Part shown: one piece after another, positions 1-64,000 of the stretch
Numbering within the stretch: the first letter of the stretch is position 1
How the letters are laid out: each line of letters opens with the position of its first letter
Origin: Luteolibacter sp. Y139
GTDB lineage: Bacteria; Verrucomicrobiota; Verrucomicrobiia; Verrucomicrobiales; Akkermansiaceae
Assembly: GCF_038066715.1 (NCBI RefSeq)
Contig: NZ_JBBUKT010000010.1
Span: 62,001-126,000, forward strand
Direction: 5' to 3'
Length of the DNA stretch: 64,000 bases
Program-made: the position numbers and the translations under genes
The notes under the pieces: model-generated
What the model was told of the DNA's origin: nothing
Databases searched by the model: none
What the model saw: the letters and a program-made list of their open reading frames with translations, nothing else

Positions 1-166
1 AGCCGAAGACGCCGTGATTCACGCGGGCGTGGAGGGCTTCGATGATTTCGGGGGCGGAGGCGAAATCCATGTCCGCGACCCAGAAGGGGTCGAGCTCGGG
101 CTTGCGGTCGAACTTGATGCAGCCGGTGCCTTGGCGGGTGATGGGGACGTCGAAGTCGTAGGTCAC
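1..166 (-). CDS. PatB/MalY-family PLP-dependent aminotransferase / C-S lyase (5' part only)
   Basis: Only the first 55 codons lie in the window; the gene runs off the left edge. The reverse strand from a GTG at 166 reads [14 protein letters not shown], then [17 protein letters not shown], then [18 protein letters not shown]. This is the N-terminal signature of the MalY/PatB cystathionine beta-lyase-like branch of fold-type I aminotransferases (leucine/proline before WVADMDF, then a helix ending in H-G-V-F-G). Family members use pyridoxal phosphate to cleave C-S bonds or to transaminate. The PLP lysine and the substrate residues lie outside the window. It diverges from hisF with about 130 bp between the two starts. 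The GTG start is inferred because no ATG lies in frame nearby. Confidence 0.8.
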
Positions 167-295
167 GGGCGGGTTTTTAATGCAGGTTCGGGCGTTGGCA
201 AGGGTCCGTGCGGTGGGGTGGTTGGACTTTGGGCCCGTCCGGAGCTTCCGGTCATGGACATTGACCCCGGCTCCGGGTCGGGTTTTCCTCCCGCC

Positions 296-1060
296 GTGCT
301 TGCCAAACGCATCATCCCTTGCCTGGACGTGACCGACGGTCGTGTGGTCAAAGGCGTCAATTTCGTGGATCTGATCGATGCCGGGGATCCGGTGGAGGCG
401 GCGATGGCTTACAATGCGCAGCAGGCGGATGAGCTGGTGTTCCTGGACATCACGGCGTCATCCGACAATCGGGCGACGATGGTGGATGTGGTGCGGCGGA
501 CGGCGGAGCATTGCTTCATCCCGCTGACGGTGGGCGGTGGCATTCGCTCGGTGGAGAACATGCGCGAGATGCTTTTGGCGGGGGCGGACAAGGTGGGGAT
601 CAATACTTCGGCAGTGAAGGATCCGGGGCTGGTGGATGCGGGGGCGAAGGCCTTCGGCAGCCAGTGCATCGTGGTGGCGATCGATGCCAAGCGCGAGGGT
701 CCGGGAAAGTGGGGCGTTTACACGCACGGCGGTCGCACGGCGGTGGGACTGGATGCGGTGGAGTGGGCGAAGGAAGTGTGGCGTCGTGGAGCGGGAGAGA
801 TCCTGCTGACGAGCATGGATGCCGATGGAACGCAGGCGGGGTATGATTGCGAGCTGACGGCGGCGATTTCGGAGAGTGTGGGGATTCCGGTGATTGCCAG
901 CGGTGGTGCCGGGAATCTGGATCACATGGTGGAGGTGTTAGAGAAGGGGAAGGCGGATGCTGTTTTGGCAGCGAGCATCTTCCACTTCGGGAAGCACACG
1001 GTGGGGGAGGCGAAGCGGTATTTCTCGGAGCGAGGGATTCCGGTGAGGCCGGAGATGTGA
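296..1060 (+). CDS. hisF: Imidazole glycerol phosphate synthase cyclase subunit HisF
   Basis: This is the cyclase subunit of histidine biosynthesis. With HisH it turns PRFAR plus ammonia into imidazole glycerol phosphate and AICAR in the cytoplasm. The protein opens [19 protein letters not shown], the family's first beta-strand carrying the catalytic aspartate. It also contains GGGIRSVE and LTSMDADGT, which carry the phosphate-binding loops and the second catalytic aspartate, and ends [10 protein letters not shown]. From the GTG at 296 it has 254 residues, the normal HisF length. An in-frame ATG at 254 would add a glycine/proline-rich stretch not found in the family, so GTG is preferred. No hisH or hisA lies nearby, so the gene is not in a visible his operon. 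Confidence 0.95.
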
Positions 1061-1062
1061 GG

Positions 1063-1117
1063 TAAGGAGCGTGGACATTCTGTCCACGCCGTGTCGACAG
1101 GATGTCGACACTCCTTA
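1063..1117. repeat. Nested palindromic intergenic repeat (GTCGACA family, copy 1)
   Basis: Two hairpins lie side by side: GTGGACATTCTGTCCAC (1071-1087) and GTGTCGACAGGATGTCGACAC reduced to its stem GTGTCGACA/TGTCGACAC (1091-1111). The element is framed by TAAGGAG at one end and CTCCTTA at the other, and the right end contains the stop codon of the HAD gene. The second hairpin recurs at 23448 with a different loop and the same CCTTAT flank. It sits between the convergent ends of hisF and the HAD gene and may act as a bidirectional transcript end, although there is no T-run. Confidence 0.75.
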
Positions 1118-1744
1118 TAGGCCTTCCAGCGAGGGGACGACGTTGTCTGCCATGGAGAAGTCGAGGCAGGCGGTGGTGCGGTTGGGGACGGCCCAGACGT
1201 TGAGGCCGGCGGCTTTGGCGGATTTGACGCCATTGAGGGAGTCCTCGATGGCGAGGCATTCGTTGGCGGGGAGGCCGAGGCGTTTGATGGCTTCCAGCCA
1301 GAGGTCGGGGGCGGGCTTGATGCGCGGGGCATCGCCGCGGCAGACGACGTGGCGGAAGTACGGCATCAATCGTAGTTTCTCCAGCCAGCCATCGACCCAG
1401 TGGTGGGAGGAGCTTGAGACGACGGCGAGGGGGATGCCTTGGGCGTTGAGTTTTTCTAACAAGGCGACGACGCCGGGCATGGGGCCGGCTTGTTCGAGGT
1501 CGCGGCGGATTTCGACCTGGCGGTCTTCATCGAGCTGGTGCCAGTCGAAGCTGCGGCCGGTGAGTTCTTCGAGGTGGATTTTGGGAGACCAGGTGTCGAA
1601 GTCGGAGCCGATGCATTGGGTGTAGGTTTCCAATGGGAGCGGGTGGCCGTTGGCGAGGAAGGTGCGGTGCCAGGCCTCGTAGATGGCCCACTCGGTGTCG
1701 ACGAGGACTCCATCGAAGTCGAAGAGCACGGCGGAAAATTGCAT
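1115..1744 (-). CDS. HAD superfamily IA phosphatase (beta-phosphoglucomutase-like)
   Basis: A cytoplasmic haloacid-dehalogenase-fold hydrolase of 209 residues. All four HAD motifs are visible. Motif I is LFDFDGVLVDTE, with nucleophile D9 and acid/base D11. Motif II is the serine run VVSSSS. Motif III is the lysine of RIKPAPD. Motif IV is AIEDSLNG. The helical cap between motifs I and II fits subfamily IA, the beta-phosphoglucomutase/phosphoglycolate phosphatase type. The true substrate cannot be read from sequence. The ATG at 1744 directly precedes the core strand; the frame stays open upstream, but that extension is low-complexity and overlaps a palindromic repeat. The gene ends inside a palindromic element shared with the hisF 3' side. 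Confidence 0.88.
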   Translation of the reverse strand: MQFSAVLFDFDGVLVDTEWAIYEAWHRTFLANGHPLPLETYTQCIGSDFDTWSPKIHLEELTGRSFDWHQLDEDRQVEIRRDLEQAGPMPGVVALLEKLNAQGIPLAVVSSSSHHWVDGWLEKLRLMPYFRHVVCRGDAPRIKPAPDLWLEAIKRLGLPANECLAIEDSLNGVKSAKAAGLNVWAVPNRTTACLDFSMADNVVPSLEGL

Positions 1745-1788
1745 GCGTGGGGATGAAGGGACGCGGGATGGCGGGCAAGGCCGATCTT

Positions 1789-1879
1789 GTAGCAGAATGG
1801 CTGCGGACCGCGGTCTGATGCGGGGTGGCGATCTTGTTGGAAGGCTCGCTCTGCCGGAACGGCGCAGCCGTTCCGCTAC
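1789..1879. repeat. 91-bp intergenic element with imperfect terminal inverted repeats
   Basis: The left end GTAGCAGAATGGCTGCG and the right end CGCAGCCGTTCCGCTAC are inverted copies of each other with two mismatches. The element fills the gap between the HAD start and the stop codon of the SRPBCC gene. Its size and GTAG...CTAC ends resemble the paired 81-bp elements at 20596-20784, so it may belong to the same broad class of miniature palindromic repeats. Confidence 0.6.
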
Positions 1880-1884
1880 GAACA

Positions 1885-2805
1885 TTATTTCGCCGGGAGG
1901 TGGACCCGGGTGACGAGTTCGGCTTCGGGGGTGACGGTGGGGTCGTTGTCGTAGATTTCGAACAGGGGGACTTTTTTGTCGGCGGTGAATTTTTTGGCGC
2001 GGCCGTGCATCATGCCGGAGGCCCAGGCATTGCCGAGGTGGCGGTAGGCGCCGGTGTGTTTGATGACGTAGGCGCGGCAGGTGGGGATCTCGCCGGTCAC
2101 GAAGCCGTCGGGCTTGTCGACGGGATTCGAGACGGGGAAGCCGATGGTGTATTCAGCCAGTCCTTTCGCGGGGTCCCATTTGTGGGTGATGGCGAAGGGT
2201 GATGCGAATGGGATGGTCCCGCTTTTGCCGAGCCATGCCATGAGCTTGGCCATGTCGCGTTCCATCGAGGGGCCGATGTCGGCGATGGCGCAGGATGATT
2301 TCACGCCGATGTATTTGAATCCGCCTGCCGGGTGGATGCCGGTGAAATCGAGCTTCGATGGAACGGAGCCGGTTTCGATCAGGTCCTTGAGCATCTTCAG
2401 ACCGCGGTCGTAGTCGGCGCCGATCCAGCCGGACATCATGCCCTTCATCCAGCCCATGTACCATGGGAGGGTGCCTTCCATGGACCACTCGGCGAGGGTT
2501 TCGTGATCGTGCTCGGAGAAGTGGAAGGACACCTTGTTCACGGACTTCCACGGCTTGAGGAAGGTGAGGCGGTAGTCGATGGACCATGGCGGATCGCCGC
2601 CGGTGATTTCCATTTCGCCGCTGCCGGTGATGTCGCCATTCCAGGCGTAGCCGCGGCCATCGGGCGTGAAGGTCATCTTGGCGCCGGGCTCGGCGATGAG
2701 CCATGGCGACCACGCGGGCCAGCTTTTGAATTCGCGGACGAGGTCGTAGACCTTCTGTGCGGGGGCGGCGATGCGGATGGACTTGCGGACGGAAAAGACG
2801 GGCAT
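1885..2805 (-). CDS. SRPBCC-fold protein with C-terminal GyrI-like effector-binding domain
   Basis: A 306-residue cytoplasmic protein. Residues 1-140 look like a polyketide cyclase/SRPBCC small-ligand domain, with an N-terminal strand of the type SIRIAAPAQKVYDLV followed by a tryptophan-rich region (FKSWPAWSPW). Residues about 150-306 look like a GyrI/AraC effector-binding domain (GFPVSNPVDKPDGF, then YVIKHTGAYRHLG, then FEIYDNDP). This two-domain arrangement is known in stand-alone proteins thought to bind hydrophobic ligands, but no DNA-binding domain is present. It is probably a ligand carrier or sensor; the ligand is unknown. It reads toward the HAD gene with a repeat element between them. 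Confidence 0.8.
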   Translation of the reverse strand: MPVFSVRKSIRIAAPAQKVYDLVREFKSWPAWSPWLIAEPGAKMTFTPDGRGYAWNGDITGSGEMEITGGDPPWSIDYRLTFLKPWKSVNKVSFHFSEHDHETLAEWSMEGTLPWYMGWMKGMMSGWIGADYDRGLKMLKDLIETGSVPSKLDFTGIHPAGGFKYIGVKSSCAIADIGPSMERDMAKLMAWLGKSGTIPFASPFAITHKWDPAKGLAEYTIGFPVSNPVDKPDGFVTGEIPTCRAYVIKHTGAYRHLGNAWASGMMHGRAKKFTADKKVPLFEIYDNDPTVTPEAELVTRVHLPAK

Positions 2806-2963
2806 GGCGGGGTCGGGGAAATTGCCGACACCTTGAACGAGGTTTTGCGTTAGGGAAAGGAAGTGTTCGCGGGGGGATGTTTGAAAAGAAGCATCAACGC
2901 CCCGCCTATCGCAGACGTCATTGAGGTAGCATCGGAACCGGGCGGGAATGTGCAGCCGCTAGA

Positions 2964-3052
2964 CGCATGAGGCGTCCCTACAGGACGCGGTGGTCTCCGG
3001 CATTTCACCCGGCACTTCCGTGCCGGGCTTTCATGAGCCGTCCCGTTGGGAC
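2964..3052. repeat. Structured intergenic repeat, family A copy 1 (three hairpins)
   Basis: Three hairpins follow one another: GGCGTCC-ctaca-GGACGC, CCCGGCAC-ttcc-GTGCCGGG and GTCCC-gtt-GGGAC. The same order, spacing and linking words (CGCATGAGG, GGGCTTT.ATGAG) recur at 57188-57276 with paired base changes that keep the stems, and in part at 52075-52133. It fills most of the 294-bp gap between the P450 3' end and the SRPBCC start, in which no other feature is visible. Confidence 0.75.
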
Positions 3053-3099
3053 GAAGAAGGGCAGTTCCGGAACTCGGCCTAACTGCTCGGCACTCCCGA

Positions 3100-4551
3100 C
3101 TATTTCTGAGCGCCGGAGTAGGGGCAGGTGAGGGCTTCCCTGGCAGCGGATGGCTTTGTGGGGGCCTGCGGGGTGCGTTCGGTGACGACCATGCGCATGC
3201 CGTATTTCGGGCGGAGGGTGATGAGGAGTTCGCCTTCGACCTTGAAGCCTTCTTCGACGCGGTAGCGGAAGTGGCGGCAGAGGAGGATGGTCATGATCAT
3301 GAGCTCCTGGAGGGCGAAGTGATTGCCGATGCAGCCGCGGGGGCCGGCGCCGAAGGGGAAGTAGTTCGGGCTGTCTGCGGGTGGGCGGCGGTCCGGGGAG
3401 AAGCGATCGGGATCGAAGTCGCGGGCGTTTTCCCAGATGTCCTCGCTCCAATGGAAGTGAAACGTGGGGATGAGGACATTGGTGCCGACGGGGATCTGAT
3501 AGCCGCCGAGTTCATGGGCTTCGGTGCAGCAGCGGCCGACGCTCCAGATGGTGGGGTAGAGGCGCAACGATTCATCGATGACCTGGCGGACGTAGGGGAA
3601 GGAGGCGAGATCTTCGAGGCGAGGCGTGCCTTCGGGGAAGTTTGCGTCGATCTCCGCGTGAAGGCGTGCTTCGACTTCGGGATGGGTCGAGACGAGGTAG
3701 AGGATCCATGCCATCGCATTGGCCGTGGTTTCGTGGCCGGCGACGTACATGGTCATGACTTCATCGCGGAGCTGGGCATCGCTCATGCCGCGGCCACTTT
3801 CTTCCTCGCAGGCGGCGAGGAGCATGGTGAGGAGGTCATCGTGATCGCCAGGATGGGCGCGGCGTTCGCGAATGATGCCGGTGACGATGCGCTCGAGTTC
3901 CTGAAGCGCCTGGCGCATGTCGGTGGAGCCGGGCAGGGGAATCTTGCGCGGCAGCAGGAGCAGCCATGGGTGACGTAGTGCCCGCAGGGCCCATTCATTG
4001 AGCGTGGCGATGTGATGGCTGACGTCGCGCGCCATGCCCTGGGAATCGCTGCTGAACATGGCGCGCGAGATGATATCGAGCGTCAGGCGCGAGAGCAGTG
4101 GGACGAGGTCGATGGCGTTGCTGGATGGGGTGGCCGAGAGTTCGTCGACCATCGCTTTCACGCGCTCCGCCTTCATGGTGAAAAGGGCATCGAGCCGGCG
4201 CGGGTGGAAGGCGGGCTGCACGAGCTTGCGCTGGGTTTTCCAGAGGTCGCCCTCGCTGGTGACGAGGCCCTCGCCCATGAGGATGCGGAGCACGCCGTAG
4301 GAGCGGCTCTTCCTCTGATAGCAGGAGGCCTTGTTGACGAGGATGCGGCGCGCGAGGTCCGGCGAGGTCACGACCATCGCCTCGCCGATCATCGGCATGC
4401 GCACCATGTAGAGGTCGCCGTAGCGGCGGCCCCATTCGGGGACATAGCGCTCGGGATCCTTGCGGAGGTAGTAGGCGCTGCCGAACAACCAATGGCGGGG
4501 CGAATCAACGACGGGCGGGGTCATGGCCGGATCATTCTGCTGAAGATGCAT
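3100..4551 (-). CDS. Cytochrome P450
   Basis: A soluble bacterial cytochrome P450 of 483 residues. Hallmarks in order are the I-helix oxygen-activation motif AGHETT (271-276), the K-helix ExxR as ESLR (327-330), a PERF-like segment FDPDRF, and the heme loop FPFGAGPRGCIG with axial thiolate C407. The overall pattern is closer to the CYP102/CYP4-like bacterial group than to camphor-type P450s. Electron partners are not encoded nearby, so the substrate and redox chain are unknown. The C-terminus carries an extra tail ending TCPYSGAQK. Two ATGs are possible, 4551 and 4524. The hairpin at 4556-4583 abuts the first, which makes 4524 (MTPPVV) a real alternative. Confidence 0.93.
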   Translation of the reverse strand: MHLQQNDPAMTPPVVDSPRHWLFGSAYYLRKDPERYVPEWGRRYGDLYMVRMPMIGEAMVVTSPDLARRILVNKASCYQRKSRSYGVLRILMGEGLVTSEGDLWKTQRKLVQPAFHPRRLDALFTMKAERVKAMVDELSATPSSNAIDLVPLLSRLTLDIISRAMFSSDSQGMARDVSHHIATLNEWALRALRHPWLLLLPRKIPLPGSTDMRQALQELERIVTGIIRERRAHPGDHDDLLTMLLAACEEESGRGMSDAQLRDEVMTMYVAGHETTANAMAWILYLVSTHPEVEARLHAEIDANFPEGTPRLEDLASFPYVRQVIDESLRLYPTIWSVGRCCTEAHELGGYQIPVGTNVLIPTFHFHWSEDIWENARDFDPDRFSPDRRPPADSPNYFPFGAGPRGCIGNHFALQELMIMTILLCRHFRYRVEEGFKVEGELLITLRPKYGMRMVVTERTPQAPTKPSAAREALTCPYSGAQK

Positions 4552-4555
4552 TGAT

Positions 4556-4583
4556 CTGTCCGGCTGTCGAAGGAACCGGACAG
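4556..4583. promoter_or_regulatory. Inverted repeat upstream of the P450 gene
   Basis: CTGTCCGG and CCGGACAG form a perfect 8-bp inverted repeat around a 12-bp centre, immediately upstream of the P450 start and in the gap shared with the divergent lectin-like gene. It could be an operator or a leader hairpin. The only evidence is its symmetry and position. Confidence 0.3.
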
Positions 4584-4715
4584 GAAATTTGAGGACTCGG
4601 AAAAATTCCGTGGCTGTGCCGAGGGGAACAACGAAACGATCGAAACGAACGAAAGAAGAGGAATCGTGCGGGCGGATGATGGCCGGTTAGGATTGGGCGC
4701 GTATGGTTTGGAACC

Positions 4716-5555
4716 ATGCGACTTACTTTTCTGGTCAGCTTGTTGGTTCCCGTTCTCGCTGTCGCGGAGGAGCTTCCGTCCGCCGCGCTCGTTCTGGATC
4801 TCGATGCGGAGAAGGGCGTGAAAGTGGAGGATGGCGAGCGCGTGGCTGCGTGGACGAATCAGGCGGCGGGTACGGCGGGGAAGGAATTCGTGAAGCGCGA
4901 CGAGGGGCGCAAGGAAGCGGGCAGCGGGAGGCCGACGCTAGTGAAAGGTGTGGCCGGCCTCGGGGGGAAGGCGGCGCTGGATTTCCGCCAGCAGGAGCTG
5001 GTCTGCCTAGATGAGGATGCCTTCGACGGGCTGATCACGGGCAAGGGGCACACGTGGATCGCGGTGATCTCAGTGCATGAGCAACGCACTGGGTTGAAGG
5101 ACGTGAACTCCTTCTTCGGTAACTTGCGCAACGGCGAGAAATACGAGGGTGTGTGGGGCTGCTTCAACGACGACAACACGCCGTGGTGGGGCAGTCGCAA
5201 TGGGATCACCTTCGGGCGCTTCGATGTGAACAATCCGCAGGTGATCGGGCCGGCGAAATTGGAGGCCGGGAAGTTTCACCTGTTAGCCGGCCGGATGGCG
5301 GCCGGAACGGGCACAGTGGCGCTGGAACTCTTCGTGGATGGTCCGGTCGCGGTGGCGAAGGGCGAGGCTCCGGTCTCGGCGAAGGCCAATGCCTCCCGGA
5401 TGGCGGTGGGTCAGGAGCGCGACGCGATCCAGCACCCGGGCGTGGAGTCGTTCGACGGACAGATCGCGCGCTTGCTGATCTGGGAGCGGCCGCTGGATGA
5501 CAAGGAACTGGCCGCGACGATTGCGGCGCTGACGGCGGCCTATTCGCTGAAATGA
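4716..5555 (+). CDS. Secreted LamG/concanavalin-A-like lectin-fold protein
   Basis: A 279-residue exported protein. Residues 1-18 form a signal peptide (MRLTFLVSLLVPVLAVAEE). The mature part resembles the LamG/concanavalin-like domains common in Planctomycetes and Verrucomicrobia. It starts with a strand of the type ALVLDLDAEKGVKVEDG and W-TNQAAG, has a central FFGNLRNGEKYEGVWGCFNDD region, and ends with the diagnostic FDGQIARLLIWERPLDDKEL strand followed by a helix. Such domains usually bind glycans or act as accessory modules, but here no catalytic domain is attached. It diverges from the P450 gene; no functional link is evident. Confidence 0.7.
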   Translation: MRLTFLVSLLVPVLAVAEELPSAALVLDLDAEKGVKVEDGERVAAWTNQAAGTAGKEFVKRDEGRKEAGSGRPTLVKGVAGLGGKAALDFRQQELVCLDEDAFDGLITGKGHTWIAVISVHEQRTGLKDVNSFFGNLRNGEKYEGVWGCFNDDNTPWWGSRNGITFGRFDVNNPQVIGPAKLEAGKFHLLAGRMAAGTGTVALELFVDGPVAVAKGEAPVSAKANASRMAVGQERDAIQHPGVESFDGQIARLLIWERPLDDKELAATIAALTAAYSLK

Positions 5556-5573
5556 AATAGCGGGGAGCGCTGC

Positions 5574-6056
5574 TCAGAACTTCGGCGTGGAGGATGCCGA
5601 GGTCGGAGTCGGGGTAGGAGGCGGCGGTGGGGCGATCAACCGCTGCACGTCAGCGATCATCCGCTCGGCGAGCGCTTTCAACTGCGGCTGCTCGCCCACG
5701 TTGCCCGTGAAGCCGACGTTGAGAGTGGCGGTGGGGATGCCCTTGATGGTGGTTTCGCCGCGTTCGATGATGGCCCGGCGCTTGAGCTCTTCGACGGCCG
5801 CCTGTTCGGATTCGAGGTGCCATTTCGACTCGATGCCGCAGTCGCGGACGATGCCGGTCAGCACGGTATCGGTGAGCAGGGCCTTGCGGAGTTCCTCCAC
5901 GCTCTTGTCACGCTGCTCCTGAGTGGACTCTGGAGTGAAGGGGATGGGGATCCACTGCTTGTCCGGCCGGCTCTGGTGTTTCACCCAATAGCCGTACATG
6001 AGCCCGCCCCCGAGGAGGGAGAGAAGCAGCGCGCCAAGCACGATCCACCGTTGCAT
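5574..6056 (-). CDS. Single-pass membrane protein of unknown function
   Basis: A 160-residue protein beginning MQRWIVLGALLLSLLGGGLMYGYW, a single N-terminal membrane anchor or uncleaved signal. The rest is a small extracytoplasmic domain in which a helical region (residues 35-100, charged, KRRAIIERGETT) is followed by a strand region (TATLNVGFTGNVGE). It ends in a proline/threonine-rich tail PPPPPTPTPTS. No family is recognised. It diverges from the M16 peptidase gene, with 45 bp between the two start codons, so the two may share a regulatory region. The frame is open for 57 more codons upstream, but those overlap the M16 start and are low quality. Confidence 0.6.
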   Translation of the reverse strand: MQRWIVLGALLLSLLGGGLMYGYWVKHQSRPDKQWIPIPFTPESTQEQRDKSVEELRKALLTDTVLTGIVRDCGIESKWHLESEQAAVEELKRRAIIERGETTIKGIPTATLNVGFTGNVGEQPQLKALAERMIADVQRLIAPPPPPTPTPTSASSTPKF

Positions 6057-6101
6057 GTCACGGGTGTATCCTCCATTTCTCTCCGTCCAAGCCGGAAATT
6101 C

Positions 6102-8612
6102 ATGGACTACCCTGCCACTGCTGCCGTTCTCGACCACCTGCCGAATGGCCTGACCGTTATTCTCGACCCCGATCCGGCGGCTCCGGTGGTCAGCGCCCAG
6201 GTGTGGGTGGAGACCGGCAGCCTGCACGAGGGGATGCTGCTAGGCTCGGGGGTTTCGCACTTCCTGGAGCACATGGTTTTCAAGGGTGGCGGGCGTTTTG
6301 GCGCGGATGAGCTGGCGACGGCTGTGCAGGCGGCAGGGGGGCACTGGAATGCCTACACGACCTTCGACCGGACGGTGTACTACATTGATGGGCCGGCGAG
6401 CGGGCTGGATACTTTCCTAGAGGTGCTGGCGGCGATGGTGTTCGCGCCGGCGCTGCCAGAGGAGGAATTCGAGAAGGAAAAGGACGTCATCCGCCGCGAG
6501 ATCGACATGGGGCTGGACGATCCGGACGACGTGGCGGGGCGGCTGATGTTTTCGACGGCTTTCACGTCGGATCCGCGGCGGCACCCGGTGATCGGGCATC
6601 GCGGGCTTTTCGATGAAATCACGTTCGCGGGGCTGACGGGATACCATCGCACGCGCTACACGCCGGACCGGTGCTGCGTGTGCCTTTCGGGTGACTTTGA
6701 TGCGGAGGTGGTGAGGGAGCAGGTGGAGAAGCTTTTCGGTGGATTTGCGCGTGGCAGCGGGGCGGAGCCGGTGGTGCCGCAGGATGCGGTGCAGCTCGGG
6801 CCGCGCCGGGGGCGGGCGACCTTCGCGGTGCCGACGAGCAAGATCAGCCTGGCGTGGAAGATCCCGCCGCTGGGGCATCCGGATGTGCCGGCGTATGATC
6901 TGGCTGCGGCGGTGCTGGGGCGGGGGAGATCGGCTCGGTTTTATCGTCACCTGCGTGAGGAGCGCGGGCTGGCGCTGGAGATTTCCGCGTGGTCGTGGAG
7001 CCAGGCGGGACGCGAGGGCCTGTTTGCGGTTTCCGCCGAGGCGGAGCCGGAGAAGCGGGACGAACTGATCGCTGCGATCCTGGCGGAACTGGCGGATTTC
7101 CCGAGCACGGCACTGGATGATGATCTCGCGAAGGCGCGGCGGCAGATCGCGGCGAGCCAATTCAAGTCGCTGACGACGGCGTCCGGACGAGCGACGGATC
7201 TGGCCTCGAATTGGCATGAGGCTCGCGATCTCGATTTCACGCGGCGCTATCTGGCGGCGCTGAAAGCGACGACGGCGGCGGATGTGCGTCGTGCGATGGC
7301 GCGGCTGACCGAGGACCAGATGAGCGTTTCGATCCTCGATCCCGAAGATGCGCCGGCCCCGGCGACGCTGAAGCGTGCGGCACGGGTGCGCCCCGAGCCG
7401 GAGTGCGTGACGCTGCCGAATGGCGCGACGATCGCGCTGCTGCCGGACCCGCGGGTGCCGATCTTCACCGCGCAGGTGGCGGTGCGAGCGGGGCTGGTTT
7501 CCGAGATCCCGGAGAATGCGGGGCTGAACACGCTTTTCGCGGCCACGCTGCCGCAGGGGACGGTGCGGCGGAGTGCGGCGGAGCTGGCGGGGCTGCTGGA
7601 GTCGCATGGGGCGACGCTGGGAGCGGCTTCGGGCAACAATGCTCTCTTGGCACAGCTGTCAGGGCTTTCGCCGGATCTCTCCACGTTGCTGCCGCTGTTG
7701 TCCGAAGTGCTGGTGGAACCGGCCTTCCACGGCGACTCGATCGAGCGGGAAAAGGCGAGCCAGACGGCGTCGCTGCGGGAGGCACTGGAGGATCCGCTTT
7801 CGACGGCCTTCCGACTGGCGCGGGCGCATCTCTTCGATGGGACGGGCTACGGGCTTCACTCGCTGGGCTCGGAGGCCTCGCTGGCGGGGCTGGATCGTTT
7901 CTCCCTTTCGGCCCATCACTCGCGACACTTCCAAGGGCGCAATACGGTGGTCGCGCTCGCGGGGGACTTCGATCTGGTGCATGCGCGGGAAGCGCTCGCG
8001 GAGGGAATCGGCCGCTTGCCGCAGGGCGAGCCGTGGTTGCCGCCGGCGGCGACGGTGCGCGGTGATTTCGAGATCGAGGCCTTCCTGCCGAAGAAGCAGG
8101 CGGTGCTGGCGCTGGCGTATCCCGGGTGCTCGGCACTCGCGCCGGAGCGGTTCGCGCTGCGGATGATCCAGGAGTGGTGCACGGACATGGCGGGGCCGCT
8201 TTTCATCCGGATCCGCGAGGAGCTGGGGCTGGCCTATCAGGTGGGCGCAACGCAGTTCCACGGGCACGATGCCGGCTTCTTCGGCTTCTATCTGGCGACG
8301 GATCCCGCGCAGGTGGATCTGGCCCAGCGAGAGCTGGCGGCGGAGATTGCGAAGATCGCGGAGGATGGCATTCCGGAAGAGGCTTTCGAGCGGGTGCGGG
8401 CGACGGTGCTTTCGAGCTTGGCGCTTGGGTTGCAGTCGCCGGGTTCGATCGCGCGGCTGGCGGCGATCGATGTGCTGTTCGGGCTGCCGGTGACTCATCA
8501 CCGCGAGGTGGCGGCGATCTTCCAGACGATCACGCCGGAGGAAGTGAAGTCGGCGGCCGGGGCACTGCTCGGGACCAAGCCGGTGGTCGCGCGGGTCTTG
8601 CCGAGGGAGTAG
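6102..8612 (+). CDS. M16 (pitrilysin/MPP-like) zinc metallopeptidase, two tandem domains fused
   Basis: An 836-residue protein built from two M16 units. The N-terminal unit has the inverted zinc motif HFLEH (H53, E56, H57), followed by the downstream glutamate region EKEKDVIRREID, so it should be the catalytic half. The second unit (from about residue 430, FTAQVAVRAGLV) lacks HxxEH but keeps the EELGLAYQV motif typical of the inactive, substrate-binding half. This matches bacterial versions of the processing-peptidase alpha/beta pair joined in one chain. There is no clear signal peptide, so the location (cytoplasm or periplasm) is open. The ATG at 6102 is chosen because homology starts a few residues later (HLPNGLTVI). 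Confidence 0.92.
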   Translation: MDYPATAAVLDHLPNGLTVILDPDPAAPVVSAQVWVETGSLHEGMLLGSGVSHFLEHMVFKGGGRFGADELATAVQAAGGHWNAYTTFDRTVYYIDGPASGLDTFLEVLAAMVFAPALPEEEFEKEKDVIRREIDMGLDDPDDVAGRLMFSTAFTSDPRRHPVIGHRGLFDEITFAGLTGYHRTRYTPDRCCVCLSGDFDAEVVREQVEKLFGGFARGSGAEPVVPQDAVQLGPRRGRATFAVPTSKISLAWKIPPLGHPDVPAYDLAAAVLGRGRSARFYRHLREERGLALEISAWSWSQAGREGLFAVSAEAEPEKRDELIAAILAELADFPSTALDDDLAKARRQIAASQFKSLTTASGRATDLASNWHEARDLDFTRRYLAALKATTAADVRRAMARLTEDQMSVSILDPEDAPAPATLKRAARVRPEPECVTLPNGATIALLPDPRVPIFTAQVAVRAGLVSEIPENAGLNTLFAATLPQGTVRRSAAELAGLLESHGATLGAASGNNALLAQLSGLSPDLSTLLPLLSEVLVEPAFHGDSIEREKASQTASLREALEDPLSTAFRLARAHLFDGTGYGLHSLGSEASLAGLDRFSLSAHHSRHFQGRNTVVALAGDFDLVHAREALAEGIGRLPQGEPWLPPAATVRGDFEIEAFLPKKQAVLALAYPGCSALAPERFALRMIQEWCTDMAGPLFIRIREELGLAYQVGATQFHGHDAGFFGFYLATDPAQVDLAQRELAAEIAKIAEDGIPEEAFERVRATVLSSLALGLQSPGSIARLAAIDVLFGLPVTHHREVAAIFQTITPEEVKSAAGALLGTKPVVARVLPRE

Positions 8613-8668
8613 GCATGACGGGTGGAACTGGGTTTTGTGCCCAAACGCAAGCGGTGCGAGCGACATTG

Positions 8669-8700
8669 TCCGGAAGGCAACATTCCGTTGTCTTTCCGGA
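8669..8700. promoter_or_regulatory. Inverted repeat in the leader of the EF-hand gene
   Basis: TCCGGAAGGCAAC and GTTGTCTTTCCGGA are inverted copies around a 5-bp loop with one bulge. The hairpin lies between the M16 stop and the EF-hand start and has no T-run after it. It could be a weak transcript end for the peptidase gene or part of the 5' leader of the next gene; the sequence does not decide between these. Confidence 0.3.
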
Positions 8701-8814
8701 GAATTTCGTGGAACGTTGGACTCTTGAACCCACGGGGCCCGTCTGATGACCGGTCTGAATTGGCGATCGTCCGTGTCCAGTGGAGTTCACCAAAAACCAA
8801 CCTGCAAAAACCCC

Positions 8815-9183
8815 ATGAAGACCACGACCATTGCCATGCTGCTGGCTGCATTAATCGTTCCCGCCCAAGTGACCTTGGCCGCGCCGAAGGAGCGTGAGGA
8901 TCCGAAGAAGGAGCGTGAAGACCCCAGAAAGGAAGACCCGAAAAAGGAGGAAGAGCGCAAAAAGGCTGAGAAGGCCGAGAAGGAGCGCAAGCGTGATGCC
9001 GTGAAGGATTTCCTGAAGCAGAAGGACGGGAACAAGGACGGCTCGGTCTCCAAAGATGAATACCTGGCTGATGAGTCGGACAAGGAAGCCGCTGGCAAGA
9101 AGTTCGACGAGTTCAACAAGAACGGCGACCGCGCGCTGGCGAAGAGCGAGATCGAGGCGCTGCTCGGGCTGACGGACAAGTAA
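8815..9183 (+). CDS. Secreted EF-hand calcium-binding protein
   Basis: A 122-residue exported protein. Residues 1-23 are a signal peptide ending in LAA. Residues 24-63 are a very charged E/K/D/R run (KEREDPKK repeated, then EERKKAEKAEKERKR). The C-terminal half holds one good EF-hand loop, DGNKDGSVSKDEY, and a second degenerate one around FNKNGDRALAKSEIE. A pair of EF-hands in a periplasmic or secreted protein suggests calcium buffering or calcium-dependent binding, but no partner is visible. It is followed by a strong terminator at 9207, so it is probably a single-gene transcript. The ATG at 8815 starts the signal peptide. Confidence 0.8.
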   Translation: MKTTTIAMLLAALIVPAQVTLAAPKEREDPKKEREDPRKEDPKKEEERKKAEKAEKERKRDAVKDFLKQKDGNKDGSVSKDEYLADESDKEAAGKKFDEFNKNGDRALAKSEIEALLGLTDK

Positions 9184-9206
9184 GCGGCCTTATTACTTTC
9201 GAAATG

Positions 9207-9238
9207 GGAGCCATGGCGATTGCCGTGGCTCCTTTTTT
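9207..9238 (+). terminator. Rho-independent terminator after the EF-hand gene
   Basis: GGAGCCATGGC and GCCGTGGCTCC form an 11-bp stem (one G-T pair) with a GATT loop and a run of six Ts. It lies 24 bp after the EF-hand stop and 17 bp before the 3' end of the convergent jetC-like gene. Confidence 0.9.
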
Positions 9239-9254
9239 GTGTGGTCCGTTGAAC

Positions 9255-12200
9255 CTATGAGAGCGCTTCGATGAGGCGCTTGCGGTCGACGCGGACGCAC
9301 CAGTTGCGGATGCTGGTGACGGTGCCGGATTGATCGTCATAGGCGCGTTCGACCTTGGCCTGCACGACGGTCTGGGCGTGCTGGATCATGGTGGGGAGGC
9401 GGTCTTCGGGGAAGGCCATGACGAGCTGGAGGCCGAAGTTGCGGGCGAGGGCGAGACAGGCGTCGATGCGGTCGCCGGAGAGCTTCGAGAAGGCTTCGTC
9501 CATGACGACGAGGCCGAGGTTGCGGCGATGGTCCTTCTTGCCGAGATCATAGACGCGCTGGAAGGCGGCGAGCATGGCGACGAAGAAGGGTGCCTGGTTT
9601 TCACCACCGCTTTGTTTCTTTGCGCTCTTGTTGAGAGAGATGGCCGAGCCTTCGCCTTTGCCGGCGGGAGTGGCCTGGATGTCCCAGTGGTGATAGTAGC
9701 GGTAGTCGAGCGCCTTCTGGTGGCGCGGGTCTTCGGTGTTTTCGATGGCGAGCATGAGGGCCTGCTTGGCCTTTTCGATGTCTTCCTTGCCGCCGGCGGC
9801 GAAGAGTTCCAGCGAGGGATTGAGGCCCTTGTCGACGAGGGTCCAGATGGCGCTGTGGGTGCGATCGGCGCGCATCGAAAGCTGGTAGCGCATGCCGCCG
9901 ATGACGTGGTCCATGGCCTTGTTCAGCTCGCGCTTGGTGCGCTCGGCTTCGTCGAGCTTCTCCTTCAGCACGTCTAACACCTGGTGTTGCAGGCGGTCTT
10001 CCCACTGCTTCTGGGCGTCTTCGGCTTCGATGCGGTAGCGCTCGAGTTCGTGTTCTTCGAGTTCGCGGCGGCGGGCGTCATAGCGGGCGTTTTCGTCGTC
10101 CGCGGCGTCGAAGAACTCGGCGGTGTCGGGATGCTTCTCGGCGAGGGCATTGCGCTCGAGGTCGCGAGTGTCGCGGGCTTTCTCCGAGCCACGGCGCTGC
10201 ATGTCGGCGAACTCGCGGACGGCATCGATGCGATGCTGCCATTTCGGAAACTGCTCGCGGGCGGATTCGATCTGGGCGTCGATTTCCGCGTCGCGGATGC
10301 CGACGAGCTTTTCGCGGCTGAGGCGGCGTTCGTGAAGGGTGGCTTGCTCTTCTTCCTTGGAAGTGGCGAGGCCATCCAACTGCTCGCGCTCCTGCTGCTC
10401 GAACTTGGAGAGCGAGCCATTCAGGCGGCCGGTGCGTTCGATGACGCCTTGGAAGGTACGGTCGAGCACGCGGAGTTTTTCGACGGTGGCTTCGCGCTCG
10501 GGGGTGGCGAGAAGGCGGATGGTTTCATCGAGGCCTTGGGCTTCCTTCTTCAAGCGAGGCAGGTCGCGGAGACCGGAGGTGCCGGCTGGTGCGTCGGCTT
10601 CATCGAGCTTCCATTGCTTGCCGCGGTGGAGCCATGTCTTCCAGTCGTCGCGGGAGCGGTTGAGGTGGGAGAGTTCCTCGCGGACGCCTTCCAGTTCTTC
10701 TTCGCGCAAGGTGCGGAGGCGGCGCAGGCCTTCCTCGCCGATGGTGAATTCCTTGGATGGCGTGAGGTGAAGGCGTAGCGGTGGGTCCTTGAGCCAACCG
10801 TCCTTCGACAGCGCGCGCGGGTGCTTGTCGAGTTGCTTGGCCTTGTCCACGGCGACGAGGTCGCCGTAGAGGTGATCGAGGAATGCTCTCGCGGCTTCGT
10901 GCGAGGTGTCGAACATGGCGGCGACGCTGCCGGCCTTGGTCTTGGCGGGCTTGCCGAGTTCGGTGGTATTGACGAGTGGTTCGTCGATGTGGCCCAGGCG
11001 CTGGGCTTGATCCCATGCGGCGGTGAAGTCCTCGGCGAGGACGGCGCTGCGGTTTGGTCCGACGAGTGTCTCTAACAGCGGCCACCAGGGTTCGGCATCG
11101 GGCTTTACCTCGATCACGCGGCCGAGGGCTGCGGCTTTTTGGCCGCGCGAGCGCAGGGCATCTAGCAGGGGAGAGGAAAGGTTGCTGCCTTTCATCGCGA
11201 TGTCATCGAGCTCGCGCTTGAGGCGTGATTCGCGGGTTTCCTGTTCCCTGAGCTTTTCCTCGATCGGGCGGAGGCGTTCTTCGCCGTCGCTTTCGAGGAT
11301 GCGGTAGATGCGGGCCATGCGGGAGGCGGCATCGAGGGCGGGGGCTTCGTCCGCGCCTTGCATTTCCTTGATCCAGCCGGCGGCTTGCTCGGGCTCTTCG
11401 AGGCCGAGTTCCTCGGCGTGCTTGAGCCAGTTTTTCCAGTGCTGGGTCTTGTCGTGAAGGAATTGGCGGGCGGTCTTGGCGGCTTCGCGGAGCAGTTCGA
11501 TTTCCTTGCCGACTTCCTCACGGCGGGTGCGGCCTTGGGCGAGGTGGGCGATCTGCGCGTCATTGCCGGCGACGAGGCGCACGGCATCGAGCTGCTGCTG
11601 GAGTTCATTGCGCTCGGCGATGGCGGCTTCGTAGTCGGCGCGCTGCTCTTCGTTCTGGCGGCGCAGTTGATCGAGCTTGGTTTGGCGGGCTTCCAGCACC
11701 TCGCGCTTTTCCTCGTGGATCAAGGCATCGCGCAAGTGGCCGAAGAGGGCGGCCTCGCGCGAGGCGGCGAGGTAGGCGGCGTGCTGGTCGCAGATGCGGA
11801 CGAGGCGCTGATGCTGATCGTGCATCGTATCGAGGCGGTCCTTGGCGCGACGATGGGCATCGACGCTGGCACGGACTGCCTTCACGTCCGGGAGGCCGGG
11901 CTCTAACAGATAGTCGCGGATGAACTTCTCGAAGCTCTCGACCGGCTGGAAGGCCATCGAGTTCGGAAGGGTCTTGTTCATCTGGGTGCGGTCAAAGCCG
12001 AGGTGGCTGCGAGAGGCCATCTCTTCCAGGTAGCTTGCCTGGCGATCCCAGACGTCGCCTTCCAGATCGCGGCGGACGTGGACGCGGAATTCTTCCTCCG
12101 AGAGGAAGGCCATCGCATCGTCTAACAGCTGCGGGGCGAGGAAGTCTTCCTTTTGCAAGCGCTGCGGGATGCAGAACCAGAGCGTGCGTGGCTTGGCGGT

Positions 12201-12575
12201 GGGGCCTTCGTATTCGATGCGTGCGCCCCACGTCTCGCGGCGGGGTTCATCTTCGCCGGAGGCGGCGGGCCATGCGAATTCCAAAGCAGCCAAGGTCACG
12301 CCGCTGGGGCGGAGGAAGCGCTCCTGGCCGTCCTTGCCGACGGTATTGGTATCGCAGAGGCAATAGCCGCGCAGGGTGCGTCCGCTGCCGGCACCGGCGG
12401 CGGCTTTGTTGAAGCGGCTGAGCGATTCACCGAGCATCACGAACTGCAGCAGGTCGAGCAGGGCGCTCTTGCCCGAGCCATTCGCGCCGGTGATCAGGGT
12501 GAGGCCGGAGACGTCGATGAAGTCCCGGTAGCCATACCAATTGATGGCGATGATGCGACTGAGGTGAACACGCAT
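9255..12575 (-). CDS. SMC-like ATPase of the JetC/MksB (Wadjet) type
   Basis: An 1106-residue SMC-like motor. It has an N-terminal Walker A motif (GANGSGKS, residues 30-37), long coiled coils, a central globular hinge-like region (about 490-640, GRVIEVKPDAEPWWPLLETL) and a second coiled coil. At the C-terminus are an ABC signature SGGENQ (about 989) and Walker B LGLVVMDEAF (about 1020). The order JetA-JetB-JetC on one strand, with 1-bp and 8-bp gaps, matches Wadjet/MksBEF condensin-like complexes, in which this subunit hydrolyses ATP and extrudes DNA. In Wadjet a fourth subunit, JetD/MksG, cuts small circular DNA, but no such gene follows; a terminator of the convergent gene lies 17 bp beyond the stop. 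ATG 12575 is chosen because the first beta-strand (HLSRIIAINWYG) starts there. Confidence 0.88.
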   Translation of the reverse strand: MRVHLSRIIAINWYGYRDFIDVSGLTLITGANGSGKSALLDLLQFVMLGESLSRFNKAAAGAGSGRTLRGYCLCDTNTVGKDGQERFLRPSGVTLAALEFAWPAASGEDEPRRETWGARIEYEGPTAKPRTLWFCIPQRLQKEDFLAPQLLDDAMAFLSEEEFRVHVRRDLEGDVWDRQASYLEEMASRSHLGFDRTQMNKTLPNSMAFQPVESFEKFIRDYLLEPGLPDVKAVRASVDAHRRAKDRLDTMHDQHQRLVRICDQHAAYLAASREAALFGHLRDALIHEEKREVLEARQTKLDQLRRQNEEQRADYEAAIAERNELQQQLDAVRLVAGNDAQIAHLAQGRTRREEVGKEIELLREAAKTARQFLHDKTQHWKNWLKHAEELGLEEPEQAAGWIKEMQGADEAPALDAASRMARIYRILESDGEERLRPIEEKLREQETRESRLKRELDDIAMKGSNLSSPLLDALRSRGQKAAALGRVIEVKPDAEPWWPLLETLVGPNRSAVLAEDFTAAWDQAQRLGHIDEPLVNTTELGKPAKTKAGSVAAMFDTSHEAARAFLDHLYGDLVAVDKAKQLDKHPRALSKDGWLKDPPLRLHLTPSKEFTIGEEGLRRLRTLREEELEGVREELSHLNRSRDDWKTWLHRGKQWKLDEADAPAGTSGLRDLPRLKKEAQGLDETIRLLATPEREATVEKLRVLDRTFQGVIERTGRLNGSLSKFEQQEREQLDGLATSKEEEQATLHERRLSREKLVGIRDAEIDAQIESAREQFPKWQHRIDAVREFADMQRRGSEKARDTRDLERNALAEKHPDTAEFFDAADDENARYDARRRELEEHELERYRIEAEDAQKQWEDRLQHQVLDVLKEKLDEAERTKRELNKAMDHVIGGMRYQLSMRADRTHSAIWTLVDKGLNPSLELFAAGGKEDIEKAKQALMLAIENTEDPRHQKALDYRYYHHWDIQATPAGKGEGSAISLNKSAKKQSGGENQAPFFVAMLAAFQRVYDLGKKDHRRNLGLVVMDEAFSKLSGDRIDACLALARNFGLQLVMAFPEDRLPTMIQHAQTVVQAKVERAYDDQSGTVTSIRNWCVRVDRKRLIEALS

Positions 12576-12583
12576 GGCAGGGC

Positions 12584-13216
12584 TCAAGCGGAAGCTTCCG
12601 CGGCGGACTGGGGCTGATAGAGGGCGGCGCGGGCACTCCACGACTCGATGGAGTCGAAGGGAATGGTGCGGGCGAGGCTGGGGAGGATTTCGATCAAGGT
12701 CTCACCGGCGGGTGCATTCGGATCGGGCCGCTGGGTGCGGACGAGGCGGTGGCGCTTCATGCGGGCGAGCATGTTTTCCACGTGAGTCTTCTCGGGTGGC
12801 TCGATGTTTTCGAAGGTGGATTTGAATCGCTGCCACAGGTCATCCACGGTGATGATGACGGATTGCTCGGCGCGGCTGGTGCGGTGGTCATCCCATGCAC
12901 GCCAGAGGACTAACAGGAGGAGCGTTTCGTCCTTCGTGAACTGCGCAAGGAGCAGGCATGCTTCCGGGCGTGGACGTGCTTGGAGGAGGTAGAAGTCGTC
13001 ATCGACGATCAACTCCAGGCCGAGTGGGGCGAGGTAGTCCTTGAGGTGCTCCTGATAGTGATCGCGGGCGAGCAGGAAGAGATCGCGGCCGCTGCCTTCG
13101 TTGCCGAGCAAGGTGCCGCGGCTCAGGAGCTCGGCGATGATCTCGCGCACCTGAGCGCGATCGGTGTCGGGAACGTCCGGCCAGAAGCGCGGCCAGTAGG
13201 GATCGGTATCGCTCAT
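12584..13216 (-). CDS. JetB/MksE-like accessory (kite-type) subunit
   Basis: A 210-residue cytoplasmic protein between the JetA-like and JetC-like genes. It has the layout of DUF4194/MksE winged-helix proteins. A first helical domain (residues 20-65) is followed by a short strand pair (LELIVDDDFYLLQAR) and the conserved LLLLVLWRAWDDH helix after FTKDET. A second winged-helix-like part (KTHVENMLARMKRHRLVR) comes next, and the protein ends in an alanine-rich tail. In MukBEF/MksBEF such subunits dimerise and bind the kleisin. The start at 13216 lies 1 bp after the jetA stop codon and the stop is 8 bp before jetC, so the three are almost certainly co-transcribed and translationally coupled. Family assignment rests mostly on gene order and size. 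Confidence 0.75.
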   Translation of the reverse strand: MSDTDPYWPRFWPDVPDTDRAQVREIIAELLSRGTLLGNEGSGRDLFLLARDHYQEHLKDYLAPLGLELIVDDDFYLLQARPRPEACLLLAQFTKDETLLLLVLWRAWDDHRTSRAEQSVIITVDDLWQRFKSTFENIEPPEKTHVENMLARMKRHRLVRTQRPDPNAPAGETLIEILPSLARTIPFDSIESWSARAALYQPQSAAEASA

Positions 13217-13217
13217 C

Positions 13218-14696
13218 TCAAGCTTGGCGGGTGAGGGTGAATCGTTCGATGGTCCAGTCGGCTTGCTCGTCCATGGGGACGCCATCGGGCGAGAGTCCAT
13301 CGTGTCGGCGCGGGCCATCGGCGGACCAGCGCACCACGCGGCCGTCCGCCATGGTGGCGTGGTCGTAGGCGGCGGTGGCGAGGAGATCGAGGACGTCATC
13401 GATGCTGGCGGACTCGATGGTCTGGGTGCCGACGCTTGCGGCGACCTCGTCTAACAGGCGGGCCACGAGGCGGGCCGCGCGCTGTGGCGTGAGGGCGAGA
13501 CGCTGGCGCTCCTTGAGTGCTTCCAGGGTATCGTCCTCGTCCTCGCGGGGTTCGCCATCGGTGCCGAAGGAGAGATCGGCGGCGGCGCGGACGCGGCGGG
13601 TGCGGGCGAGGGACTCGACGCCGTAGAAGCACTTCATTTCCGTGACCAGCGGGATGAAATCCGGAGGCGTGTCCTTGAAGCCGGAGATCTTGGTTCCTGC
13701 GTGGGCCGCATTGATGGCATCGCAGTAGGCTTTCACGATTTCAGGGCGGCGGCCGCGGAGCTCGGTCTGGTAATTGTAGCGTTGCTGGGAGAGGCGATTG
13801 AAGCCTGCCATGCGGGCGTCGATGGCGTCGGCGACGAGACGGATCGAGGCGAGGCGGCGCTCGAGATCGCGCAGCATCTTCTCGCCGCGCGCATAGGCTT
13901 CATCGGGCTGCCAGCCGTAGTGAGTGGCGAGGCCTTCGGCGAGGCGCTCTTTTACCAAGGGCTGGTCGCGGATGTCGCCGACCTTGGTGCGGGCTACTTG
14001 CAGGCGGGGCAGGAGGCCGTTTCTACGAAGGGCATCGTAGCAAACCATGTGCTGGCCGGTGCCGAACTCCTGATAGAGGAGGCGTAGCGTCTCGGCAGGG
14101 GATTCGCTGGCGCGCTGGCGTTGGTCGAAGATGGAGATGAGTTTCTCGACGCCGTGGAGCTGGATGACGGCGTTCTCCAAGCGCGCGTTCAGGTCGGTGA
14201 CGGTGGCTCGGAGTTCGTCGGTGGTGCGGAAGGCTGGATGCAGCACTTCGGGGCGCTCCAAGGTCTCGCAGACGCCGCGGACGGTGTCGGCGAAGGTGGT
14301 GAGCTCGGCGATCTCTTCTTCCGCCAGCTCGCGGAGGAGTCGGAGCAGGGGACGGAGGCCGGGGGAGACGAGCGCCCAGCGTTCGTGGAGGCCGAGCTGC
14401 TGGTCTTCCAGCCAGCCGGCGTCGCAGAGGCGATTGAAAAGCTGGCCAGCGCGCTGGCGGGCGTCGCGGAGGGAGGCGCCTTCGTCCTCGGCGAGCAGGA
14501 TTTCCGGATGGGAGGCGAGGGTTTCGCGGACGAGCGCGATGGCGTCGGCGTGGGGAATCCGGCCAGCGTCGCCCGCGGTATCGGCGATGCGGTCGGCGCA
14601 ATCGATGTAGATCGCCGCGGACGGGCGGGAAAGCGGCCGGAAGAAGTCCCGGGAGACGGAACCGAGCAGGCGGCGGCTGAGAGGGTCGAGGTCCAT
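13218..14696 (-). CDS. JetA/MksF-like kleisin subunit
   Basis: A 492-residue protein, first gene of the SMC-like operon. The N-terminus (RLLGSVSRDFFRPLSRPSAAIYIDCADRI) and the winged-helix region around residues 85-110 (LFNRLCDAGWLEDQQLGLHERW) resemble JetA/MksF proteins. A long helical middle (ELTTFADTVRGVCETLERPE) and a C-terminal winged-helix-like segment (LTPQRAARLVARLLDEV, then SIDDVLDLLATAAYDHA) follow. In the family this kleisin bridges the two heads of the JetC dimer. An acidic linker near residue 385 (EPREDEDDTLE) separates the parts. The gene starts 178 bp from the divergent DUF6572 gene, and that gap probably contains the operon promoter. The family call is supported by gene order and overall layout rather than one diagnostic motif. 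Confidence 0.78.
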   Translation of the reverse strand: MDLDPLSRRLLGSVSRDFFRPLSRPSAAIYIDCADRIADTAGDAGRIPHADAIALVRETLASHPEILLAEDEGASLRDARQRAGQLFNRLCDAGWLEDQQLGLHERWALVSPGLRPLLRLLRELAEEEIAELTTFADTVRGVCETLERPEVLHPAFRTTDELRATVTDLNARLENAVIQLHGVEKLISIFDQRQRASESPAETLRLLYQEFGTGQHMVCYDALRRNGLLPRLQVARTKVGDIRDQPLVKERLAEGLATHYGWQPDEAYARGEKMLRDLERRLASIRLVADAIDARMAGFNRLSQQRYNYQTELRGRRPEIVKAYCDAINAAHAGTKISGFKDTPPDFIPLVTEMKCFYGVESLARTRRVRAAADLSFGTDGEPREDEDDTLEALKERQRLALTPQRAARLVARLLDEVAASVGTQTIESASIDDVLDLLATAAYDHATMADGRVVRWSADGPRRHDGLSPDGVPMDEQADWTIERFTLTRQA

Positions 14697-14874
14697 CGGA
14701 GGCGGACGGCGACGCTAGTGGATCGGGCCGGGCTGCCAAGCTCCGTTGGACTTCATGGTTCGGAAGCCGGGGTAAGTGATTGACGGGGAGTTTGTTCGGT
14801 GTGATTTGCTGGCGCGGTCTTCGGATGTGGGTGGCATCTTGCACGGAGAGAATCGTCGAGTAGGTTCGCGCCGC

Positions 14875-15234
14875 ATGCCGCTGGACGAACCGGAGACCAT
14901 CGACGCCATCCATATCGACCCGGCCACTGGAGCCTGTGTCCTCACGATCCGCGATGAGTGGGACTGGAGCGACCGGCGAACGCACCTGGAGGCCCTGCTG
15001 AACAAGGTGTGCTTCTATCTCGATTCGATTGAAGCGGGCAAGGTGGTGGTGAGGATGCCGCTTTCCATCGGCCGGGAGCATGTGATCGAAATCGAGGCGC
15101 TTCACCCGCTGCCTGAGTTTGATGGCGATTTCATGGGCGAACTGGAGGCGAGTTGCGCCTTTTGTGAGGTCAAAGTCAGGTATCGACCCGGAGGGCGGCC
15201 CGCCGAAGTGGGAGGATCTCCCACCGTGGCCTGA
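14875..15234 (+). CDS. DUF6572-like small protein
   Basis: A 119-residue soluble protein. The N-terminal half follows the DUF6572 pattern: an acidic start, then ETIDAIHIDPATGACVLTI, a W-W-D turn (DEWDWSD), then a helix with LLNKVCFYLDSIEAGKV. The second half has strands (VVVRMPLSI, HVIEIEAL, CEVKVRY). The function of DUF6572 is unknown; members often occur singly. The last 20 residues (GGRPAEVGGSPTVA) look less protein-like than the neighbouring frame, which may be chance. ATG 14875 is preferred over an earlier in-frame start because the family homology begins there. The gene is followed at 77 bp by a DUF1844 gene. Confidence 0.65.
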   Translation: MPLDEPETIDAIHIDPATGACVLTIRDEWDWSDRRTHLEALLNKVCFYLDSIEAGKVVVRMPLSIGREHVIEIEALHPLPEFDGDFMGELEASCAFCEVKVRYRPGGRPAEVGGSPTVA

Positions 15235-15310
15235 GGTAAAATCACCGAAAGAACCACCCGCACTCTTGGCACTTGGCACCTTTCCCCCGGAACTCCAGTC
15301 TCCTTGCCCC

Positions 15311-15562
15311 ATGGCCGCTGCTGATCCGCGTTTCAACGAATTCGTCATCCTCCAGGCCCAGAATGCCGGGCTTTTCCTCGGCCAGATCCCGCATCCGGCG
15401 ACCGGCGAGAAGACGATCAATTTGCGCGCAGCCAAGTCCGTGCTCGATTCGCTGGAGATGCTGGCGGCGAAGACGGCGGGGAATTTGACCGAGATCGAAG
15501 AAAAACTTCTCACGACGGCTCTTGCCAACTTGCGTCCGCTATACGAGAAATCCGCGGGGTAA
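15311..15562 (+). CDS. DUF1844 family protein
   Basis: An 83-residue protein with the family pattern. A helix FNEFVILQAQNAGLFLG is followed by QIPHPATGEKTINLRAAK, then a second helix SVLDSLEMLAAKTAGNL ending TEIEEKLLTTALANLRPLY. DUF1844 proteins are short helical cytoplasmic proteins of unknown function found across many phyla, often next to translation or envelope genes. The frame remains open upstream of ATG 15311, but the family match begins at this methionine. It is 40 bp upstream of kdsA and may be transcribed with it. Confidence 0.85.
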   Translation: MAAADPRFNEFVILQAQNAGLFLGQIPHPATGEKTINLRAAKSVLDSLEMLAAKTAGNLTEIEEKLLTTALANLRPLYEKSAG

Positions 15563-15602
15563 ACGGTCGTTTGGATTATTTCCGCCTCCTTAAGTTTCAA
15601 TC

Positions 15603-16427
15603 ATGTCGTTCGAACCCTTCCAAATTGGCAGCGTGCCCGTCGGCGGGCCAGCCCCGTTTTTCATCCTCGGCCCGTGTGCGCTCGAGTCCGAAGCCTTCGC
15701 GTGGGAGATGGCCCGGTCCATCGACGAAATCGCCAAGCGCACCGGGATCAACTACCTCTTCAAGGCATCCTACGACAAAGCGAACCGGACCTCGGTGACG
15801 TCTTTCCGCGGCCCGGGGGTCGAGGAAGGCTGCCGCATCCTCGGTGAGATTTCCAAGGAACTGGGCGTGCCGGTGACGACTGACATTCACAGTCCGCAGG
15901 ACGCGGAGATCGCGGCGGAGTACATCGATCTGCTGCAGATCCCGGCCTTCCTGTGCCGCCAGACCGACCTGCTCGAAGCAGCGGCCAAGACCGGCCGGGC
16001 GGTGAACGTGAAGAAGGGCCAGTTCCTGGCGCCGTGGGACACGGTGAACATCGCGGACAAGCTGCGCTCGTTCGATTGCCGGAATTTCCTGATCACCGAA
16101 CGGGGCACGACCTTCGGCTACAACAACCTGGTGGCCGACATGCGCTCGCTCTACTGGATGCGCAAGGAAGGCCTGCCGGTAATCTTTGATGCCACGCACT
16201 CGGTGCAGCGTCCGGGAGGTCTCGGCGGCACGACGGGTGGCGATGGCGAACTGGCGCCGGTGCTGGCCCGCGCGGCGATCGCGACGGGGATCGATGGCAT
16301 CTTCATGGAAACGCACTCCGACCCGGCGAACGCGCTTTCCGATGGACCGAATCAAATTCCGCTCGAATTTCTGGAGGACTTGCTCGTCCGACTGGTGGCC
16401 ATTCACCACGCCGCTCATGGCGCTTGA
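15603..16427 (+). CDS. kdsA: 3-deoxy-8-phosphooctulonate (KDO-8-P) synthase
   Basis: Condenses phosphoenolpyruvate with D-arabinose 5-phosphate to KDO 8-phosphate, the precursor of the inner-core sugar of lipopolysaccharide. The 274-residue protein has the family landmarks: FFILGPCALES at the N-terminus, FKASYDKANRTS (PEP-phosphate site), TDIHSPQDAE, the metal/substrate region LCRQTDLLEAAA, KKGQFLAPWD, RGTTFGYNNLVADMRS and FDATHSVQ, then a closing FMETHSDPANALSDGPNQ. The length is normal. It is followed at 25 bp by an LptA-like gene and lptB, which places it in an LPS synthesis and export operon. Confidence 0.97.
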   Translation: MSFEPFQIGSVPVGGPAPFFILGPCALESEAFAWEMARSIDEIAKRTGINYLFKASYDKANRTSVTSFRGPGVEEGCRILGEISKELGVPVTTDIHSPQDAEIAAEYIDLLQIPAFLCRQTDLLEAAAKTGRAVNVKKGQFLAPWDTVNIADKLRSFDCRNFLITERGTTFGYNNLVADMRSLYWMRKEGLPVIFDATHSVQRPGGLGGTTGGDGELAPVLARAAIATGIDGIFMETHSDPANALSDGPNQIPLEFLEDLLVRLVAIHHAAHGA

Positions 16428-16452
16428 TTGAACCTGTTTCCCTCTCCCGCTC

Positions 16453-18285
16453 ATGCAACTCTGCCCCCAGCGCTCGAAGTGGTTCCTTTCCGGCTCGCTT
16501 ATTGTGGGCCTGTTGGGTTCGGCGTTGGGGTTGGCGACGGCTACGGCGCAGACCACGGTGCCCGAGAACGCGGCGTCGACGGATGGGGATGAGAAGGATG
16601 GATCCGGCGGATTGTTTTCCGGTGGCCTGTTGCCCAATGGCAGCATCCTGAAGAACGTGACGCTGCCGAGCTATGACGTGGCGCGCAACATGGTGTCCTC
16701 GGTGAAGGCCGGGGATCTGACCATCTTCACCCGCGATGATTCGCGGGTGGACGCCAAGACCGGCAAGCCGAAGACCGTCGCGGTCCTCGACAAGATCAAG
16801 ATCAACGATCTTCACATCACCTTTTTCAACCCCGACCGGACCTCGAAGGGGAAGATCGCCATGTCAAAGGCGATGCTCACGGTCGCGAAGAAGCTCACGC
16901 TGCTCACTTCGGATGAGCCTGTCACTTTTGTTTCCGACGACCTGAAGGTGGACGGCTCGGCCCTTTCCTTCGACACGAAGAATAACCGTGGATTCCTGAC
17001 CGGCCCCGTCACGGCGGTGGCCAAAACTCCCGACAAGCGAACCTCCATGAACGCTACTCCCGCCCAACGCGCGCTCGCCGCCGGAGCCCTGATGATGGCC
17101 GCCGCACCCGCGCAAGAGCCAGCACCGGCCCCTGCCGCCGAAGCTCCTGCACCCACGACCGCCGAGCGCTTCGCCAAGGCCCGACTTTCCAAAGCCGAGC
17201 TCGACCAGATGGCTGCGGACAAGGCGAGCCGCGCTCCGCAAGTCGCCGCTGCGAGCGCTGCCGCTGGCAAGGACTTCGACGAGGTGAAGACCAAGTCCGA
17301 GGATGCCCGCCTGACGATGAACAATTTCCTGCAGGCGGCCTCGATGGCGAGCATGCTGGCTGCGGCCCCGACGCCGGGCGCCCTCCCGGACGTGCCGCGT
17401 CCGCCGGGCCTGACCAATCCGGAAGACACGGTGATCAAGTGCAAGGACGGGAGCTACTTCGACTCGACGGAGGGCATTCTGATTTTCCTGGGCAACGTGA
17501 CGGTGAAGAATCCCGAGCTCGACCTCAGCGGTGCGAGCGAGGTGAAGGTTTTCATGGAGCCGAAGGAACCGGAGGAAGAGGTTCCCGTGGATCCCAACGC
17601 TCCGAAGAAGGAGGTGACGCAGGAGATGTTGGATAAGATGAAAGCGGCGAAGGCCGAGAAGGACGCGGCGCAAGCCTCTCCAACGCCGGATGCGGCAGGA
17701 AAGGAGAAGGAGGGTGCAGCCACGGATAAGCCTGCCGATCCGAATGCCCAGCCTACGGCCGAGCAATTGGATAAGATGAAGGAGGCCAAGGGAAAGAAGG
17801 GGGCTCCGACTCCCGAGCAGCTGGAGAAGCTGAGGGCCAAACAATTGGCCCAGGGCCTCAAGGTGACCGCTGGCAACGACAAGGGCGGGGCAGACGGGAA
17901 GTTCGGTGACATCAAGCGGATGGTGGCTACCGGTCCGGCTGTCCACATCCGCTATTCGACCGGGAAGGAAGGAGACAAGCCGGTCGAAGCTTCCGCCCAT
18001 ACGGTGGTATACGATTTCGAAAAGCACCGCATCTACCTGGAAGGCGGTTCGCCGTGGGTGTATCAGGAAGGCGATGACGGGATGAAGGGCCAGTCGATCG
18101 GACCGAACGCGTCCATCCTCGTTTACACCGACGACAAGGGGAATCTGACCAAGGCGCTCTTCGAGAACCAAGGCGGTGGAACGCAGTTCGACGTGAAGAC
18201 TCCGCCGAAGAAGGAAGATGACAAGGGGAAGGACAAGCCGAAGGATAAGCCCAAGCAGGACAAGCCGAAGCAACCGACCCGCTGA
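16453..18285 (+). CDS. LptA/LptC-like periplasmic lipopolysaccharide-transport protein, enlarged
   Basis: A 610-residue exported protein between kdsA and lptB. It opens with a signal segment (SKWFLSGSLIVGLLGSALGLATATAQ). Strand-rich stretches resemble OstA/LptA repeats: KIKINDLHITFFNPDR, KLTLLTSDEPVTFVSDDLKVDGSAL, ILIFLGNVTVKNPELDLSG, and near the end VVYDFEKHRIYLEGGSPWV. These are separated by long Ala/Pro-rich (residues 195-245) and Lys/Glu/Ala-rich (about 370-470) linkers, and the last 30 residues are a Lys/Asp/Pro repeat. Position directly before lptB (3 bp) is the strongest argument for a role in LPS export. Ordinary LptA is about 180 residues, so this is either a much expanded LptA or a combined LptA/LptC protein. 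Confidence 0.65.
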   Translation: MQLCPQRSKWFLSGSLIVGLLGSALGLATATAQTTVPENAASTDGDEKDGSGGLFSGGLLPNGSILKNVTLPSYDVARNMVSSVKAGDLTIFTRDDSRVDAKTGKPKTVAVLDKIKINDLHITFFNPDRTSKGKIAMSKAMLTVAKKLTLLTSDEPVTFVSDDLKVDGSALSFDTKNNRGFLTGPVTAVAKTPDKRTSMNATPAQRALAAGALMMAAAPAQEPAPAPAAEAPAPTTAERFAKARLSKAELDQMAADKASRAPQVAAASAAAGKDFDEVKTKSEDARLTMNNFLQAASMASMLAAAPTPGALPDVPRPPGLTNPEDTVIKCKDGSYFDSTEGILIFLGNVTVKNPELDLSGASEVKVFMEPKEPEEEVPVDPNAPKKEVTQEMLDKMKAAKAEKDAAQASPTPDAAGKEKEGAATDKPADPNAQPTAEQLDKMKEAKGKKGAPTPEQLEKLRAKQLAQGLKVTAGNDKGGADGKFGDIKRMVATGPAVHIRYSTGKEGDKPVEASAHTVVYDFEKHRIYLEGGSPWVYQEGDDGMKGQSIGPNASILVYTDDKGNLTKALFENQGGGTQFDVKTPPKKEDDKGKDKPKDKPKQDKPKQPTR

Positions 18286-18288
18286 CTG

Positions 18289-19044
18289 ATGTCTTCCTCC
18301 ACCTCCTCCAATGGCCAGGCGCTTCTCACCGCTTCCGGCCTCCGCAAGTGTTACGGCGGCCGTGCCGTGGTCGATGGCGTCAGCATCGCTGTGTGTCCCG
18401 GTGAGATCGTTGGCCTGTTAGGCCCGAACGGTGCTGGCAAGACGACGTCCTTCTACATGATCGCGGGCCTGATCCCGCCGGACGCGGGCTCGGTACAATT
18501 CAATGGCACGGACATTTCCCGGATGCCGATGCATCGGCGTGCGCGTCTCGGCCTCGGCTACCTGCCGCAGGAAGAGTCGGTGTTCCGCAAGCTGACCGCT
18601 TTCGAGAACTTGCTGGCGGTGCTGGAGACGCGGAAGGGGCTTTCGAAGAAGGAACGGAAGGCTCGTGCTGAGGAGTTGTTAGAGCGCTTCAAGATCACGA
18701 AGGTCCGCAACTCGGAGGCGATCGCGCTTTCCGGGGGCGAGAAGCGGCGGCTGGCGATTGCCCGTTCGCTGTGCACGGAGCCGCGCTTGCTGATGCTGGA
18801 CGAGCCGTTCGCGGGCATCGATCCGATCGCGGTGGAGGATATCAAGAGCATCGTCCGCGAGCTGCGCGAGCGGGATGGTCTGACGATCCTGATCACGGAC
18901 CACTCGGTGCGTGAGACGCTGTCGATCGTGGATCGCGCGTTTCTGATTCATGACGGCCGGGTGATCCTGGAAGGGGACTCGAGCGTGCTGGTGAATGATC
19001 CGGTGGCGCGGAAGTATTACCTCGGCGAGGATTTCAGGCTGTAA
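18289..19044 (+). CDS. lptB: LPS export ABC transporter ATP-binding protein
   Basis: The ATPase that drives lipopolysaccharide extraction from the inner membrane with LptF/LptG. The 251-residue protein has Walker A GPNGAGKT (45-52), a Q-loop LGYLPQEESVFRKLTAFENL, signature LSGGEKRR, Walker B LLMLDEPFAGIDP and the switch histidine in ITDHSV. The Q-loop wording and ETLSIVDRAFLIHDGR are characteristic of LptB rather than other small ABC ATPases. ATG lies 3 bp after the preceding stop, so it is co-translated with the LptA-like gene. LptF/LptG are not in the window. Confidence 0.95.
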   Translation: MSSSTSSNGQALLTASGLRKCYGGRAVVDGVSIAVCPGEIVGLLGPNGAGKTTSFYMIAGLIPPDAGSVQFNGTDISRMPMHRRARLGLGYLPQEESVFRKLTAFENLLAVLETRKGLSKKERKARAEELLERFKITKVRNSEAIALSGGEKRRLAIARSLCTEPRLLMLDEPFAGIDPIAVEDIKSIVRELRERDGLTILITDHSVRETLSIVDRAFLIHDGRVILEGDSSVLVNDPVARKYYLGEDFRL

Positions 19045-19070
19045 GCAGCAGCCGAGGGGACTTGGGAAGC

Positions 19071-19427
19071 ATGGTTATTCTGTTAGGAATCGCGGTGTGG
19101 GTGCTCCCTGCCTTGCTCTTCGCTGCGGTGACGTGGCGCGAGGAATCGAGCGTCAGCCTTCGTGTCATGACCTTCATGATGTTTCCGGTGGGCTGGATTT
19201 GCGGGCTCGGCCTGGCGATGTGGCGAAACACGATCCAGATGTCCGAATTCCTCGCAAAACACCGGGGGGAGCAGATGACGGAGGAAGAGTTCTTTTCCGT
19301 GCCGGACGGCCCGAACGTTTTCGCGGGCTGGATCCTGCTGGGATGGCTGCCAGTCGTGATCGGCTTCTTGGTGACGCTTCCTTTGCGCCGACGGGCGGCT
19401 GAGCGCTGCGTCAACTTTGCCGATTGA
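19071..19427 (+). CDS. Small two- or three-pass membrane protein
   Basis: A 118-residue hydrophobic protein. The first segment (VILLGIAVWVLPALLFAAVTW) and the second (LRVMTFMMFPVGWICGLGLAMW) are near the N-terminus. A polar middle with acidic residues (RGEQMTEEEFFSVPDGPN) precedes the third segment (GWILLGWLPVVIGFLVTLPL). No family is recognised. A GGGAAGC ribosome-binding sequence supports ATG 19071; a TTG nine bases earlier is in frame but less likely. It follows lptB by 26 bp on the same strand, so it may be part of the envelope operon. Confidence 0.65.
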   Translation: MVILLGIAVWVLPALLFAAVTWREESSVSLRVMTFMMFPVGWICGLGLAMWRNTIQMSEFLAKHRGEQMTEEEFFSVPDGPNVFAGWILLGWLPVVIGFLVTLPLRRRAAERCVNFAD

Positions 19428-19474
19428 GTCCCGCGCCTTGCCAGCGGCGTCATCATAGGGCAAGGGGATCGGCC

Positions 19475-20599
19475 GTGTCTCCGTCCGCGCTGGGTGAATT
19501 GCTGTCCGTCTTCGAAGAGAACTTCCGCAGCCGCGGGGAGATCGGGGCGTCGGTGAGTGTCTGGTGGCGCGGGGAGGAGGTGCTGTCGGCGGCGGAGGGG
19601 TGGTGCGAGAAGGAGCGGACGCGGGCGTGGACTGCGGGAACGCTGGTGCCGGTGTATTCGGCGACGAAGGGGCCGGCGGCGGCGACGTTGTTGCTGGCGC
19701 TGGATGCGAAGGGATTGGGGCCGGAGACGCTGGTGAGGGAGGTGTGGCCGGCTTTTCCGGTGGCGGAGGCGACGTTTGCACACTTGCTTTCGCATCAGTG
19801 CGGGCTGGCGGCGCTGGATCGCAAGGCGGCGGTGTGGGATCATGCGGAGGTGGTGGCGGCGATCGAGGCGCAGGCTCCGGCGTGGCGACCGGGCGAGGGG
19901 CATGGGTATCATCCGCGGACCTTCGGCACGATGGTGGATGAGCCGGTGAGGCGTCTAACAGGAAAGCCGCTGGGGGCGGTGTGGCGCGAGACGATCGCGG
20001 AGCCGCTGGGCTTGGAATTCTGGATCGGGCTGCCGGAGAGCGAGTGGCCGCGGGTGGCGCGGCTTTATCCTGGAAAGGCATCCGCGGAGGAGATGCAGGA
20101 TGGCTTTTACAAGGAGTTCAATACGGAAGGATCGTTGCCGCGGCGTGCGTTCGGTTCGCCGACGGGATTGAGGTCGGTGCAGGAGATGAACGATCCGAAG
20201 GCGTGGTCGGCAGGCTTGCCGGCGATGGGTGGGGTGGGGACGGCTTCGGCGCTGGCGAAGTTCTATCAGGCGGCGATTGGCGCGATCGAGAGTCCGCTGA
20301 ATGAGCGGGTGAGGCAGGCGCTTGGGGTGGTGCGGGTGTCCGGCGATGACCGGGTGTTGATGCAGCCGACGGCGTTTTCGTGCGGGTGCCAGCTGGATCC
20401 GCTGGATGGCTCGGGAAAGAAGGTGCGCGAGCTCTATGGGCCATCGGTGCATGGCTTCGGGCATCCCGGGGCGGGTGGGAGTCATGCGCTCGGGGATCCG
20501 GATAGCGGGGTGAGCTTCGCGTACGTGATGAACCAGATGGAGCTCAGCGTGCTGCCGGGGAGGAAGAGCGTGGAGATGGTGCGGGCGCTGTTTTCGTAG
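19475..20599 (+). CDS. Serine hydrolase of the class C beta-lactamase / esterase (EstB-like) family
   Basis: A 374-residue protein with the beta-lactamase-like fold. The nucleophile motif SxxK is SATK within VPVYSATKGPAAATLLL. The YxN-equivalent region is GHGYHPRTFG, and the third motif is HPG within GFGHPGAGGSHALGDPD. The YHxxT and HPGxGG forms point to the esterase/peptidase branch (EstB, LACTB-like) rather than to antibiotic resistance. No signal peptide is present, so it is probably cytoplasmic. GTG 19475 is preferred because AAGGGGA lies 7 bp upstream; an in-frame TTG at 19424 overlaps the preceding stop. The stop codon lies inside a repeat element that starts at 20596. Confidence 0.88.
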   Translation: MSPSALGELLSVFEENFRSRGEIGASVSVWWRGEEVLSAAEGWCEKERTRAWTAGTLVPVYSATKGPAAATLLLALDAKGLGPETLVREVWPAFPVAEATFAHLLSHQCGLAALDRKAAVWDHAEVVAAIEAQAPAWRPGEGHGYHPRTFGTMVDEPVRRLTGKPLGAVWRETIAEPLGLEFWIGLPESEWPRVARLYPGKASAEEMQDGFYKEFNTEGSLPRRAFGSPTGLRSVQEMNDPKAWSAGLPAMGGVGTASALAKFYQAAIGAIESPLNERVRQALGVVRVSGDDRVLMQPTAFSCGCQLDPLDGSGKKVRELYGPSVHGFGHPGAGGSHALGDPDSGVSFAYVMNQMELSVLPGRKSVEMVRALFS

Positions 20600-20676
20600 G
20601 CGCGTTGGGGACGACGCGGGGGCGCGGGAGTAGTCGGCGGCTAGGGACCACTCCACACTGTCACCAGTGCGCCTAC
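20596..20676. repeat. 81-bp palindromic element, twin copy 1 (contains a stop codon)
   Basis: It begins GTAGGCGCGTT and ends AGTGCGCCTAC, inverted ends of about 9 bp. The TAG that ends the serine hydrolase is bases 2-4 of the element, so the repeat has replaced or supplied the gene's end. The second half (AGGGACC.CTCC.C.CTGTCACCAG) is nearly the same as in copy 2. Confidence 0.85.
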
Positions 20677-20703
20677 GTTAAAGGCGGAGGCGGGAATGCG
20701 GAA

Positions 20704-20784
20704 GTAGGCGCGTTCGTGAGAACGCGGAAGCATGAGAGCAGTCCGCTTTAAGGGACCGCTCCGCGCTGTCACCAGCGCGCCTAC
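20704..20784. repeat. 81-bp palindromic element, twin copy 2
   Basis: It has the same length and ends as the copy at 20596 (GTAGGCGCG ... CGCGCCTAC) and shares the AGGGACC..CTCC..CTGTCACCAG block. Several differences fall at matched positions, such as GTGCGCC becoming GCGCGCC. The two copies are separated by 27 bp and occupy nearly all of the gap between the hydrolase and glutaredoxin genes. Confidence 0.85.
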
Positions 20785-20802
20785 GATGAAGCCAAGAGAG
20801 GC

Positions 20803-21174
20803 TTAGCCCAGGAACTTGATCTTGCCGGGGAGCTTGAAGTCGCCGCGGGCCATGGCCTCGTGCTGCTCGTCGCTGCAGGCGGAGTTGGTCGGGGCATCGG
20901 CGGCGGCTTCGCTCTTTTCGAAATAGCCGTTTTTGGTGAGCCAGGCCTCGACTTCGTCGCCGGAGATGTCGGGCAGCATGGTGCCGTCGATCTCGACGCA
21001 GGGGGAGAGGGATTGGCCGCTGCGCTGCTCCATTTCCCAGCGGAAGGCGGGGTTCTTGATGATGTCCTTCTCTTCGAACTGAAGGTCATACTTCCGCATG
21101 ATGGCGCGGACGCCTTCGCTCCAGCCGCAGAAGGTCTTGAGGTAGGCGGTGATTTTCGGTGCAGGCTTGCTCAT
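20803..21174 (-). CDS. Glutaredoxin-like protein with CGWS motif
   Basis: A 123-residue protein with a glutaredoxin fold. The first strand KITAYLKTFCGWSEGV carries the active cysteine in C-G-W-S form, a single-cysteine (monothiol) type. The region SPCVEIDGTML corresponds to the cis-proline loop and has a cysteine right after the proline. ISGDEVEAWLTKNGYF matches the GSH-binding helix. A 30-residue tail (SACSDEQHEAMARGDFKL) extends beyond a normal glutaredoxin. Monothiol glutaredoxins carry iron-sulfur clusters or reduce mixed disulfides, but the CGWS form is not the standard CGFS. ATG 21174 is used because the fold starts there. Confidence 0.8.
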   Translation of the reverse strand: MSKPAPKITAYLKTFCGWSEGVRAIMRKYDLQFEEKDIIKNPAFRWEMEQRSGQSLSPCVEIDGTMLPDISGDEVEAWLTKNGYFEKSEAAADAPTNSACSDEQHEAMARGDFKLPGKIKFLG

Positions 21175-21247
21175 GGGGCGGAAAATACATGCCGGAGCCG
21201 AGCCCGCAAGCCTTGCCACTGTTTCCGGGCAGGAGTTAGGTTGGGGC

Positions 21248-22399
21248 ATGATTCGCATTTTCTGCCTTTTCCTGATTTCCCTGCTGCCTGCGGCGGGGTG
21301 TATCTGGGATCGGGATACCTGGCGGGAGGAGGCGAAGGGCCGGATCGACACGCTGAAAGCAATCACCGGGTGGTTTGATCGCTACCCGCCTCGCTTTTAC
21401 GAGATGCGGCTGGAGCGGGTGACGAAGGAGTTGGAGGCGGATCCCCGGAAGCTCGATCTCTATGATGATGCCGGGGTGGCCTGCAACCGGCTGGGGCGCT
21501 ACGATGAGGCGATTGCGTGGATGGCGAAGAAGAAGGCCGTGCTCGATGCGATCGAGGGGCCGAGTCCGAACATGGACCGGTATCGCTACCACGCGAACCT
21601 CGGATCATTCCTCGGCAATCGCTGGGCGACTCGTCCGACTGCCGAGCGCAATGCGGATCTCTCCGATTTGAAGGAGGCGACGAAGCACATTGCGGATGCG
21701 ATCTCGCTGAATCCCGAGGCGCATTTCGGGCGGGAGAAGTATCAGCTGAAGCTTTTCGAGTGGTTGCTGAAACCGGGAGGGGAAGACCTTGATGGGAATT
21801 TTCTGGGGATCGACACATTTGACGACATCCGCAGGACTGAACCGGGAGGACTCAGCCGGTATCCTGATTTGAAAGATGCAGAGTCGGGGTTAGCCGGGCT
21901 GATTCATCTTGGCAGCGCGTGGGAAAACATCGACGTCTTCGAGGCGCTACGTGCGACGCTTCAGGCGGACGGAGCCAGCAGCTTGGCGCGCCTCGTCAGC
22001 TCTCGCCTCGGTGAGCTCACCGCTGAAGGGCACAAATCGCTTCATCCCGTGGAGAACCGGAATCGGGATGACCACGAGAATCTGGTCCCTGATTGGCAGT
22101 TGCTCACACAGTGGTATGGAGAGACGAGAGGATTGGCGAAGAAGCGGGAGGAGGAGTGGATCGCGTATCAGTCTGAGCGCTTCGATCGGGGCATGCATCC
22201 CGACACGCATCCAGACTTCTGGAAGGGATGGAAGGAGCCGAAGTTTCCTGAGCTTCCAAGGTCGCCGATGACATTCGAGGAAAAGGCTGTTGTGTTTGTT
22301 GCCGTGGTCGCCGGATTGATGCTCACGGCGATCGGGTTTTACATCCGCGCGGTGTGGAAGAGGGTGAAAGGTCGCAAGCGAGCACTGGCACTCTCATGA
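21248..22399 (+). CDS. Lipoprotein with TPR-like helical domain and C-terminal membrane segment
   Basis: A 383-residue exported protein. The N-terminus is a lipoprotein signal ending in the lipobox PAAGC. Residues 60-200 look like TPR helices (LDLYDDAGVACNRLGRYDEAIAWMAKKKAV, then ATKHIADAISLNPEAHFGREKY). The middle is polar with repeated tryptophans. The C-terminus has a clear membrane segment (AVVFVAVVAGLMLTAIGFYI) followed by basic residues. A lipid anchor plus a C-terminal helix is unusual and suggests attachment to the inner membrane at both ends. No specific family is recognised. It overlaps the next gene by ATGA, so the two are translationally coupled. Confidence 0.65.
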   Translation: MIRIFCLFLISLLPAAGCIWDRDTWREEAKGRIDTLKAITGWFDRYPPRFYEMRLERVTKELEADPRKLDLYDDAGVACNRLGRYDEAIAWMAKKKAVLDAIEGPSPNMDRYRYHANLGSFLGNRWATRPTAERNADLSDLKEATKHIADAISLNPEAHFGREKYQLKLFEWLLKPGGEDLDGNFLGIDTFDDIRRTEPGGLSRYPDLKDAESGLAGLIHLGSAWENIDVFEALRATLQADGASSLARLVSSRLGELTAEGHKSLHPVENRNRDDHENLVPDWQLLTQWYGETRGLAKKREEEWIAYQSERFDRGMHPDTHPDFWKGWKEPKFPELPRSPMTFEEKAVVFVAVVAGLMLTAIGFYIRAVWKRVKGRKRALALS

Positions 22400-23034
22400 G
22401 CAGGCTTACTGTTTCCATCAACTTCGCACTTTCGGCTGACGGCAAGATCTCGTCGGCGCAGAAGCGGCCGTCGGGCTGGACTTCAAGGGAGGATCACGCG
22501 CGGTTGTTAGAGCTGCGGAAGGGGGCGGATGCTTTGATGGTGGGACGAGGGACCTTGGAGTCGGACCGGATGACGATGAAGGCACCACATGATCCGCTGC
22601 GGTGTGTGGTTTCGCGGAGCGGGGAGTTTGATCCGGAGCATCCGTTGTTTCACACGCCGGGAGGGGCGATTCACTTGTTAGCCACGGAGGATCGAGGCCG
22701 AAAAGGCCGGGAGATTCCCGGGGCGATCCTGCATCGGGGCAGCGTGGAGCATTTCCTGGATGAACTCGCGGGCCTCGGCGTGCGCCGGGTTCATTGCGAG
22801 GGCGGGGGAGAGCTGGTGTTCGTGCTGTTAGAGCGCGATCTGGTGGATGAGATCCACCTGACGTGGGCAGGGCACAGGCTTTTCGGCGGGCACGGGGCTC
22901 CGACGGTCAGCGGGGTGCCGGGAGAATTCCTGCCGGCGTCGCGTCAGTTCGAGCTGACGGAATTCGATCCCCGGCCGGAAACCGGCGAGTGCTTTCTGAG
23001 CTACCGGCGGGTGCGCGAGGCGGGGGCTCAGTGA
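22396..23034 (+). CDS. RibD C-terminal-domain (pyrimidine reductase / DHFR-like) protein
   Basis: A 212-residue stand-alone RibD_C protein. It reads LTVSINFALSADGKISS at the N-terminus, LRKGADALMVGRGTLESDRMTM (NADPH-binding loop region), HCEGGGELVFVLLERDLVDEIHLTW, and FGGHGAPTV. RibD_C domains reduce 5-amino-6-ribosylamino-pyrimidinone phosphate in riboflavin synthesis; stand-alone versions can also act as dihydrofolate reductase-like enzymes, so the substrate is uncertain. The start overlaps the preceding stop as ATGA. The last 7 bp overlap the end of the convergent His-rich lipoprotein gene. Confidence 0.85.
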   Translation: MSRLTVSINFALSADGKISSAQKRPSGWTSREDHARLLELRKGADALMVGRGTLESDRMTMKAPHDPLRCVVSRSGEFDPEHPLFHTPGGAIHLLATEDRGRKGREIPGAILHRGSVEHFLDELAGLGVRRVHCEGGGELVFVLLERDLVDEIHLTWAGHRLFGGHGAPTVSGVPGEFLPASRQFELTEFDPRPETGECFLSYRRVREAGAQ

Positions 23035-23246
23035 GCCTTTTCCTCGTGCTTTTCGACGGCGTGTTCTTCGCCGTGAGCGGCTGCACCGTGGGCTTCGCCA
23101 GCGGCGGCTTCATGGCCTTCGCCGTGGGCACCGTGTTCGTGCGGCTCGTGGAGCTTCTTGGTCTCTGCCCACTCGTGGCGTTCGCAGGAGGTCGCGACGA
23201 GGAACAGCCCGGCGGCAGCGGCGGCGAAAAGCGTGGTCAGTTTCAT
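23028..23246 (-). CDS. Small histidine-rich lipoprotein
   Basis: A 72-residue protein with a signal sequence (KLTTLFAAAAAGLFLVATSC) ending in a plausible lipobox and a mature part of about 50 residues containing 11 histidines among Glu, Ala and Gly (such as HEHGAHGEGHEAAAGEAHG). The composition suggests binding of zinc, copper or nickel in the periplasm, but no family is recognised and such a low-complexity sequence could also be structural. Its 3' end overlaps ribD-like by 7 bp in convergent orientation. Confidence 0.7.
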   Translation of the reverse strand: MKLTTLFAAAAAGLFLVATSCERHEWAETKKLHEPHEHGAHGEGHEAAAGEAHGAAAHGEEHAVEKHEEKAH

Positions 23247-23447
23247 CCCGGCGCGGGTGTAGCGGATCGACCGCCGATGGCAAGCGGTGAAAGCTTTTGG
23301 GGTTGGCGTTTTGGAGGGAACGAACCGCGGAGGCGCGGAGGTCGCGGAGAGAACGCGGAGAAAGGCAGGGGGAATTCAATGAACCGCCAGGATGCGAAGA
23401 ACGCCATCCAGAGGCGGGAAAAGGGGATGAGTGCGGCCGGATGAGTC

Positions 23448-23474
23448 GTGTCGACGGAACGTCGACACCCCTTA
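23448..23474. repeat. GTCGACA-family palindrome, copy 2
   Basis: The stem GTGTCGAC / GTCGACAC has a GGAAC centre and is followed by CCCCTTAT. It is the same stem and flank as the second hairpin at 1091-1111, which has the centre AGGAT. It lies just beyond the 3' end of lpxB, as copy 1 lies just beyond the HAD gene. Confidence 0.75.
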
Positions 23475-23505
23475 TGGGCGCGCCGGGGGCGCTATGGGAT
23501 AACTT

Positions 23506-24633
23506 TCAGCGGCCGATCCACTTCGAGATGGCGGTGGCGGCGCGGAGGTGGGCGCCGGGGCCGCCGAGCTTGGCGGCGGTGGAGAGGAGCTTGTGGCGGG
23601 TTTCCTCGCGATAGCTGTCGTCGGTGAGGAAACGGGCCAGGGCTTGCTCGACGCGTAGCGGATCGGCCTCGGACTGGATGAATTCCTCCACGACGCGGCC
23701 ACCGGCGAGGATATTGATGAGGCCGATGTGCTCGATTTTCACGAGCATCTTGGCGGCGAGGTAGGTGGGCCAGGCCACCTTGTAGACGAGGCAGTAGGGG
23801 AGGCCGAAGTAGGCGGCCTCGAGGGTGGCGGTGCCGCTGGCGACCACGCCACAGGCGGCGCGCTGCATGAGCTCGTGCGCGCCGCCCTCGCGGACGCGGA
23901 CGAATTCGCCGAGCTTGGCGGCGGTGGTCAGCTCGCGCATGCGGGCGGTGAGCTTGGCGGAGGCTCCGCAGGCTTCGAAGCGGGTTTCGGGGCGCTTCGA
24001 GTGGAGGCGGCGGGCGCTCTCCAGCATCATCGGGAAAAGGCGGGCTACCTCGCGCTCGCGGCTGCCGGGGAGCAGGGCGACCAGGTTTTCCTCGCGTGGC
24101 TCGCCATTGCGCTCTTCCTCCAGCTCATCGACCAGCGGGTGGCCGACGAAGGTGGTGGCCAGCCCGGCACCCTCGAAAATCGGTTTCTCGAAAGGGAAGA
24201 GGCAGAGCATTTCGTCCAAAAGGCGCGCCATTTTCGGCAGGCGGCCCTTGTTCCACGCCCAGACCTGCGGGCTGATGTAGTAAATGATCTTCGTCTTCGG
24301 GAGCGCATTCCGGACGGCCTCGGCGAAGCGGAGATTGAAGCCGGGGTAGTCGATGAGGACCAGCAGGTCGGGCTTGAGGGCGAGGGCCTCGGCGAGCATT
24401 TCATCGAAGCGCTGCTTGAACCAGCCGTAGCGCTTGAGCACTTCCCAGAGGCCCATGACGGCGGCCTCCTCGACCCAGTCGCGGATGCCGTCGCCGGCTA
24501 CCTCACGCATTTCCGGGCCGCCGGCCCCGTGGATTTTCAGGTCCGGATGCATGGACAGCAGGGCGCGCAGCATCCCCGCGCCATGCGCATCGCCACTCAA
24601 TTCCCCCGCGATGACATACAGCGCCTTGGCCAT
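23506..24633 (-). CDS. lpxB: Lipid-A-disaccharide synthase
   Basis: Joins UDP-2,3-diacylglucosamine to lipid X, forming the lipid A disaccharide at the inner face of the cytoplasmic membrane. The 375-residue protein has the GT19 layout: YVIAGELSGDAHGAGML at the N-terminus, HGAGGPEM, VLIDYPGFNLRFA, YYISPQVWAWNKGR, FVGHPLVDEL, LPGSREREV, and the nucleotide-binding C-terminal motif ASGTATLEAAYFGLPYCLVYK. It stands alone in the window, convergent with the RibD-like block and divergent from the TPR membrane gene. Together with kdsA/lptB it confirms a Gram-negative envelope. Confidence 0.96.
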   Translation of the reverse strand: MAKALYVIAGELSGDAHGAGMLRALLSMHPDLKIHGAGGPEMREVAGDGIRDWVEEAAVMGLWEVLKRYGWFKQRFDEMLAEALALKPDLLVLIDYPGFNLRFAEAVRNALPKTKIIYYISPQVWAWNKGRLPKMARLLDEMLCLFPFEKPIFEGAGLATTFVGHPLVDELEEERNGEPREENLVALLPGSREREVARLFPMMLESARRLHSKRPETRFEACGASAKLTARMRELTTAAKLGEFVRVREGGAHELMQRAACGVVASGTATLEAAYFGLPYCLVYKVAWPTYLAAKMLVKIEHIGLINILAGGRVVEEFIQSEADPLRVEQALARFLTDDSYREETRHKLLSTAAKLGGPGAHLRAATAISKWIGR

Positions 24634-24765
24634 CTGCGGCGGAGCCTAGGGAAAGGCTTTGCGGGCTGGCCATGAAAATCCCGGGGCACTCTCGAAACGA
24701 TGTGCGGGAAGGTGGGAATTCGTCATTGCTTTCGCGGGACCCGCCTCCTTAATCGCGCCCGCATC

Positions 24766-25635
24766 ATGGCCGAAGACTCCGCCGATACCCCGCGCCCGCT
24801 CGCCGAAATTTCCCACGGCCCGTCTGCCTTCGAGGCATTTCTTGACCGTAACCAGAAGGGCATGATCGCGCTTGGCGTGGTCCTCGCGCTCGGTGCTGCC
24901 GGCTATATCGTGGTCCGTGGCATCAAGCAGGAGTCCGAGGAAGACGCCGGAGCGATCCTGATGAAATCCGAAGGCGTCTCCCAGCTCCAGAAGCTGGTGA
25001 AGGAGAAGCCTGACACTGCCGCTGCGGGCAGCGCGGAGCTGGTGATCGCCGCCAAGCAATGGGATGCGGGTGACCAGGGAGGTGCGGTGGAAACCCTGCG
25101 CGCGTTCATTTCCGCCAAGCCGCAGCATCCGGGCGTGATCAGCGCCAAGGCCAGCCTGGCTTCGCGCCTGGTGCAGATGGGCCAGAAGGACGAGGCGAAG
25201 AAGATTTTCACAGAATTGGCCGCTGATCCTGCGGCGCGCTACATCGCGCCCTATGCGCTGGTTTCGCTCGGCGATCTGGACAAGGCGGATGGCAAGCTGG
25301 ACGAGGCCGAGAAGTCCTACAAGAAGGCGCAGAGCGACTTCGGCAGCAATCCGCTGAACAATCTCGCCGGCCAGCGCCTGAAGCTGCTGCGTTTCCACGC
25401 GCCGACGGAAATCGACGCGCCGCCCACGCCGCCGGCTCCCAAGGAAGGCGCAGGGCTGACACCGGGTGCTCCGGACGCTGCCTCGCTGCCGAAGGAGCTG
25501 AGCAACAATCCGCTGGGCAACATCCTCGGCGGTGGCGCGACGCCCGCTCCGGAAGAAGCCCCGGCGACGCCCGCCGAGCCACCGACTCCGCCCACCGAGC
25601 CGCAAACCCCGCCTGTGGAAGCTCCAAAGGAGTAA
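24766..25635 (+). CDS. Membrane-anchored TPR protein (YfgM/tol-pal-like)
   Basis: A 289-residue protein with a short cytoplasmic N-terminus, one membrane segment (MIALGVVLALGAAGYIVV, about 33-50), and a periplasmic region of TPR helices. The helices include LVIAAKQWDAGDQGGAVETLRAFISAKPQHPG, SRLVQMGQKDEAKKIFTELA and ALVSLGDLDKADGKLDEAEKSYKKAQ. The last 80 residues are Pro/Ala/Thr-rich. The layout matches the YfgM/DUF2133-like periplasmic chaperone-adaptor class, but length and tail are not diagnostic. It precedes the bactofilin gene by 56 bp on the same strand. Confidence 0.7.
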   Translation: MAEDSADTPRPLAEISHGPSAFEAFLDRNQKGMIALGVVLALGAAGYIVVRGIKQESEEDAGAILMKSEGVSQLQKLVKEKPDTAAAGSAELVIAAKQWDAGDQGGAVETLRAFISAKPQHPGVISAKASLASRLVQMGQKDEAKKIFTELAADPAARYIAPYALVSLGDLDKADGKLDEAEKSYKKAQSDFGSNPLNNLAGQRLKLLRFHAPTEIDAPPTPPAPKEGAGLTPGAPDAASLPKELSNNPLGNILGGGATPAPEEAPATPAEPPTPPTEPQTPPVEAPKE

Positions 25636-25691
25636 CCTGATAGGGGAAATCAATTGACTTTCAACATCACCGCATTCCCTATTCCTACGCC

Positions 25692-26315
25692 ATGAGCAAT
25701 AGCTTCGGATTTCGCAAGATCACCGGCAACAAGCCGGAGGAACCCGCCGCCCCCACCGCACCGACGCCGACGGCGTCCTATGCCGCTCCGGCACCGGCTC
25801 CCGCTCCGGCCAGCTACAACCCTGAGCCGGTAGCTGCCGCTGCCTCCGTTCCCGCCACCTCCGCGCCACAGCGTCCGGTGGGCCCATCCCGCAACGTCCT
25901 GAGCTCGGACGTGGAGATCAAGGGCACGGTCAAATTCACCAATGATCTGGTGGTGGACGGTCGCATCGAGGGCGAAATCCAATCCGACGGCAACCTGACC
26001 GTGGGCGAAAACGCCCGCCTGAAGGCCGAGATCAAGACCAACACCGTGGTGGTGTATGGCAAGGTCCACGGCAACATCACCGCCACCGACCGCGTGGAGC
26101 TGAAGGCGACCGCCGAAGTGGTGGGTGACATCAAGGCCAAGACCCTTTCGATCGAGCCGGGTGCGATCTTCGTCGGCAAGTCCGCCGTTGGCACTCCTTC
26201 GACCCCGGCGGGTGCTCCTGCCAAGCCAGCGGGTGGCCAAGCCGCCGCTGCTCCGGCTCCGGCTGCCAAGCCGACCGACACCAAGCAGGGCACGCTTTCC
26301 GGCGTGGATTCCTGA
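25692..26315 (+). CDS. Bactofilin (polymer-forming cytoskeletal protein)
   Basis: A 207-residue bactofilin. The central domain, about residues 70-160, is the right-handed beta-helix: repeated hydrophobic rungs such as VEIKGTVKFTNDLVVDGRIEGEI, NLTVGENARLKAEIKTNTVVVYGKVHGNI and RVELKATAEVVGDIKAKTLSIEPGAIFVGK. The Pro/Ala-rich N- and C-terminal tails (residues 17-60 and 168-207) are typical and flank the polymerising core. Bactofilins assemble without nucleotide and often localise cell-wall enzymes or shape cells. It follows the TPR membrane protein and is followed by a strong terminator. Confidence 0.95.
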   Translation: MSNSFGFRKITGNKPEEPAAPTAPTPTASYAAPAPAPAPASYNPEPVAAAASVPATSAPQRPVGPSRNVLSSDVEIKGTVKFTNDLVVDGRIEGEIQSDGNLTVGENARLKAEIKTNTVVVYGKVHGNITATDRVELKATAEVVGDIKAKTLSIEPGAIFVGKSAVGTPSTPAGAPAKPAGGQAAAAPAPAAKPTDTKQGTLSGVDS

Positions 26316-26342
26316 TCGGTCCGATCGCATCGCGATTTTTCG

Positions 26343-26378
26343 AAGCCCGCCCGGTTCACGCCGCGGCGGGCTTTTTGG
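26343..26378 (+). terminator. Rho-independent terminator after the bactofilin gene
   Basis: AAGCCCGCC and GGCGGGCTT pair across a loop (cggttcacgccgc) and are followed by TTTTT. It lies 28 bp after the bactofilin stop and about 50 bp before nadA, so nadA probably has its own promoter. Confidence 0.85.
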
Positions 26379-26429
26379 TTCCCGGACTTCCGCATTGAGC
26401 CCGCGGGAAGGCGCGTCCATGTTCCCGCC

Positions 26430-27368
26430 ATGCCTGCCGCAGCGCTCGATCTGAAGGAAGCGATCCTCGCCCTGAAAAAGGAACGTAATGCCGTCATCCT
26501 CGCTCACAATTATCAGACCGGCGATATCCAGGACATTGCTGACTACGTGGGTGACTCGCTCGGTCTGGCCTACCACGCGAAGGAGACGGATGCCGATGTG
26601 ATTGCCTTCTGCGGGGTCCACTTCATGGCGGAGACGGCGAAGATCGTGAATCCTACTAAGGTCGTCGTACTTCCCGACAAGGATGCAGGCTGCTCGCTGG
26701 AGCAAAGCTGCCCGGGTCCGGAGCTCGAAGCCTTCCTCAAGGCGAATGCGGAGAAGAACTACTACGTGATCGCCTACATCAACTGCTCGGCGCACGTGAA
26801 GGCGCTGTGCGACGTGATCTGCACCTCCGGCAATGCGGTGAAGATCGTGAACAAGGCCCCGCAGGACCGGCCCATCCTCTTCGTGCCGGATGCGAATCTC
26901 GGCGCGTGGGTGATGGAGCAGACCGGCCGCAAGATGGACCTGTGGCAGGGCTCTTGCTATGTGCACGTGGAGTTCACGCGCGATTCGATCAACCGGATCA
27001 AGGCGGAGTATCCCGATGCGCTGGTGGTGGCTCACCCGGAGTGCACGCAAGCGGTGCGGCTGCTAGCCGATGAAGTCTGCTCGACGGAGAAGATGATCAC
27101 CTTCTGCCGGAATGCGCCGGTGAAGGACATCATCGTGGTGACGGAGAGCGGCATGCTTCATCGCCTGCGCCGCGAGTGCCCGGACAAGAACCTGATCGCC
27201 GGGCCGACCGATCGCTGTGCTTGCGCGGATTGCCGCTACATGAAGATGAACACGCTTCAGAAGCTGCACGATTGCCTGGCCAATCTCAGCCCGCAGGTTG
27301 AGCTGCCGGAAGATATCCGGAAGCGCGCGGAGGCTCCGCTACTGCGAATGCTCGAGCAATCGCGCTGA
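26430..27368 (+). CDS. nadA: Quinolinate synthase NadA
   Basis: Condenses iminoaspartate with dihydroxyacetone phosphate to quinolinate, the first dedicated step toward NAD. The 312-residue protein has the three-domain NadA repeat. The opening is AVILAHNYQTGDIQDIADYVGDSLGLA, cluster cysteine C88 lies in DKDAGCSL, and the middle reads YYVIAYINCSAHVKALCDVICTS. HPECTQAVRLLADEVCSTEKM and the C-terminal ADRC-type cluster region (C263, C265, C268) followed by YMKMNTL complete the [4Fe-4S] site. No nadB or nadC lies nearby. The last 83 bp overlap the 3' end of the convergent Wzz-like gene. Confidence 0.96.
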   Translation: MPAAALDLKEAILALKKERNAVILAHNYQTGDIQDIADYVGDSLGLAYHAKETDADVIAFCGVHFMAETAKIVNPTKVVVLPDKDAGCSLEQSCPGPELEAFLKANAEKNYYVIAYINCSAHVKALCDVICTSGNAVKIVNKAPQDRPILFVPDANLGAWVMEQTGRKMDLWQGSCYVHVEFTRDSINRIKAEYPDALVVAHPECTQAVRLLADEVCSTEKMITFCRNAPVKDIIVVTESGMLHRLRRECPDKNLIAGPTDRCACADCRYMKMNTLQKLHDCLANLSPQVELPEDIRKRAEAPLLRMLEQSR

Positions 27369-27996
27369 GCAATTCTTGGGCGCTTTGCACCAGCGGCACG
27401 CCTTCCAGGCGTCGCAGCAGGGGAATGCTGAGCAGCAGCGCGATCGATGCCAGGCCGGCGCAGCCGAGGACCATGCGCATGCCGTGGGGCACGTCGACGG
27501 GCACGGATTCGATCGGAGTGGCGTAGACAAGCATGCGGGAGCCGGAGTTGGCACGGTGGCGCTCGTAGGACTCGATCACCGCCAGGAGCGTCCGCTGCGC
27601 CTCCAGCGGATCGTGTCCGCGTGCGGCGACTTGAATCATGTCCTGGCCGATCTCGCGCCTGAGGGTCAGGTGAGACCTCAGGAGCAGCTTCGCCATCGGA
27701 TCCGGCGAGTGTCCGGCGGACAGTGCCGCAGCGGCTTCATCGATGATGGCGGCAGCACCGGCGTTCCCTAGGGTATCCATCGTCGCCGCGGGAAGCCGCA
27801 GGATGGCCTCGGACTGATAGACGGGTGGAGCCACCTGAATGATGGCGGTGCCAACCAGCCACATCGCGAGGGGAGCGAGTCCCACGGCGAGAATGATGCC
27901 GAGCGCTTTCCGGAAGTCAGGGGATCCACCCTTTTCGCGTTGTCCGCCCTTTGTGATCTTGCCGATCCAGCCCTCAGTGCGAATTTCCGAAATCAT
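27286..27996 (-). CDS. Wzz-like chain-length / polysaccharide co-polymerase membrane protein
   Basis: A 236-residue protein with two membrane segments: ALGIILAVGLAPLAMWLVGTAII near residue 35 and MRMVLGCAGLASIALLLSIPLL near residue 175. Between them lies a periplasmic helical region (VYQSEAILRLPAATMDTLGNAGAAAII, then AQRTLLAVIESYERHR). This two-TM plan, with an YxSxAxLxL-type strand after the first helix, resembles Wzz/capsular co-polymerases. There is no C-terminal kinase domain. Its last 28 codons lie antisense inside the end of nadA, an unusual 83-bp tail-to-tail overlap. Family assignment is tentative because the conserved proline motif of Wzz is only partly visible. Confidence 0.55.
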   Translation of the reverse strand: MISEIRTEGWIGKITKGGQREKGGSPDFRKALGIILAVGLAPLAMWLVGTAIIQVAPPVYQSEAILRLPAATMDTLGNAGAAAIIDEAAAALSAGHSPDPMAKLLLRSHLTLRREIGQDMIQVAARGHDPLEAQRTLLAVIESYERHRANSGSRMLVYATPIESVPVDVPHGMRMVLGCAGLASIALLLSIPLLRRLEGVPLVQSAQELLSAIARAFAVAEPPRASGYLPAAQPAG

Positions 27997-28165
27997 TCGA
28001 AAAATATGACCCGCTCAGGGTGGTGAAGTTCAAAAATCGTTGAAAATAAAGGTTTTACAAAGTTGATGATTAACTTTTCCTAATGAATTTTGGACGAGCA
28101 CTTGAAGTGGTGTCGGAGAGGTCGAAAAATTCTCCGCGCAAAAGTGAATCGCGCCGCCGATTTCC

Positions 28166-28195
28166 TTGACAGAAGGCTCTGTCTCCGGCTTCTTT
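28166..28195 (+). promoter_or_regulatory. Possible promoter of tRNA-Arg
   Basis: A perfect TTGACA (28166-28171) is followed after 18 bp by TTCTTT, a weak -10. It lies about 40 bp upstream of the tRNA, and the region just before it is the most AT-rich stretch nearby. The -35 is strong but the -10 is not, so this is a candidate only. Confidence 0.35.
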
Positions 28196-28232
28196 CCGGC
28201 CCGCGCGCGCCGAAAGGCGCACACGAAACAAA

Positions 28233-28309
<77 letters not shown>

Positions 28310-28314
28310 CTTTC

Positions 28315-28349
28315 AAAGCCCTGTAACCGAAAAGGTTGCAGGGCTTTTT
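28315..28349 (+). terminator. Rho-independent terminator of tRNA-Arg
   Basis: AAAGCCCTGTAACC and GGTTGCAGGGCTTT pair around GAAAA, followed by a T-run ending at 28349. It begins 6 bp after the CCA end. Confidence 0.9.
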
Positions 28350-28434
28350 CGTGGTTATTGCACTCAAGGGTGCGAGGAGGCGGATGCGCCGGAATGCGGG
28401 GTTCTTTGCCGGCTTTATCGCGCGGTTTCCGAGC

Positions 28435-30024
28435 TTACCTGGGGACGAGCTTCACCAGCACGACGCCGTGGGAGGCCACCTTGGCTTCGAATTTGGCGGT
28501 GAAGGTTCCCAGATCCTGTTGTCGCCAGAGATCGCGTGCGGTCATTTGCTGGTCCTTCCCGAGCTTGAGGTCTTCCCAGCGGGCGGTGATGACGGCTTCG
28601 GTTGGGCTGAGGTTGAAGAGGCCGACTGCGATTGAGCCGTCTTCGAGGGGTTTGGCGTAGACGGCCAAATCGCCCTCGCCATTGACGCGAGTGGCGGATT
28701 TGCCGAGGGCGTCCTGATCGATCGCGAGCACCTCGTCATTGGTGAGGAGGCTGCAGGTGAAATCGTCGAGTTGTGCGAGGTCGCAGCCGATCAGCAAGGG
28801 GGCGGATAGCAGGCACCAGAGCGAGACGTGCGTGTATTGCTCATCGGGCGTTAGGCGGGTCGGGTGCATGGCTTCATCGATGCCGACCATGCCGAGGATC
28901 ATCATGTCGGGATCATTCCAGTGGCCTGGTCCGCCATGTGGGGCCCACTTGTCCTGGGAGAAGCCGATGTCTTTCAGACGCTGCCAATTGTCGCGGATGT
29001 CGCCGGTGGTGCGCCATAGATTCGAGAGCCGCTGGTAGTCGTTGGCGAACTTGTGGTCGGCGCCGTTCGAGAGGCTGTAGATGATGTCGCGGTCGGTCTT
29101 TCGCAGGGCCTTGGTCATTTCCTCCACGTGGGGGACGTCGAGGGGATGCCAGTCGTATTTGAGATAGTCGACGCCCCATTCGGACCATTGGGAGACATCG
29201 TTAGTGACGAAGGGAAACTCGCCGAATTTCCGGATGCTGAGTTTCTTCGGTCGTGGGGCTTCGTGCTCGGTGCTGATGCGGTAGAACTCATTGTGATCGC
29301 CAGCTTCGATCCAATCACAGGTGCCATTCTTGTTAGGCGAGGATGAACCGATGAAGCCGGCGTAGGTGCCCTGCCATGGCGACGAGTAGATGCCGAACTT
29401 GAGGCCCATGGCGTGGAGCTCCCGACCGAGTCCGGCCATGTCCGGGAACTTGTAGTTAGGTTGGATGGCGTTGAGTTTGCCGCCGCGCTTTCCCTGCCAG
29501 CCGTCGTCGATATTCACGTAGGTCCAGCCGTGGGCTTGGAGGCCTCTATCCACGATGGCCTTGGCCGAGCCGAGGACTTTTTCCTGGCTGACGGAAGCGC
29601 CCCAGCAGTTCCAGCTGCTCCAGCCCATGGGCGGGGTCAGGGCGAGCTGGCTGCCGACGACGATCTTGAAGGTCTTTTTGGAGGAACCCAGGGTGTTCCT
29701 CGCGGCGAGGGTGATAGTGTGGGTGCCTTCTTCCTTCAGGACGCCGGTGATCCTGCCGGTGCGTGGGTCCAGTTGGAGGCCGGGTGGTAGTCCGGATGCC
29801 GCGTAGTCGAGGGGTGCTTTTCCGGACGCCGGGATGGTGTATAGAAAGGGTGAACCGGGACGGACGCCGAAGGTGTCGGGGCCATTGATGCGTGGCGTTT
29901 CGGGAGCGGGCGGGGTCAGGATCAGAGAGCGATCGATTTCAGCGGCGCGGAGGGTGCTCGTGTGGGCGAGCAGCATCGAACCCAGGGCGACGATTGCGAT
30001 GGCGGAGAGGCGAGGAAGGGTCAT
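28435..30024 (-). CDS. Secreted GH27 alpha-galactosidase with N-terminal Ig-like domain
   Basis: Hydrolyses terminal alpha-1,6- or alpha-1,3-galactose, or possibly alpha-N-acetylgalactosamine, from galacto-oligosaccharides or glycans. The 529-residue protein has a signal peptide (residues 1-28). A putative-Ig (He_PIG-like) domain at about 45-123 contains GLPPGLQLDPRTGRITG. The GH27 barrel runs from LTPPMGWSSWNCWG, has nucleophile D291 in YLKYDW, and an acid/base aspartate in the RTTGDIRDNW segment (about 342-345). A C-terminal beta-sandwich ends VASHGVVLVKL. It should act in the periplasm or outside the cell. It lies between the tRNA gene and its decayed copy. Confidence 0.93.
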   Translation of the reverse strand: MTLPRLSAIAIVALGSMLLAHTSTLRAAEIDRSLILTPPAPETPRINGPDTFGVRPGSPFLYTIPASGKAPLDYAASGLPPGLQLDPRTGRITGVLKEEGTHTITLAARNTLGSSKKTFKIVVGSQLALTPPMGWSSWNCWGASVSQEKVLGSAKAIVDRGLQAHGWTYVNIDDGWQGKRGGKLNAIQPNYKFPDMAGLGRELHAMGLKFGIYSSPWQGTYAGFIGSSSPNKNGTCDWIEAGDHNEFYRISTEHEAPRPKKLSIRKFGEFPFVTNDVSQWSEWGVDYLKYDWHPLDVPHVEEMTKALRKTDRDIIYSLSNGADHKFANDYQRLSNLWRTTGDIRDNWQRLKDIGFSQDKWAPHGGPGHWNDPDMMILGMVGIDEAMHPTRLTPDEQYTHVSLWCLLSAPLLIGCDLAQLDDFTCSLLTNDEVLAIDQDALGKSATRVNGEGDLAVYAKPLEDGSIAVGLFNLSPTEAVITARWEDLKLGKDQQMTARDLWRQQDLGTFTAKFEAKVASHGVVLVKLVPR

Positions 30025-30203
30025 CCGGGATTTGGTGATCGTGGGTTGAAGGACTATTCAGTCGCGGTGGCGGATCCTGACAAAATGCATCTGGCATGGG
30101 CGCGGCTTGCCGTCAGATTTCCGGTGCTGGCGGGAATTGTCCGAAACGGTCGAAAGGCTGGTTTCCTCGCCCTCGTTGAGAAGGAGCCGGTTGCTGATTA
30201 ACC

Positions 30204-32363
30204 ATGAGAATTTCGAGTTCATTTCCGAGGGTCGCGACGCTGGTCGGCGCGGTCGTCGTTGCGACCTTGTCTCCAGTTGTCAGTTCCGAGGGGGCTTTGT
30301 GGTCATTGGTGCCGGTAACCCGCCCGGCGGTTCCGGAAGGTGACGCGGCGATGGTGAATCCGATCGACCGTTTTCTGGAAGCGGAGCGTGCGGCCAAGGG
30401 GCTCGCGGCGGTGGGGCCGGCGGACAAGCTGACGCTGCTGCGCCGCGTGCATCTGGATCTGACCGGGCTGCCACCATCGCCTGCGGAGCAGGAGGCCTTT
30501 CTGGCGGATGCTTCTCCGGATGCTTATGAAAAGGTGGTGGACCGGCTGCTGGCCAGCGAGCAGCACGCGGTGCGGTACGCGCGGCACTGGCTGGATGTGC
30601 TGCGGTATGCGGATACGGACGAGAAGATGGGACCGGGGACGGGGATCTATCTTTGGCGCGACTGGGTGATCAACGCGCTGGGCGAGGATCTTCCCTACGA
30701 CCAATTCGTGCAGCTTCAGCTGACGGGTCGTCGCGTCAACGAGAGGAGCCAGATGTCGCCGACGGGCTTCCGCTCGCGCAAGGAGCCGCGGCCGGGTGAC
30801 ATCTTCGCGCTGGGATTCCTGGCGCGGGGTGTGGGGGCGGATCCGCAGGATCTGGCGATCAATGCGGTGGACACGGTTTCGAGTGCCTTCATGGGACTGA
30901 CCATCGGCTGCGCGAAGTGCCATGATCACAAGTTCGATCCGGTCTCGCAGGTCGACTACTATTCGATGAAGGCGTTGTTCGATCCGCTCGTTGCCAAGAA
31001 GATCAATCTGGCGAGTGCCAGTGATTTAGTCGCGGCGGGGAAGGTGATGGAGGAGACGCAGAGGAAGCGTGCGCCCTTCGAGAAGGAGCTGGGTGCTTTC
31101 CTCGATCCGTATAAGACGAAGCTGCGCGAGGAACGGATCCAGATGCTTCCGCCTGACGTGCAGGTGGTCATTCGCAAAAGCGAGAAGGAGCGGACCGTGG
31201 CGGAGCAGAAGATCGCCGATGATTATTTCCCGATCCTGCGGATCGATAACGACAAGATCGAGGAGGTGCTGCCGGGCGATGCGATCGGGACGTATCGCGA
31301 TTTGAAGAGGAAGGTCGATGAGGCGGGGCGGGGGAATGCTGCGCCGGAGCTTCCAGCATTCAATTCGGTGGATGTGGATCGCGCCCGCGAGCAGGAAAAG
31401 AGCTACATCCTCACGAGCGGTGATCCGACGCGGCCCGAGCATCAAAACGAGGTGAAGGCGGGCTGGCCCTTTGCGAGCGGCGAGTATGATTTCCGTGACG
31501 GGCGGATCGAGGCGTTTGCGGATTGGCTGACAAGTCCTTCCAATCCGCTCTTCGCGCGCGTGGCGGTGAATCGCCTGTGGCAATGGCATTTCGGGCTGGG
31601 GCTGCAGAAGACGCCGAGCGACTTCGGGTTGCAATCCGATGGGCCATCGCATCCGGCATTGCTCGACTGGCTGGCTTCGGAATTCGTGAAGCAGGGCTAC
31701 AGCATGAGGCAGATGAACCGGCTGATGGTGACTTCACAGGCGTACCGGATGAGTTCGGAAGTGCCATCGGAATCCATGGCGAGCCAGGAGATCGATCCGG
31801 GTGACACTTGGCTGTGGCACTTCAGGTTGCAGCGTCTGGAGGCGGAGCCGATTTGGGATTCGATTCACGCGGCGGCGGGCAGACTTGATTTGCAAGTCGG
31901 TGGCCGGTCCTTCGATCCGAACGGTGGCGGGCAGGGACGTAACAATGGTGGGGATGATGCCGCGAAGGCGAGTGGATCTCCCAAGCGTCGCGCTGCCTAC
32001 ATGATCCGCGGGTATTCGCCGAGCCGTGATGTGACGCCGGGTTTCCTGCAGTCCTTCGATGTGGATGACGGGCGTGTGCCTTGCCCGGTGCGAACGCAGA
32101 CGGTCACTGCGCCGCAATCGCTCTTTCTCATGAACAGTCCGGAGATCGAAGCTGCGACCACGGGGCTTGCCGCGCGGTTGAAGGATGAGTCCGGTGGGGA
32201 TATGAACCGGGCGATCGAGCTCGCGTATCGCTTGACCATCGCGCGTCCGCCGAGCTCAAGCGAAAGCGATCGTGCGGCGGCCTACCTTGAGAATAATCCG
32301 GAACGCCTGAAGCAGCTTTCGTGGCTCATCTTCAACCTCGATGAATTCACCTATGTCCGCTAA
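30204..32363 (+). CDS. DUF1549/DUF1553 (PSD1-type) secreted protein
   Basis: A 719-residue exported protein with a signal sequence (ATLVGAVVVATLSPVVSS). The DUF1549 part has the hallmark LTLLRRVHLDLTGLPP and YARHWLDVLRYADT. The motif CAKCHDHKFDP resembles a heme-binding CxxCH, and the DUF1553 part has FARVAVNRLWQWHFGLGLQKTPSDFG, then TQTVTAPQSLFLMN. These are abundant in Planctomycetes and Verrucomicrobia and are always paired with a DUF1501 gene; they are linked to polysaccharide or sulfated glycan use, but no activity is proven. The ATG at 30204 starts the signal peptide. The stop overlaps the start of the DUF1501 gene by 23 bp. Confidence 0.93.
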   Translation: MRISSSFPRVATLVGAVVVATLSPVVSSEGALWSLVPVTRPAVPEGDAAMVNPIDRFLEAERAAKGLAAVGPADKLTLLRRVHLDLTGLPPSPAEQEAFLADASPDAYEKVVDRLLASEQHAVRYARHWLDVLRYADTDEKMGPGTGIYLWRDWVINALGEDLPYDQFVQLQLTGRRVNERSQMSPTGFRSRKEPRPGDIFALGFLARGVGADPQDLAINAVDTVSSAFMGLTIGCAKCHDHKFDPVSQVDYYSMKALFDPLVAKKINLASASDLVAAGKVMEETQRKRAPFEKELGAFLDPYKTKLREERIQMLPPDVQVVIRKSEKERTVAEQKIADDYFPILRIDNDKIEEVLPGDAIGTYRDLKRKVDEAGRGNAAPELPAFNSVDVDRAREQEKSYILTSGDPTRPEHQNEVKAGWPFASGEYDFRDGRIEAFADWLTSPSNPLFARVAVNRLWQWHFGLGLQKTPSDFGLQSDGPSHPALLDWLASEFVKQGYSMRQMNRLMVTSQAYRMSSEVPSESMASQEIDPGDTWLWHFRLQRLEAEPIWDSIHAAAGRLDLQVGGRSFDPNGGGQGRNNGGDDAAKASGSPKRRAAYMIRGYSPSRDVTPGFLQSFDVDDGRVPCPVRTQTVTAPQSLFLMNSPEIEAATTGLAARLKDESGGDMNRAIELAYRLTIARPPSSSESDRAAAYLENNPERLKQLSWLIFNLDEFTYVR

Positions 32364-33747
32364 TTCGGAGCTCTTTCCCTGCGGACGGATTTCGCGACGG
32401 AACTTCCTCTTTCAAGCGGGTGGAGGATTCCTTGGCACTGCGCTGGGCGGGCTGTGGGCGCAGGAGGGTGAGATCAAGGATGCGATACTGGGACCTCATT
32501 TCGAGCCGAAGGCGAAGTCGGTGATCTTCCTGTTCATGTGCGGGGGTGTCAGCCATATCGATACCTTCGACCCCAAGGGCAATGATCATGCGGGCAAGCT
32601 CATCGATGCCATCGGCTTCGGTGACAATCAGGCATCGATGATGCGTCCGGTGATTCCGTGCCTGCGGACGTTCACGCGTTATGGGAAGTCCGGGATTCCG
32701 GTCTCGGATTGGTTTCCGCATGTGGGCGGGGTGATCGATGATATCGCGGTGGTGCGTTCGATGTGGTGCCACGAGGGGAATCACTTTCCGGCGGTGATCG
32801 AAACGTGCACGGGGCATCGCGGGCGGGCATTCGAGCATCCGACGTTTGGGAGTTGGATTTCCTATGCGCTTGGTTCGGTGAACCGGAATCTGCCGACCTT
32901 TGTTAACATCGGCCGGCCATCGTCACCGGTGCAGCTTACGGGCGGCTACCTCGGCGCGTCGGTGGCGGCGACGCCTTTCCAACCGGGTGAGGTTCCGATC
33001 CCGAACCTGCATCCACCGAAGGGCAGCAGTGGTGCCGAACGGGAACGGCAGGCGCAGGTGCTGCATGAGATGAATCAGGAATTCCGCCAACGCTATGCGG
33101 TCAATTCGGACATCCAGGCCCGGGCGAAGGCATACGAGCTTGCGGCGAGCATGCAGATGTCGGCACCGGAGGCGGTGGATTTCTCGCGTGAGCCGGAGCA
33201 CATCAAGACGCTGTATGGACTCGATCGCCCGGAGACGGCGGAGTTTGGAAAACAGCTTTTGCTGGCCCGTCGACTGGCGGAGCGGGGTGTGCGTTTCATC
33301 CAGATCTGCAACTCGGGCGGCGGCAATGGCGGGTGGGATGCGCATGGCGACATGAAGACCCATGAACCGCTGTGCCGGGCCACCGATCGGCCTATCGCGG
33401 GGCTGATCAAGGATCTGAAGCAGCGGGGGATGCTCGACGAAACGATGGTGGTGTGGACGAGTGAATTTGGCCGCACGCCATGGTCACAGAATACGACGGG
33501 ACGTGATCATAATCCGAAGGGCTATACTTCCTGGCTCGCGGGTGGCGGGATCAAGGGAGGGATTGTTCACGGTGCGACGGATGAAGTCGGCTACAAGGCG
33601 GTGGAAAGTCCGCACTACTACAGCGACCTTCACGCCACCATTCTGCGGCAGCTCGGGATCGATCATACCAAGATGGAGATCCCGTCGCTCGGGACCGTCT
33701 CGCGTCTTGTGGAAAACGGGGGGCCGATTCAGGAGATCATTAGCTAG
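32341..33747 (+). CDS. DUF1501 protein with Tat signal
   Basis: A 468-residue protein. It starts with a twin-arginine signal (ISRRNFLFQAGGGFLGTALG), so it is exported folded. The body is the DUF1501 family, a divergent sulfatase/alkaline-phosphatase-like fold: KAKSVIFLFMCGGVSHIDTFDPK at the first strand, then GGGNGGWDAHGDMKTHE, WTSEFGRTPWSQ, GRDHNPKGYT and HDAT-type DLHATILRQLGID. The metal and nucleophile residues of true phosphatases are not all evident. It is translated with the upstream DUF1549/1553 gene. The ATG at 32353 (MSANSEL) is an alternative start. The stop lies immediately before the remnant of tRNA-Arg. Confidence 0.93.
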   Translation: MNSPMSANSELFPCGRISRRNFLFQAGGGFLGTALGGLWAQEGEIKDAILGPHFEPKAKSVIFLFMCGGVSHIDTFDPKGNDHAGKLIDAIGFGDNQASMMRPVIPCLRTFTRYGKSGIPVSDWFPHVGGVIDDIAVVRSMWCHEGNHFPAVIETCTGHRGRAFEHPTFGSWISYALGSVNRNLPTFVNIGRPSSPVQLTGGYLGASVAATPFQPGEVPIPNLHPPKGSSGAERERQAQVLHEMNQEFRQRYAVNSDIQARAKAYELAASMQMSAPEAVDFSREPEHIKTLYGLDRPETAEFGKQLLLARRLAERGVRFIQICNSGGGNGGWDAHGDMKTHEPLCRATDRPIAGLIKDLKQRGMLDETMVVWTSEFGRTPWSQNTTGRDHNPKGYTSWLAGGGIKGGIVHGATDEVGYKAVESPHYYSDLHATILRQLGIDHTKMEIPSLGTVSRLVENGGPIQEIIS

Positions 33748-33751
33748 CCAA

Positions 33752-33831
33752 GGACCCAGAGGTTGGGTGTTCGAATCTCTTTGGGTATGCCACTTTCAAG
33801 GCCCTGTAACTGAAAAGGTTGCGGGGGCTTT
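33752..33831 (+). pseudogene. Decayed 3' half of tRNA-Arg plus its terminator (attachment-site-like repeat)
   Basis: Seventy to eighty bases match 28269-28347, from the anticodon loop to the end of the terminator hairpin, with roughly 10% mismatches. TTCGA.TCTCTTTGGGT.TGCCACTTTCAA is shared almost unchanged. The T stem no longer pairs fully (GGGTG against CTCTT), and no 5' half (acceptor, D arm) precedes it. The match starts in the anticodon region, the usual crossover zone of tRNA-targeting integrases. The hairpin may still end the DUF1501 transcript. Confidence 0.8.
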
Positions 33832-33976
33832 CCTTCTGGCCGGGGAATGGGGCAAATCGAACGAGGCGGAAAGGTCGCGCCGGGGCCTAAGAATCTGCTT
33901 CAGCGCCGGGAAAAATGGTGAAGAATCAAGGCAACGAAAGGCGTGGATCGCCCTTCAATCGAACGTGAATCCGTCC

Positions 33977-34219
33977 ATGGACCCTGACAATCATCCCCTG
34001 CTCCTCGCTCTTGTGCTCCGCATCGTGGCGTTCATTTGTGGCTTTGCCACGATCTTGCTGGTGCTTGGCGCGTTTGGCAGCACCGCCGAGATGGCCAAGG
34101 AGAACTTTTCCCATGCCTTCATGTGCGTGGCCTCATTGGTCGGTTTGCTGTGGATGGCTGCGGTGCTGGAGCTCTTGCACAAGATCGCGGGGAAGAAGAA
34201 CCCGCCCGAGGATGAGTAA
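33977..34219 (+). CDS. Small two-pass membrane protein
   Basis: An 80-residue protein with two hydrophobic segments (LLLALVLRIVAFICGFATILLVLGAF and AFMCVASLVGLLWMAAVLELL) and a basic/acidic tail KIAGKKNPPEDE. No family is recognised. It lies just outside the tRNA-bounded island, between the remnant and the large LamG/cytochrome gene that converges on it with a 1-bp gap. ATG 33977 gives the only start consistent with a hydrophobic N-terminus. Confidence 0.55.
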   Translation: MDPDNHPLLLALVLRIVAFICGFATILLVLGAFGSTAEMAKENFSHAFMCVASLVGLLWMAAVLELLHKIAGKKNPPEDE

Positions 34220-34220
34220 T

Positions 34221-37200
34221 TCAGGGTTCCTCGATGCGGAATCTGAAGAGGCGGCGGGTGCCGCCGGGGTCACGTGGAAAGCTGCGGCTGACGCCGGGGA
34301 CGGGAAGGCCGTCGTTGGCCGGGACGTTCCAAGTGTCCCAGCTTTGGAAGTCGGTGCTGGTCTCTAACCGCATGCTGCGGTCTTCCAGATTCGGGAAGGT
34401 CAGCGAGGTATTTCCGACGGTGAGTGCCGGGTGCCAGAGGCTGGTGCCGCTGTTAGGGTCGGTGTGGGTGAGGAATTCCTGATGGTTGGTGATGCCATCG
34501 GTGTCGGGGTCTGCGTTGGGATCACCGGCTGGTGATGTGATGTTGCCGAAGTGTTCCTGACGCCATTCGGTGTAGAACTGGCGAGTGGAGAGTGGGCCAT
34601 CGATCCAGGATTGGAGGAGTTGGATGCCTTGTGGGTCGAGTTGGGAAGTGGCCAAGGGAGGCATGCGGGTGAAGCCATTGGCGGTAGCGATGCGGTTCCA
34701 GATGACGGATTGATCGTGATGGCCGGGGACGATGAGTTGGTAGGGTGAGGAAGCGATGGAGGTGGCTCCGTTGACGATGCCGGTGGACTCCAGGGAGAGA
34801 TGCGCGCGGATGTCGAATTCACCGCCGCCGGTGCCGCCGCTCTGGTGGCAGTAGGAGCAGTTGACGGCGAGGTAGGAGCGGACCCTGGCTTCGAGGGTGT
34901 AGGCGGTTTCGTCGGGCCGGATGTGGTGGGGCAGGGTGTTTGGAGCCTGGGGCAGTGAGTTCAGGTAGCCGGCTTGTTGGAGGAGGGTGAGGAAGTTGCC
35001 GGTTGCGCTGGCCAGGGAACCGGGGCGATTGAGCTGGCGGGTATTCAGGCTGAGGAAATGGCCGCCTTGCGGGGTGTGGCAGGTATTGCACTGGGAGCGG
35101 CTGGGGATCTGCCATGTCTGGACCAGCGGAGTGCCGTGATCGGTGATGTTGAGGTCGAAGCTGACTCCTTCGTCTGGCGCGAGAGTCGCTTCGGTGCCGG
35201 CTTCATTCCAACGATAGCTGACGCCGTAGGTGCCATCGGTGGTGCGGACGAGGACGCGGGTTTCGATTCGTTTTTTCGTGGCGGGGTTGCCGCGTTCGAG
35301 CTCGAGGTCGAAATGCTTCACGAAGACCGCGCCTGTTGGAGATTGCCACGGGGCATCGGCGGCGTAGGCGAACTGGCCGATGGTGTCTTTGATTGCGAAC
35401 CAGCGCTTCTTGACGGCATGGTCGGACCAGAAGGTGAGATTGGGTTCGTAAGGAACCACGCCGGGATTCGGTGACAGGTTTGTTAGATCGGCGAAGATGC
35501 CGGTGGCGCCGAGGGTTTGAGGGAAGGTTCCGGTGGCGGTGGTGGTGACCAGGCGGCGGACCACGCCGTCGCCGTGGTCCAGCATCAAGAGGCTAGAGTC
35601 GGACGGGTCCATAGCGAATGCCACGAGTCCGGACTCGCCGGCAATGCGTGCGACGACGGGCGGAGAGCCATCCGCATTCATCGACCAGATGTTTCCGGAA
35701 AGGAAGTCGGCGAAGAGGTATTTGCCCTGGAGTGCGGCGTAGCGATTGCCGCGATAGACGAGTCCGCCGATGATGGAGTTGCCTTGGAAGGGGCCGGTGC
35801 CGTGGCCGTATTCATACACGGGAGGAATGAGCGTGGCGGCGGCGGGAGGGGTGCCCTTGCGGGGGAGGGTTCCTTCGAAGAAGGCCCAGCCGTAGTTGCC
35901 GCCCTTGGTGACGCGATCGATTTCCTCCCGGTCGTTCAGGCCGACGTCGGCGAGCCAGAGGTTGTTGTTGAGGGGATCCCAGCTGAACTGCCATGGATTG
36001 CGGAAGCCGATGGCGTAGTATTCGGTGAACACGGCGGATGGAGTGACCGGGAGGCCATTGAAGCTGGTAGCTCCGATGAAGGGATTGTCCGCGGGGATCT
36101 CGTAGAGCGGATGTCCGCCATGGAGCACCACTGCGGGATGAGCGTTTGGCGGGAGGCTGCTGTCGTCACTGCCGGTGCCATCGGCAGGCGTGTAGTCCTC
36201 GGGCTCGAGGTCGACATCGAGGCGCATCAGGCCGGACCAGAAGCCCTTGTCGATGCGCTGGGAATTGTTGCTCGGATCGGGATGGCCATCGCCATCGCCG
36301 AAGCCGACGTAGAGGTAGCCATCCGGTCCGAAGTTGCACTCGACGATGCCGTGGATGCGCGGCTGGTTGCCGGAGTCGAGCTGGTAGAGTTGGTTGATGA
36401 GGATCTCTTCGGTGGCGAGGGAGATTGGCGCGTTGGTGGCGGGAGTGGCGGATTTGAAGCGGGAGAGGCGGATGTATTCGGAGCCTGCCTCCAGATGATT
36501 GTAGGCGACGAAGATGTAGCCGTTCGTCGCGAAGGACGGATGAAGGGCGAAGCCCTTGAGGCCCTCTTCGTTTCCGTCATCGAGGGTGATGGTGGAAAGA
36601 TCGAGGTAAAGAAGCTTCTGTGGTGAACTCGCGGTGACGTCAGGGATGACGTAGATCTTCCCACCGCGTTCCGCGACGAAGAGCCGCTTTGTATCGCCCT
36701 GCGGGCTCTCCATGCTGCTCGGGTAGGTGAAGCTCACGCCGGGAAAGGCATCGACGACAGCGAAGTCCACCGCGGGTGGCGAGGCCGGCATCTGCAGCGT
36801 GGTATTCGGGAGACGGAGGGCGGTGCTGAAGGTGATGGTGACCGTGGCCGGAGCGGAGAAGGCTCCCAAGGTTCCCTTGACGCGATAGGTGAAGGAGTCG
36901 GTGGCGGGAGTGCCGGTGAGGTGCTTGTAGAGGATCCTTCCCTGCGAGTCGGGAACGGCGGTTCCGGAGGTGGGAGCTGTTAGAATTTCGACGGTGGAGG
37001 GCTGAACGGCCGGGTCGTCGTTTGCGAGCACGTCTAACAGCACGCTGGCGGAGTGATGCATGATGACCGCATCCGAAGCGACTGCCGGCGGCAGGGCGGA
37101 AAGCGGCATGCCGGGGTGTTCGTGAAGGAAGCCCACTTTTTCCGCCGACAGTGCTTCGTTGTAGACTTGGACGTCGTCGATGGTGCCGTCGAAGGGATCG

Positions 37201-37871
37201 GTGGGTGCGGCGCGACCGAGGCGGCCGATTTCGAAGTTGTTGAAGACCGGCAGATTCGTGGCGGTCATGGTCTGGGTGTTCGCGAGCGTGCCATCCACCC
37301 AAAGCTCCAGCTTGGCAGCGGAGACATTCACGGTCATGGCGAGGTGGTGCCATGCGCCATCGTTCACCGGTGGGACTGCGGGGGAACTGAAGATGCCGGT
37401 TTGTTGGGCCGCGGCGGCACCGACCGGACGATTGCGGGCGCTGGCGGAGCCGAGGAAGCCTGCCTGGCCTGCGGCGACGCCGAGGTCGGCGTAGACATTG
37501 GCGACGGTATTGTCCCCGGCGAAGACGGCGGTGGTGCGGTTGCCAGTGGTGTCGGTGGTCTTGACCCAAGCAGAGATCGTCAATGCGCCGCTGCCGGTGA
37601 TGGCCGGGAAGAACGAGGCATTGCCCATGTCGACGATGCCGGCTTGGTTCGCGTTGTTGTTGAAGCGGTAGGCATTGCCGGCGATGCCGGCCACACCGGT
37701 GGTGACGGCGGATCCCACGGTGCCGGTGGTGGCACCGGCGACCTGATTGAGCGCGGTGGTGGTGCCTGCGGCCTCGTCGAACTTGTAATGGGCGACGAGG
37801 TCCGCACGAAGGTGGCCGCCCGATAACAGGGCGGCCACTAACAGGTGATGGGTGAAGCGCATCCGGCTCAA
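34221..37871 (-). CDS. Secreted LamG - sorbosone-dehydrogenase-like propeller - SO2930-type diheme cytochrome fusion
   Basis: A 1216-residue exported protein. A signal peptide (to about residue 22) is followed by a LamG domain (24-250, VAHYKFDEAAG to TIDDVQVYNEALS) and a cadherin/Ig-like domain (about 262-350). Next is a glucose/sorbosone-dehydrogenase-like beta-propeller (370-790, VFVAERGGKIYVI, LKGFALHPSFATNGYIFVAYN, FRNPWQFSWDP, ADVGLNDREEIDRV). The C-terminal third matches the SO2930/HNE_0200 cytochrome family, with two CxxCH sites (CNTCH about 928, CSYCH about 1005) and LNTRQLNR. It probably oxidises a sugar or aldehyde with electrons leaving through the c-type hemes. It ends with a C-terminal anchor-like domain, RRLFRFRIEEP. 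ATG overlaps the preceding gene's stop (ATGA). Confidence 0.88.
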   Translation of the reverse strand: MSRMRFTHHLLVAALLSGGHLRADLVAHYKFDEAAGTTTALNQVAGATTGTVGSAVTTGVAGIAGNAYRFNNNANQAGIVDMGNASFFPAITGSGALTISAWVKTTDTTGNRTTAVFAGDNTVANVYADLGVAAGQAGFLGSASARNRPVGAAAAQQTGIFSSPAVPPVNDGAWHHLAMTVNVSAAKLELWVDGTLANTQTMTATNLPVFNNFEIGRLGRAAPTDPFDGTIDDVQVYNEALSAEKVGFLHEHPGMPLSALPPAVASDAVIMHHSASVLLDVLANDDPAVQPSTVEILTAPTSGTAVPDSQGRILYKHLTGTPATDSFTYRVKGTLGAFSAPATVTITFSTALRLPNTTLQMPASPPAVDFAVVDAFPGVSFTYPSSMESPQGDTKRLFVAERGGKIYVIPDVTASSPQKLLYLDLSTITLDDGNEEGLKGFALHPSFATNGYIFVAYNHLEAGSEYIRLSRFKSATPATNAPISLATEEILINQLYQLDSGNQPRIHGIVECNFGPDGYLYVGFGDGDGHPDPSNNSQRIDKGFWSGLMRLDVDLEPEDYTPADGTGSDDSSLPPNAHPAVVLHGGHPLYEIPADNPFIGATSFNGLPVTPSAVFTEYYAIGFRNPWQFSWDPLNNNLWLADVGLNDREEIDRVTKGGNYGWAFFEGTLPRKGTPPAAATLIPPVYEYGHGTGPFQGNSIIGGLVYRGNRYAALQGKYLFADFLSGNIWSMNADGSPPVVARIAGESGLVAFAMDPSDSSLLMLDHGDGVVRRLVTTTATGTFPQTLGATGIFADLTNLSPNPGVVPYEPNLTFWSDHAVKKRWFAIKDTIGQFAYAADAPWQSPTGAVFVKHFDLELERGNPATKKRIETRVLVRTTDGTYGVSYRWNEAGTEATLAPDEGVSFDLNITDHGTPLVQTWQIPSRSQCNTCHTPQGGHFLSLNTRQLNRPGSLASATGNFLTLLQQAGYLNSLPQAPNTLPHHIRPDETAYTLEARVRSYLAVNCSYCHQSGGTGGGEFDIRAHLSLESTGIVNGATSIASSPYQLIVPGHHDQSVIWNRIATANGFTRMPPLATSQLDPQGIQLLQSWIDGPLSTRQFYTEWRQEHFGNITSPAGDPNADPDTDGITNHQEFLTHTDPNSGTSLWHPALTVGNTSLTFPNLEDRSMRLETSTDFQSWDTWNVPANDGLPVPGVSRSFPRDPGGTRRLFRFRIEEP

Positions 37872-40471
37872 GGGTTCTCAAGGCGATAGAAGCCCCGTGC
37901 GCCTGTGGCCTGGGCGGCGGGCACTGTCGCGACACCCGCACCGGTGCCATCGGTGGTGGCGGTGACCGGTGGAGCCATCTCGGCGAAGCCACCGAGGGTG
38001 GTGGATTTCGTGACGCGGAAGGTGGCGTTTGGAGATCCGGAGAAGTGGATGACGTAGTCGCCGCCAATGAAGCCCATGGAGGTGATGGTGGTGGCGCCTG
38101 CACTCACGGGTGAGGTTCCCGCGGTTTCCTCGGCTTCATTGTTAAAGCCATCACCATCGGGATCACCGAGGCCGTTCTGTGCGGTGATGTTGCCGAAGAA
38201 GGTGATTTCCCATTGGTCATCGAGCCGGTCGTGATCTTCATCCGCCGAGATGCCGGGAGTATTATGAAGGGCGGCGATGCGGGCGGGGGAAAGGGCTTCG
38301 TTGTAGATCTGCACGTCATCGATGAGCCCGTCGAGCGCATCGGTGGGAGCCTTGCGGCCGAGACGTCCGATCTCGAAGTTGTTGAACACGGGAAACGCGG
38401 CCAAGGGGATGGCGGTGTTCTGGCCGGTGGGCACGCCGTCCACGTAGAGCTTGGTGCTGGTGGTGGCGAGATCGATGGTGAACGCGACGTGGTGCCAGAC
38501 GTCATCGTTGACCAAGGCGGTGTTGGGAGCGGTGTTGCTGAAGATCTCGGCGATGTTGACGTTGCCATTCGGCCGGAGGCGTCCGCTGAGTGCGCCGACA
38601 TTGCCGACCTGTCCGGCGATGCCCATGTCGACGTAGCTGTTGTCGAGGGTGCTGTTCGCGGCAGAGATGATGGTATTGCGGCCGCTTGAGGTGTCGGTCG
38701 ACTTGACCCATGCGGTGTAGGTGAGTGCCTTCGCCGCGAGGATGTCCGTCAGGAAGGGCGCATTGCCCATGTCGACGATGTCGGCTTGGCCGGTCAGGTT
38801 GTGGAAGCGATAGGCATTGCCTGCGATGCCGGTCTGGCCGGTGGTGACTGCGGAGCCCACGGCTCCCGGGCTATTGCCCAAAGCGCTGACGGCGGTGGAA
38901 GCCGCGGCGGCTTCGTCGAACTTGTAGTGGGCGACGAGTCCCCTGGAGACGGTTGGGACGGAGACGGAATCCTTGGGATTGCTGCCGAAGGTGAACTCGG
39001 CCTTGTCGTTGAAGCCGTCGCCATCGGTGTCCAAGAGGTTGGGATTGGTGCCCGCGGTGACGCCGGCGACGTAGGCTGAGTCGGGGTTTTCCTGGCCATC
39101 CAGGAGGCCATCGTTGTCACTGTCAGGATTAAGCGGATCGGTGCCGGTGAAGGGCAGGGGATCCGGAGCAACGATGCCGGTCCAGGTGCCGGCGCGGTCT
39201 TCCTGGCGATCGGTGTAGCCGTCGTGATCGGTGTCGGCGTCCTTGGGATTGGTGCCGTTCAGGCCGGAGTTATACTCGCTCACGTTGTCGAGTCCATCGT
39301 GGTCAGGATCGCCGAAGGTGCCGTTGTCGCCCACGTCGCTCTTCGGATTGAGCGTGTTGGCGATTTCCCAGCCGTCCGGGAGGTTGTCGAAGTCCGTGTC
39401 TGGATTGTTCGGATCGGTGCCGGGGCCGGGGAGGTTTACCTCGATGCCGTCGCTGAGGCCGTCGTCATCGGAGTCCGCGTCGAGTGGATTGGTGAGGGGC
39501 GCGGTATGGAGTTCCGCGCCGTCGGTGCGACCATCGCCATCGGTGTCGGCGATGGTGGGATTGGTGCCGGCGGCGAGCTCTTCGGCATTGGTGGCGCCGT
39601 CATTGTCGGGGCCGATATCAGTACCGGACTGGGCGGTGATGTCGCCGAAGTATTGGATTTCCCAGGCGTCGGTGAGGCCGTCGACGTCGGAGTCGGCATC
39701 GGTGTAGGCTTGGCCCGGGTGATTCTTGAGGTAGCCGATCTGTGCGGCGGTCAGGGCGTGATCGTAGACTTGCACGTCATCGACGAGGCCTTGGTAGGGA
39801 TCGGTCGGGGCGCTGCGTCCGAGGCGGCCGATTTCGAAGTTGTTGAAGACCGGCAGGGCGAGGGTGGTCAGGGTCTGGGTATTGGCGAGGACTCCGTCCA
39901 CCCAGAGCTCCATCTTGGACGCGGACAGGTCCACGGTCATGACGAGATGGTGCCAGGCATTGTCATTCACGGCCGGCACGGCTGGTGAACTGAAGATGCC
40001 GGTGGACTGCGCACCGCCGGAGCCGACGGGACGGTTGCGGGCGCTGACGGAGCCGAGGAAGCCGACCTGACCTGCGGCGACTCCGAGGTCGGCATAGACC
40101 GCGGTGGCGGTGTTATCGCCGGCGAAGACGACGGTGTTGCGATTGCCGGTGGTGTCGTTGGTCTTCACCCAAGCGGTGAAGGAGAGCTTGCCGCTGGTGG
40201 TGAGAGCTGGGAAGAAGGACGCATTCGCCATATCCACGATGTCCGCCTGATTCGAGGTGGCACCGCCGAAGCTGTAGGCATTTCCCGCGATGCCGGCGAC
40301 GCCAGTGGTCACTAGGGAGCCTACCGCGCCGGTGGAGCTGCCCGGTACTGCATTGGCAGCGGTGGTCGCGGCGGCGGGTTCGTCGAACTTGTAGTGGGCG
40401 ACCAAGGTGGCGTGGCCGGGAGTGGCCAGGCCGCAAATGCCGGTGGCAAGCGGTAGGAGGTAGCGTTTCAT
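37868..40471 (-). CDS. Secreted double-LamG protein with calcium-binding thrombospondin-3-like repeats
   Basis: An 867-residue exported protein. A signal peptide (MKRYLLPLATGICGLATPGHA) is followed by a first LamG domain (about 22-235). Next comes a run of DxDxDG repeats (about 250-500, such as DADSDVDGL, DTDGDGRTDGAEL, DSDNDGLLDG), then a second LamG domain (about 510-720). After it is another Asp-rich motif (DPDGDGFNNEAEE) and a C-terminal strand domain ending RGFYRLENP. The repeats should bind many calcium ions and give a rigid stalk. LamG 1 is roughly 70% identical to the LamG of the next gene, indicating recent duplication. It is the first gene of a two-gene operon with the cytochrome fusion. 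ATG 40471 starts the signal peptide. Confidence 0.85.
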   Translation of the reverse strand: MKRYLLPLATGICGLATPGHATLVAHYKFDEPAAATTAANAVPGSSTGAVGSLVTTGVAGIAGNAYSFGGATSNQADIVDMANASFFPALTTSGKLSFTAWVKTNDTTGNRNTVVFAGDNTATAVYADLGVAAGQVGFLGSVSARNRPVGSGGAQSTGIFSSPAVPAVNDNAWHHLVMTVDLSASKMELWVDGVLANTQTLTTLALPVFNNFEIGRLGRSAPTDPYQGLVDDVQVYDHALTAAQIGYLKNHPGQAYTDADSDVDGLTDAWEIQYFGDITAQSGTDIGPDNDGATNAEELAAGTNPTIADTDGDGRTDGAELHTAPLTNPLDADSDDDGLSDGIEVNLPGPGTDPNNPDTDFDNLPDGWEIANTLNPKSDVGDNGTFGDPDHDGLDNVSEYNSGLNGTNPKDADTDHDGYTDRQEDRAGTWTGIVAPDPLPFTGTDPLNPDSDNDGLLDGQENPDSAYVAGVTAGTNPNLLDTDGDGFNDKAEFTFGSNPKDSVSVPTVSRGLVAHYKFDEAAAASTAVSALGNSPGAVGSAVTTGQTGIAGNAYRFHNLTGQADIVDMGNAPFLTDILAAKALTYTAWVKSTDTSSGRNTIISAANSTLDNSYVDMGIAGQVGNVGALSGRLRPNGNVNIAEIFSNTAPNTALVNDDVWHHVAFTIDLATTSTKLYVDGVPTGQNTAIPLAAFPVFNNFEIGRLGRKAPTDALDGLIDDVQIYNEALSPARIAALHNTPGISADEDHDRLDDQWEITFFGNITAQNGLGDPDGDGFNNEAEETAGTSPVSAGATTITSMGFIGGDYVIHFSGSPNATFRVTKSTTLGGFAEMAPPVTATTDGTGAGVATVPAAQATGARGFYRLENP

Positions 40472-40590
40472 GGGTTTTGGGTTTTTACCGGAGGGAACGG
40501 GTTGAGGTCCGTCCGCAGACGAACGCATCCCTCCAGTATCAAGGGACGACGTCTCGCCCCCGAACCCGACGCACTTTTTTCGCGCGCATG

Positions 40591-40612
40591 AAAAAGGCTG
40601 CGGTTCGCAGCC
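40591..40612 (-). terminator. Rho-independent terminator after the kinase gene
   Basis: Read on the reverse strand, GGCTGCG and CGCAGCC pair around AAC and are followed by TTTTT. It begins directly at the stop codon of the kinase gene. Confidence 0.85.
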
Positions 40613-42775
40613 TCAGCCGCCCTTTTCCGTCGCCATCTTTTCCGCTTCCCGGAGGAGCATCAGGACGGCCCATTGGTTGTACCAGAGGGTCCCGTCGGCG
40701 TTGTAGAGTTGCAACGGTGGCTTGGTCCACTGGTCGACCTCCTTGCGCAGGTCCTTCAAGGCGGACGGGATGGCTGCGGCGCGGCCCTGCTGCATGTCCA
40801 CCATCGCGAGGACCAGCTGATTGGAGACTTTCCGATGGGCGCTGTCGTTTTCGCTCTTGGCACCGATATCGAGGCTGCGCTGTGCCCATTCGGCGGCGTC
40901 ATCCAGGCGGCCTTGCCGGTAGGCGATCATGGCGAGCGAGAATTGCCGCCAGGCTACCATGTGAGGTCCCTTTCCGGTCAGGGGTTCATCGAGTGAATCC
41001 TCGAGAACTTTGATCAGCGGCTTCAGCCGTTCCAAGGTGGTGGGGTCGGCGGGTTTCATCAGCGTCGCCTTCACCACCTGCTCCGCTACGATCGGATTGG
41101 CCGAATTGGCAAAGCGCTTGATGGCGAGCATGCGCAACTCTTCAAATTGCCCGGGCTCGCCCCATTCGCAGACGGCGGTGAGGACGGAAAGGAGATCGAA
41201 GGAGATGTGCTCCGAGTCCGTCATGTCCACGCTGGTGAGGACGTGCCCGAGTGCGTTGAAGCGCTTGGCGGCGGTTTGCAGGTTCCCCTTGGTCAGGTTC
41301 CAGTTGGCCACCCGCATGAAGGTGGTGGCGGCTTCGAGCGAACGTGGCACGCGATCGACGGGCAGGCCTTCCAGGAGTTTATCCGCCTCCTTCTCGTCAT
41401 TGTATTTCAGCCGCACGGCCGCTTGCGAAACGAGGTCTCCGGCTTCCGCTACCAGAAGCAGCCGGGCCTGCTCGTTGCGGGCATCGCGTTCGCGAAAGAA
41501 GAGCCACGTCGAAAGCGCGAGGCCGCCTAACAGGCCGAACAAGGCGATGCCGGCGGCGGCGAAGGTCACGCGGTTGCGACGGACCAGCTTGGTGAAGAGA
41601 TACCGGCGGCTCGGCGGGCGGGCGAGGACCGGCTCTTCATTCAGGTAGCGCCGGACATCCATCGCGAGTCCATTGGCCGTTTCGTAGCGGCGATGGCGTT
41701 CGTTCTCGACGGCCTTCATGACGATCCAGTCGAGATCGCCCGCCAGAAGGGAGGGCAAGCGCTGGGGATCGACCCCGCGTTCACGGGCGATCGTTTCCAT
41801 CTCATCGGCGGGGATGTCCCTGAGGCGGACGGATGGTGCGACGGTATCGCCTTCGCGGACGATGGCGCGGATTTCCTCGAGACCCCGGTCCTTGAAGTGA
41901 TCGTGAGTCAAAGGCGGCCTGCCCGTGAGCAACTCGCGGAGCAGGGCGCCGAGGCTGTAGATGTCGGTGCGGGTATCAATGTCCACGCCGCCTTCCGCTT
42001 GCTCGGGACTCATGTAGGCGGGGGTGCCGATGAGCTGACCGGACAGGGTCATGGTGCCTTCCGCGTCGAGACTGCCAGCGGCGGCCTTGGCGATGCCGAA
42101 GTCGATCACCTTCGGCTCGGCGCGTCCTTCAAGCTCGCGGACGAGGACATTGGATGGCTTGATGTCGCGATGGATGACGCCCTTCTGATGGGCGTGCTGG
42201 ATGGCCTCGCAAACGAGGGTGAACAAATCCAAGCGGGCGCGGATGCCGAGGTGCTTGCGATCGCAGAACGCGGTGATCCTCTCGCCGTCCACGAGCTCCA
42301 TCACGAAGTAGGGGCGACCTGATGGAGTCGCGCCGCCATCAAGCACGCGGGCGATATTGGGATGGTCCATCAGCGCGAGGGCCTCGCGCTCGAGATTGAA
42401 GCGGGCGACGACGTTCTCGGTGTCCATGCCGAGGCGGACGATCTTGAGGGCGACCTTCCGCTTCACCGGTTCGCGCTGCTCCGCCAGATAGACGACGCCG
42501 CAGCCGCCGGCGCCGAGGCGATCGATCAGGTGATAGGGGCCGATGCAGGCGCCGAGGCCGGATTCTTCTTCGGCCGGAGAGTCCACCGTTTCCACCTCCG
42601 CCGGTTCAAGATCGAAGAAGTCTTCGGCATCCTGCTGGATCTCTAACATTTCCTCCAGCTGCCGGAGGCGGGCGGCATCGCCCTGGCAGGCGAACTTGAG
42701 GAAGGCGCGGCGCACGGCCGATTCGCGGAAGCTGGCCGCGGCGGTGAAGAGCATCTCGTTGATCGACGGGATCAT
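40613..42775 (-). CDS. Membrane Ser/Thr protein kinase with C-terminal sensor/TPR region
   Basis: A 720-residue Hanks-type kinase. A short N-terminal helix region (residues 1-70, QGDAARLRQLEEML) precedes the kinase domain. That domain has the glycine loop RLGAGGCGVVYLAE, the lysine of KRKVALKIV, catalytic loop VIHRDIKPSNVL, magnesium motif KVIDFGIAKA, activation-loop end GTPAYMSPEQA and DIYSLGALL. One membrane segment (VTFAAAGIALFGLLGGLALSTWLFF, about 425-450) leads to a helical extracytoplasmic part with TPR-like helices. The start codon overlaps the sigma-factor stop (ATGA). This pairing is typical of Planctomycetes/Verrucomicrobia, where the kinase is thought to control the ECF sigma factor. 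Confidence 0.94.
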   Translation of the reverse strand: MIPSINEMLFTAAASFRESAVRRAFLKFACQGDAARLRQLEEMLEIQQDAEDFFDLEPAEVETVDSPAEEESGLGACIGPYHLIDRLGAGGCGVVYLAEQREPVKRKVALKIVRLGMDTENVVARFNLEREALALMDHPNIARVLDGGATPSGRPYFVMELVDGERITAFCDRKHLGIRARLDLFTLVCEAIQHAHQKGVIHRDIKPSNVLVRELEGRAEPKVIDFGIAKAAAGSLDAEGTMTLSGQLIGTPAYMSPEQAEGGVDIDTRTDIYSLGALLRELLTGRPPLTHDHFKDRGLEEIRAIVREGDTVAPSVRLRDIPADEMETIARERGVDPQRLPSLLAGDLDWIVMKAVENERHRRYETANGLAMDVRRYLNEEPVLARPPSRRYLFTKLVRRNRVTFAAAGIALFGLLGGLALSTWLFFRERDARNEQARLLLVAEAGDLVSQAAVRLKYNDEKEADKLLEGLPVDRVPRSLEAATTFMRVANWNLTKGNLQTAAKRFNALGHVLTSVDMTDSEHISFDLLSVLTAVCEWGEPGQFEELRMLAIKRFANSANPIVAEQVVKATLMKPADPTTLERLKPLIKVLEDSLDEPLTGKGPHMVAWRQFSLAMIAYRQGRLDDAAEWAQRSLDIGAKSENDSAHRKVSNQLVLAMVDMQQGRAAAIPSALKDLRKEVDQWTKPPLQLYNADGTLWYNQWAVLMLLREAEKMATEKGG

Positions 42776-43341
42776 CGCGCGGTCTCCTGGCGGATCATGT
42801 GATAGAGCCGGGTCTTCGCGTAGGCCCAGCGGCGCTCCACGGTGCGCTCGGTGACGCCATCCATGGTGGCGATCTCGTGGTTCGAAAGGCCGCCGAAGAA
42901 CTTGAGCGAAATCACCCGCACGCACTCGGGCTCCTCCTTCTCCAGGCGGGTCATCATCTCATCGACCAGCAGGACCCGCTCATCGAGCGTGGCGGCGGGG
43001 ACGTCGAGGCCGTGGACCTCGATATCCAGCAGCTCCATGTTTTCGCCGCGCTTCAGCCGTGCCTTGGCGCGGGCGCGGTCGACGAGGATGTGGCGCATTG
43101 CCTGGGCGGCGGCGCGGAAGAAGTGGGCACGTCCTTCCCAAGGGCGGCTCTCGTCACCGGAGATCTTGAGCCAAGCCTCATGAACGAGGGCGGTGGCCTG
43201 CAGGGTTTCGCCGGCCGGGATGGTGGACATCCGTCTCTGGGCGAGGCTCCGGAGTTCATCGTAGACGAGCGGCAGGAGCTCGGCGGAAATGAGGGTGCTG
43301 TTGCCGCTCGCCGATTGAAGAATCCGGGTCAGTTCTTCCAC
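42772..43341 (-). CDS. ECF-like sigma factor of the TIGR02999 / ECF-kinase-associated group
   Basis: A 189-residue sigma factor that redirects RNA polymerase. Region 2 reads LLPLVYDELRSLAQRRM and TALVHEAWLKISGD, with HFFRAAAQAMRHILVDRARAK, the wording of the TIGR02999 group. Region 4 is EPECVRVISLKFFGGLSNHEIATMDGVTERTVERRWAYAKTRL reduced to its helix-turn-helix NHEIA...TERTVERRW. No anti-sigma gene follows; instead a coupled kinase gene does, which suggests control by phosphorylation. It uses a GTG start at 43341. Targets are not visible, but the downstream LamG/cytochrome operon on the same strand is a natural candidate. Confidence 0.92.
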   Translation of the reverse strand: MEELTRILQSASGNSTLISAELLPLVYDELRSLAQRRMSTIPAGETLQATALVHEAWLKISGDESRPWEGRAHFFRAAAQAMRHILVDRARAKARLKRGENMELLDIEVHGLDVPAATLDERVLLVDEMMTRLEKEEPECVRVISLKFFGGLSNHEIATMDGVTERTVERRWAYAKTRLYHMIRQETAR

Positions 43342-43540
43342 ACCGATAAAATTAATCCGCAGGTTCGAAATTTGTCGATGCGGGAGGGCGCGGGTGCCGA
43401 GGCCCCTGTGGAACGGTCGGAGACTTGTCGCTGAAGAGGTTCGGGGGCGAAGAGTGCCGCAGGGGAGGGCGGGAGAGGCGGATTCGGGCCGAGCCTTGAT
43501 GTTTGACCATCCCGGAATTTTTAGATATTTAAAGGGGGCA

Positions 43541-44293
43541 ATGACGGCCCAGCAGCAACAGTGGTTCTTTTCAGCCGGTGGCGAACGATACGGCCCGGTG
43601 GGTTTCGACTACCTTCTCGAGCTGGCCAAGTCGGGGCGTCTGGACCCGCGGAATGACATGGTCTGGACCACCACGCTGAGCGATTGGGAGCCGGCGGGCG
43701 AGGTTGAGGGCTTGTTCGAGCGCCGGGCGGTCAAGGAAGGCGGATCGATGGATGCCTCCGGAGATTTTGCGAGCACGGGCACCTTCGAATCCAAGCCGAT
43801 CCCCAAGGCTCACTTTCCGGGCACGGGCCGGATGGGCTACCTGATGGGCACACTGGTGGTGCCGGTGATTCTGATCGTGGCCTGGCAGTTTGCCCTGCCT
43901 TTCCTCCAGCCGCATGTGCCGGGGAATCTCCAGAAGTACCTGCCGCCGGTGATTTTCCCGCTGGCCGGGCTGCTGTCGCTGGCAACGGTGGTGAAGCGCT
44001 TCCGCAACGTGGGAATGAGCGGCTTGTGGTTCTTCGGCCTGCTGGTGCCGGTGCTGAATATCTGGCTGGGATACCGCCTGCTGGCGTGCCCGGCGGGCTA
44101 CTCGGTGGGCCGGAAGCTGGACACCGCCGGGAAGCTGGTGGCCGTTCTCTACTGGGGTACGCTGATCGCCGGCATTGGCCTTTCGGTTGCTGCCGGCGTG
44201 GGTGCCTTCGGTGAATTGAAGGAGTCGGGAATGCTGCAGGAGATCACCACGCAGTTCAACGACCTGCGGAAGTCCGCCCTGCCCGAGCGCTGA
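43541..44293 (+). CDS. GYF-2-domain multi-pass membrane protein
   Basis: A 250-residue protein. Residues 1-55 form a GYF_2-type domain (QWFFSAGGERYGPVGFDYLLELAKSGRL, then MVWTTTLSDWEPAGEV), a small peptide-binding fold common in Verrucomicrobia membrane proteins. After a polar linker come about four membrane segments (LMGTLVVPVILIVAWQFAL, VIFPLAGLLSLATVV, LWFFGLLVPVLNIWLGY, LVAVLYWGTLIAGIGLSVAAG). The function of this architecture is unknown. ATG 43541 has AAAGGGGG just upstream. It converges on the TlpA-like gene, with a 6-bp gap between the stop codons. Confidence 0.75.
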   Translation: MTAQQQQWFFSAGGERYGPVGFDYLLELAKSGRLDPRNDMVWTTTLSDWEPAGEVEGLFERRAVKEGGSMDASGDFASTGTFESKPIPKAHFPGTGRMGYLMGTLVVPVILIVAWQFALPFLQPHVPGNLQKYLPPVIFPLAGLLSLATVVKRFRNVGMSGLWFFGLLVPVLNIWLGYRLLACPAGYSVGRKLDTAGKLVAVLYWGTLIAGIGLSVAAGVGAFGELKESGMLQEITTQFNDLRKSALPER

Positions 44294-44299
44294 TCCGGG

Positions 44300-45487
44300 T
44301 CACTCTCCTTTCAGCTGGGGAGCGACCGTTCCTGCCGGTGCGGATTGCGGCGTGGCCGTTGCTGCCGGTGCGGGCTGCGGAGCGACAGCGCCTGTCGGTG
44401 CGGTTTGTGGCGATGCCTCGCGAATCCAAGCGGTCATCTGCTGATCGGTTGGCAGCTCGTCTTTCTCAAGTGCCTCGGCAAACTTCTCGAAGGGAGCTGA
44501 CGGGATCTTGTTGCCGGTCGGTGTCTTGGTCGCTTCGACCGCTTGCTTGGCGGTTGCCTTGGCGGCTTCCTTGTCGCCGAGCGACCATTGGACCTTGGCC
44601 AGGATGTGGTACTGCACGGGGTGGCCGCCCTTTTCAAGCTGCTTGGCCAAGGTGGTAGCCACGGCCTTGCGGAAGCTTTCCGGGACATCCGGCGTCTGGG
44701 TGATTTTCTGGGCGGTGGAGGTGACGACCGAGGCCGCGATCGGCTCGCTGGACAACTTGGCGAGAGAGGACTCGGCGGAGGTCCAGTCGCCCTTCCCCAT
44801 GAAGAGGTCGAGCTCAAGAAGGGGCAGCGTGCGGCTTTCGGGATCGAGCTTCTTCAGGTCAGCGAAGGCAGCATCCATGGCGGGGACGTCCTTCGCCATG
44901 GTGGCCGTCCGGAATGCATGGAGAGCCTTGCTGGCTTCCACCTGCTTGCGTTGGCCTTCCTTGACTCCCTCGAGCGCCTTCGCTTCCGCGTCGCCGCCGG
45001 CGAGCAGGCCCTCAATGAGGGACTCGGTGATTCCCATCGGGTGGGTGGTGAGGACCACCTTGCCATCCTTCACCACGAAGGCGTGCGGGATGCCGGTGAC
45101 GCCGGCGGGATTGAGCCATTCGGTCTCGAAGGCACCGCCCTTGCCGGTGTAGGCGACCGGGTAGGACATGCCGTCGCCCTTGTTCTTCACGAACTCTTCG
45201 ACCTTGTCCTTGCCGTCTTCCCAGACGTTCACGCCGATGACGCGCAGGCCTTTTTCCTGATACTTGTCGTAAAGCTCGTCGACGTGCGGGATGGCGGCGA
45301 TGCAGGGGCCGCACCAGGTGGCCCAGCACTCGAGGACGTAGACCTTGCCCGGCTCCCAGGCGGTGGGGGCGGAACCCTTGATCCACTCGAGTTTCCCGAG
45401 GGTGTCAGGGGTGACCGCGTCGCCTTGCTTCTGGGCGAAGGCAGGCAGGGCGGCGGCGAGGAAGAGGGAGGCGTAGGCAGTTTTCAC
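44300..45487 (-). CDS. Periplasmic TlpA-like thioredoxin with TPR-like and Pro/Ala-rich C-terminus
   Basis: A 395-residue exported oxidoreductase. A signal peptide (to about residue 18, AALPAFAQ) is followed by a thioredoxin-fold domain with VYVLECWATWCGPC (active site C59/C62), the cis-proline in TGIPHAFVV, and a long helical C-terminus. The helical part (about 165-350) contains repeats such as KALHAFRTATMAKDVPAMDAAFADLKKLDPESRTLPLLE, consistent with TPR-like helices. The last 35 residues are Pro/Ala/Gln repeats. TlpA-type proteins reduce disulfides during cytochrome c maturation or outer-membrane protein folding; the neighbouring genes do not say which. The start is GTG at 45487. Confidence 0.85.
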   Translation of the reverse strand: MKTAYASLFLAAALPAFAQKQGDAVTPDTLGKLEWIKGSAPTAWEPGKVYVLECWATWCGPCIAAIPHVDELYDKYQEKGLRVIGVNVWEDGKDKVEEFVKNKGDGMSYPVAYTGKGGAFETEWLNPAGVTGIPHAFVVKDGKVVLTTHPMGITESLIEGLLAGGDAEAKALEGVKEGQRKQVEASKALHAFRTATMAKDVPAMDAAFADLKKLDPESRTLPLLELDLFMGKGDWTSAESSLAKLSSEPIAASVVTSTAQKITQTPDVPESFRKAVATTLAKQLEKGGHPVQYHILAKVQWSLGDKEAAKATAKQAVEATKTPTGNKIPSAPFEKFAEALEKDELPTDQQMTAWIREASPQTAPTGAVAPQPAPAATATPQSAPAGTVAPQLKGE

Positions 45488-45519
45488 GGGATTTCAACGA
45501 CGCCCGGAGGCGGTTTTGC

Positions 45520-47247
45520 TTATTGTTGATGAAGAAAGGACTTCCGGCACAGCTCGGCATATTTGCCGCCGCGTGACCACAATTCGTCGTGGGTTCCTTC
45601 TTCAATCACGCGGCCTTTTTCAAGGACGTAGATCTTGTCGGCATTGCGAATGGTGGAAAGGCGGTGGGCGATGACGAAGGCGGTGCGGTTCTCCATGAGG
45701 CGGTCGAGCGCGTCCTGGATCTGGCGCTCGGTTTCACTGTCGACCGAGGCGGTGGCCTCGTCCAGTAGCAGGATGGGGGCGTTTTTCAGGAGCGCGCGGG
45801 CGATGGAGAGGCGCTGCTTTTCCCCGCCGGAGAGCTTCACGCCGCGCTCGCCGACATTGGTATCGAGCTGCTGGGGGAGGTCTTTCACGAAGGCTTCGGC
45901 ATGGGCGGCATTGAGGGCGGACCACATTTCGGCGTCGGTGGCATTGCGTTTCGCGAGGGCGAGGTTCTCGCGGACGGTGCCATTGAAGAGGAAAGGCTCC
46001 TGGGTCACGTAGCCGAGGCGGTCGCGCAGGGAGGCCTTCGAGAGGGTGGCGATGTCGATGCCGTCGATCGTGACCGAGCCGCTGTCGCGCTCGTAGAAGC
46101 GGGTGAGGATGGAGAGCACGGTGGATTTGCCGGCGCCGGTCGAGCCGACCAGTGCGATGGTTTGGCCGGGACGGGCCTCCAGATCGACCTCGTGCAGGGT
46201 GGGCTGGTCCCCGTAGGCGAAGGAGACGTTTTCGAAGCGGACGTGGGCCTGGATTTTCTCCGGGAGGGTGGCGCCGCCGGAGGCATTTGGCTCGTCCTCG
46301 GAATCGACGATCTCGAAGACCCGGTCGGCTGCGGCGCGGCCGGAGAGGATCATCTGGTTCAGGCCATTGAGGCGGTCGATCGGTTCGTAGAAGAGCGAGA
46401 GGGAGAGGAAAAAGGCGGTGAGATCGCCGATTTTCAGCGAGCCTTCCATGACTGCCCGGCCACCGAGGGCCAGCACGAAGACGTAGCCGGTCATGCGGAC
46501 GAAGGACATGGTGGGCGAATAGATGGCCCACCATTTCATCATCCGGAGCGTGGCCTGGCGGAGGGCCTCCGAGTAGTGATTGAAGCGGCCGTGCTCGGCC
46601 TCCTCCGCGGCGTAGGCCTTGATCTGGCGGATGCCGGAGATGTTGTCGTGGAGGATGGCATTGAGGTCGGAGGAGGCGTCGCGCTGGTTCCGGTAGCGGT
46701 CGCGGCCCCTGGTTGAGAAAAACCACGCACCCACGGCGAGCAGGGGCACCGGCATGGTGGCCCAGAGGGCGACCTTGGCATTCAGGATGAAGAGGAAAAT
46801 GCCGACGCCAATGACCTGCAGGACCGCCACCAGGCCCTGCTCGATGCCGTCGATGAGGACCCGCTCCATATTGGTCACGTCCTCGACCACCCGCGTCATG
46901 ACGTCGCCGGTGCGGCGGGTGTCGAACCAGCGCAGGGGGAGCCGCTGGATTTTGGCGTAGAGGTCGGAGCGGATGTCGTAGATGACTTTTTGTTCGAAAG
47001 TGTTGTTAATAAAGATCCTCAGGGAATTCAGGCCGTCCTTGAGCAGGAAGCCGAGGAGGGCGAGGCCGATCCAGAAGGGGAATTCGCCGTGGCGCGCCGG
47101 GTTCGGGATGATGGTGTCGATGACGTGCCGGGTGGCATTCGGGAACACGAAGACGGCGAGGGTCATGCCGACGGCGCAGCAGAGCTGGGCAGTGGCGAGT
47201 CCGGGATAATGGCGGAGGTAGGAAAAGACGCGCAGGACGGAATTCAT
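45520..47247 (-). CDS. MsbA-like ABC exporter (fused membrane and ATPase domains)
   Basis: A 575-residue half-transporter. It has six predicted membrane helices (residues about 15-310), with the coupling-helix region FDTRRTGDVMTRVVEDVTNMERVL. The ATPase domain has GSTGAGKST, a Q-loop in LGYVTQEPFLFNGTVRENL, signature LSGGEKQRLSIARALL and Walker B ILLLDEATASVD with H-loop AHRLSTI. The homodimer should export a hydrophobic substrate; given lpxB, kdsA and lptB in the window, lipid A flipping (MsbA) is plausible, but drugs or lipopeptides cannot be excluded. It lies 32 bp upstream of the TlpA-like gene on the same strand. Confidence 0.9.
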   Translation of the reverse strand: MNSVLRVFSYLRHYPGLATAQLCCAVGMTLAVFVFPNATRHVIDTIIPNPARHGEFPFWIGLALLGFLLKDGLNSLRIFINNTFEQKVIYDIRSDLYAKIQRLPLRWFDTRRTGDVMTRVVEDVTNMERVLIDGIEQGLVAVLQVIGVGIFLFILNAKVALWATMPVPLLAVGAWFFSTRGRDRYRNQRDASSDLNAILHDNISGIRQIKAYAAEEAEHGRFNHYSEALRQATLRMMKWWAIYSPTMSFVRMTGYVFVLALGGRAVMEGSLKIGDLTAFFLSLSLFYEPIDRLNGLNQMILSGRAAADRVFEIVDSEDEPNASGGATLPEKIQAHVRFENVSFAYGDQPTLHEVDLEARPGQTIALVGSTGAGKSTVLSILTRFYERDSGSVTIDGIDIATLSKASLRDRLGYVTQEPFLFNGTVRENLALAKRNATDAEMWSALNAAHAEAFVKDLPQQLDTNVGERGVKLSGGEKQRLSIARALLKNAPILLLDEATASVDSETERQIQDALDRLMENRTAFVIAHRLSTIRNADKIYVLEKGRVIEEGTHDELWSRGGKYAELCRKSFLHQQ

Positions 47248-47383
47248 CGGCGGGCTGTTGGTGCGGTGTGCATCCTTTGTAAATCCACGTGACACAATCG
47301 CGAAATTTGGTGTTGCCGGGCCGGAGCACGCGTCCCTAGTTTGCGCCTTAGAACAAGACCCAACCAGTCACCGTCAAAACCCC

Positions 47384-48163
47384 ATGGCCAACGTATTTGC
47401 CATTCTAACTGCCATTGTGCTCGCCGCAGCCGCTTTTATCGCTTCGAAAAACAAAACGAAGTACGAGGCCGAAATTGATGCACGCAAGACCGAGGAGAGC
47501 CGACTGCACAAGTCGGAGGCTCGCTTGGAGGACCTCTCGAAGCAGTACACTGCGACCGCTTCGGAGCACAAGTCGACCGATGAGACCAACGCGTCCCTGA
47601 CCGAGACCGAAAGCGCGCAGAAGAAGAAGAACTCCGGCCTCGAGTCGGCGCTGGCTGAAAAGGAAGCCCAGGCTGAGTCGAACGCGAAGAAAATCGCCAG
47701 CATCGAGGAAGGCATGAAGGAGCTCGGTCCGATCGACGAGATGGTCGACAAGATCAAGACCACCAGCCAGGACCTCGCCAAGCTGAAGGATGACATCGAC
47801 GCCAACCAGGCCAAGCTCGCGGACCTCACCGGCGAGAAGACCCGCACCGAGGGTGTGATCTCCTCCTACCGCGTGAAGGACAGCAACTACTCCAACAAGC
47901 GCTCCTTCTTCTCTTCCACCCGGATCAGCCAGATCTTCCCGGCTTACGGTTTCGTGACCCTGCCGATTGGCAACGCCGGTGGTGTGGTTTCCGGATCGCC
48001 GCTCAACGTCGTCCGCGACGGCGCGGTGGTCGCCAAGCTCCGCGTCAGTTCGGTGGAATCCGGTCGCGCCGCGGCTGAGATCGTGCCGGACTCGCTCGCC
48101 GAGGGAACGACCCTGATGGTGGGTGACCGCGTGGTCCCCGGCGCTGATGGCGAAAAGAAGTGA
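47384..48163 (+). CDS. Membrane-anchored coiled-coil protein with C-terminal barrel domain (pair member 1)
   Basis: A 259-residue protein. One N-terminal membrane segment (VFAILTAIVLAAAAFIA) precedes about 130 residues of coiled coil rich in K/E/A (KYEAEIDARKTEESRLHKSEARLEDL onward). A C-terminal domain of about 75 residues has strands and the motif GGVVSGSPLNVVRDGAVVAKLRVSSVESGRAAAEIV ending in VGDRVV, which suggests a small beta-barrel of the FlgT/SH3 type. No family is recognised. It is followed at 41 bp by a second protein of the same plan. It diverges from the ABC exporter with about 136 bp between starts. It may tether something to the inner membrane through its C-terminal domain. Confidence 0.75.
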   Translation: MANVFAILTAIVLAAAAFIASKNKTKYEAEIDARKTEESRLHKSEARLEDLSKQYTATASEHKSTDETNASLTETESAQKKKNSGLESALAEKEAQAESNAKKIASIEEGMKELGPIDEMVDKIKTTSQDLAKLKDDIDANQAKLADLTGEKTRTEGVISSYRVKDSNYSNKRSFFSSTRISQIFPAYGFVTLPIGNAGGVVSGSPLNVVRDGAVVAKLRVSSVESGRAAAEIVPDSLAEGTTLMVGDRVVPGADGEKK

Positions 48164-48204
48164 ACTAAAGCCCCGGATATCCAGCACCAGATTTCCAAAC
48201 CCGC

Positions 48205-49008
48205 ATGAAAGCCATTTTCTACGTTCTCGCGCTCCTCGTCACCGGCGGGGCCGCCTTTTTCTCCTACTCGAGCTACAACAAGTTCGTTGACCAGCAGAAC
48301 CAAAAGATCGCCACCATCGATCAAAACAAGAAGGTGACGGCCCAAGGCAACGACAAGGACGCCGAACTTCAAAAGGAATTGGCCGCCTTGGAAGAGGCGA
48401 CCAAGAAGAAGGACGAACTCACCGCCTCCATCGAAACCCTCAAGGGCAAGGAGCGCACCACCATCGCCAACACGAAGAAGGCGGAAGCGACCCTGGACGA
48501 ACAGAAGACCAAGTTCTCCCAGCTTGATGAAATCCGCAAGAAGGTGGACGAAATCCTCAAGGGCGTGGGTGTGTCCCTCGAAGATCTGCCCGGCGAAGTC
48601 GTGAAGATCGAGGAAGACAAGAAGGCCAAGACCAAGGCGCTCGCCGAAGTCCAAGCCCTGGTCGAAGCGGCCCAGAAGGCCGTGGAAGCCAACCAGGCCG
48701 AGATCGTCCGCGTCAACGAGCGTGATACCGCCCGCAATGCCCGCATTCGCCGTAACGCCATGGAGTCCGTGGTGACCGCAGTGAATGAGGAGTGGGGCTT
48801 CGTGATCATCGGCGCCGGCAGCAACACCGGCTTCACCCCGCAGACCAAACTGCTGGTGAAGCGTGATGGTCGCCTGATCGCCGAGGTTCAGCCGTCCGCC
48901 ATCGAGCCTTCCCAGACGATCGCTGAGATCGACAAGGAGAGCGTGGCTCCCGGTGCCCGCATTCAGCCGGGTGACCGCGTGATTCTGGCCGCTCCGGCCA
49001 CGAACTGA
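48205..49008 (+). CDS. Membrane-anchored coiled-coil protein with C-terminal barrel domain (pair member 2)
   Basis: A 267-residue protein of the same plan as its upstream neighbour. It has an N-terminal membrane segment (KAIFYVLALLVTGGAAFFSY), a coiled coil of about 130 residues (LQKELAALEEATKKKDELTASIETLKGKERTTI, with KKVDEILKGVGVSLEDL), and a C-terminal barrel-like domain. In that domain are WGFVIIGAGSNTGFTPQTKLLVKRDGRLIAEVQPSAIEPSQTIAEI and a closing PGDRVILAAP. The shared GDRV and V-K-R-D-G-x-x-A pattern shows the two are divergent paralogs, probably acting as a hetero-pair. Function unknown. A strong terminator at 49038 closes the operon. Confidence 0.75.
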   Translation: MKAIFYVLALLVTGGAAFFSYSSYNKFVDQQNQKIATIDQNKKVTAQGNDKDAELQKELAALEEATKKKDELTASIETLKGKERTTIANTKKAEATLDEQKTKFSQLDEIRKKVDEILKGVGVSLEDLPGEVVKIEEDKKAKTKALAEVQALVEAAQKAVEANQAEIVRVNERDTARNARIRRNAMESVVTAVNEEWGFVIIGAGSNTGFTPQTKLLVKRDGRLIAEVQPSAIEPSQTIAEIDKESVAPGARIQPGDRVILAAPATN

Positions 49009-49037
49009 TCTGACCGTCACGTCATCCTGACTTTCCC

Positions 49038-49073
49038 AGCCTCCGCGAGCTTGCAAGCCGCGGAGGCTTTTTT
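49038..49073 (+). terminator. Rho-independent terminator after the coiled-coil pair
   Basis: GCCTCCGCG and CGCGGAGGC pair around AGCTTGCAAGC (itself partly palindromic) and are followed by six Ts ending at 49073. It lies 30 bp after the second coiled-coil stop. Confidence 0.9.
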
Positions 49074-49084
49074 ATGTTCCGGGC

Positions 49085-49270
49085 ATGCGCCTGATCCTTG
49101 CCGCTGTCGCCGTCGCCTTGCTATCGCCGTCCTGCGTTGATAAAGAAGAAGAAACGGGCCACAAGCCGGTGCCACCGCCCTCCACCTCCAGCAAGATTCC
49201 GTGGAACAAGCCCCAGGCCGGGCAGGGGGGCGGAGCCTTTGGCGCGCTTCCGCAGCAGCCACGCCGCTAA
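49085..49270 (+). CDS. Tiny lipoprotein 1 of a tandem set
   Basis: A 61-residue protein: signal MRLILAAVAVALLSPSC with lipobox, then a polar mature part VDKEEETGHKPVPPPS, W-N-K-P-Q-A-G-Q-G and ALPQQPRR at the end. The start MRLI, the middle PQ.GQG and the end PQQPRR recur in the next gene, so the two are tandem duplicates. Function unknown. The start lies 11 bp after the terminator, so it must be transcribed from a close promoter or by read-through. Confidence 0.7.
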   Translation: MRLILAAVAVALLSPSCVDKEEETGHKPVPPPSTSSKIPWNKPQAGQGGGAFGALPQQPRR

Positions 49271-49294
49271 TCCCCGGGTGACCGCGAGTTTGCC

Positions 49295-49462
49295 ATGCGC
49301 CTGATCTTTGCCGCTGCGGTTGCCGCCGTGCTCGCACCATCGTGTGTGAAGCAAGAACCGGTGCCGCCCACTTCCGGTTCCCGGAAGACCTCTTGGAGCC
49401 AGCCGCAGCCCGGGCAAGGTGCTGGTGTCTTGGGGGCGGTCCCGCAACAACCACGACGATGA
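49295..49462 (+). CDS. Tiny lipoprotein 2 of a tandem set (55 residues)
   Basis: Direct translation from ATG 49295 gives MRLIFAAAVAAVLAPSC, a lipoprotein signal, then VKQEPVPPTSGSRKTSWSQP, Q-P-G-Q-G and AVPQQPRR, stop at 49460-49462. It copies the plan of the gene at 49085: the same start, a similar Pro/Ser linker with a tryptophan, and an identical PQQPRR end. The stop codon overlaps the ATG of the third gene (ATGA). Confidence 0.75.
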   Translation: MRLIFAAAVAAVLAPSCVKQEPVPPTSGSRKTSWSQPQPGQGAGVLGAVPQQPRR

Positions 49463-49641
49463 AATTGAAGCTGACCGGTTTTCTGGTTCTCCTGCTTGGT
49501 TCAGCCTGCGGGTTGAGTTCCTGCTCGCTCTTTGGCGGGAAGGGGAAGCACGGCGCCCGGCATTCGAACACTACGATCCTGTCATCGGATTCTCCCGATC
49601 TCGGGGGAAGCGGGCCGGTTTTGCCCGGCCCGGTGCGATAG
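49459..49641 (+). CDS. Tiny lipoprotein 3 of the tandem set
   Basis: A 60-residue protein with signal KLKLTGFLVLLLGSACGLSSC (two possible lipobox cysteines) and a mature part SLFGGKGKHGARHSN, TTILSSDSPDLGGSG, ending VLPGPVR. It is not a close copy of the two before it but has the same size, signal and coupled start. A small Gly/Ser/Pro-rich lipoprotein of this sort could be a structural outer-membrane or periplasmic component. Confidence 0.65.
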   Translation: MKLKLTGFLVLLLGSACGLSSCSLFGGKGKHGARHSNTTILSSDSPDLGGSGPVLPGPVR

Positions 49642-49713
49642 TGGGACCGCTAACCTGCGTGGCATGACTTTCCGCGTGCAATCCACGGCCTGCGGCCTTT
49701 CCCTGTCGGCGCG

Positions 49714-50130
49714 ATGAGCATCGCTGACAAACAGCAGGAGGTCCTTGAGGAGCTGTCCTTTTTCCCGGACTGGCAGGAGCGGTATGAGTACGTCATCGGA
49801 CTCGGCCGCAAGCTGCCGGCGATGGGGGAGGAGATGAAGACCGCCGATAAGCTGATCAAGGGCTGCCAGTCGCAGGTGTGGCTGGATGCCCGGATCTCGG
49901 ACGGCAAGGTCCGCTATGTCGCGGACTCCGACTCGGTGATCACGAAGGGCATGATCGCACTCTTCGTGCGGGTGCTGGATGATGAGACGCCGGATGCGAT
50001 TCTGTCTGCGGACCTTTCCTTCATCGACAAGACCGGGCTGAAGGAGCACCTGGCTCCGACCCGGGCGAATGCGCTCAATCTGATGGCCACGCAGATGAAG
50101 CAGCGCGCGCTGGAGTTCAGCGCGGCCTGA
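49714..50130 (+). CDS. sufE: SufE-like sulfur acceptor protein
   Basis: Accepts sulfur from the cysteine desulfurase SufS and delivers it to the Suf scaffold during iron-sulfur cluster assembly. The 138-residue protein has the family pattern: KQQEVLEELSFFPDWQERYEYVIGLGRKLP, then ADKLIKGCQSQVWLDARI, with the acceptor cysteine C51 at its normal place, and ALNLMATQMKQRAL at the end. No sufS, sufB or sufC is nearby, so it works with partners encoded elsewhere. It is probably a single-gene unit after the tiny lipoproteins. Confidence 0.92.
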   Translation: MSIADKQQEVLEELSFFPDWQERYEYVIGLGRKLPAMGEEMKTADKLIKGCQSQVWLDARISDGKVRYVADSDSVITKGMIALFVRVLDDETPDAILSADLSFIDKTGLKEHLAPTRANALNLMATQMKQRALEFSAA

Positions 50131-50231
50131 CAAACCCTACGATCCCAGGAGCCAAGTAGGAAATCCGTGGCGATTTCCACGGCCATTTGACCTTGCCCCC
50201 GCAGGCCATGTGCAGGTCATGATGCGCGGGT

Positions 50232-51137
50232 ATGGCTGGAGGGAGTTTGCTGACACTGCTGGATGATATCGCGTCGATCCTGGATGACGTCTCGGTGATG
50301 ACCAAGACAGCGGCGTCGAAGACGGCGGGCGTGCTGGGGGATGACCTGGCTCTGAATGCGCAGCAGGTGAGCGGGGTGGTGGCGGAGCGCGAGTTGCCGG
50401 TGGTGTGGGCGGTGGCGAAGGGATCCTTCGTCAACAAGCTGATCCTGGTGCCGGCGGCGCTTGCGCTGAACAAGTTTGCGCCAGGGTCGGTGACGCCGCT
50501 GCTGATGCTCGGGGGCGCTTATCTCTGCTATGAGGGCGTCGAGAAGCTGGTGCATCAATTCGCTCATCGCGGGCAGAAAACGGAGGTGGAGGCCGAGAAG
50601 GAGATTTCCGAGTTGGAGGGCGGTGAGGTGGATGAGAAGGCGAAGATCAAAGGAGCGATCCGCACGGACTTCGTGCTGTCCGCGGAGATCATCGTCATCA
50701 CGCTCGGCGTTGTGGCGCATGAAACCTTCGCCAAGCAGGCGCTGGTGCTCTCGGGAATCGCGGTGGTGATGACCGTCGGCGTGTATGGTCTGGTGGCGGG
50801 CATCGTGAAACTGGACGACCTCGGTCTTCATTTAAGCCGGAGAAAGTCATCGTCGGCTCAAGGAGTGGGACGCGCTATCTTGTGGGCCGCACCCTTCATG
50901 ATGAAAGGGCTGTCGGTGGTTGGCACTGCGGCGATGTTCCTCGTGGGGGGACAGATCCTCGTCCACGGCATCGGTCCGGTGCATCACTGGATCGAGCATT
51001 TGGTCAGCTCCTGGGGTGGGCTTGGGAAATCACTGGCCGAGGGGCTTTTCAACGCCCTGTTCGGCATCGCCGTCGGTGCGGTGGTGCTGGCGATCCTGCA
51101 TCCGCTGATGAAGCTGCGCGGGAAGAAAGCGCATTGA
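50232..51137 (+). CDS. DUF808 (YedI-type) inner-membrane protein
   Basis: A 301-residue membrane protein of the DUF808/YedI family. It has the family N-terminus GSLLTLLDDIASILDDVSVMTKTAASKTAGVLGDDLALNAQQV, then VVWAVAKGSFVNKLILVPAALAL. An acidic cytoplasmic loop (TEVEAEKEISELEGGEVDEKAKIKGAI) precedes several more membrane segments (VLSAEIIVITLGVVAHETF, VLSGIAVVMTVGVYGLVA, FMMKGLSVVGTAAMFLVGG). Its function is unproven. It sits before a TerC gene on the same strand; both families are multi-pass membrane proteins often linked to stress or metal handling. Confidence 0.92.
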   Translation: MAGGSLLTLLDDIASILDDVSVMTKTAASKTAGVLGDDLALNAQQVSGVVAERELPVVWAVAKGSFVNKLILVPAALALNKFAPGSVTPLLMLGGAYLCYEGVEKLVHQFAHRGQKTEVEAEKEISELEGGEVDEKAKIKGAIRTDFVLSAEIIVITLGVVAHETFAKQALVLSGIAVVMTVGVYGLVAGIVKLDDLGLHLSRRKSSSAQGVGRAILWAAPFMMKGLSVVGTAAMFLVGGQILVHGIGPVHHWIEHLVSSWGGLGKSLAEGLFNALFGIAVGAVVLAILHPLMKLRGKKAH

Positions 51138-51198
51138 GTGGCGCGGCAAATGCCTCGCCGCGTTTGCTGAAAGCGGCTTTGATTCCTTTTTCTTTCGC

Positions 51199-52014
51199 AT
51201 GATTGCTTCCTTGATCGATTTTCAATGGCTCGCTGATCCGCAGGCCTATGGCGCGCTTCTGACGCTTACGCTGCTGGAAATCGTGCTGGGCATCGACAAC
51301 ATCGTGTTCATCTCGATCCTGGTGGATCGCTTGCCTGCGGAGCGGAGGAAGTCCGGGCGCTTGATGGGCTTGGGCTTGGCGATGTTCGCGCGCTTGTTGC
51401 TGCTGCTTTCGATCACGTGGCTGATGGGGCTGAAGGAGCCGCTTTTCCATCTCAAGGTTCATCCCGTGCTGTGGGACATGATGCCTGATGCTGAGTTGCA
51501 CCAGGGAGTTCTGGGAATTTCGTTGAAGGACATCATCCTGCTGCTGGGTGGATTTTTCCTGATCTACAAATCGACCAAGGAGATCCACCACAAGTTCGAT
51601 GGGCAGGAGGATGAGCCGGGCAAGCCGAAGAAGTTGGTGAGCTTCGGGGCGGTGCTGATTCAGATCGCGGTGGTCGACATCATCTTCTCGCTGGATTCGG
51701 TGATCACGGCGGTGGGGATGGTGAATGATCCGACGCGGGTGTCGCTGATGATGGTGGCGGTGGTGATTTCGATCGCCGTGATGATGCTGGCTTCCGGAAA
51801 GATCAGCGATTTCGTGTCGGATCATCCGACGATCAAGATGCTGGCGCTTTCGTTCCTGATCCTGATCGGGACGGCGCTGATGGCGGAGGGACTGCACTTC
51901 CACATTCCGAAGGGGTATGTGTACTTCTCGATGGCGTTCTCGCTGGCGGTGGAGCTGCTGAACATCAAGCTGCGGTCGAAGGGGACGGTGGTACAGCAGA
52001 TTGTGAAGGAGTGA
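51199..52014 (+). CDS. TerC-family integral membrane protein
   Basis: A 271-residue membrane protein. It has the family landmarks LTLLEIVLGIDNIVFISILVDRLP, RLMGLGLAMFARLLLLLSITWLMGL, IQIAVVDIIFSLDSVITAVGMV and KMLALSFLILIGTALMAEGLHFHIPKGYVYFSMAFSLAVELLN. The paired acidic motifs LGIDN and FSLDS, which are thought to bind a metal ion in membrane helices, are both intact. Recent work on the family points to metal (manganese) export linked to exoprotein metallation. It follows DUF808 by 61 bp. Confidence 0.94.
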   Translation: MIASLIDFQWLADPQAYGALLTLTLLEIVLGIDNIVFISILVDRLPAERRKSGRLMGLGLAMFARLLLLLSITWLMGLKEPLFHLKVHPVLWDMMPDAELHQGVLGISLKDIILLLGGFFLIYKSTKEIHHKFDGQEDEPGKPKKLVSFGAVLIQIAVVDIIFSLDSVITAVGMVNDPTRVSLMMVAVVISIAVMMLASGKISDFVSDHPTIKMLALSFLILIGTALMAEGLHFHIPKGYVYFSMAFSLAVELLNIKLRSKGTVVQQIVKE

Positions 52015-52074
52015 AAGCCGGTGAGCTCCAACTGTTCCTCAACGCCTTTGGCGTAGGTCAATGGTTGGCATTTT

Positions 52075-52133
52075 ACCCTGGGTAGCCTCCTGCGTCGGCA
52101 ACCCAGGGCTTTGGAGCGTAGTCCCGTTGGGAC
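52075..52133. repeat. Structured intergenic repeat, family A copy 2 (partial)
   Basis: CCCTGGGT (52076-52083) pairs with ACCCAGGG (52101-52108), followed by CTTTGGAGCGTA and the hairpin GTCCCGTTGGGAC (52121-52133). It matches the last two hairpins of the copies at 2964 and 57188 in order and spacing, but the first hairpin is missing or unrecognisable. Confidence 0.6.
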
Positions 52134-52225
52134 AAGAGAAGGATCTCACGATGCGGCTTATGGCCGCTGAAGTGCGACGGTCATAGACGCGCCGCTACAT
52201 GGGAGAGCGGCGGTATATGCGAAAG

Positions 52226-52259
52226 AAAAAGGCCGGCCTCGTGAGAGGCCGGCCTTTTT
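52226..52259. terminator. Bidirectional rho-independent terminator between terC and rpoD
   Basis: AAAAA, then GGCCGGCCTC paired with GAGGCCGGCC around GTGA, then TTTTT. The stem is perfect (10 bp) and has a T-run on both strands, so it can end rpoD transcripts and any reading from the other side. It lies 15 bp beyond the rpoD stop. Confidence 0.95.
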
Positions 52260-52273
52260 GTGGAAGACGTTTG

Positions 52274-54322
<2,049 letters not shown>

Positions 54323-54363
54323 GGAAAGTAGGAAGGAAGGGTAATTCGGGACAAAAATCACCC

Positions 54364-54392
54364 ATTATAGGCGCAACGGGCCTAGGTCCGAA
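54364..54392 (-). promoter_or_regulatory. Sigma-70-type promoter of rpoD
   Basis: On the reverse strand, TTCGGA (54392-54387) is separated by exactly 17 bp from a perfect TATAAT (54369-54364). Transcription would start near 54357, about 35 bp upstream of the rpoD ATG at 54322. This is the best promoter seen in the window. Confidence 0.7.
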
Positions 54393-54453
54393 GCGGGCGG
54401 GAATATTCGGGGCATCCCCGTACCCGTCAAGGATTGTTTTCGGGCCTTGAGGG

Positions 54454-56328
54454 TTAGTGAGTTTTACGCGGAAACGGCTTGAAGGGAGGCTTGGGTTTCG
54501 GGGCGAAACGGTCACTGAAAACGAAGCGCTGTCTTACACCTTTGAGCAGTTCGGCGACCAACTTTGTTTCGTTGAGAAGGCGGTTGATTTCGCCGGGTTG
54601 AAGGCCGGGTTGGTTCAGGCGCGCGTCGATCGCCGCGCCGCGTTGGTGCAGTGCTTTCGCTCCGATTTCGGCGAGAGCCTCTTCCGCGGCAGTCACGGCA
54701 TTTTCGGGCGGGTCGTCGTGGAAGGTGGGGTCGGAGGTCAGGGCAAGCCGTTGCGGTTCGGAAAGGCTGGCGATGAAGGCATTCACCGAGACGTGCGAGG
54801 TGGGGTCGGGGCGTGCGGAGAGAATTTCTTCCAGAAGAGGCACACCTTCCAGGAACTCGGCGGCCTCGTGGATCGGCTCAAATTGCTCGGCGAGCCATTC
54901 CTGTGCCGCGCCCGAGTGAAGGGCCAAGCCGCAGAGATAGGAGACGGTGGAATCGATGGGCATGCCCTCGATCTTTTCCGGTTGCGGGGCTGCGTTGCGA
55001 TCGATGGGCGGGGGCTTGTTCTTCGCCGCGCGGGCCGTGCGGAAGACGGCGTCACGGAGCTCGATCGTGCCAGCCTTCAGGCGGGTGCCGACGTGCTGGA
55101 TCATGCCCTCGCGGATGACGGCATCCGGGATCAAGGAGAGCAAGGATGTGCATTCCTTGGCGAATTCCAGACGTTGCTGCGGGTCGGCGAGGAGGCCGGC
55201 GGCGGAGGCGCGGTCGATCTTGAAGTCGAAGAAGTCCACGGCGTTCCCCAGCACTTCGCGGAAGGCCTCGGCACCGTGCTTCTGCATGAAGGAATCCGGG
55301 TCTTCGCCTGCGGGCATGCGGACGACGCGGACGGGAAGGCCTTCTGCCGCGAGGACGCGAAAGGCCTTCTCGGTGGCCTCGATGCCGGCCTTGTCCGCGT
55401 CGAAGCAGAGGAGGGCCTTCTTGGCGTAGCGGCGCAGGAGCTTGGCGTGGTCTGGGGTGAAGGCGGTGCCGCCGGTGGCGATGACGTGGGTAATGCCCTG
55501 CTCGTGGCAGGAGATGGCATCGAGCTGACCCTCGCAGATGAGGACGGCTTGCTCGGTGAGAATGGATTTCCGAGCGCGGTCGAGGGCGAACAGGACCTTC
55601 GATTTCTTGAAGAGGGCGGTTTCCGGGGAGTTGATGTACTTGCCGCTGTTCGGGTCGTGGCGGAGCTGGCGGGCGGTGAAGGCGATGACGTCGCCGTGCT
55701 CATTCCGGATGGGGAACATGAGGCGGTCGCGGAAGCGGACGTAGATGCCGCCGCGATCCTTTTCCACGAAGATGCCGGCTTCGATCCACTCGCCGCGCTT
55801 GAAGTTCTGGGTGCGGGCCCAACTGAGGAAGGTCTCGGGGTTTTCGGGCATCCAGCCGACCTGCCAATTGACCGCCATGTCCTTGCCGAAGCCGCGGGAC
55901 TTCAGGTAGTCGCGGGCGTGGGTCGCCTCGCGGGTGAAGAGCATTTCGTGGAGGTAGCGGGCGACCTCGCGGTGGAGGTCGAGAAGGCGTCCGCGTTGAC
56001 GGCGGGCGCGGTCTTCCTTCGGATCGGGTGCTTCCTCGACGACGGCGATGCCGGCGCGGGCGCCGAGTTTCTTCACGGCGTCGGCGAAGGTGAGGTTCTC
56101 GTATTCGCGGACGAAGGTGATGGCGTCACCGCTCTTGCCGCAGCCGAAGCAGTGGAAGAACTGGCGGGCCTGATTGATGTTGAAGGACGGCGTTTTCTCG
56201 CTGTGGAAGGGGCAGAGCGCCTTGTAGGCGGGGCCGGTCCGCTTCACCTCGATATAGGATCCGATCACATCCACGATGTCCGTGGCGGCGAGGATCTGTT
56301 CGGTGGTTTCGCGGGAAATCTGCGACAC
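54454..56328 (-). CDS. dnaG: DNA primase DnaG
   Basis: Makes the RNA primers for DNA replication. The 624-residue protein has the zinc-finger domain with LCPFHSEKTPSFNI (C39, H42) and FHCFGCGKSGD. The RNA-polymerase core has VGWMPENPETF, FPIRNEHGDVIAFTARQL and KSKVLFALDRAR, and the TOPRIM motifs are ICEGQLDAISCHE and LCFDADKAGIEA. The helicase-binding C-terminus is helical. The GTG at 56328 begins the family's N-terminus; a TTG 33 bp earlier is in frame but adds a stretch without support. Together with rpoD on the same strand it resembles part of a macromolecular-synthesis block, without rpsU next to it. Confidence 0.95.
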   Translation of the reverse strand: MSQISRETTEQILAATDIVDVIGSYIEVKRTGPAYKALCPFHSEKTPSFNINQARQFFHCFGCGKSGDAITFVREYENLTFADAVKKLGARAGIAVVEEAPDPKEDRARRQRGRLLDLHREVARYLHEMLFTREATHARDYLKSRGFGKDMAVNWQVGWMPENPETFLSWARTQNFKRGEWIEAGIFVEKDRGGIYVRFRDRLMFPIRNEHGDVIAFTARQLRHDPNSGKYINSPETALFKKSKVLFALDRARKSILTEQAVLICEGQLDAISCHEQGITHVIATGGTAFTPDHAKLLRRYAKKALLCFDADKAGIEATEKAFRVLAAEGLPVRVVRMPAGEDPDSFMQKHGAEAFREVLGNAVDFFDFKIDRASAAGLLADPQQRLEFAKECTSLLSLIPDAVIREGMIQHVGTRLKAGTIELRDAVFRTARAAKNKPPPIDRNAAPQPEKIEGMPIDSTVSYLCGLALHSGAAQEWLAEQFEPIHEAAEFLEGVPLLEEILSARPDPTSHVSVNAFIASLSEPQRLALTSDPTFHDDPPENAVTAAEEALAEIGAKALHQRGAAIDARLNQPGLQPGEINRLLNETKLVAELLKGVRQRFVFSDRFAPKPKPPFKPFPRKTH

Positions 56329-56460
56329 GCGGGTGAGTAAAGCGTGCCCAGGGGAAATCAAAAGCGCGCATGCCTAACTTTTCGGATGCGGGGACAAAAC
56401 CCCGGTGCAGGTTCGCTTTGATCGAAGGAATCCCTTCGGGGATCGAACTCAAAAACTGAT

Positions 56461-56628
56461 ATGAAAGTCGTCCGCAAGAACGCCAAGGGTGAAACCCGGC
56501 AATTGCTGTTGAAGGAATATTTCCTGAATGCCTACCTGATCGCGCTGCTGAAGCGGGTGGGGGAAGGCGCGGCGAAATTCTCCAAAACTCCTGAACTGGA
56601 GCCTGTCCGGGTCCGAGCCGGTCGTTGA
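56461..56628 (+). CDS. Small basic protein, 55 residues, unknown
   Basis: ATG 56461 opens MKVVRKNAKGETRQLLLKEY, then FLNAYLIALLKRVGEG and AAKFSKTPELEPVRVRAGR, stop at 56626. It is rich in Lys and Arg and could form one amphipathic helix (LLLKEYFLNAYLIALLKRV). The upstream bases give no strong ribosome-binding sequence. It sits between the divergent dnaG start and a TPR gene on the same strand. No family is recognised; the reading frame may be fortuitous. Confidence 0.4.
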   Translation: MKVVRKNAKGETRQLLLKEYFLNAYLIALLKRVGEGAAKFSKTPELEPVRVRAGR

Positions 56629-56690
56629 GCGAGTGTGACGTTTGAAATGGGAGGTTGCCTTGCCGGAACGCATCGTTTAGCGTTCCGGTA

Positions 56691-57155
56691 ATGGACGACC
56701 TCCAAGTAATGAGGTCCGCGCTGGGCTGGCTGGAACTGGGTTTACCGGAGGAGGCCTTGTCGGAACTCGCCTCGCTATCCGCGAGGGACCGGATGCGCCG
56801 CCACGCGCTGGAGCTGCGGCTGATCGCTGAGATGGAGTCTCACCGCTGGAATGCGGCAGCGGATACAGGGCGGCTGCTGTGTCTGAAGGAGCCGAAGGAG
56901 GCGCGTTTTTTCATCCATGCGGCGTATTGCCTGCATGAGACCGGGGATACGTTGGCGGCTCGGGATTGGCTGCTGCGGGGGCCGGCGACGCTGATCGAGG
57001 ATCCGCTGTTTCATTACAACATCGCTTGTTACCTAGCGGTGTTAGGGGATCGGAAGCGGGCTGAGTCGCACTTGGAGCGGGCGTTCGAGATGGATGAGTC
57101 GCTACGGGAGTCGGCGCAGGAGGATACGGATCTGGCGGCGCTGCATAAGAAGTGA
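56691..57155 (+). CDS. TPR-repeat protein
   Basis: A 154-residue soluble protein made almost entirely of TPR-like helices: QVMRSALGWLELGLPEEALSELASLSA, ALELRLIAEMESHRWNAAADTGRLL, FFIHAAYCLHETGDTLAARDWLLRGPA, FHYNIACYLAVLGDRKRAESHLERAFEMD. About four repeats form a small adaptor solenoid with no enzyme domain. There is no signal peptide. Partners are unknown. ATG 56691 is chosen over an earlier in-frame start because the helices begin there. Confidence 0.75.
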   Translation: MDDLQVMRSALGWLELGLPEEALSELASLSARDRMRRHALELRLIAEMESHRWNAAADTGRLLCLKEPKEARFFIHAAYCLHETGDTLAARDWLLRGPATLIEDPLFHYNIACYLAVLGDRKRAESHLERAFEMDESLRESAQEDTDLAALHKK

Positions 57156-57187
57156 CGGGATTTGTTGAGGTGGCTCTGGCCGTTGCC

Positions 57188-57276
57188 CGCATGAGGTGTC
57201 CCTTCAGGACACGGACGTGCTATGTGGCCGAACCCCGCACTTCGTGCGGGGCTTTTATGAGTGGTCCCGTTGGGAC
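57188..57276. repeat. Structured intergenic repeat, family A copy 3
   Basis: CGCATGAGG, then GTGTCC-cttca-GGACAC, then CCCCGCAC-tt-GTGCGGGG followed by CTTTTATGAG, and the hairpin GTCCC-gtt-GGGAC. Relative to the copy at 2964, the first stem changes from GCGTCC/GGACGC to GTGTCC/GGACAC and the second from CCCGGCAC/GTGCCGGG to CCCCGCAC/GTGCGGGG. Both are paired changes that keep pairing. Confidence 0.8.
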
Positions 57277-57291
57277 CTGGAGAAATTGCGC

Positions 57292-57326
57292 AAAAAAAGC
57301 CCGCACCTTGGGAGGAGCGGGCTTCT
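57292..57326 (-). terminator. Rho-independent terminator after sucD
   Basis: Read on the reverse strand, GAAGCCCGC pairs with GCGGGCTT around TCCTCCCAAGGT and is followed by TTTTTT. It ends the sucC-VOC-VOC-sucD operon, 26 bp beyond the sucD stop. Confidence 0.85.
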
Positions 57327-57351
57327 TGAGAATGGACGCTGATGCGGAGGC

Positions 57352-58248
57352 TTATTTGCCCCAGCGGGCGAGAAGGGTCGTCGCCATGTCGCTGGGGGTT
57401 TCGGCGACGGCGATGCCGCACTCGGCGAGGATGCGCTTCTTGGCCTGGGCGGTGTCTTCTTCGCCGCCAACGATGGCGCCGGCGTGGCCCATGCGGCGTC
57501 CTGGAGGTGCGGTGGCACCGGCGATGAAGCCGGCGATGGGCTTCTTGCAGTTTTCCTTGGCCCAGCGGGCGGCTTCAACTTCGGCGGTGCCGCCGATTTC
57601 GCCGATCAGGATGATGGCTTCGGTCTCGGGGTCGTTGTTGAACATTTCCAGCACGTCGAGGTGGCTGGTGCCATTGATCGGGTCGCCGCCGATGCCGACG
57701 AGCGTGCTCTGGCCGTAGCCGAGCTGGGTGAGCTGGAACACGGCCTCATAGGTGAGGGTGCCGGAGCGGGAGACGACGCCGACATTGCCGCGCTTGCAGA
57801 TCTGGCTGGGGGTGATGCCGATGCGGCAGCCGCCGTGGGATTTCTCGCCGAGGCCGGGAGTGACGAGGCCGGGGCAATTCGGGCCGATGAGGCGGGACTT
57901 GGAGCCGCGCATGGCTTCCTTCACGCGCATCATGTCCATGACGGGGATGCCCTCGGTGATGCAGACGACGAGCTCCACGCCTGCGTCGACGGCTTCCAGG
58001 ATGGCATCGGCCGCGAATGGCGGCGGGACGAAGATGGCGGAGGCGGTGGCGCCGGTTTCCGTCACGGCCTGCTCGACGGTGTCGAAGATCGGCACGACGT
58101 TCGCGAACTTCTGGCCAGCCTTGCCGGGCGTGACGCCGGCGACGAGCTTGGTGCCGTAGTCGAGGGACAACTGCGCGTGGCGTGCGCCGAAGCTGCCGGT
58201 GATGCCCTGCACGAGGAGCTTGGTATTTTCGTCAACGAGGATGGCCAT
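57352..58248 (-). CDS. sucD: Succinyl-CoA ligase (ADP/GDP-forming), alpha subunit
   Basis: The alpha subunit converts succinyl-CoA to succinate with phosphorylation of ADP or GDP in the TCA cycle. The 298-residue protein has [34 protein letters not shown] at the CoA site, [51 protein letters not shown] and the active histidine in GHAGAIVGG. Unusually, two VOC-family genes stand between it and sucC on the same strand. All four are close enough to be one operon, ended by the terminator at 57292. Confidence 0.96.
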
Positions 58249-58294
58249 GGGGAAAGTTTGCTAGGTGTCAGTATTCAGTTTTCAGCAGGAGCAC

Positions 58295-58672
58295 TCAGCC
58301 GTGGCCGGGCTTGCGCTTGTGAATGATGAGCGGGCTGCCGTCGGGATCTGCGATCATGAGCATATGGCAGACCGGAGTTTCGATGGGGCCCATATTGATG
58401 GTGACACCCGCGGCTTTGACCCGTGCTACGGCGGCGTCGAAGTCATCGACTTCCAACCCGACGGTGCAGCCCGCAGGGCTGGGGGCCCAGCCGGGAGTCT
58501 TGCCGAGGCTGAGCGTGCCCGCGCCGATGTCGAACTCGACCCAGTGGCCGCTGCCGTCCTCCATCTGGTGATCCATCGTCTTGGTCAGTCCGAGGATGCC
58601 TTCATAGAAGGCGATGGACCGCGCCATGTCAGTGACCGGGTAGCAGGAGAATGCGATTTCGGTGACTTTCAT
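58295..58672 (-). CDS. VOC (glyoxalase/bleomycin-resistance-type) family protein 1
   Basis: A 125-residue soluble protein with the two-module VOC fold. It begins CYPVTDMARSIAFYEGILGLTKT, has GHWVEFDIGAGTLSLGK in the middle and VCHMLMIADPDGSPLIIHKR at the end. The metal-ligand positions typical of glyoxalase I are only partly present, so the substrate is unknown. It is 47 bp upstream of sucD and 8 bp downstream of its paralog, inside the sucCD operon. Confidence 0.85.
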   Translation of the reverse strand: MKVTEIAFSCYPVTDMARSIAFYEGILGLTKTMDHQMEDGSGHWVEFDIGAGTLSLGKTPGWAPSPAGCTVGLEVDDFDAAVARVKAAGVTINMGPIETPVCHMLMIADPDGSPLIIHKRKPGHG

Positions 58673-58679
58673 GGCAGCG

Positions 58680-59093
58680 TCAGTGCGAGCACGAGCCCGA
58701 GCACTCGGGGTGGTTCGGCTTCTTCTGGTGAAGGGCCACGGTATTGCCGCTGGGATCGGCGATCAGGGCCATGCGGCAGACGGGGAAGTCTTGCGCGGGC
58801 AGGATGATCTTCACGCCTGCGGCGGCGAGCTTCTCGAGAGCGATATCGAGGTCCTCGAGTTCGAAGGCCAGACCACCGCCGCCCGCATTGGGCTGCCATT
58901 GGTCATTGGCCTGGGCGATGGCGAGGGTATGGCCGCCGGGGATCTCGAATTCGACCCAGCCGGCCTTGCCTTCATGTTCGAAGACCATGCCTTCCTTGAG
59001 GCCGATGATGTCGCGGTAGAATTTGCGCGTCTCCTCGATGTCGAGGGCTGGATATCCCGTGAAACCTGCTTCTTTAATGCCGATTTTGTTCAT
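58680..59093 (-). CDS. VOC family protein 2 (paralog of the neighbour)
   Basis: A 137-residue soluble protein of the VOC superfamily. It has FTGYPALDIEETRKFYRDIIGLKEGM, GWVEFEIPGGHTLAIAQAN and CRMALIADPSGNTVALHQKK, the same pattern as the downstream paralog. The end PNHPECSGSCSH has extra cysteines. Likely a product of tandem duplication. Whether they act on succinate-related metabolites or are independent enzymes is not visible. Start ATG 59093; 22 bp upstream is the sucC stop. Confidence 0.85.
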   Translation of the reverse strand: MNKIGIKEAGFTGYPALDIEETRKFYRDIIGLKEGMVFEHEGKAGWVEFEIPGGHTLAIAQANDQWQPNAGGGGLAFELEDLDIALEKLAAAGVKIILPAQDFPVCRMALIADPSGNTVALHQKKPNHPECSGSCSH

Positions 59094-59114
59094 GGCGGGA
59101 TACCGGTAAGCGCG

Positions 59115-60296
59115 TCAGGCGACGGCTGCCACGATCTTTTGGGCACCGTCCGCCATGGTGCTGGCGGAGACGATGTTCAGGCCGCTGGCGTCGAGGGTGG
59201 CCTTGCCAGCGTCGACGTTGTTGCCTTCGAGGCGGACGACGAGCGGGATGGGCAGGCCGGTTTCCTTGGCTGCGGCGATCACGCCTTCGGCGATGACGTT
59301 GCAGTCCATGATGCCGCCGAAGATATTGATGAGGATGCCCTTCACCTGCGGGTCGCCGAGGATGATCTTGAAGGCCGCGGTGACCTGCTCCTTGGAAGCG
59401 CCACCACCCACGTCGAGGAAGTTGGCCGGTTCGCCACCGTAGTGCTTGATGATGTCCATGGTGGCCATCGCGAGGCCGGCACCATTGACGAGGCAGGCGA
59501 TGTTGCCATCGAGGCCGATGTAGTTGAGATCGTATTCGGAAGCGGCGACTTCGCGGGGGTCTTCCTCTTCCTTGTCTCGCATGGCGACGATCTCCGGGTG
59601 GCGGAAGAGCGCATTGTCATCGAAGCCGAACTTGGCATCGAGCGCGAGCACGCGGCCATCGGGAGTGGTGACGAGCGGATTGATCTCAAGCATCGAGCAA
59701 TCGAGCGAGACGAAGAGCTTGTAGAGGTTCGAGAGCAGCTTGCCGAATTGCTTGCCGAGGTCGCCGGAGAGGCCCAGGGCGGCGGAGAGCTTGCGGATCT
59801 CGTAGCCCTGGAGGCCGAGAAGAGGGTGGACGAACTGACGGATGATCTTTTCCGGCGTGTTGTGCGCGACGTCCTCGATGCTCATGCCGCCTTCGGTGGA
59901 GGCGACGATGACCGGGCGACAGGTGGCGCGGTCCATGAGGATGGCGAGGTAGTATTCGTGGGTGATGTCGACGGCCTCGGCGACCATCACCTTGCGGACC
60001 AGCTTGCCGGCTTCGCCGGTCTGCACGGTCACGAGGGTTTCATTGATCATCTTGCCGGCAAGCTCGGCGGCTTGCTCGGGCGATTCGATGAGGTGGACAC
60101 CGCCTTGGAAGCCATTCTTGAAGTGGCCCTTGCCACGGCCACCGGCGTGCACCTGGGCCTTGATGACGAGCTTGGCACCGGCGAATTCCTTCGCGGCGGC
60201 GGCGGCTTCTTCGGGGGTGGAAGCGACCTTGCCTTGCGGGCTTGGCACTTGGAAGCGGTCGAAAAGCTCCTTCGCCTGGTATTCGTGGATGTTCAT
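59115..60296 (-). CDS. sucC: Succinyl-CoA ligase (ADP/GDP-forming), beta subunit
   Basis: The beta subunit carries the ATP-grasp nucleotide site of succinyl-CoA ligase. The 393-residue protein begins [25 protein letters not shown]. It contains [18 protein letters not shown] (ATP-grasp), [56 protein letters not shown], and [17 protein letters not shown] with [17 protein letters not shown] at the end. ATG 60296 is the family start; the frame is open upstream but low-complexity. It is the first gene of the operon and diverges from truA with about 234 bp between them, where a promoter for both is likely but none is clear. Confidence 0.96.
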
Positions 60297-60530
60297 GGGG
60301 CCGTCGGAAAATCGCGGCGACGCTAAGGGACGAGCGGGGAGGGTCAAGGAAAAGGCCGGAGGTGGGGGAAATGGTGCGGGAAGGGCATGGGAAGCGGCAA
60401 TTTCGGACAAGGAATCCGGGGGAATCCGGGGTGGAAACGTGCTGGTATGAGGGTGGCGAATTGGATGGTGAAGAGCGGTTCATCGACGGGGCGGGATTGA
60501 CCGGGAAACTCCAACAGGCAGGCTGCGGCG

Positions 60531-61289
60531 GTGCGTCTGAAATTGATCATCGCCTATGATGGCCGCGATATCGAGGGGTGGCAGTCCCAGGCCGGTGGGA
60601 ACACCGTGCAGGATTTGATTGAGAAGGCCCTCGCGGAGACGGCGAAGCAGCCGGTGCGTTTGCATGGTTCGGGGCGGACGGATGCGGGGGTGCATGCGCT
60701 GGCGCAGGTGGCGCATTTCGATGCGCCGGATGACCTGACGATGAATCCCTTCAACTGGGTGCCGGCGCTGAACACGAAGTTGCCGGGGTCGATCCGGGTG
60801 ATGGCTTGTGAGGAGGTGGCGGCTGATTTTCATGCGCGCTTTTCGGCGGTGGGGAAGACCTACCGGTATGACATTTCGCTGGAGCCGGTGCTGTCACCGT
60901 TCCGGGCGGGGCGGGCCTGGCATCTGCCACGGCAACTGGATCCTTTCACGTTGCGCGAGGCGCTGGCGTTGTTTGAAGGGCGGCATGACTTCGAGGCGTT
61001 TGGCGCGAAGCGGGGGTATGAGACCGAGGAGACGAGCTATGTTCGCAACGTGACGCGGGTGGAGCTGGAGGAGATCGAGTTCGGGTGGCGGCTGCGGTAT
61101 TCGGGTGAGGGGTTTCTTTACAAGATGGTGAGGCTGATGACAGGGGCGGCGGTGCAGGCGGCGCAGGGGCGGCTGCGGATCGATCAATTGGCGGAGTATC
61201 TGGATCAGCCGAAGGGTTTGCCGGTGGGGAAGAGTCCGTTTTGTGCGCCGGCAGATGGGCTTTATCTGGAGTCGGTGCGTTACGAGTGA
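60531..61289 (+). CDS. truA: tRNA pseudouridine(38-40) synthase TruA
   Basis: Isomerises uridines 38-40 in the anticodon stem of tRNAs. The 252-residue protein has RLKLIIAYDGRDIEGWQSQAGGNTVQDLIEKAL, then the catalytic aspartate in SGRTDAGVHALAQVAHFD, VGKTYRYDISLEPVLSPF, and FLYKMVRLMTGAAVQAAQGRL. The start is GTG. It is followed at 7 bp by the trmO-like gene, so two tRNA-modifying genes are adjacent and probably co-transcribed. Confidence 0.95.
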   Translation: MRLKLIIAYDGRDIEGWQSQAGGNTVQDLIEKALAETAKQPVRLHGSGRTDAGVHALAQVAHFDAPDDLTMNPFNWVPALNTKLPGSIRVMACEEVAADFHARFSAVGKTYRYDISLEPVLSPFRAGRAWHLPRQLDPFTLREALALFEGRHDFEAFGAKRGYETEETSYVRNVTRVELEEIEFGWRLRYSGEGFLYKMVRLMTGAAVQAAQGRLRIDQLAEYLDQPKGLPVGKSPFCAPADGLYLESVRYE

Positions 61290-61296
61290 GCGAGCC

Positions 61297-61995
61297 ATGG
61301 AAATCCAACCGATCGCCCATCTGCGCACGTGCTTCGGCAGCAAATTTGCGGTGCCGCGGCAGCCGGGGTTGTGCCCGAGCGCTTGGGGGGAGCTGGTGTT
61401 CGAGCCGGAGTATCGGCAGGCGGAGGCGCTGCGGGGGATCGAGGGGTTTTCCCATCTGTGGCTGATCTTTGGCTTTCACCTGACGGCGAAGGGCGGGTGG
61501 AGCCCGACGGTGCGGCCGCCGCGGCTGGGGGGGAATGAGCGGGTCGGGGTGTTTGCGACGCGGTCGACTTTCCGGCCGAACAATCTGGGGCTTTCGCTGG
61601 TGCGGCTGGATGGGATCGAGCGGCGGGAGAAGGAGGGGAATGTGTTGTTGTTAGGCGGGGTCGATCTGGTGGACGGGACGCCGGTCTTCGACATCAAGCC
61701 GTACCTTCCGTATGCGGAGGCCTTGCCAGAGGCCCGGGGCGGGTTTGCGCAGGATGAGCCGGAGCGGCTGAAGGTGGCTTCTGAGACTGCGGACTTTGAC
61801 GGGCTGCCGGAGCGATCGCGGCGGGTGATTGTGGAAGCGCTGTCGCTGGATCCTCGGCCGCCGGCGGGGCGGGATGAGCCTGGGCGGGTGCACGGGGCTG
61901 GGCTCTGTGGGGTGGATGTGAAGTTCCGGATCGAGGGGGATGAGTGCCGGATCGTGGCGGTGGAAGCTGCGCCGGGTTCGGGGTTGAATGGTTAA
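61297..61995 (+). CDS. TrmO/TsaA-like tRNA m6t6A37 methyltransferase
   Basis: A 232-residue protein of the TsaA/YaeB family. It starts IQPIAHLRTCFGSKFAVPRQPGLCPSAWGELVFEPEYR, then FSHLWLIFGFHL, FATRSTFRPNNLGLSLVRL and PVFDIKPYLPYAEALPEARGGF. TrmO uses SAM to methylate N6 of t6A37 in tRNA-Thr. The C-terminal third (KVASETADFDGLPERSRRVIVEAL, then GLCGVDVKFRIEGDECRIV) is the usual accessory domain. The enzyme's neighbour truA modifies the same anticodon arm, so the pairing is functionally sensible. Confidence 0.9.
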   Translation: MEIQPIAHLRTCFGSKFAVPRQPGLCPSAWGELVFEPEYRQAEALRGIEGFSHLWLIFGFHLTAKGGWSPTVRPPRLGGNERVGVFATRSTFRPNNLGLSLVRLDGIERREKEGNVLLLGGVDLVDGTPVFDIKPYLPYAEALPEARGGFAQDEPERLKVASETADFDGLPERSRRVIVEALSLDPRPPAGRDEPGRVHGAGLCGVDVKFRIEGDECRIVAVEAAPGSGLNG

Positions 61996-62010
61996 GATAA
62001 GTGAACTAAG

Positions 62011-62030
62011 TTCCCGTTCATGAACGGGAA
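62011..62030. promoter_or_regulatory. Perfect 20-bp palindrome covering the ankyrin gene's start codon
   Basis: TTCCCGTTCATGAACGGGAA reads the same on both strands. The start codon ATG (62020-62022) lies at its centre. As RNA it can form a hairpin that buries the start codon; as DNA it could be a protein-binding site. The first codons M-N-G-K are encoded by its right half. Confidence 0.6.
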
Positions 62031-63507
62031 ACCCCTCGCGCTGCTGCTGGCCGGCACGGCTCCATTCCTCTGCCTCACGAACTGCAAGAGCCGGGAGGAG
62101 TCCGCGAAGAAGGAGCTGAAGGATAGCGGCTACGATCTCACGCCCGAGGCTTTCTTCCGTGCGGCGGAGAGCGATGACGTGAAGGCGCTGGATAAGCTGA
62201 TCGCCAACGGAATCGCTGCCGACACGAAGAATGCGGACGGAGACACGGCGCTCCACGCTGCGGCGGGTGCGGGGATGAAGAAGTCCGCGAGTTTCCTGCT
62301 CGATCGCAAGATCCCGGTGGATGTGACGGGCGCTGAAGGGCGGACGCCGCTGATGGTGGCGGTGATGCGCGGGACGCCGGAGATGGTGCGCTATCTGATT
62401 TCGCAAAAGGCTGATCCGCAAAAGAAGGATGGGCAGGGCTACAAGCCGCTGATGCTGGCGGTGCGCGAAGGCCGTGCTGACATGATCGGGGAGCTGGCTC
62501 CCTATGATCGTGAGAAGCTGGATGATGCCCTGCTCGCCGCGTCGCTGGAGGGCAAGGCGTCGGTGATCGATGCGCTGACGAACTATGGTGCGTCGATTTA
62601 TGCGCGGATGGACGATGGGCGCACGCCGCTGATGCTGGCGGCGCAGAATGGGCAGATCGAGGCGGTGGACATGCTGTTAGAGATCGGTGCGAACCGTTTT
62701 TCGATGGATGACGAGGGCCGGATCGCTGCCGACATTGCACGCGAGGCGGGGCATGAGGAGCTTGCGCTGCGCTTGTCCGAAGTGCCGCGGAAGGATGAAT
62801 TCGCGCTGGAAGAGCCGGCGGACCTTGGCGCGGAGATGCTGGCGAAGGTGGTGGAGAAGAGGGCGGAGCCTACCAATCCGGAGTCCGTGAAATCGAAGGG
62901 CCTTCCCTCGGGCACGCCGGTAGCGGGCCAAGGTGGCGGTGCCGCCGGGACGCCTCCGGATGAAGCTGCGCCTGCGATGTTAGACGGGGTGGTGCTTGAG
63001 TCGCCGGAGGCTGGAAAGAATCCGCCGGCTGATGCCGCGAAGTCGCCGGTGGTGATGCGTGCCTATCGCCAGACGGACCTGCCGCTGCGGGTGGAGTCGG
63101 TGAAGGGCGAGGTGGCTACGATGCGATTTTCTGGCGGCGGGGTTAAGGAAGTTCCGCAGGGTGAAGCCATCCCGGGAACGCGCCTGAAGGTGATCCGGGT
63201 CCAACACCGGATGCGGGATCTGAAGGACGAGGGTGGGGCGACGGAGGTCTCGGTGGTGGAGGTGGAGGACACGGCGAACGGCCGGAAGCGGGAGCTGATT
63301 TCGGGTGTGGAGTCGACCGCGCATGACCCTCTGGCGCTGGTGGAAGACGGGCAGGGGAGGCATTTCGTGGCCAGGGCCGGGCAGAAATTCCGGGGGGCGG
63401 ACGGGACGGAGTATGTCGTGACGGCCGTCCGGCCGAATCAAATGGTTATTGAGAATCGTAGCAAAGGTGAGGTAATAACGGTTCCGCTCCGCGGCCCGCG
63501 GGGTTGA
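62020..63507 (+). CDS. Lipoprotein with ankyrin repeats and C-terminal variable domain
   Basis: A 495-residue exported lipoprotein. Signal PLALLLAGTAPFLCLTNC ends in a lipobox. Residues about 40-245 are ankyrin repeats (TPEAFFRAAESDDVKALDKLIANG, DTALHAAAGAGMKKSASFLLDR, TPLMVAVMRGTPEMVRYLISQ, TPLMLAAQNGQIEAVDMLLEIG). A Gly/Pro/Ala-rich linker (about 265-330) leads to a C-terminal part (DLPLRVESVKGEVATMRFSGGGVKEVPQGEAIPGTRLKVIRVQHRMR and TEVSVVEVEDTAN) with strand-like sequence. Ankyrin repeats bind proteins, so it may scaffold partners in the periplasm. The start codon lies in a palindrome at 62011. Confidence 0.8.
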   Translation: MNGKPLALLLAGTAPFLCLTNCKSREESAKKELKDSGYDLTPEAFFRAAESDDVKALDKLIANGIAADTKNADGDTALHAAAGAGMKKSASFLLDRKIPVDVTGAEGRTPLMVAVMRGTPEMVRYLISQKADPQKKDGQGYKPLMLAVREGRADMIGELAPYDREKLDDALLAASLEGKASVIDALTNYGASIYARMDDGRTPLMLAAQNGQIEAVDMLLEIGANRFSMDDEGRIAADIAREAGHEELALRLSEVPRKDEFALEEPADLGAEMLAKVVEKRAEPTNPESVKSKGLPSGTPVAGQGGGAAGTPPDEAAPAMLDGVVLESPEAGKNPPADAAKSPVVMRAYRQTDLPLRVESVKGEVATMRFSGGGVKEVPQGEAIPGTRLKVIRVQHRMRDLKDEGGATEVSVVEVEDTANGRKRELISGVESTAHDPLALVEDGQGRHFVARAGQKFRGADGTEYVVTAVRPNQMVIENRSKGEVITVPLRGPRG

Positions 63508-63520
63508 GCAACTCCCATCC

Positions 63521-63976
63521 ATGCCCGCAAAGACGATCGAGCCGGGGAACCCGGTGAAGCAATTCTCCGTGCTGCTCCCGAACCGTGCCGGAGCCCTCGC
63601 TTCACTGGTCAAGCTACTGCGTTCCTCCGCCATCGAGGTGGTGGGGATCAGCGTTCAGGACTCGCGTGATGCGACGATTGCGCGGCTGGTGGTGACGGAT
63701 CCGGACGCGACCGAGCAGATTTTCGTGGAGAAGGGAATCCCGCACACGACGTGTGAGCTGGTGGTGATTTCGCTGCGAGAGTCGGGGCCGGAGTTATTGC
63801 CGGTGCTGGATACGCTGATGGTGGCGGAGACGAATATCGACTTCGCGTATGCACTGATGCCGTCGCCGAAGGGGCACACGCTGCTGGCGCTGCATGTGGA
63901 GGATTATGACTTCGCGGTGAGCGTGCTGAACCAGGCGGGATTCAAGCTGGTGTATCAGGAGGGGTTGAGCAGGTAG
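63521..63976 (+). CDS. Tandem ACT-domain protein
   Basis: A 151-residue soluble protein with two ACT-like modules. The first is FSVLLPNRAGALASLVKLLRSSAIEVVGISVQDSRDATIARLVVTDP; its AGALASLVKLL helix after a beta-strand is diagnostic. The second is LDTLMVAETNIDFAYALMPSPKGHTLLALHVEDYDFAVSVLNQAGF. ACT domains usually bind amino acids or related ligands. Stand-alone double-ACT proteins serve as regulatory or accessory subunits; the partner is not visible. It follows the ankyrin lipoprotein by 13 bp and may be co-transcribed. The window ends 24 bp after its stop. Confidence 0.85.
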   Translation: MPAKTIEPGNPVKQFSVLLPNRAGALASLVKLLRSSAIEVVGISVQDSRDATIARLVVTDPDATEQIFVEKGIPHTTCELVVISLRESGPELLPVLDTLMVAETNIDFAYALMPSPKGHTLLALHVEDYDFAVSVLNQAGFKLVYQEGLSR

Positions 63977-64000
63977 GAGGATTCAGCCGTTCCCCGCATG

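What the first reader, a model, noticed from the sequence alone, without database searches (positions are those of the whole stretch)
9255..14696. Wadjet/MksBEF-type operon lacking the JetD nuclease gene
Three abutting genes (1-bp and 8-bp gaps) encode a JetA-like kleisin, a JetB-like subunit and a complete JetC-like SMC ATPase with intact Walker A, signature and Walker B. Established knowledge: in Wadjet the fourth gene (JetD/MksG) cuts circular DNA, and its gene normally lies beside the other three. Here a divergent DUF6572 gene bounds one side and a convergent gene with a strong terminator 17 bp away bounds the other, so no neighbouring JetD exists. Either the complex does chromosome organisation without cleavage, or it borrows another effector.
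Basis: partly seen in the sequence, partly recalled or inferred. Interest (0 to 1): 0.65.

Follow-up and report, generated by a model that had tools for sequence, protein, structure and literature searches.

The report
Plasmid-cutting SMC operon without its nuclease
This bacterium carries an intact three-part DNA-looping machine of a known plasmid-destroying defence system, but the fourth gene, the DNA cutter, has been deleted; related bacteria have lost the same gene many times while keeping the looping machine, which suggests the machine does something useful without the cutter.

Summary
Window 9255-14696 (-) encodes an intact type I Wadjet core: JetA, JetB, JetC with complete ATPase motifs. 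No JetD is adjacent, and none is found in the 7.1-Mb genome (96.7% complete) with PF09983, PF11795 or a family-specific JetD alignment.

The new part is comparative. Three sister species (JetC 93% identical) have jetD at this exact locus, its start overlapping the jetC stop; two are collinear on both flanks. The window genome has therefore suffered a clean ~1.3-kb deletion whose left edge lies in that overlap. Across the order, 15 of 65 JetC-bearing genomes have no full-length jetD anywhere; none has jetD without jetC. The tree needs at least 11 changes. Some losses leave jetD fossils, and several genomes keep jetD unlinked.

JetABC stays constrained without JetD: dN/dS is 0.06-0.10 on the window branch and 0.018-0.11 between sister genomes that both lack it. 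The complex most likely still translocates DNA but cannot cut. Very recent loss with decay to come cannot be excluded for this genome alone.

Nuclease-less Wadjet-group complexes (MukBEF, P. aeruginosa MksBEF) are known, so this is a new member of a known kind, caught soon after the event.

The parts
13218..14696 (-). jetA (kleisin, MksF-like), 492 aa
   Evidence: PF18982 56.5 bits; PADLOC JetA1 E 2.4e-11; 90-94% identical to JetA of three JetD-bearing sister genomes
12584..13216 (-). jetB (KITE, MksE-like), 210 aa
   Evidence: PF13835 DUF4194 79 bits, PF21980 MksE 33.7 bits, PADLOC JetB1 E 7e-16. N-terminal WPxFW motif conserved in operons with and without JetD
9255..12575 (-). jetC (SMC ATPase, MksB-like), 1106 aa, intact Walker A, signature and Walker B
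   Evidence: PADLOC JetC1 423.5 bits over residues 5-1072; invariant motif residues in alignment A2
9252..9260 (-). jetD deletion junction: in sisters jetC ends TCATGA with the jetD start overlapping the stop; here it reads TCATAG, so jetC keeps its C-terminus (LIEALS) with a TAG stop and jetD is gone
   Evidence: Junction sequences of window, G118, G155, G190, G101; collinear flanks in G118 and G190
9206..9238 (+). hairpin plus T-run terminator of the convergent EF-hand-type gene, far side of the junction
   Evidence: Read directly from sequence
8815..9183 (+). small EF-hand-like secreted protein gene; downstream border, also present in G118 and G190 beyond jetD
   Evidence: Weak EF-hand hits; DNA match to L062 11531-11773 and L090 12013-12356
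14875..15234 (+). DUF6572 gene (ORF from 14776), divergent; private insertion in this genome
   Evidence: PF20212 54.9 bits; absent from the collinear loci of G118, G155, G190 and from all other fetched loci

Best explanation
The operon is an ancestral, vertically inherited type I Wadjet locus (jetABCD) that lost only jetD on the window genome's own branch, by a clean deletion of about 1.3 kb with its left edge in the jetC/jetD stop-start overlap. Shown: presence of jetD at the same place in sister species, its absence here, intact JetABC, purifying selection. Inferred: JetABC still assembles as an ATP-driven, loop-extruding dimer of SMC motors, as in solved Wadjet and MukBEF complexes, but no longer cuts the circle it reels in. 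It most likely persists because it has a cleavage-independent role (folding or segregating the chromosome beside the genome's own Smc-ScpA, or holding plasmids down without cutting), as proposed for P. aeruginosa MksBEF.
For: JetABC families. No JetD in the genome by three profiles. jetD at the syntenic locus in G118, G155 and G190, and directly behind jetC in G101; both flanks collinear in G118 and G190. Similar clean losses in other lineages: G195 vs G193, G157 vs G008, G052 vs G143 with a nonsense-bearing stub of jetD's first codons; terminal fossils in G091, G151 and L165. In the order: 50 genomes with both, 15 JetC without a full-length JetD, 0 JetD without JetC (counted); at least 11 changes on the JetC tree, 12 on an overlapping named set. 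Window-branch dN/dS 0.057-0.100 against 0.044-0.056 for the paired sister branches. Sister pairs in which both genomes lack JetD: L163/L168 dN/dS 0.018, dS 0.44, same downstream gene, no JetD in either genome; L172/L175 0.106; L162/L198 0.080. ScpA present in the genome. JetD evolves much faster than JetABC among sisters: 61-66% against 90-94% identity.
Against: For this genome alone the slightly raised dN/dS is also what a very recent loss followed by neutrality would give. No expression or phenotype data. The JetB N-terminal motif, possibly the counterpart of the known JetD-contact region, is unchanged, so no adaptation to life without JetD was seen.
Confidence: 0.6

Rival explanations
1. 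JetABC here is a remnant: jetD was lost very recently and the other three genes are no longer needed but have not yet decayed.
For: Loss lies on a terminal branch; window-branch dN/dS is slightly higher than the sisters' (0.057-0.100 vs 0.044-0.056), as is G195's (0.155 vs 0.077); most losses in the order are on terminal branches.
Against: If neutral since loss, the excess fits only about 3-5% of the branch, so the loss would have to be extremely recent. Pairs that both lack JetD keep intact JetC at dN/dS 0.018-0.106, and the G133/G006 pair stays intact at dN 0.28. All complete JetC genes extracted from the JetD-less genomes have open frames.
Confidence: 0.25
2. A JetD is supplied in trans from an unassembled part of the genome or a plasmid, so the system still cuts plasmids.
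For: Unlinked jetD occurs in relatives: G192 of the same genus (C94 vs C51), G049 (single contig, 2.78 vs 5.29 Mb), G021, G140, G103, G009, G201, G202. The assembly has 31 contigs and is 96.7% complete.
Against: No hit with PF09983, PF11795 or alignment A1 even at E 0.1, although A1 finds unlinked copies in relatives at E below 1e-120.
Confidence: 0.09
3. Another nuclease or effector has replaced JetD and is recruited by JetABC.
For: A DUF6572 gene was inserted next to jetA in this genome only.
Against: DUF6572 is in no other fetched JetD-less locus; neighbours of JetD-less operons differ from one another; no nuclease beside the window operon.
Confidence: 0.05

Closest known systems
Type I Wadjet (JetABCD; MksBEFG in C. 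glutamicum)
   Same: JetA1, JetB1 and JetC1 profile matches, gene order A-B-C, intact ATPase motifs; sister species have jetD at the same locus
   Different: The nuclease JetD/MksG is absent from the locus and from the assembled genome
P. aeruginosa MksBEF, acting in chromosome organisation and segregation
   Same: Kleisin-KITE-SMC set without the nuclease; [quoted passage not shown]
   Different: The loss here is on a terminal branch with JetD-bearing sister species; no function has been tested
MukBEF of E. coli and relatives
   Same: Wadjet-group SMC complex lacking MksG/JetD; PMC7617805 states that several other Wadjet-group members also lack it
   Different: Not in the MukB family by sequence (MukB profile 13.3 bits, below its cut-off of 23); the genome also has the ScpA subunit of Smc-ScpAB

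Membership tests
Wadjet type I (JetABCD) | JetA, JetB and JetC subunits of type I | tested here: met
   PADLOC JetA1, JetB1, JetC1 best hits; Pfam JetA and DUF4194 over cut-off
Wadjet type I (JetABCD) | JetD nuclease (CAP plus Toprim) encoded with the operon | tested here: not met
   No jetD in the window or the genome with PF09983, PF11795, alignment A1
Wadjet type I (JetABCD) | Functional SMC ATPase motifs in JetC | tested here: met
   Walker A, signature and Walker B motifs intact and conserved
Wadjet type I (JetABCD) | Restriction of small circular plasmids by cleavage | not testable with these tools
   Needs a plasmid maintenance or in vitro cleavage assay
Nuclease-less Wadjet-group / MksBEF complexes | Intact kleisin, KITE and SMC genes in one operon, no MksG/JetD | tested here: met
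   MksE profile 33.7 bits over its cut-off of 27
Nuclease-less Wadjet-group / MksBEF complexes | Role in chromosome organisation | not testable with these tools
   No experimental data; only purifying selection in JetD-less pairs
MukBEF | MukB-family SMC protein | tested here: not met
   MukB N-terminal profile 13.3 bits, cut-off 23

The most novel reading that the evidence does not exclude
In Verrucomicrobiota the Wadjet defence complex is being turned, repeatedly and independently (at least 11-12 times), into a stand-alone SMC complex by deletion of its nuclease, with JetABC kept by selection for a cleavage-independent job: a direct, ongoing example of the defence-to-housekeeping step proposed for the origin of MksBEF and MukBEF.
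Probability: 0.4. Interest if true: 0.72.

Novelty: new member of a known kind. Interest (0 to 1): 0.47.

Why it matters
[quoted passage not shown] Closely related species that differ by the presence of jetD at one collinear locus, with fossils of intermediate states in other lineages, give natural with/without pairs to test this. The fast evolution and frequent loss of jetD also suggest that the nuclease is costly or easily dispensable while the motor is not.

Tried and rejected
Assembly or contig-edge artefact: rejected, the locus is internal to a 301-kb contig and both flanks are collinear with JetD-bearing sisters. A JetD too divergent for Pfam: rejected for this genome with a 17-sequence family alignment. 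A replacement effector downstream: inspected neighbours of ten JetD-less operons, nothing shared. DUF6572 as a new partner: private to this genome. Erosion of the JetB N-terminal motif after JetD loss: not seen; WPxFW is kept in operons with and without JetD, so it does not discriminate. Direct sequence match of JetC or JetB to solved structures: none with single sequences; the JetC alignment finds JetC 9qxt at E 3e-11. Plasmid records: only distant relatives, under 60% identity. JetA identity of L163/L168 computed is not usable, because start codons were picked differently.

Full report
What is there. On the minus strand, window 9255-14696 encodes three abutting genes: jetA 13218-14696, jetB 12584-13216 and jetC 9255-12575. 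Pfam and PADLOC place them in the JetA, DUF4194/MksE and JetC families, type I. JetC has complete Walker A, signature and Walker B motifs, conserved across 13 relatives. The window is C10:62001-126000 of a 7.1-Mb, 31-contig genome.

No JetD. PF09983 and PF11795 find nothing in the genome, and neither does an alignment of 17 JetD proteins from related genomes, even at E 0.1. The same alignment scores JetD of the closest same-genus species at E about 1e-160. The assembly is 96.7% complete, so a JetD in a missing piece is unlikely but not excluded.

The loss is recent and clean. In G118, G155 and G190 (JetC 93% identical) and G101 (85%), jetD follows jetC directly, its start codon overlapping the jetC stop (TCATGA; TCGTGA in G190). 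In the window the same place reads TCATAG: jetC ends at the same residue and the convergent EF-hand-type gene follows. DNA alignment to G118 is collinear on both sides; about 1.3 kb lies between the matching blocks there, 86 bp here. G190 is collinear over both flanks as well. The DUF6572 gene upstream of jetA is an insertion private to this genome.

It happens often. Of 190 genomes of the order, 65 have JetC and 50 have a full-length, broken or contig-cut JetD of this family. All 50 are among the 65, leaving 15 JetC genomes without it; two of these (G091, G151) hold only short jetD fossils behind jetC. On a JetC tree of 60 genomes the 13 without JetD need at least 11 changes. An overlapping set from a separate collection of genome contigs gives 12 changes for 16; the two sets share many species and are not additive. 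The root is not inferred, but linked jetD is by far the commonest state and fossils exist, so losses are the natural reading. Independent clean losses can be read at G195 vs G193 and G157 vs G008. At G052 vs G143 the former keeps the first codons of jetD followed by a nonsense codon, then the shared downstream hydrolase gene. G091 keeps only about the last 37 codons of jetD before a related hydrolase gene. In several genomes jetD is intact but unlinked: G192, G049 (2.5 Mb apart on one contig), G021, G140, G103, G009, G201, G202.

Is JetABC still useful? Between the window genome and its sisters JetABC dN/dS is about 0.05-0.07; the window's own branch is 0.057-0.100 against 0.044-0.056 for the paired sister branch. 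If the genes had been neutral since the loss, only about 3-5% of the branch could be neutral, so either constraint continues or the loss is very recent. Other lineages help: in L163/L168 (no JetD in either genome, same gene behind jetC) JetC dN/dS is 0.018 at dS 0.44; L172/L175 give 0.106 and L162/L198 0.080. These are draft genomes or MAGs, and the common loss in each pair is inferred, not proven; the dS estimates are simple Nei-Gojobori counts and near saturation for some pairs. L143/L147 (0.045) must be left out, because both have an unlinked jetD. The window genome has ScpA of Smc-ScpAB, so JetABC would be a second SMC complex.

JetD itself is poorly constrained: 61-66% identical among the three sisters and 56-58% between them and G101, where JetABC is 90-94% identical among the close species; JetD dN/dS is 0.13-0.27 against about 0.05-0.15 for JetABC.

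Mechanism. From the literature, JetABC is thought to reel in DNA as a dimer of SMC motors and to activate JetD when a circle has been fully extruded (PMC10586767). Without JetD the motor should still load and translocate but not cut; this is inference. The same review says that P. [quoted passage not shown] The window operon fits that kind. What is added here is that the loss can be seen between close relatives, is recurrent in this order, and leaves fossils.

Verdict. Observation confirmed. New member of a known kind; moderate interest, higher if the cleavage-independent role is shown.

Noticed in passing
L102 and L103 (G049), L091 and L114 (G192), L123 and L128 (G140), G021, G009, G103, G201, G202: jetD intact but far from jetABC (2.5 Mb apart in G049, one contig): split Wadjet systems, possibly acting in trans. 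Neighbours of the unlinked jetD differ between lineages.
   Followed up: partly
window 14776-15234: DUF6572 gene inserted between jetA and a DUF1844 gene in this genome only; not in any other locus fetched.
   Followed up: partly
L131 7001-10318: A record titled Nitrosospira sp. Nsp11 (Pseudomonadota) carries a JetABCD operon with JetC 74% identical to the window's and nested in the Luteolibacter/Haloferula clade: mislabelled genome, contamination or transfer.
   Followed up: no
L061 5324-6568, L062 10225-11508, L090 10696-11931: JetD diverges far faster than JetABC between sister species (61-66% vs 90-94% identity).
   Followed up: partly
L200 8794-10010, L077 4059-5229, L119 4854-6054, L191 7381-7719: jetD reading frames that look broken (frameshift or early stop) behind intact jetC: possible losses in progress, or sequencing errors in draft genomes.
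   Followed up: no
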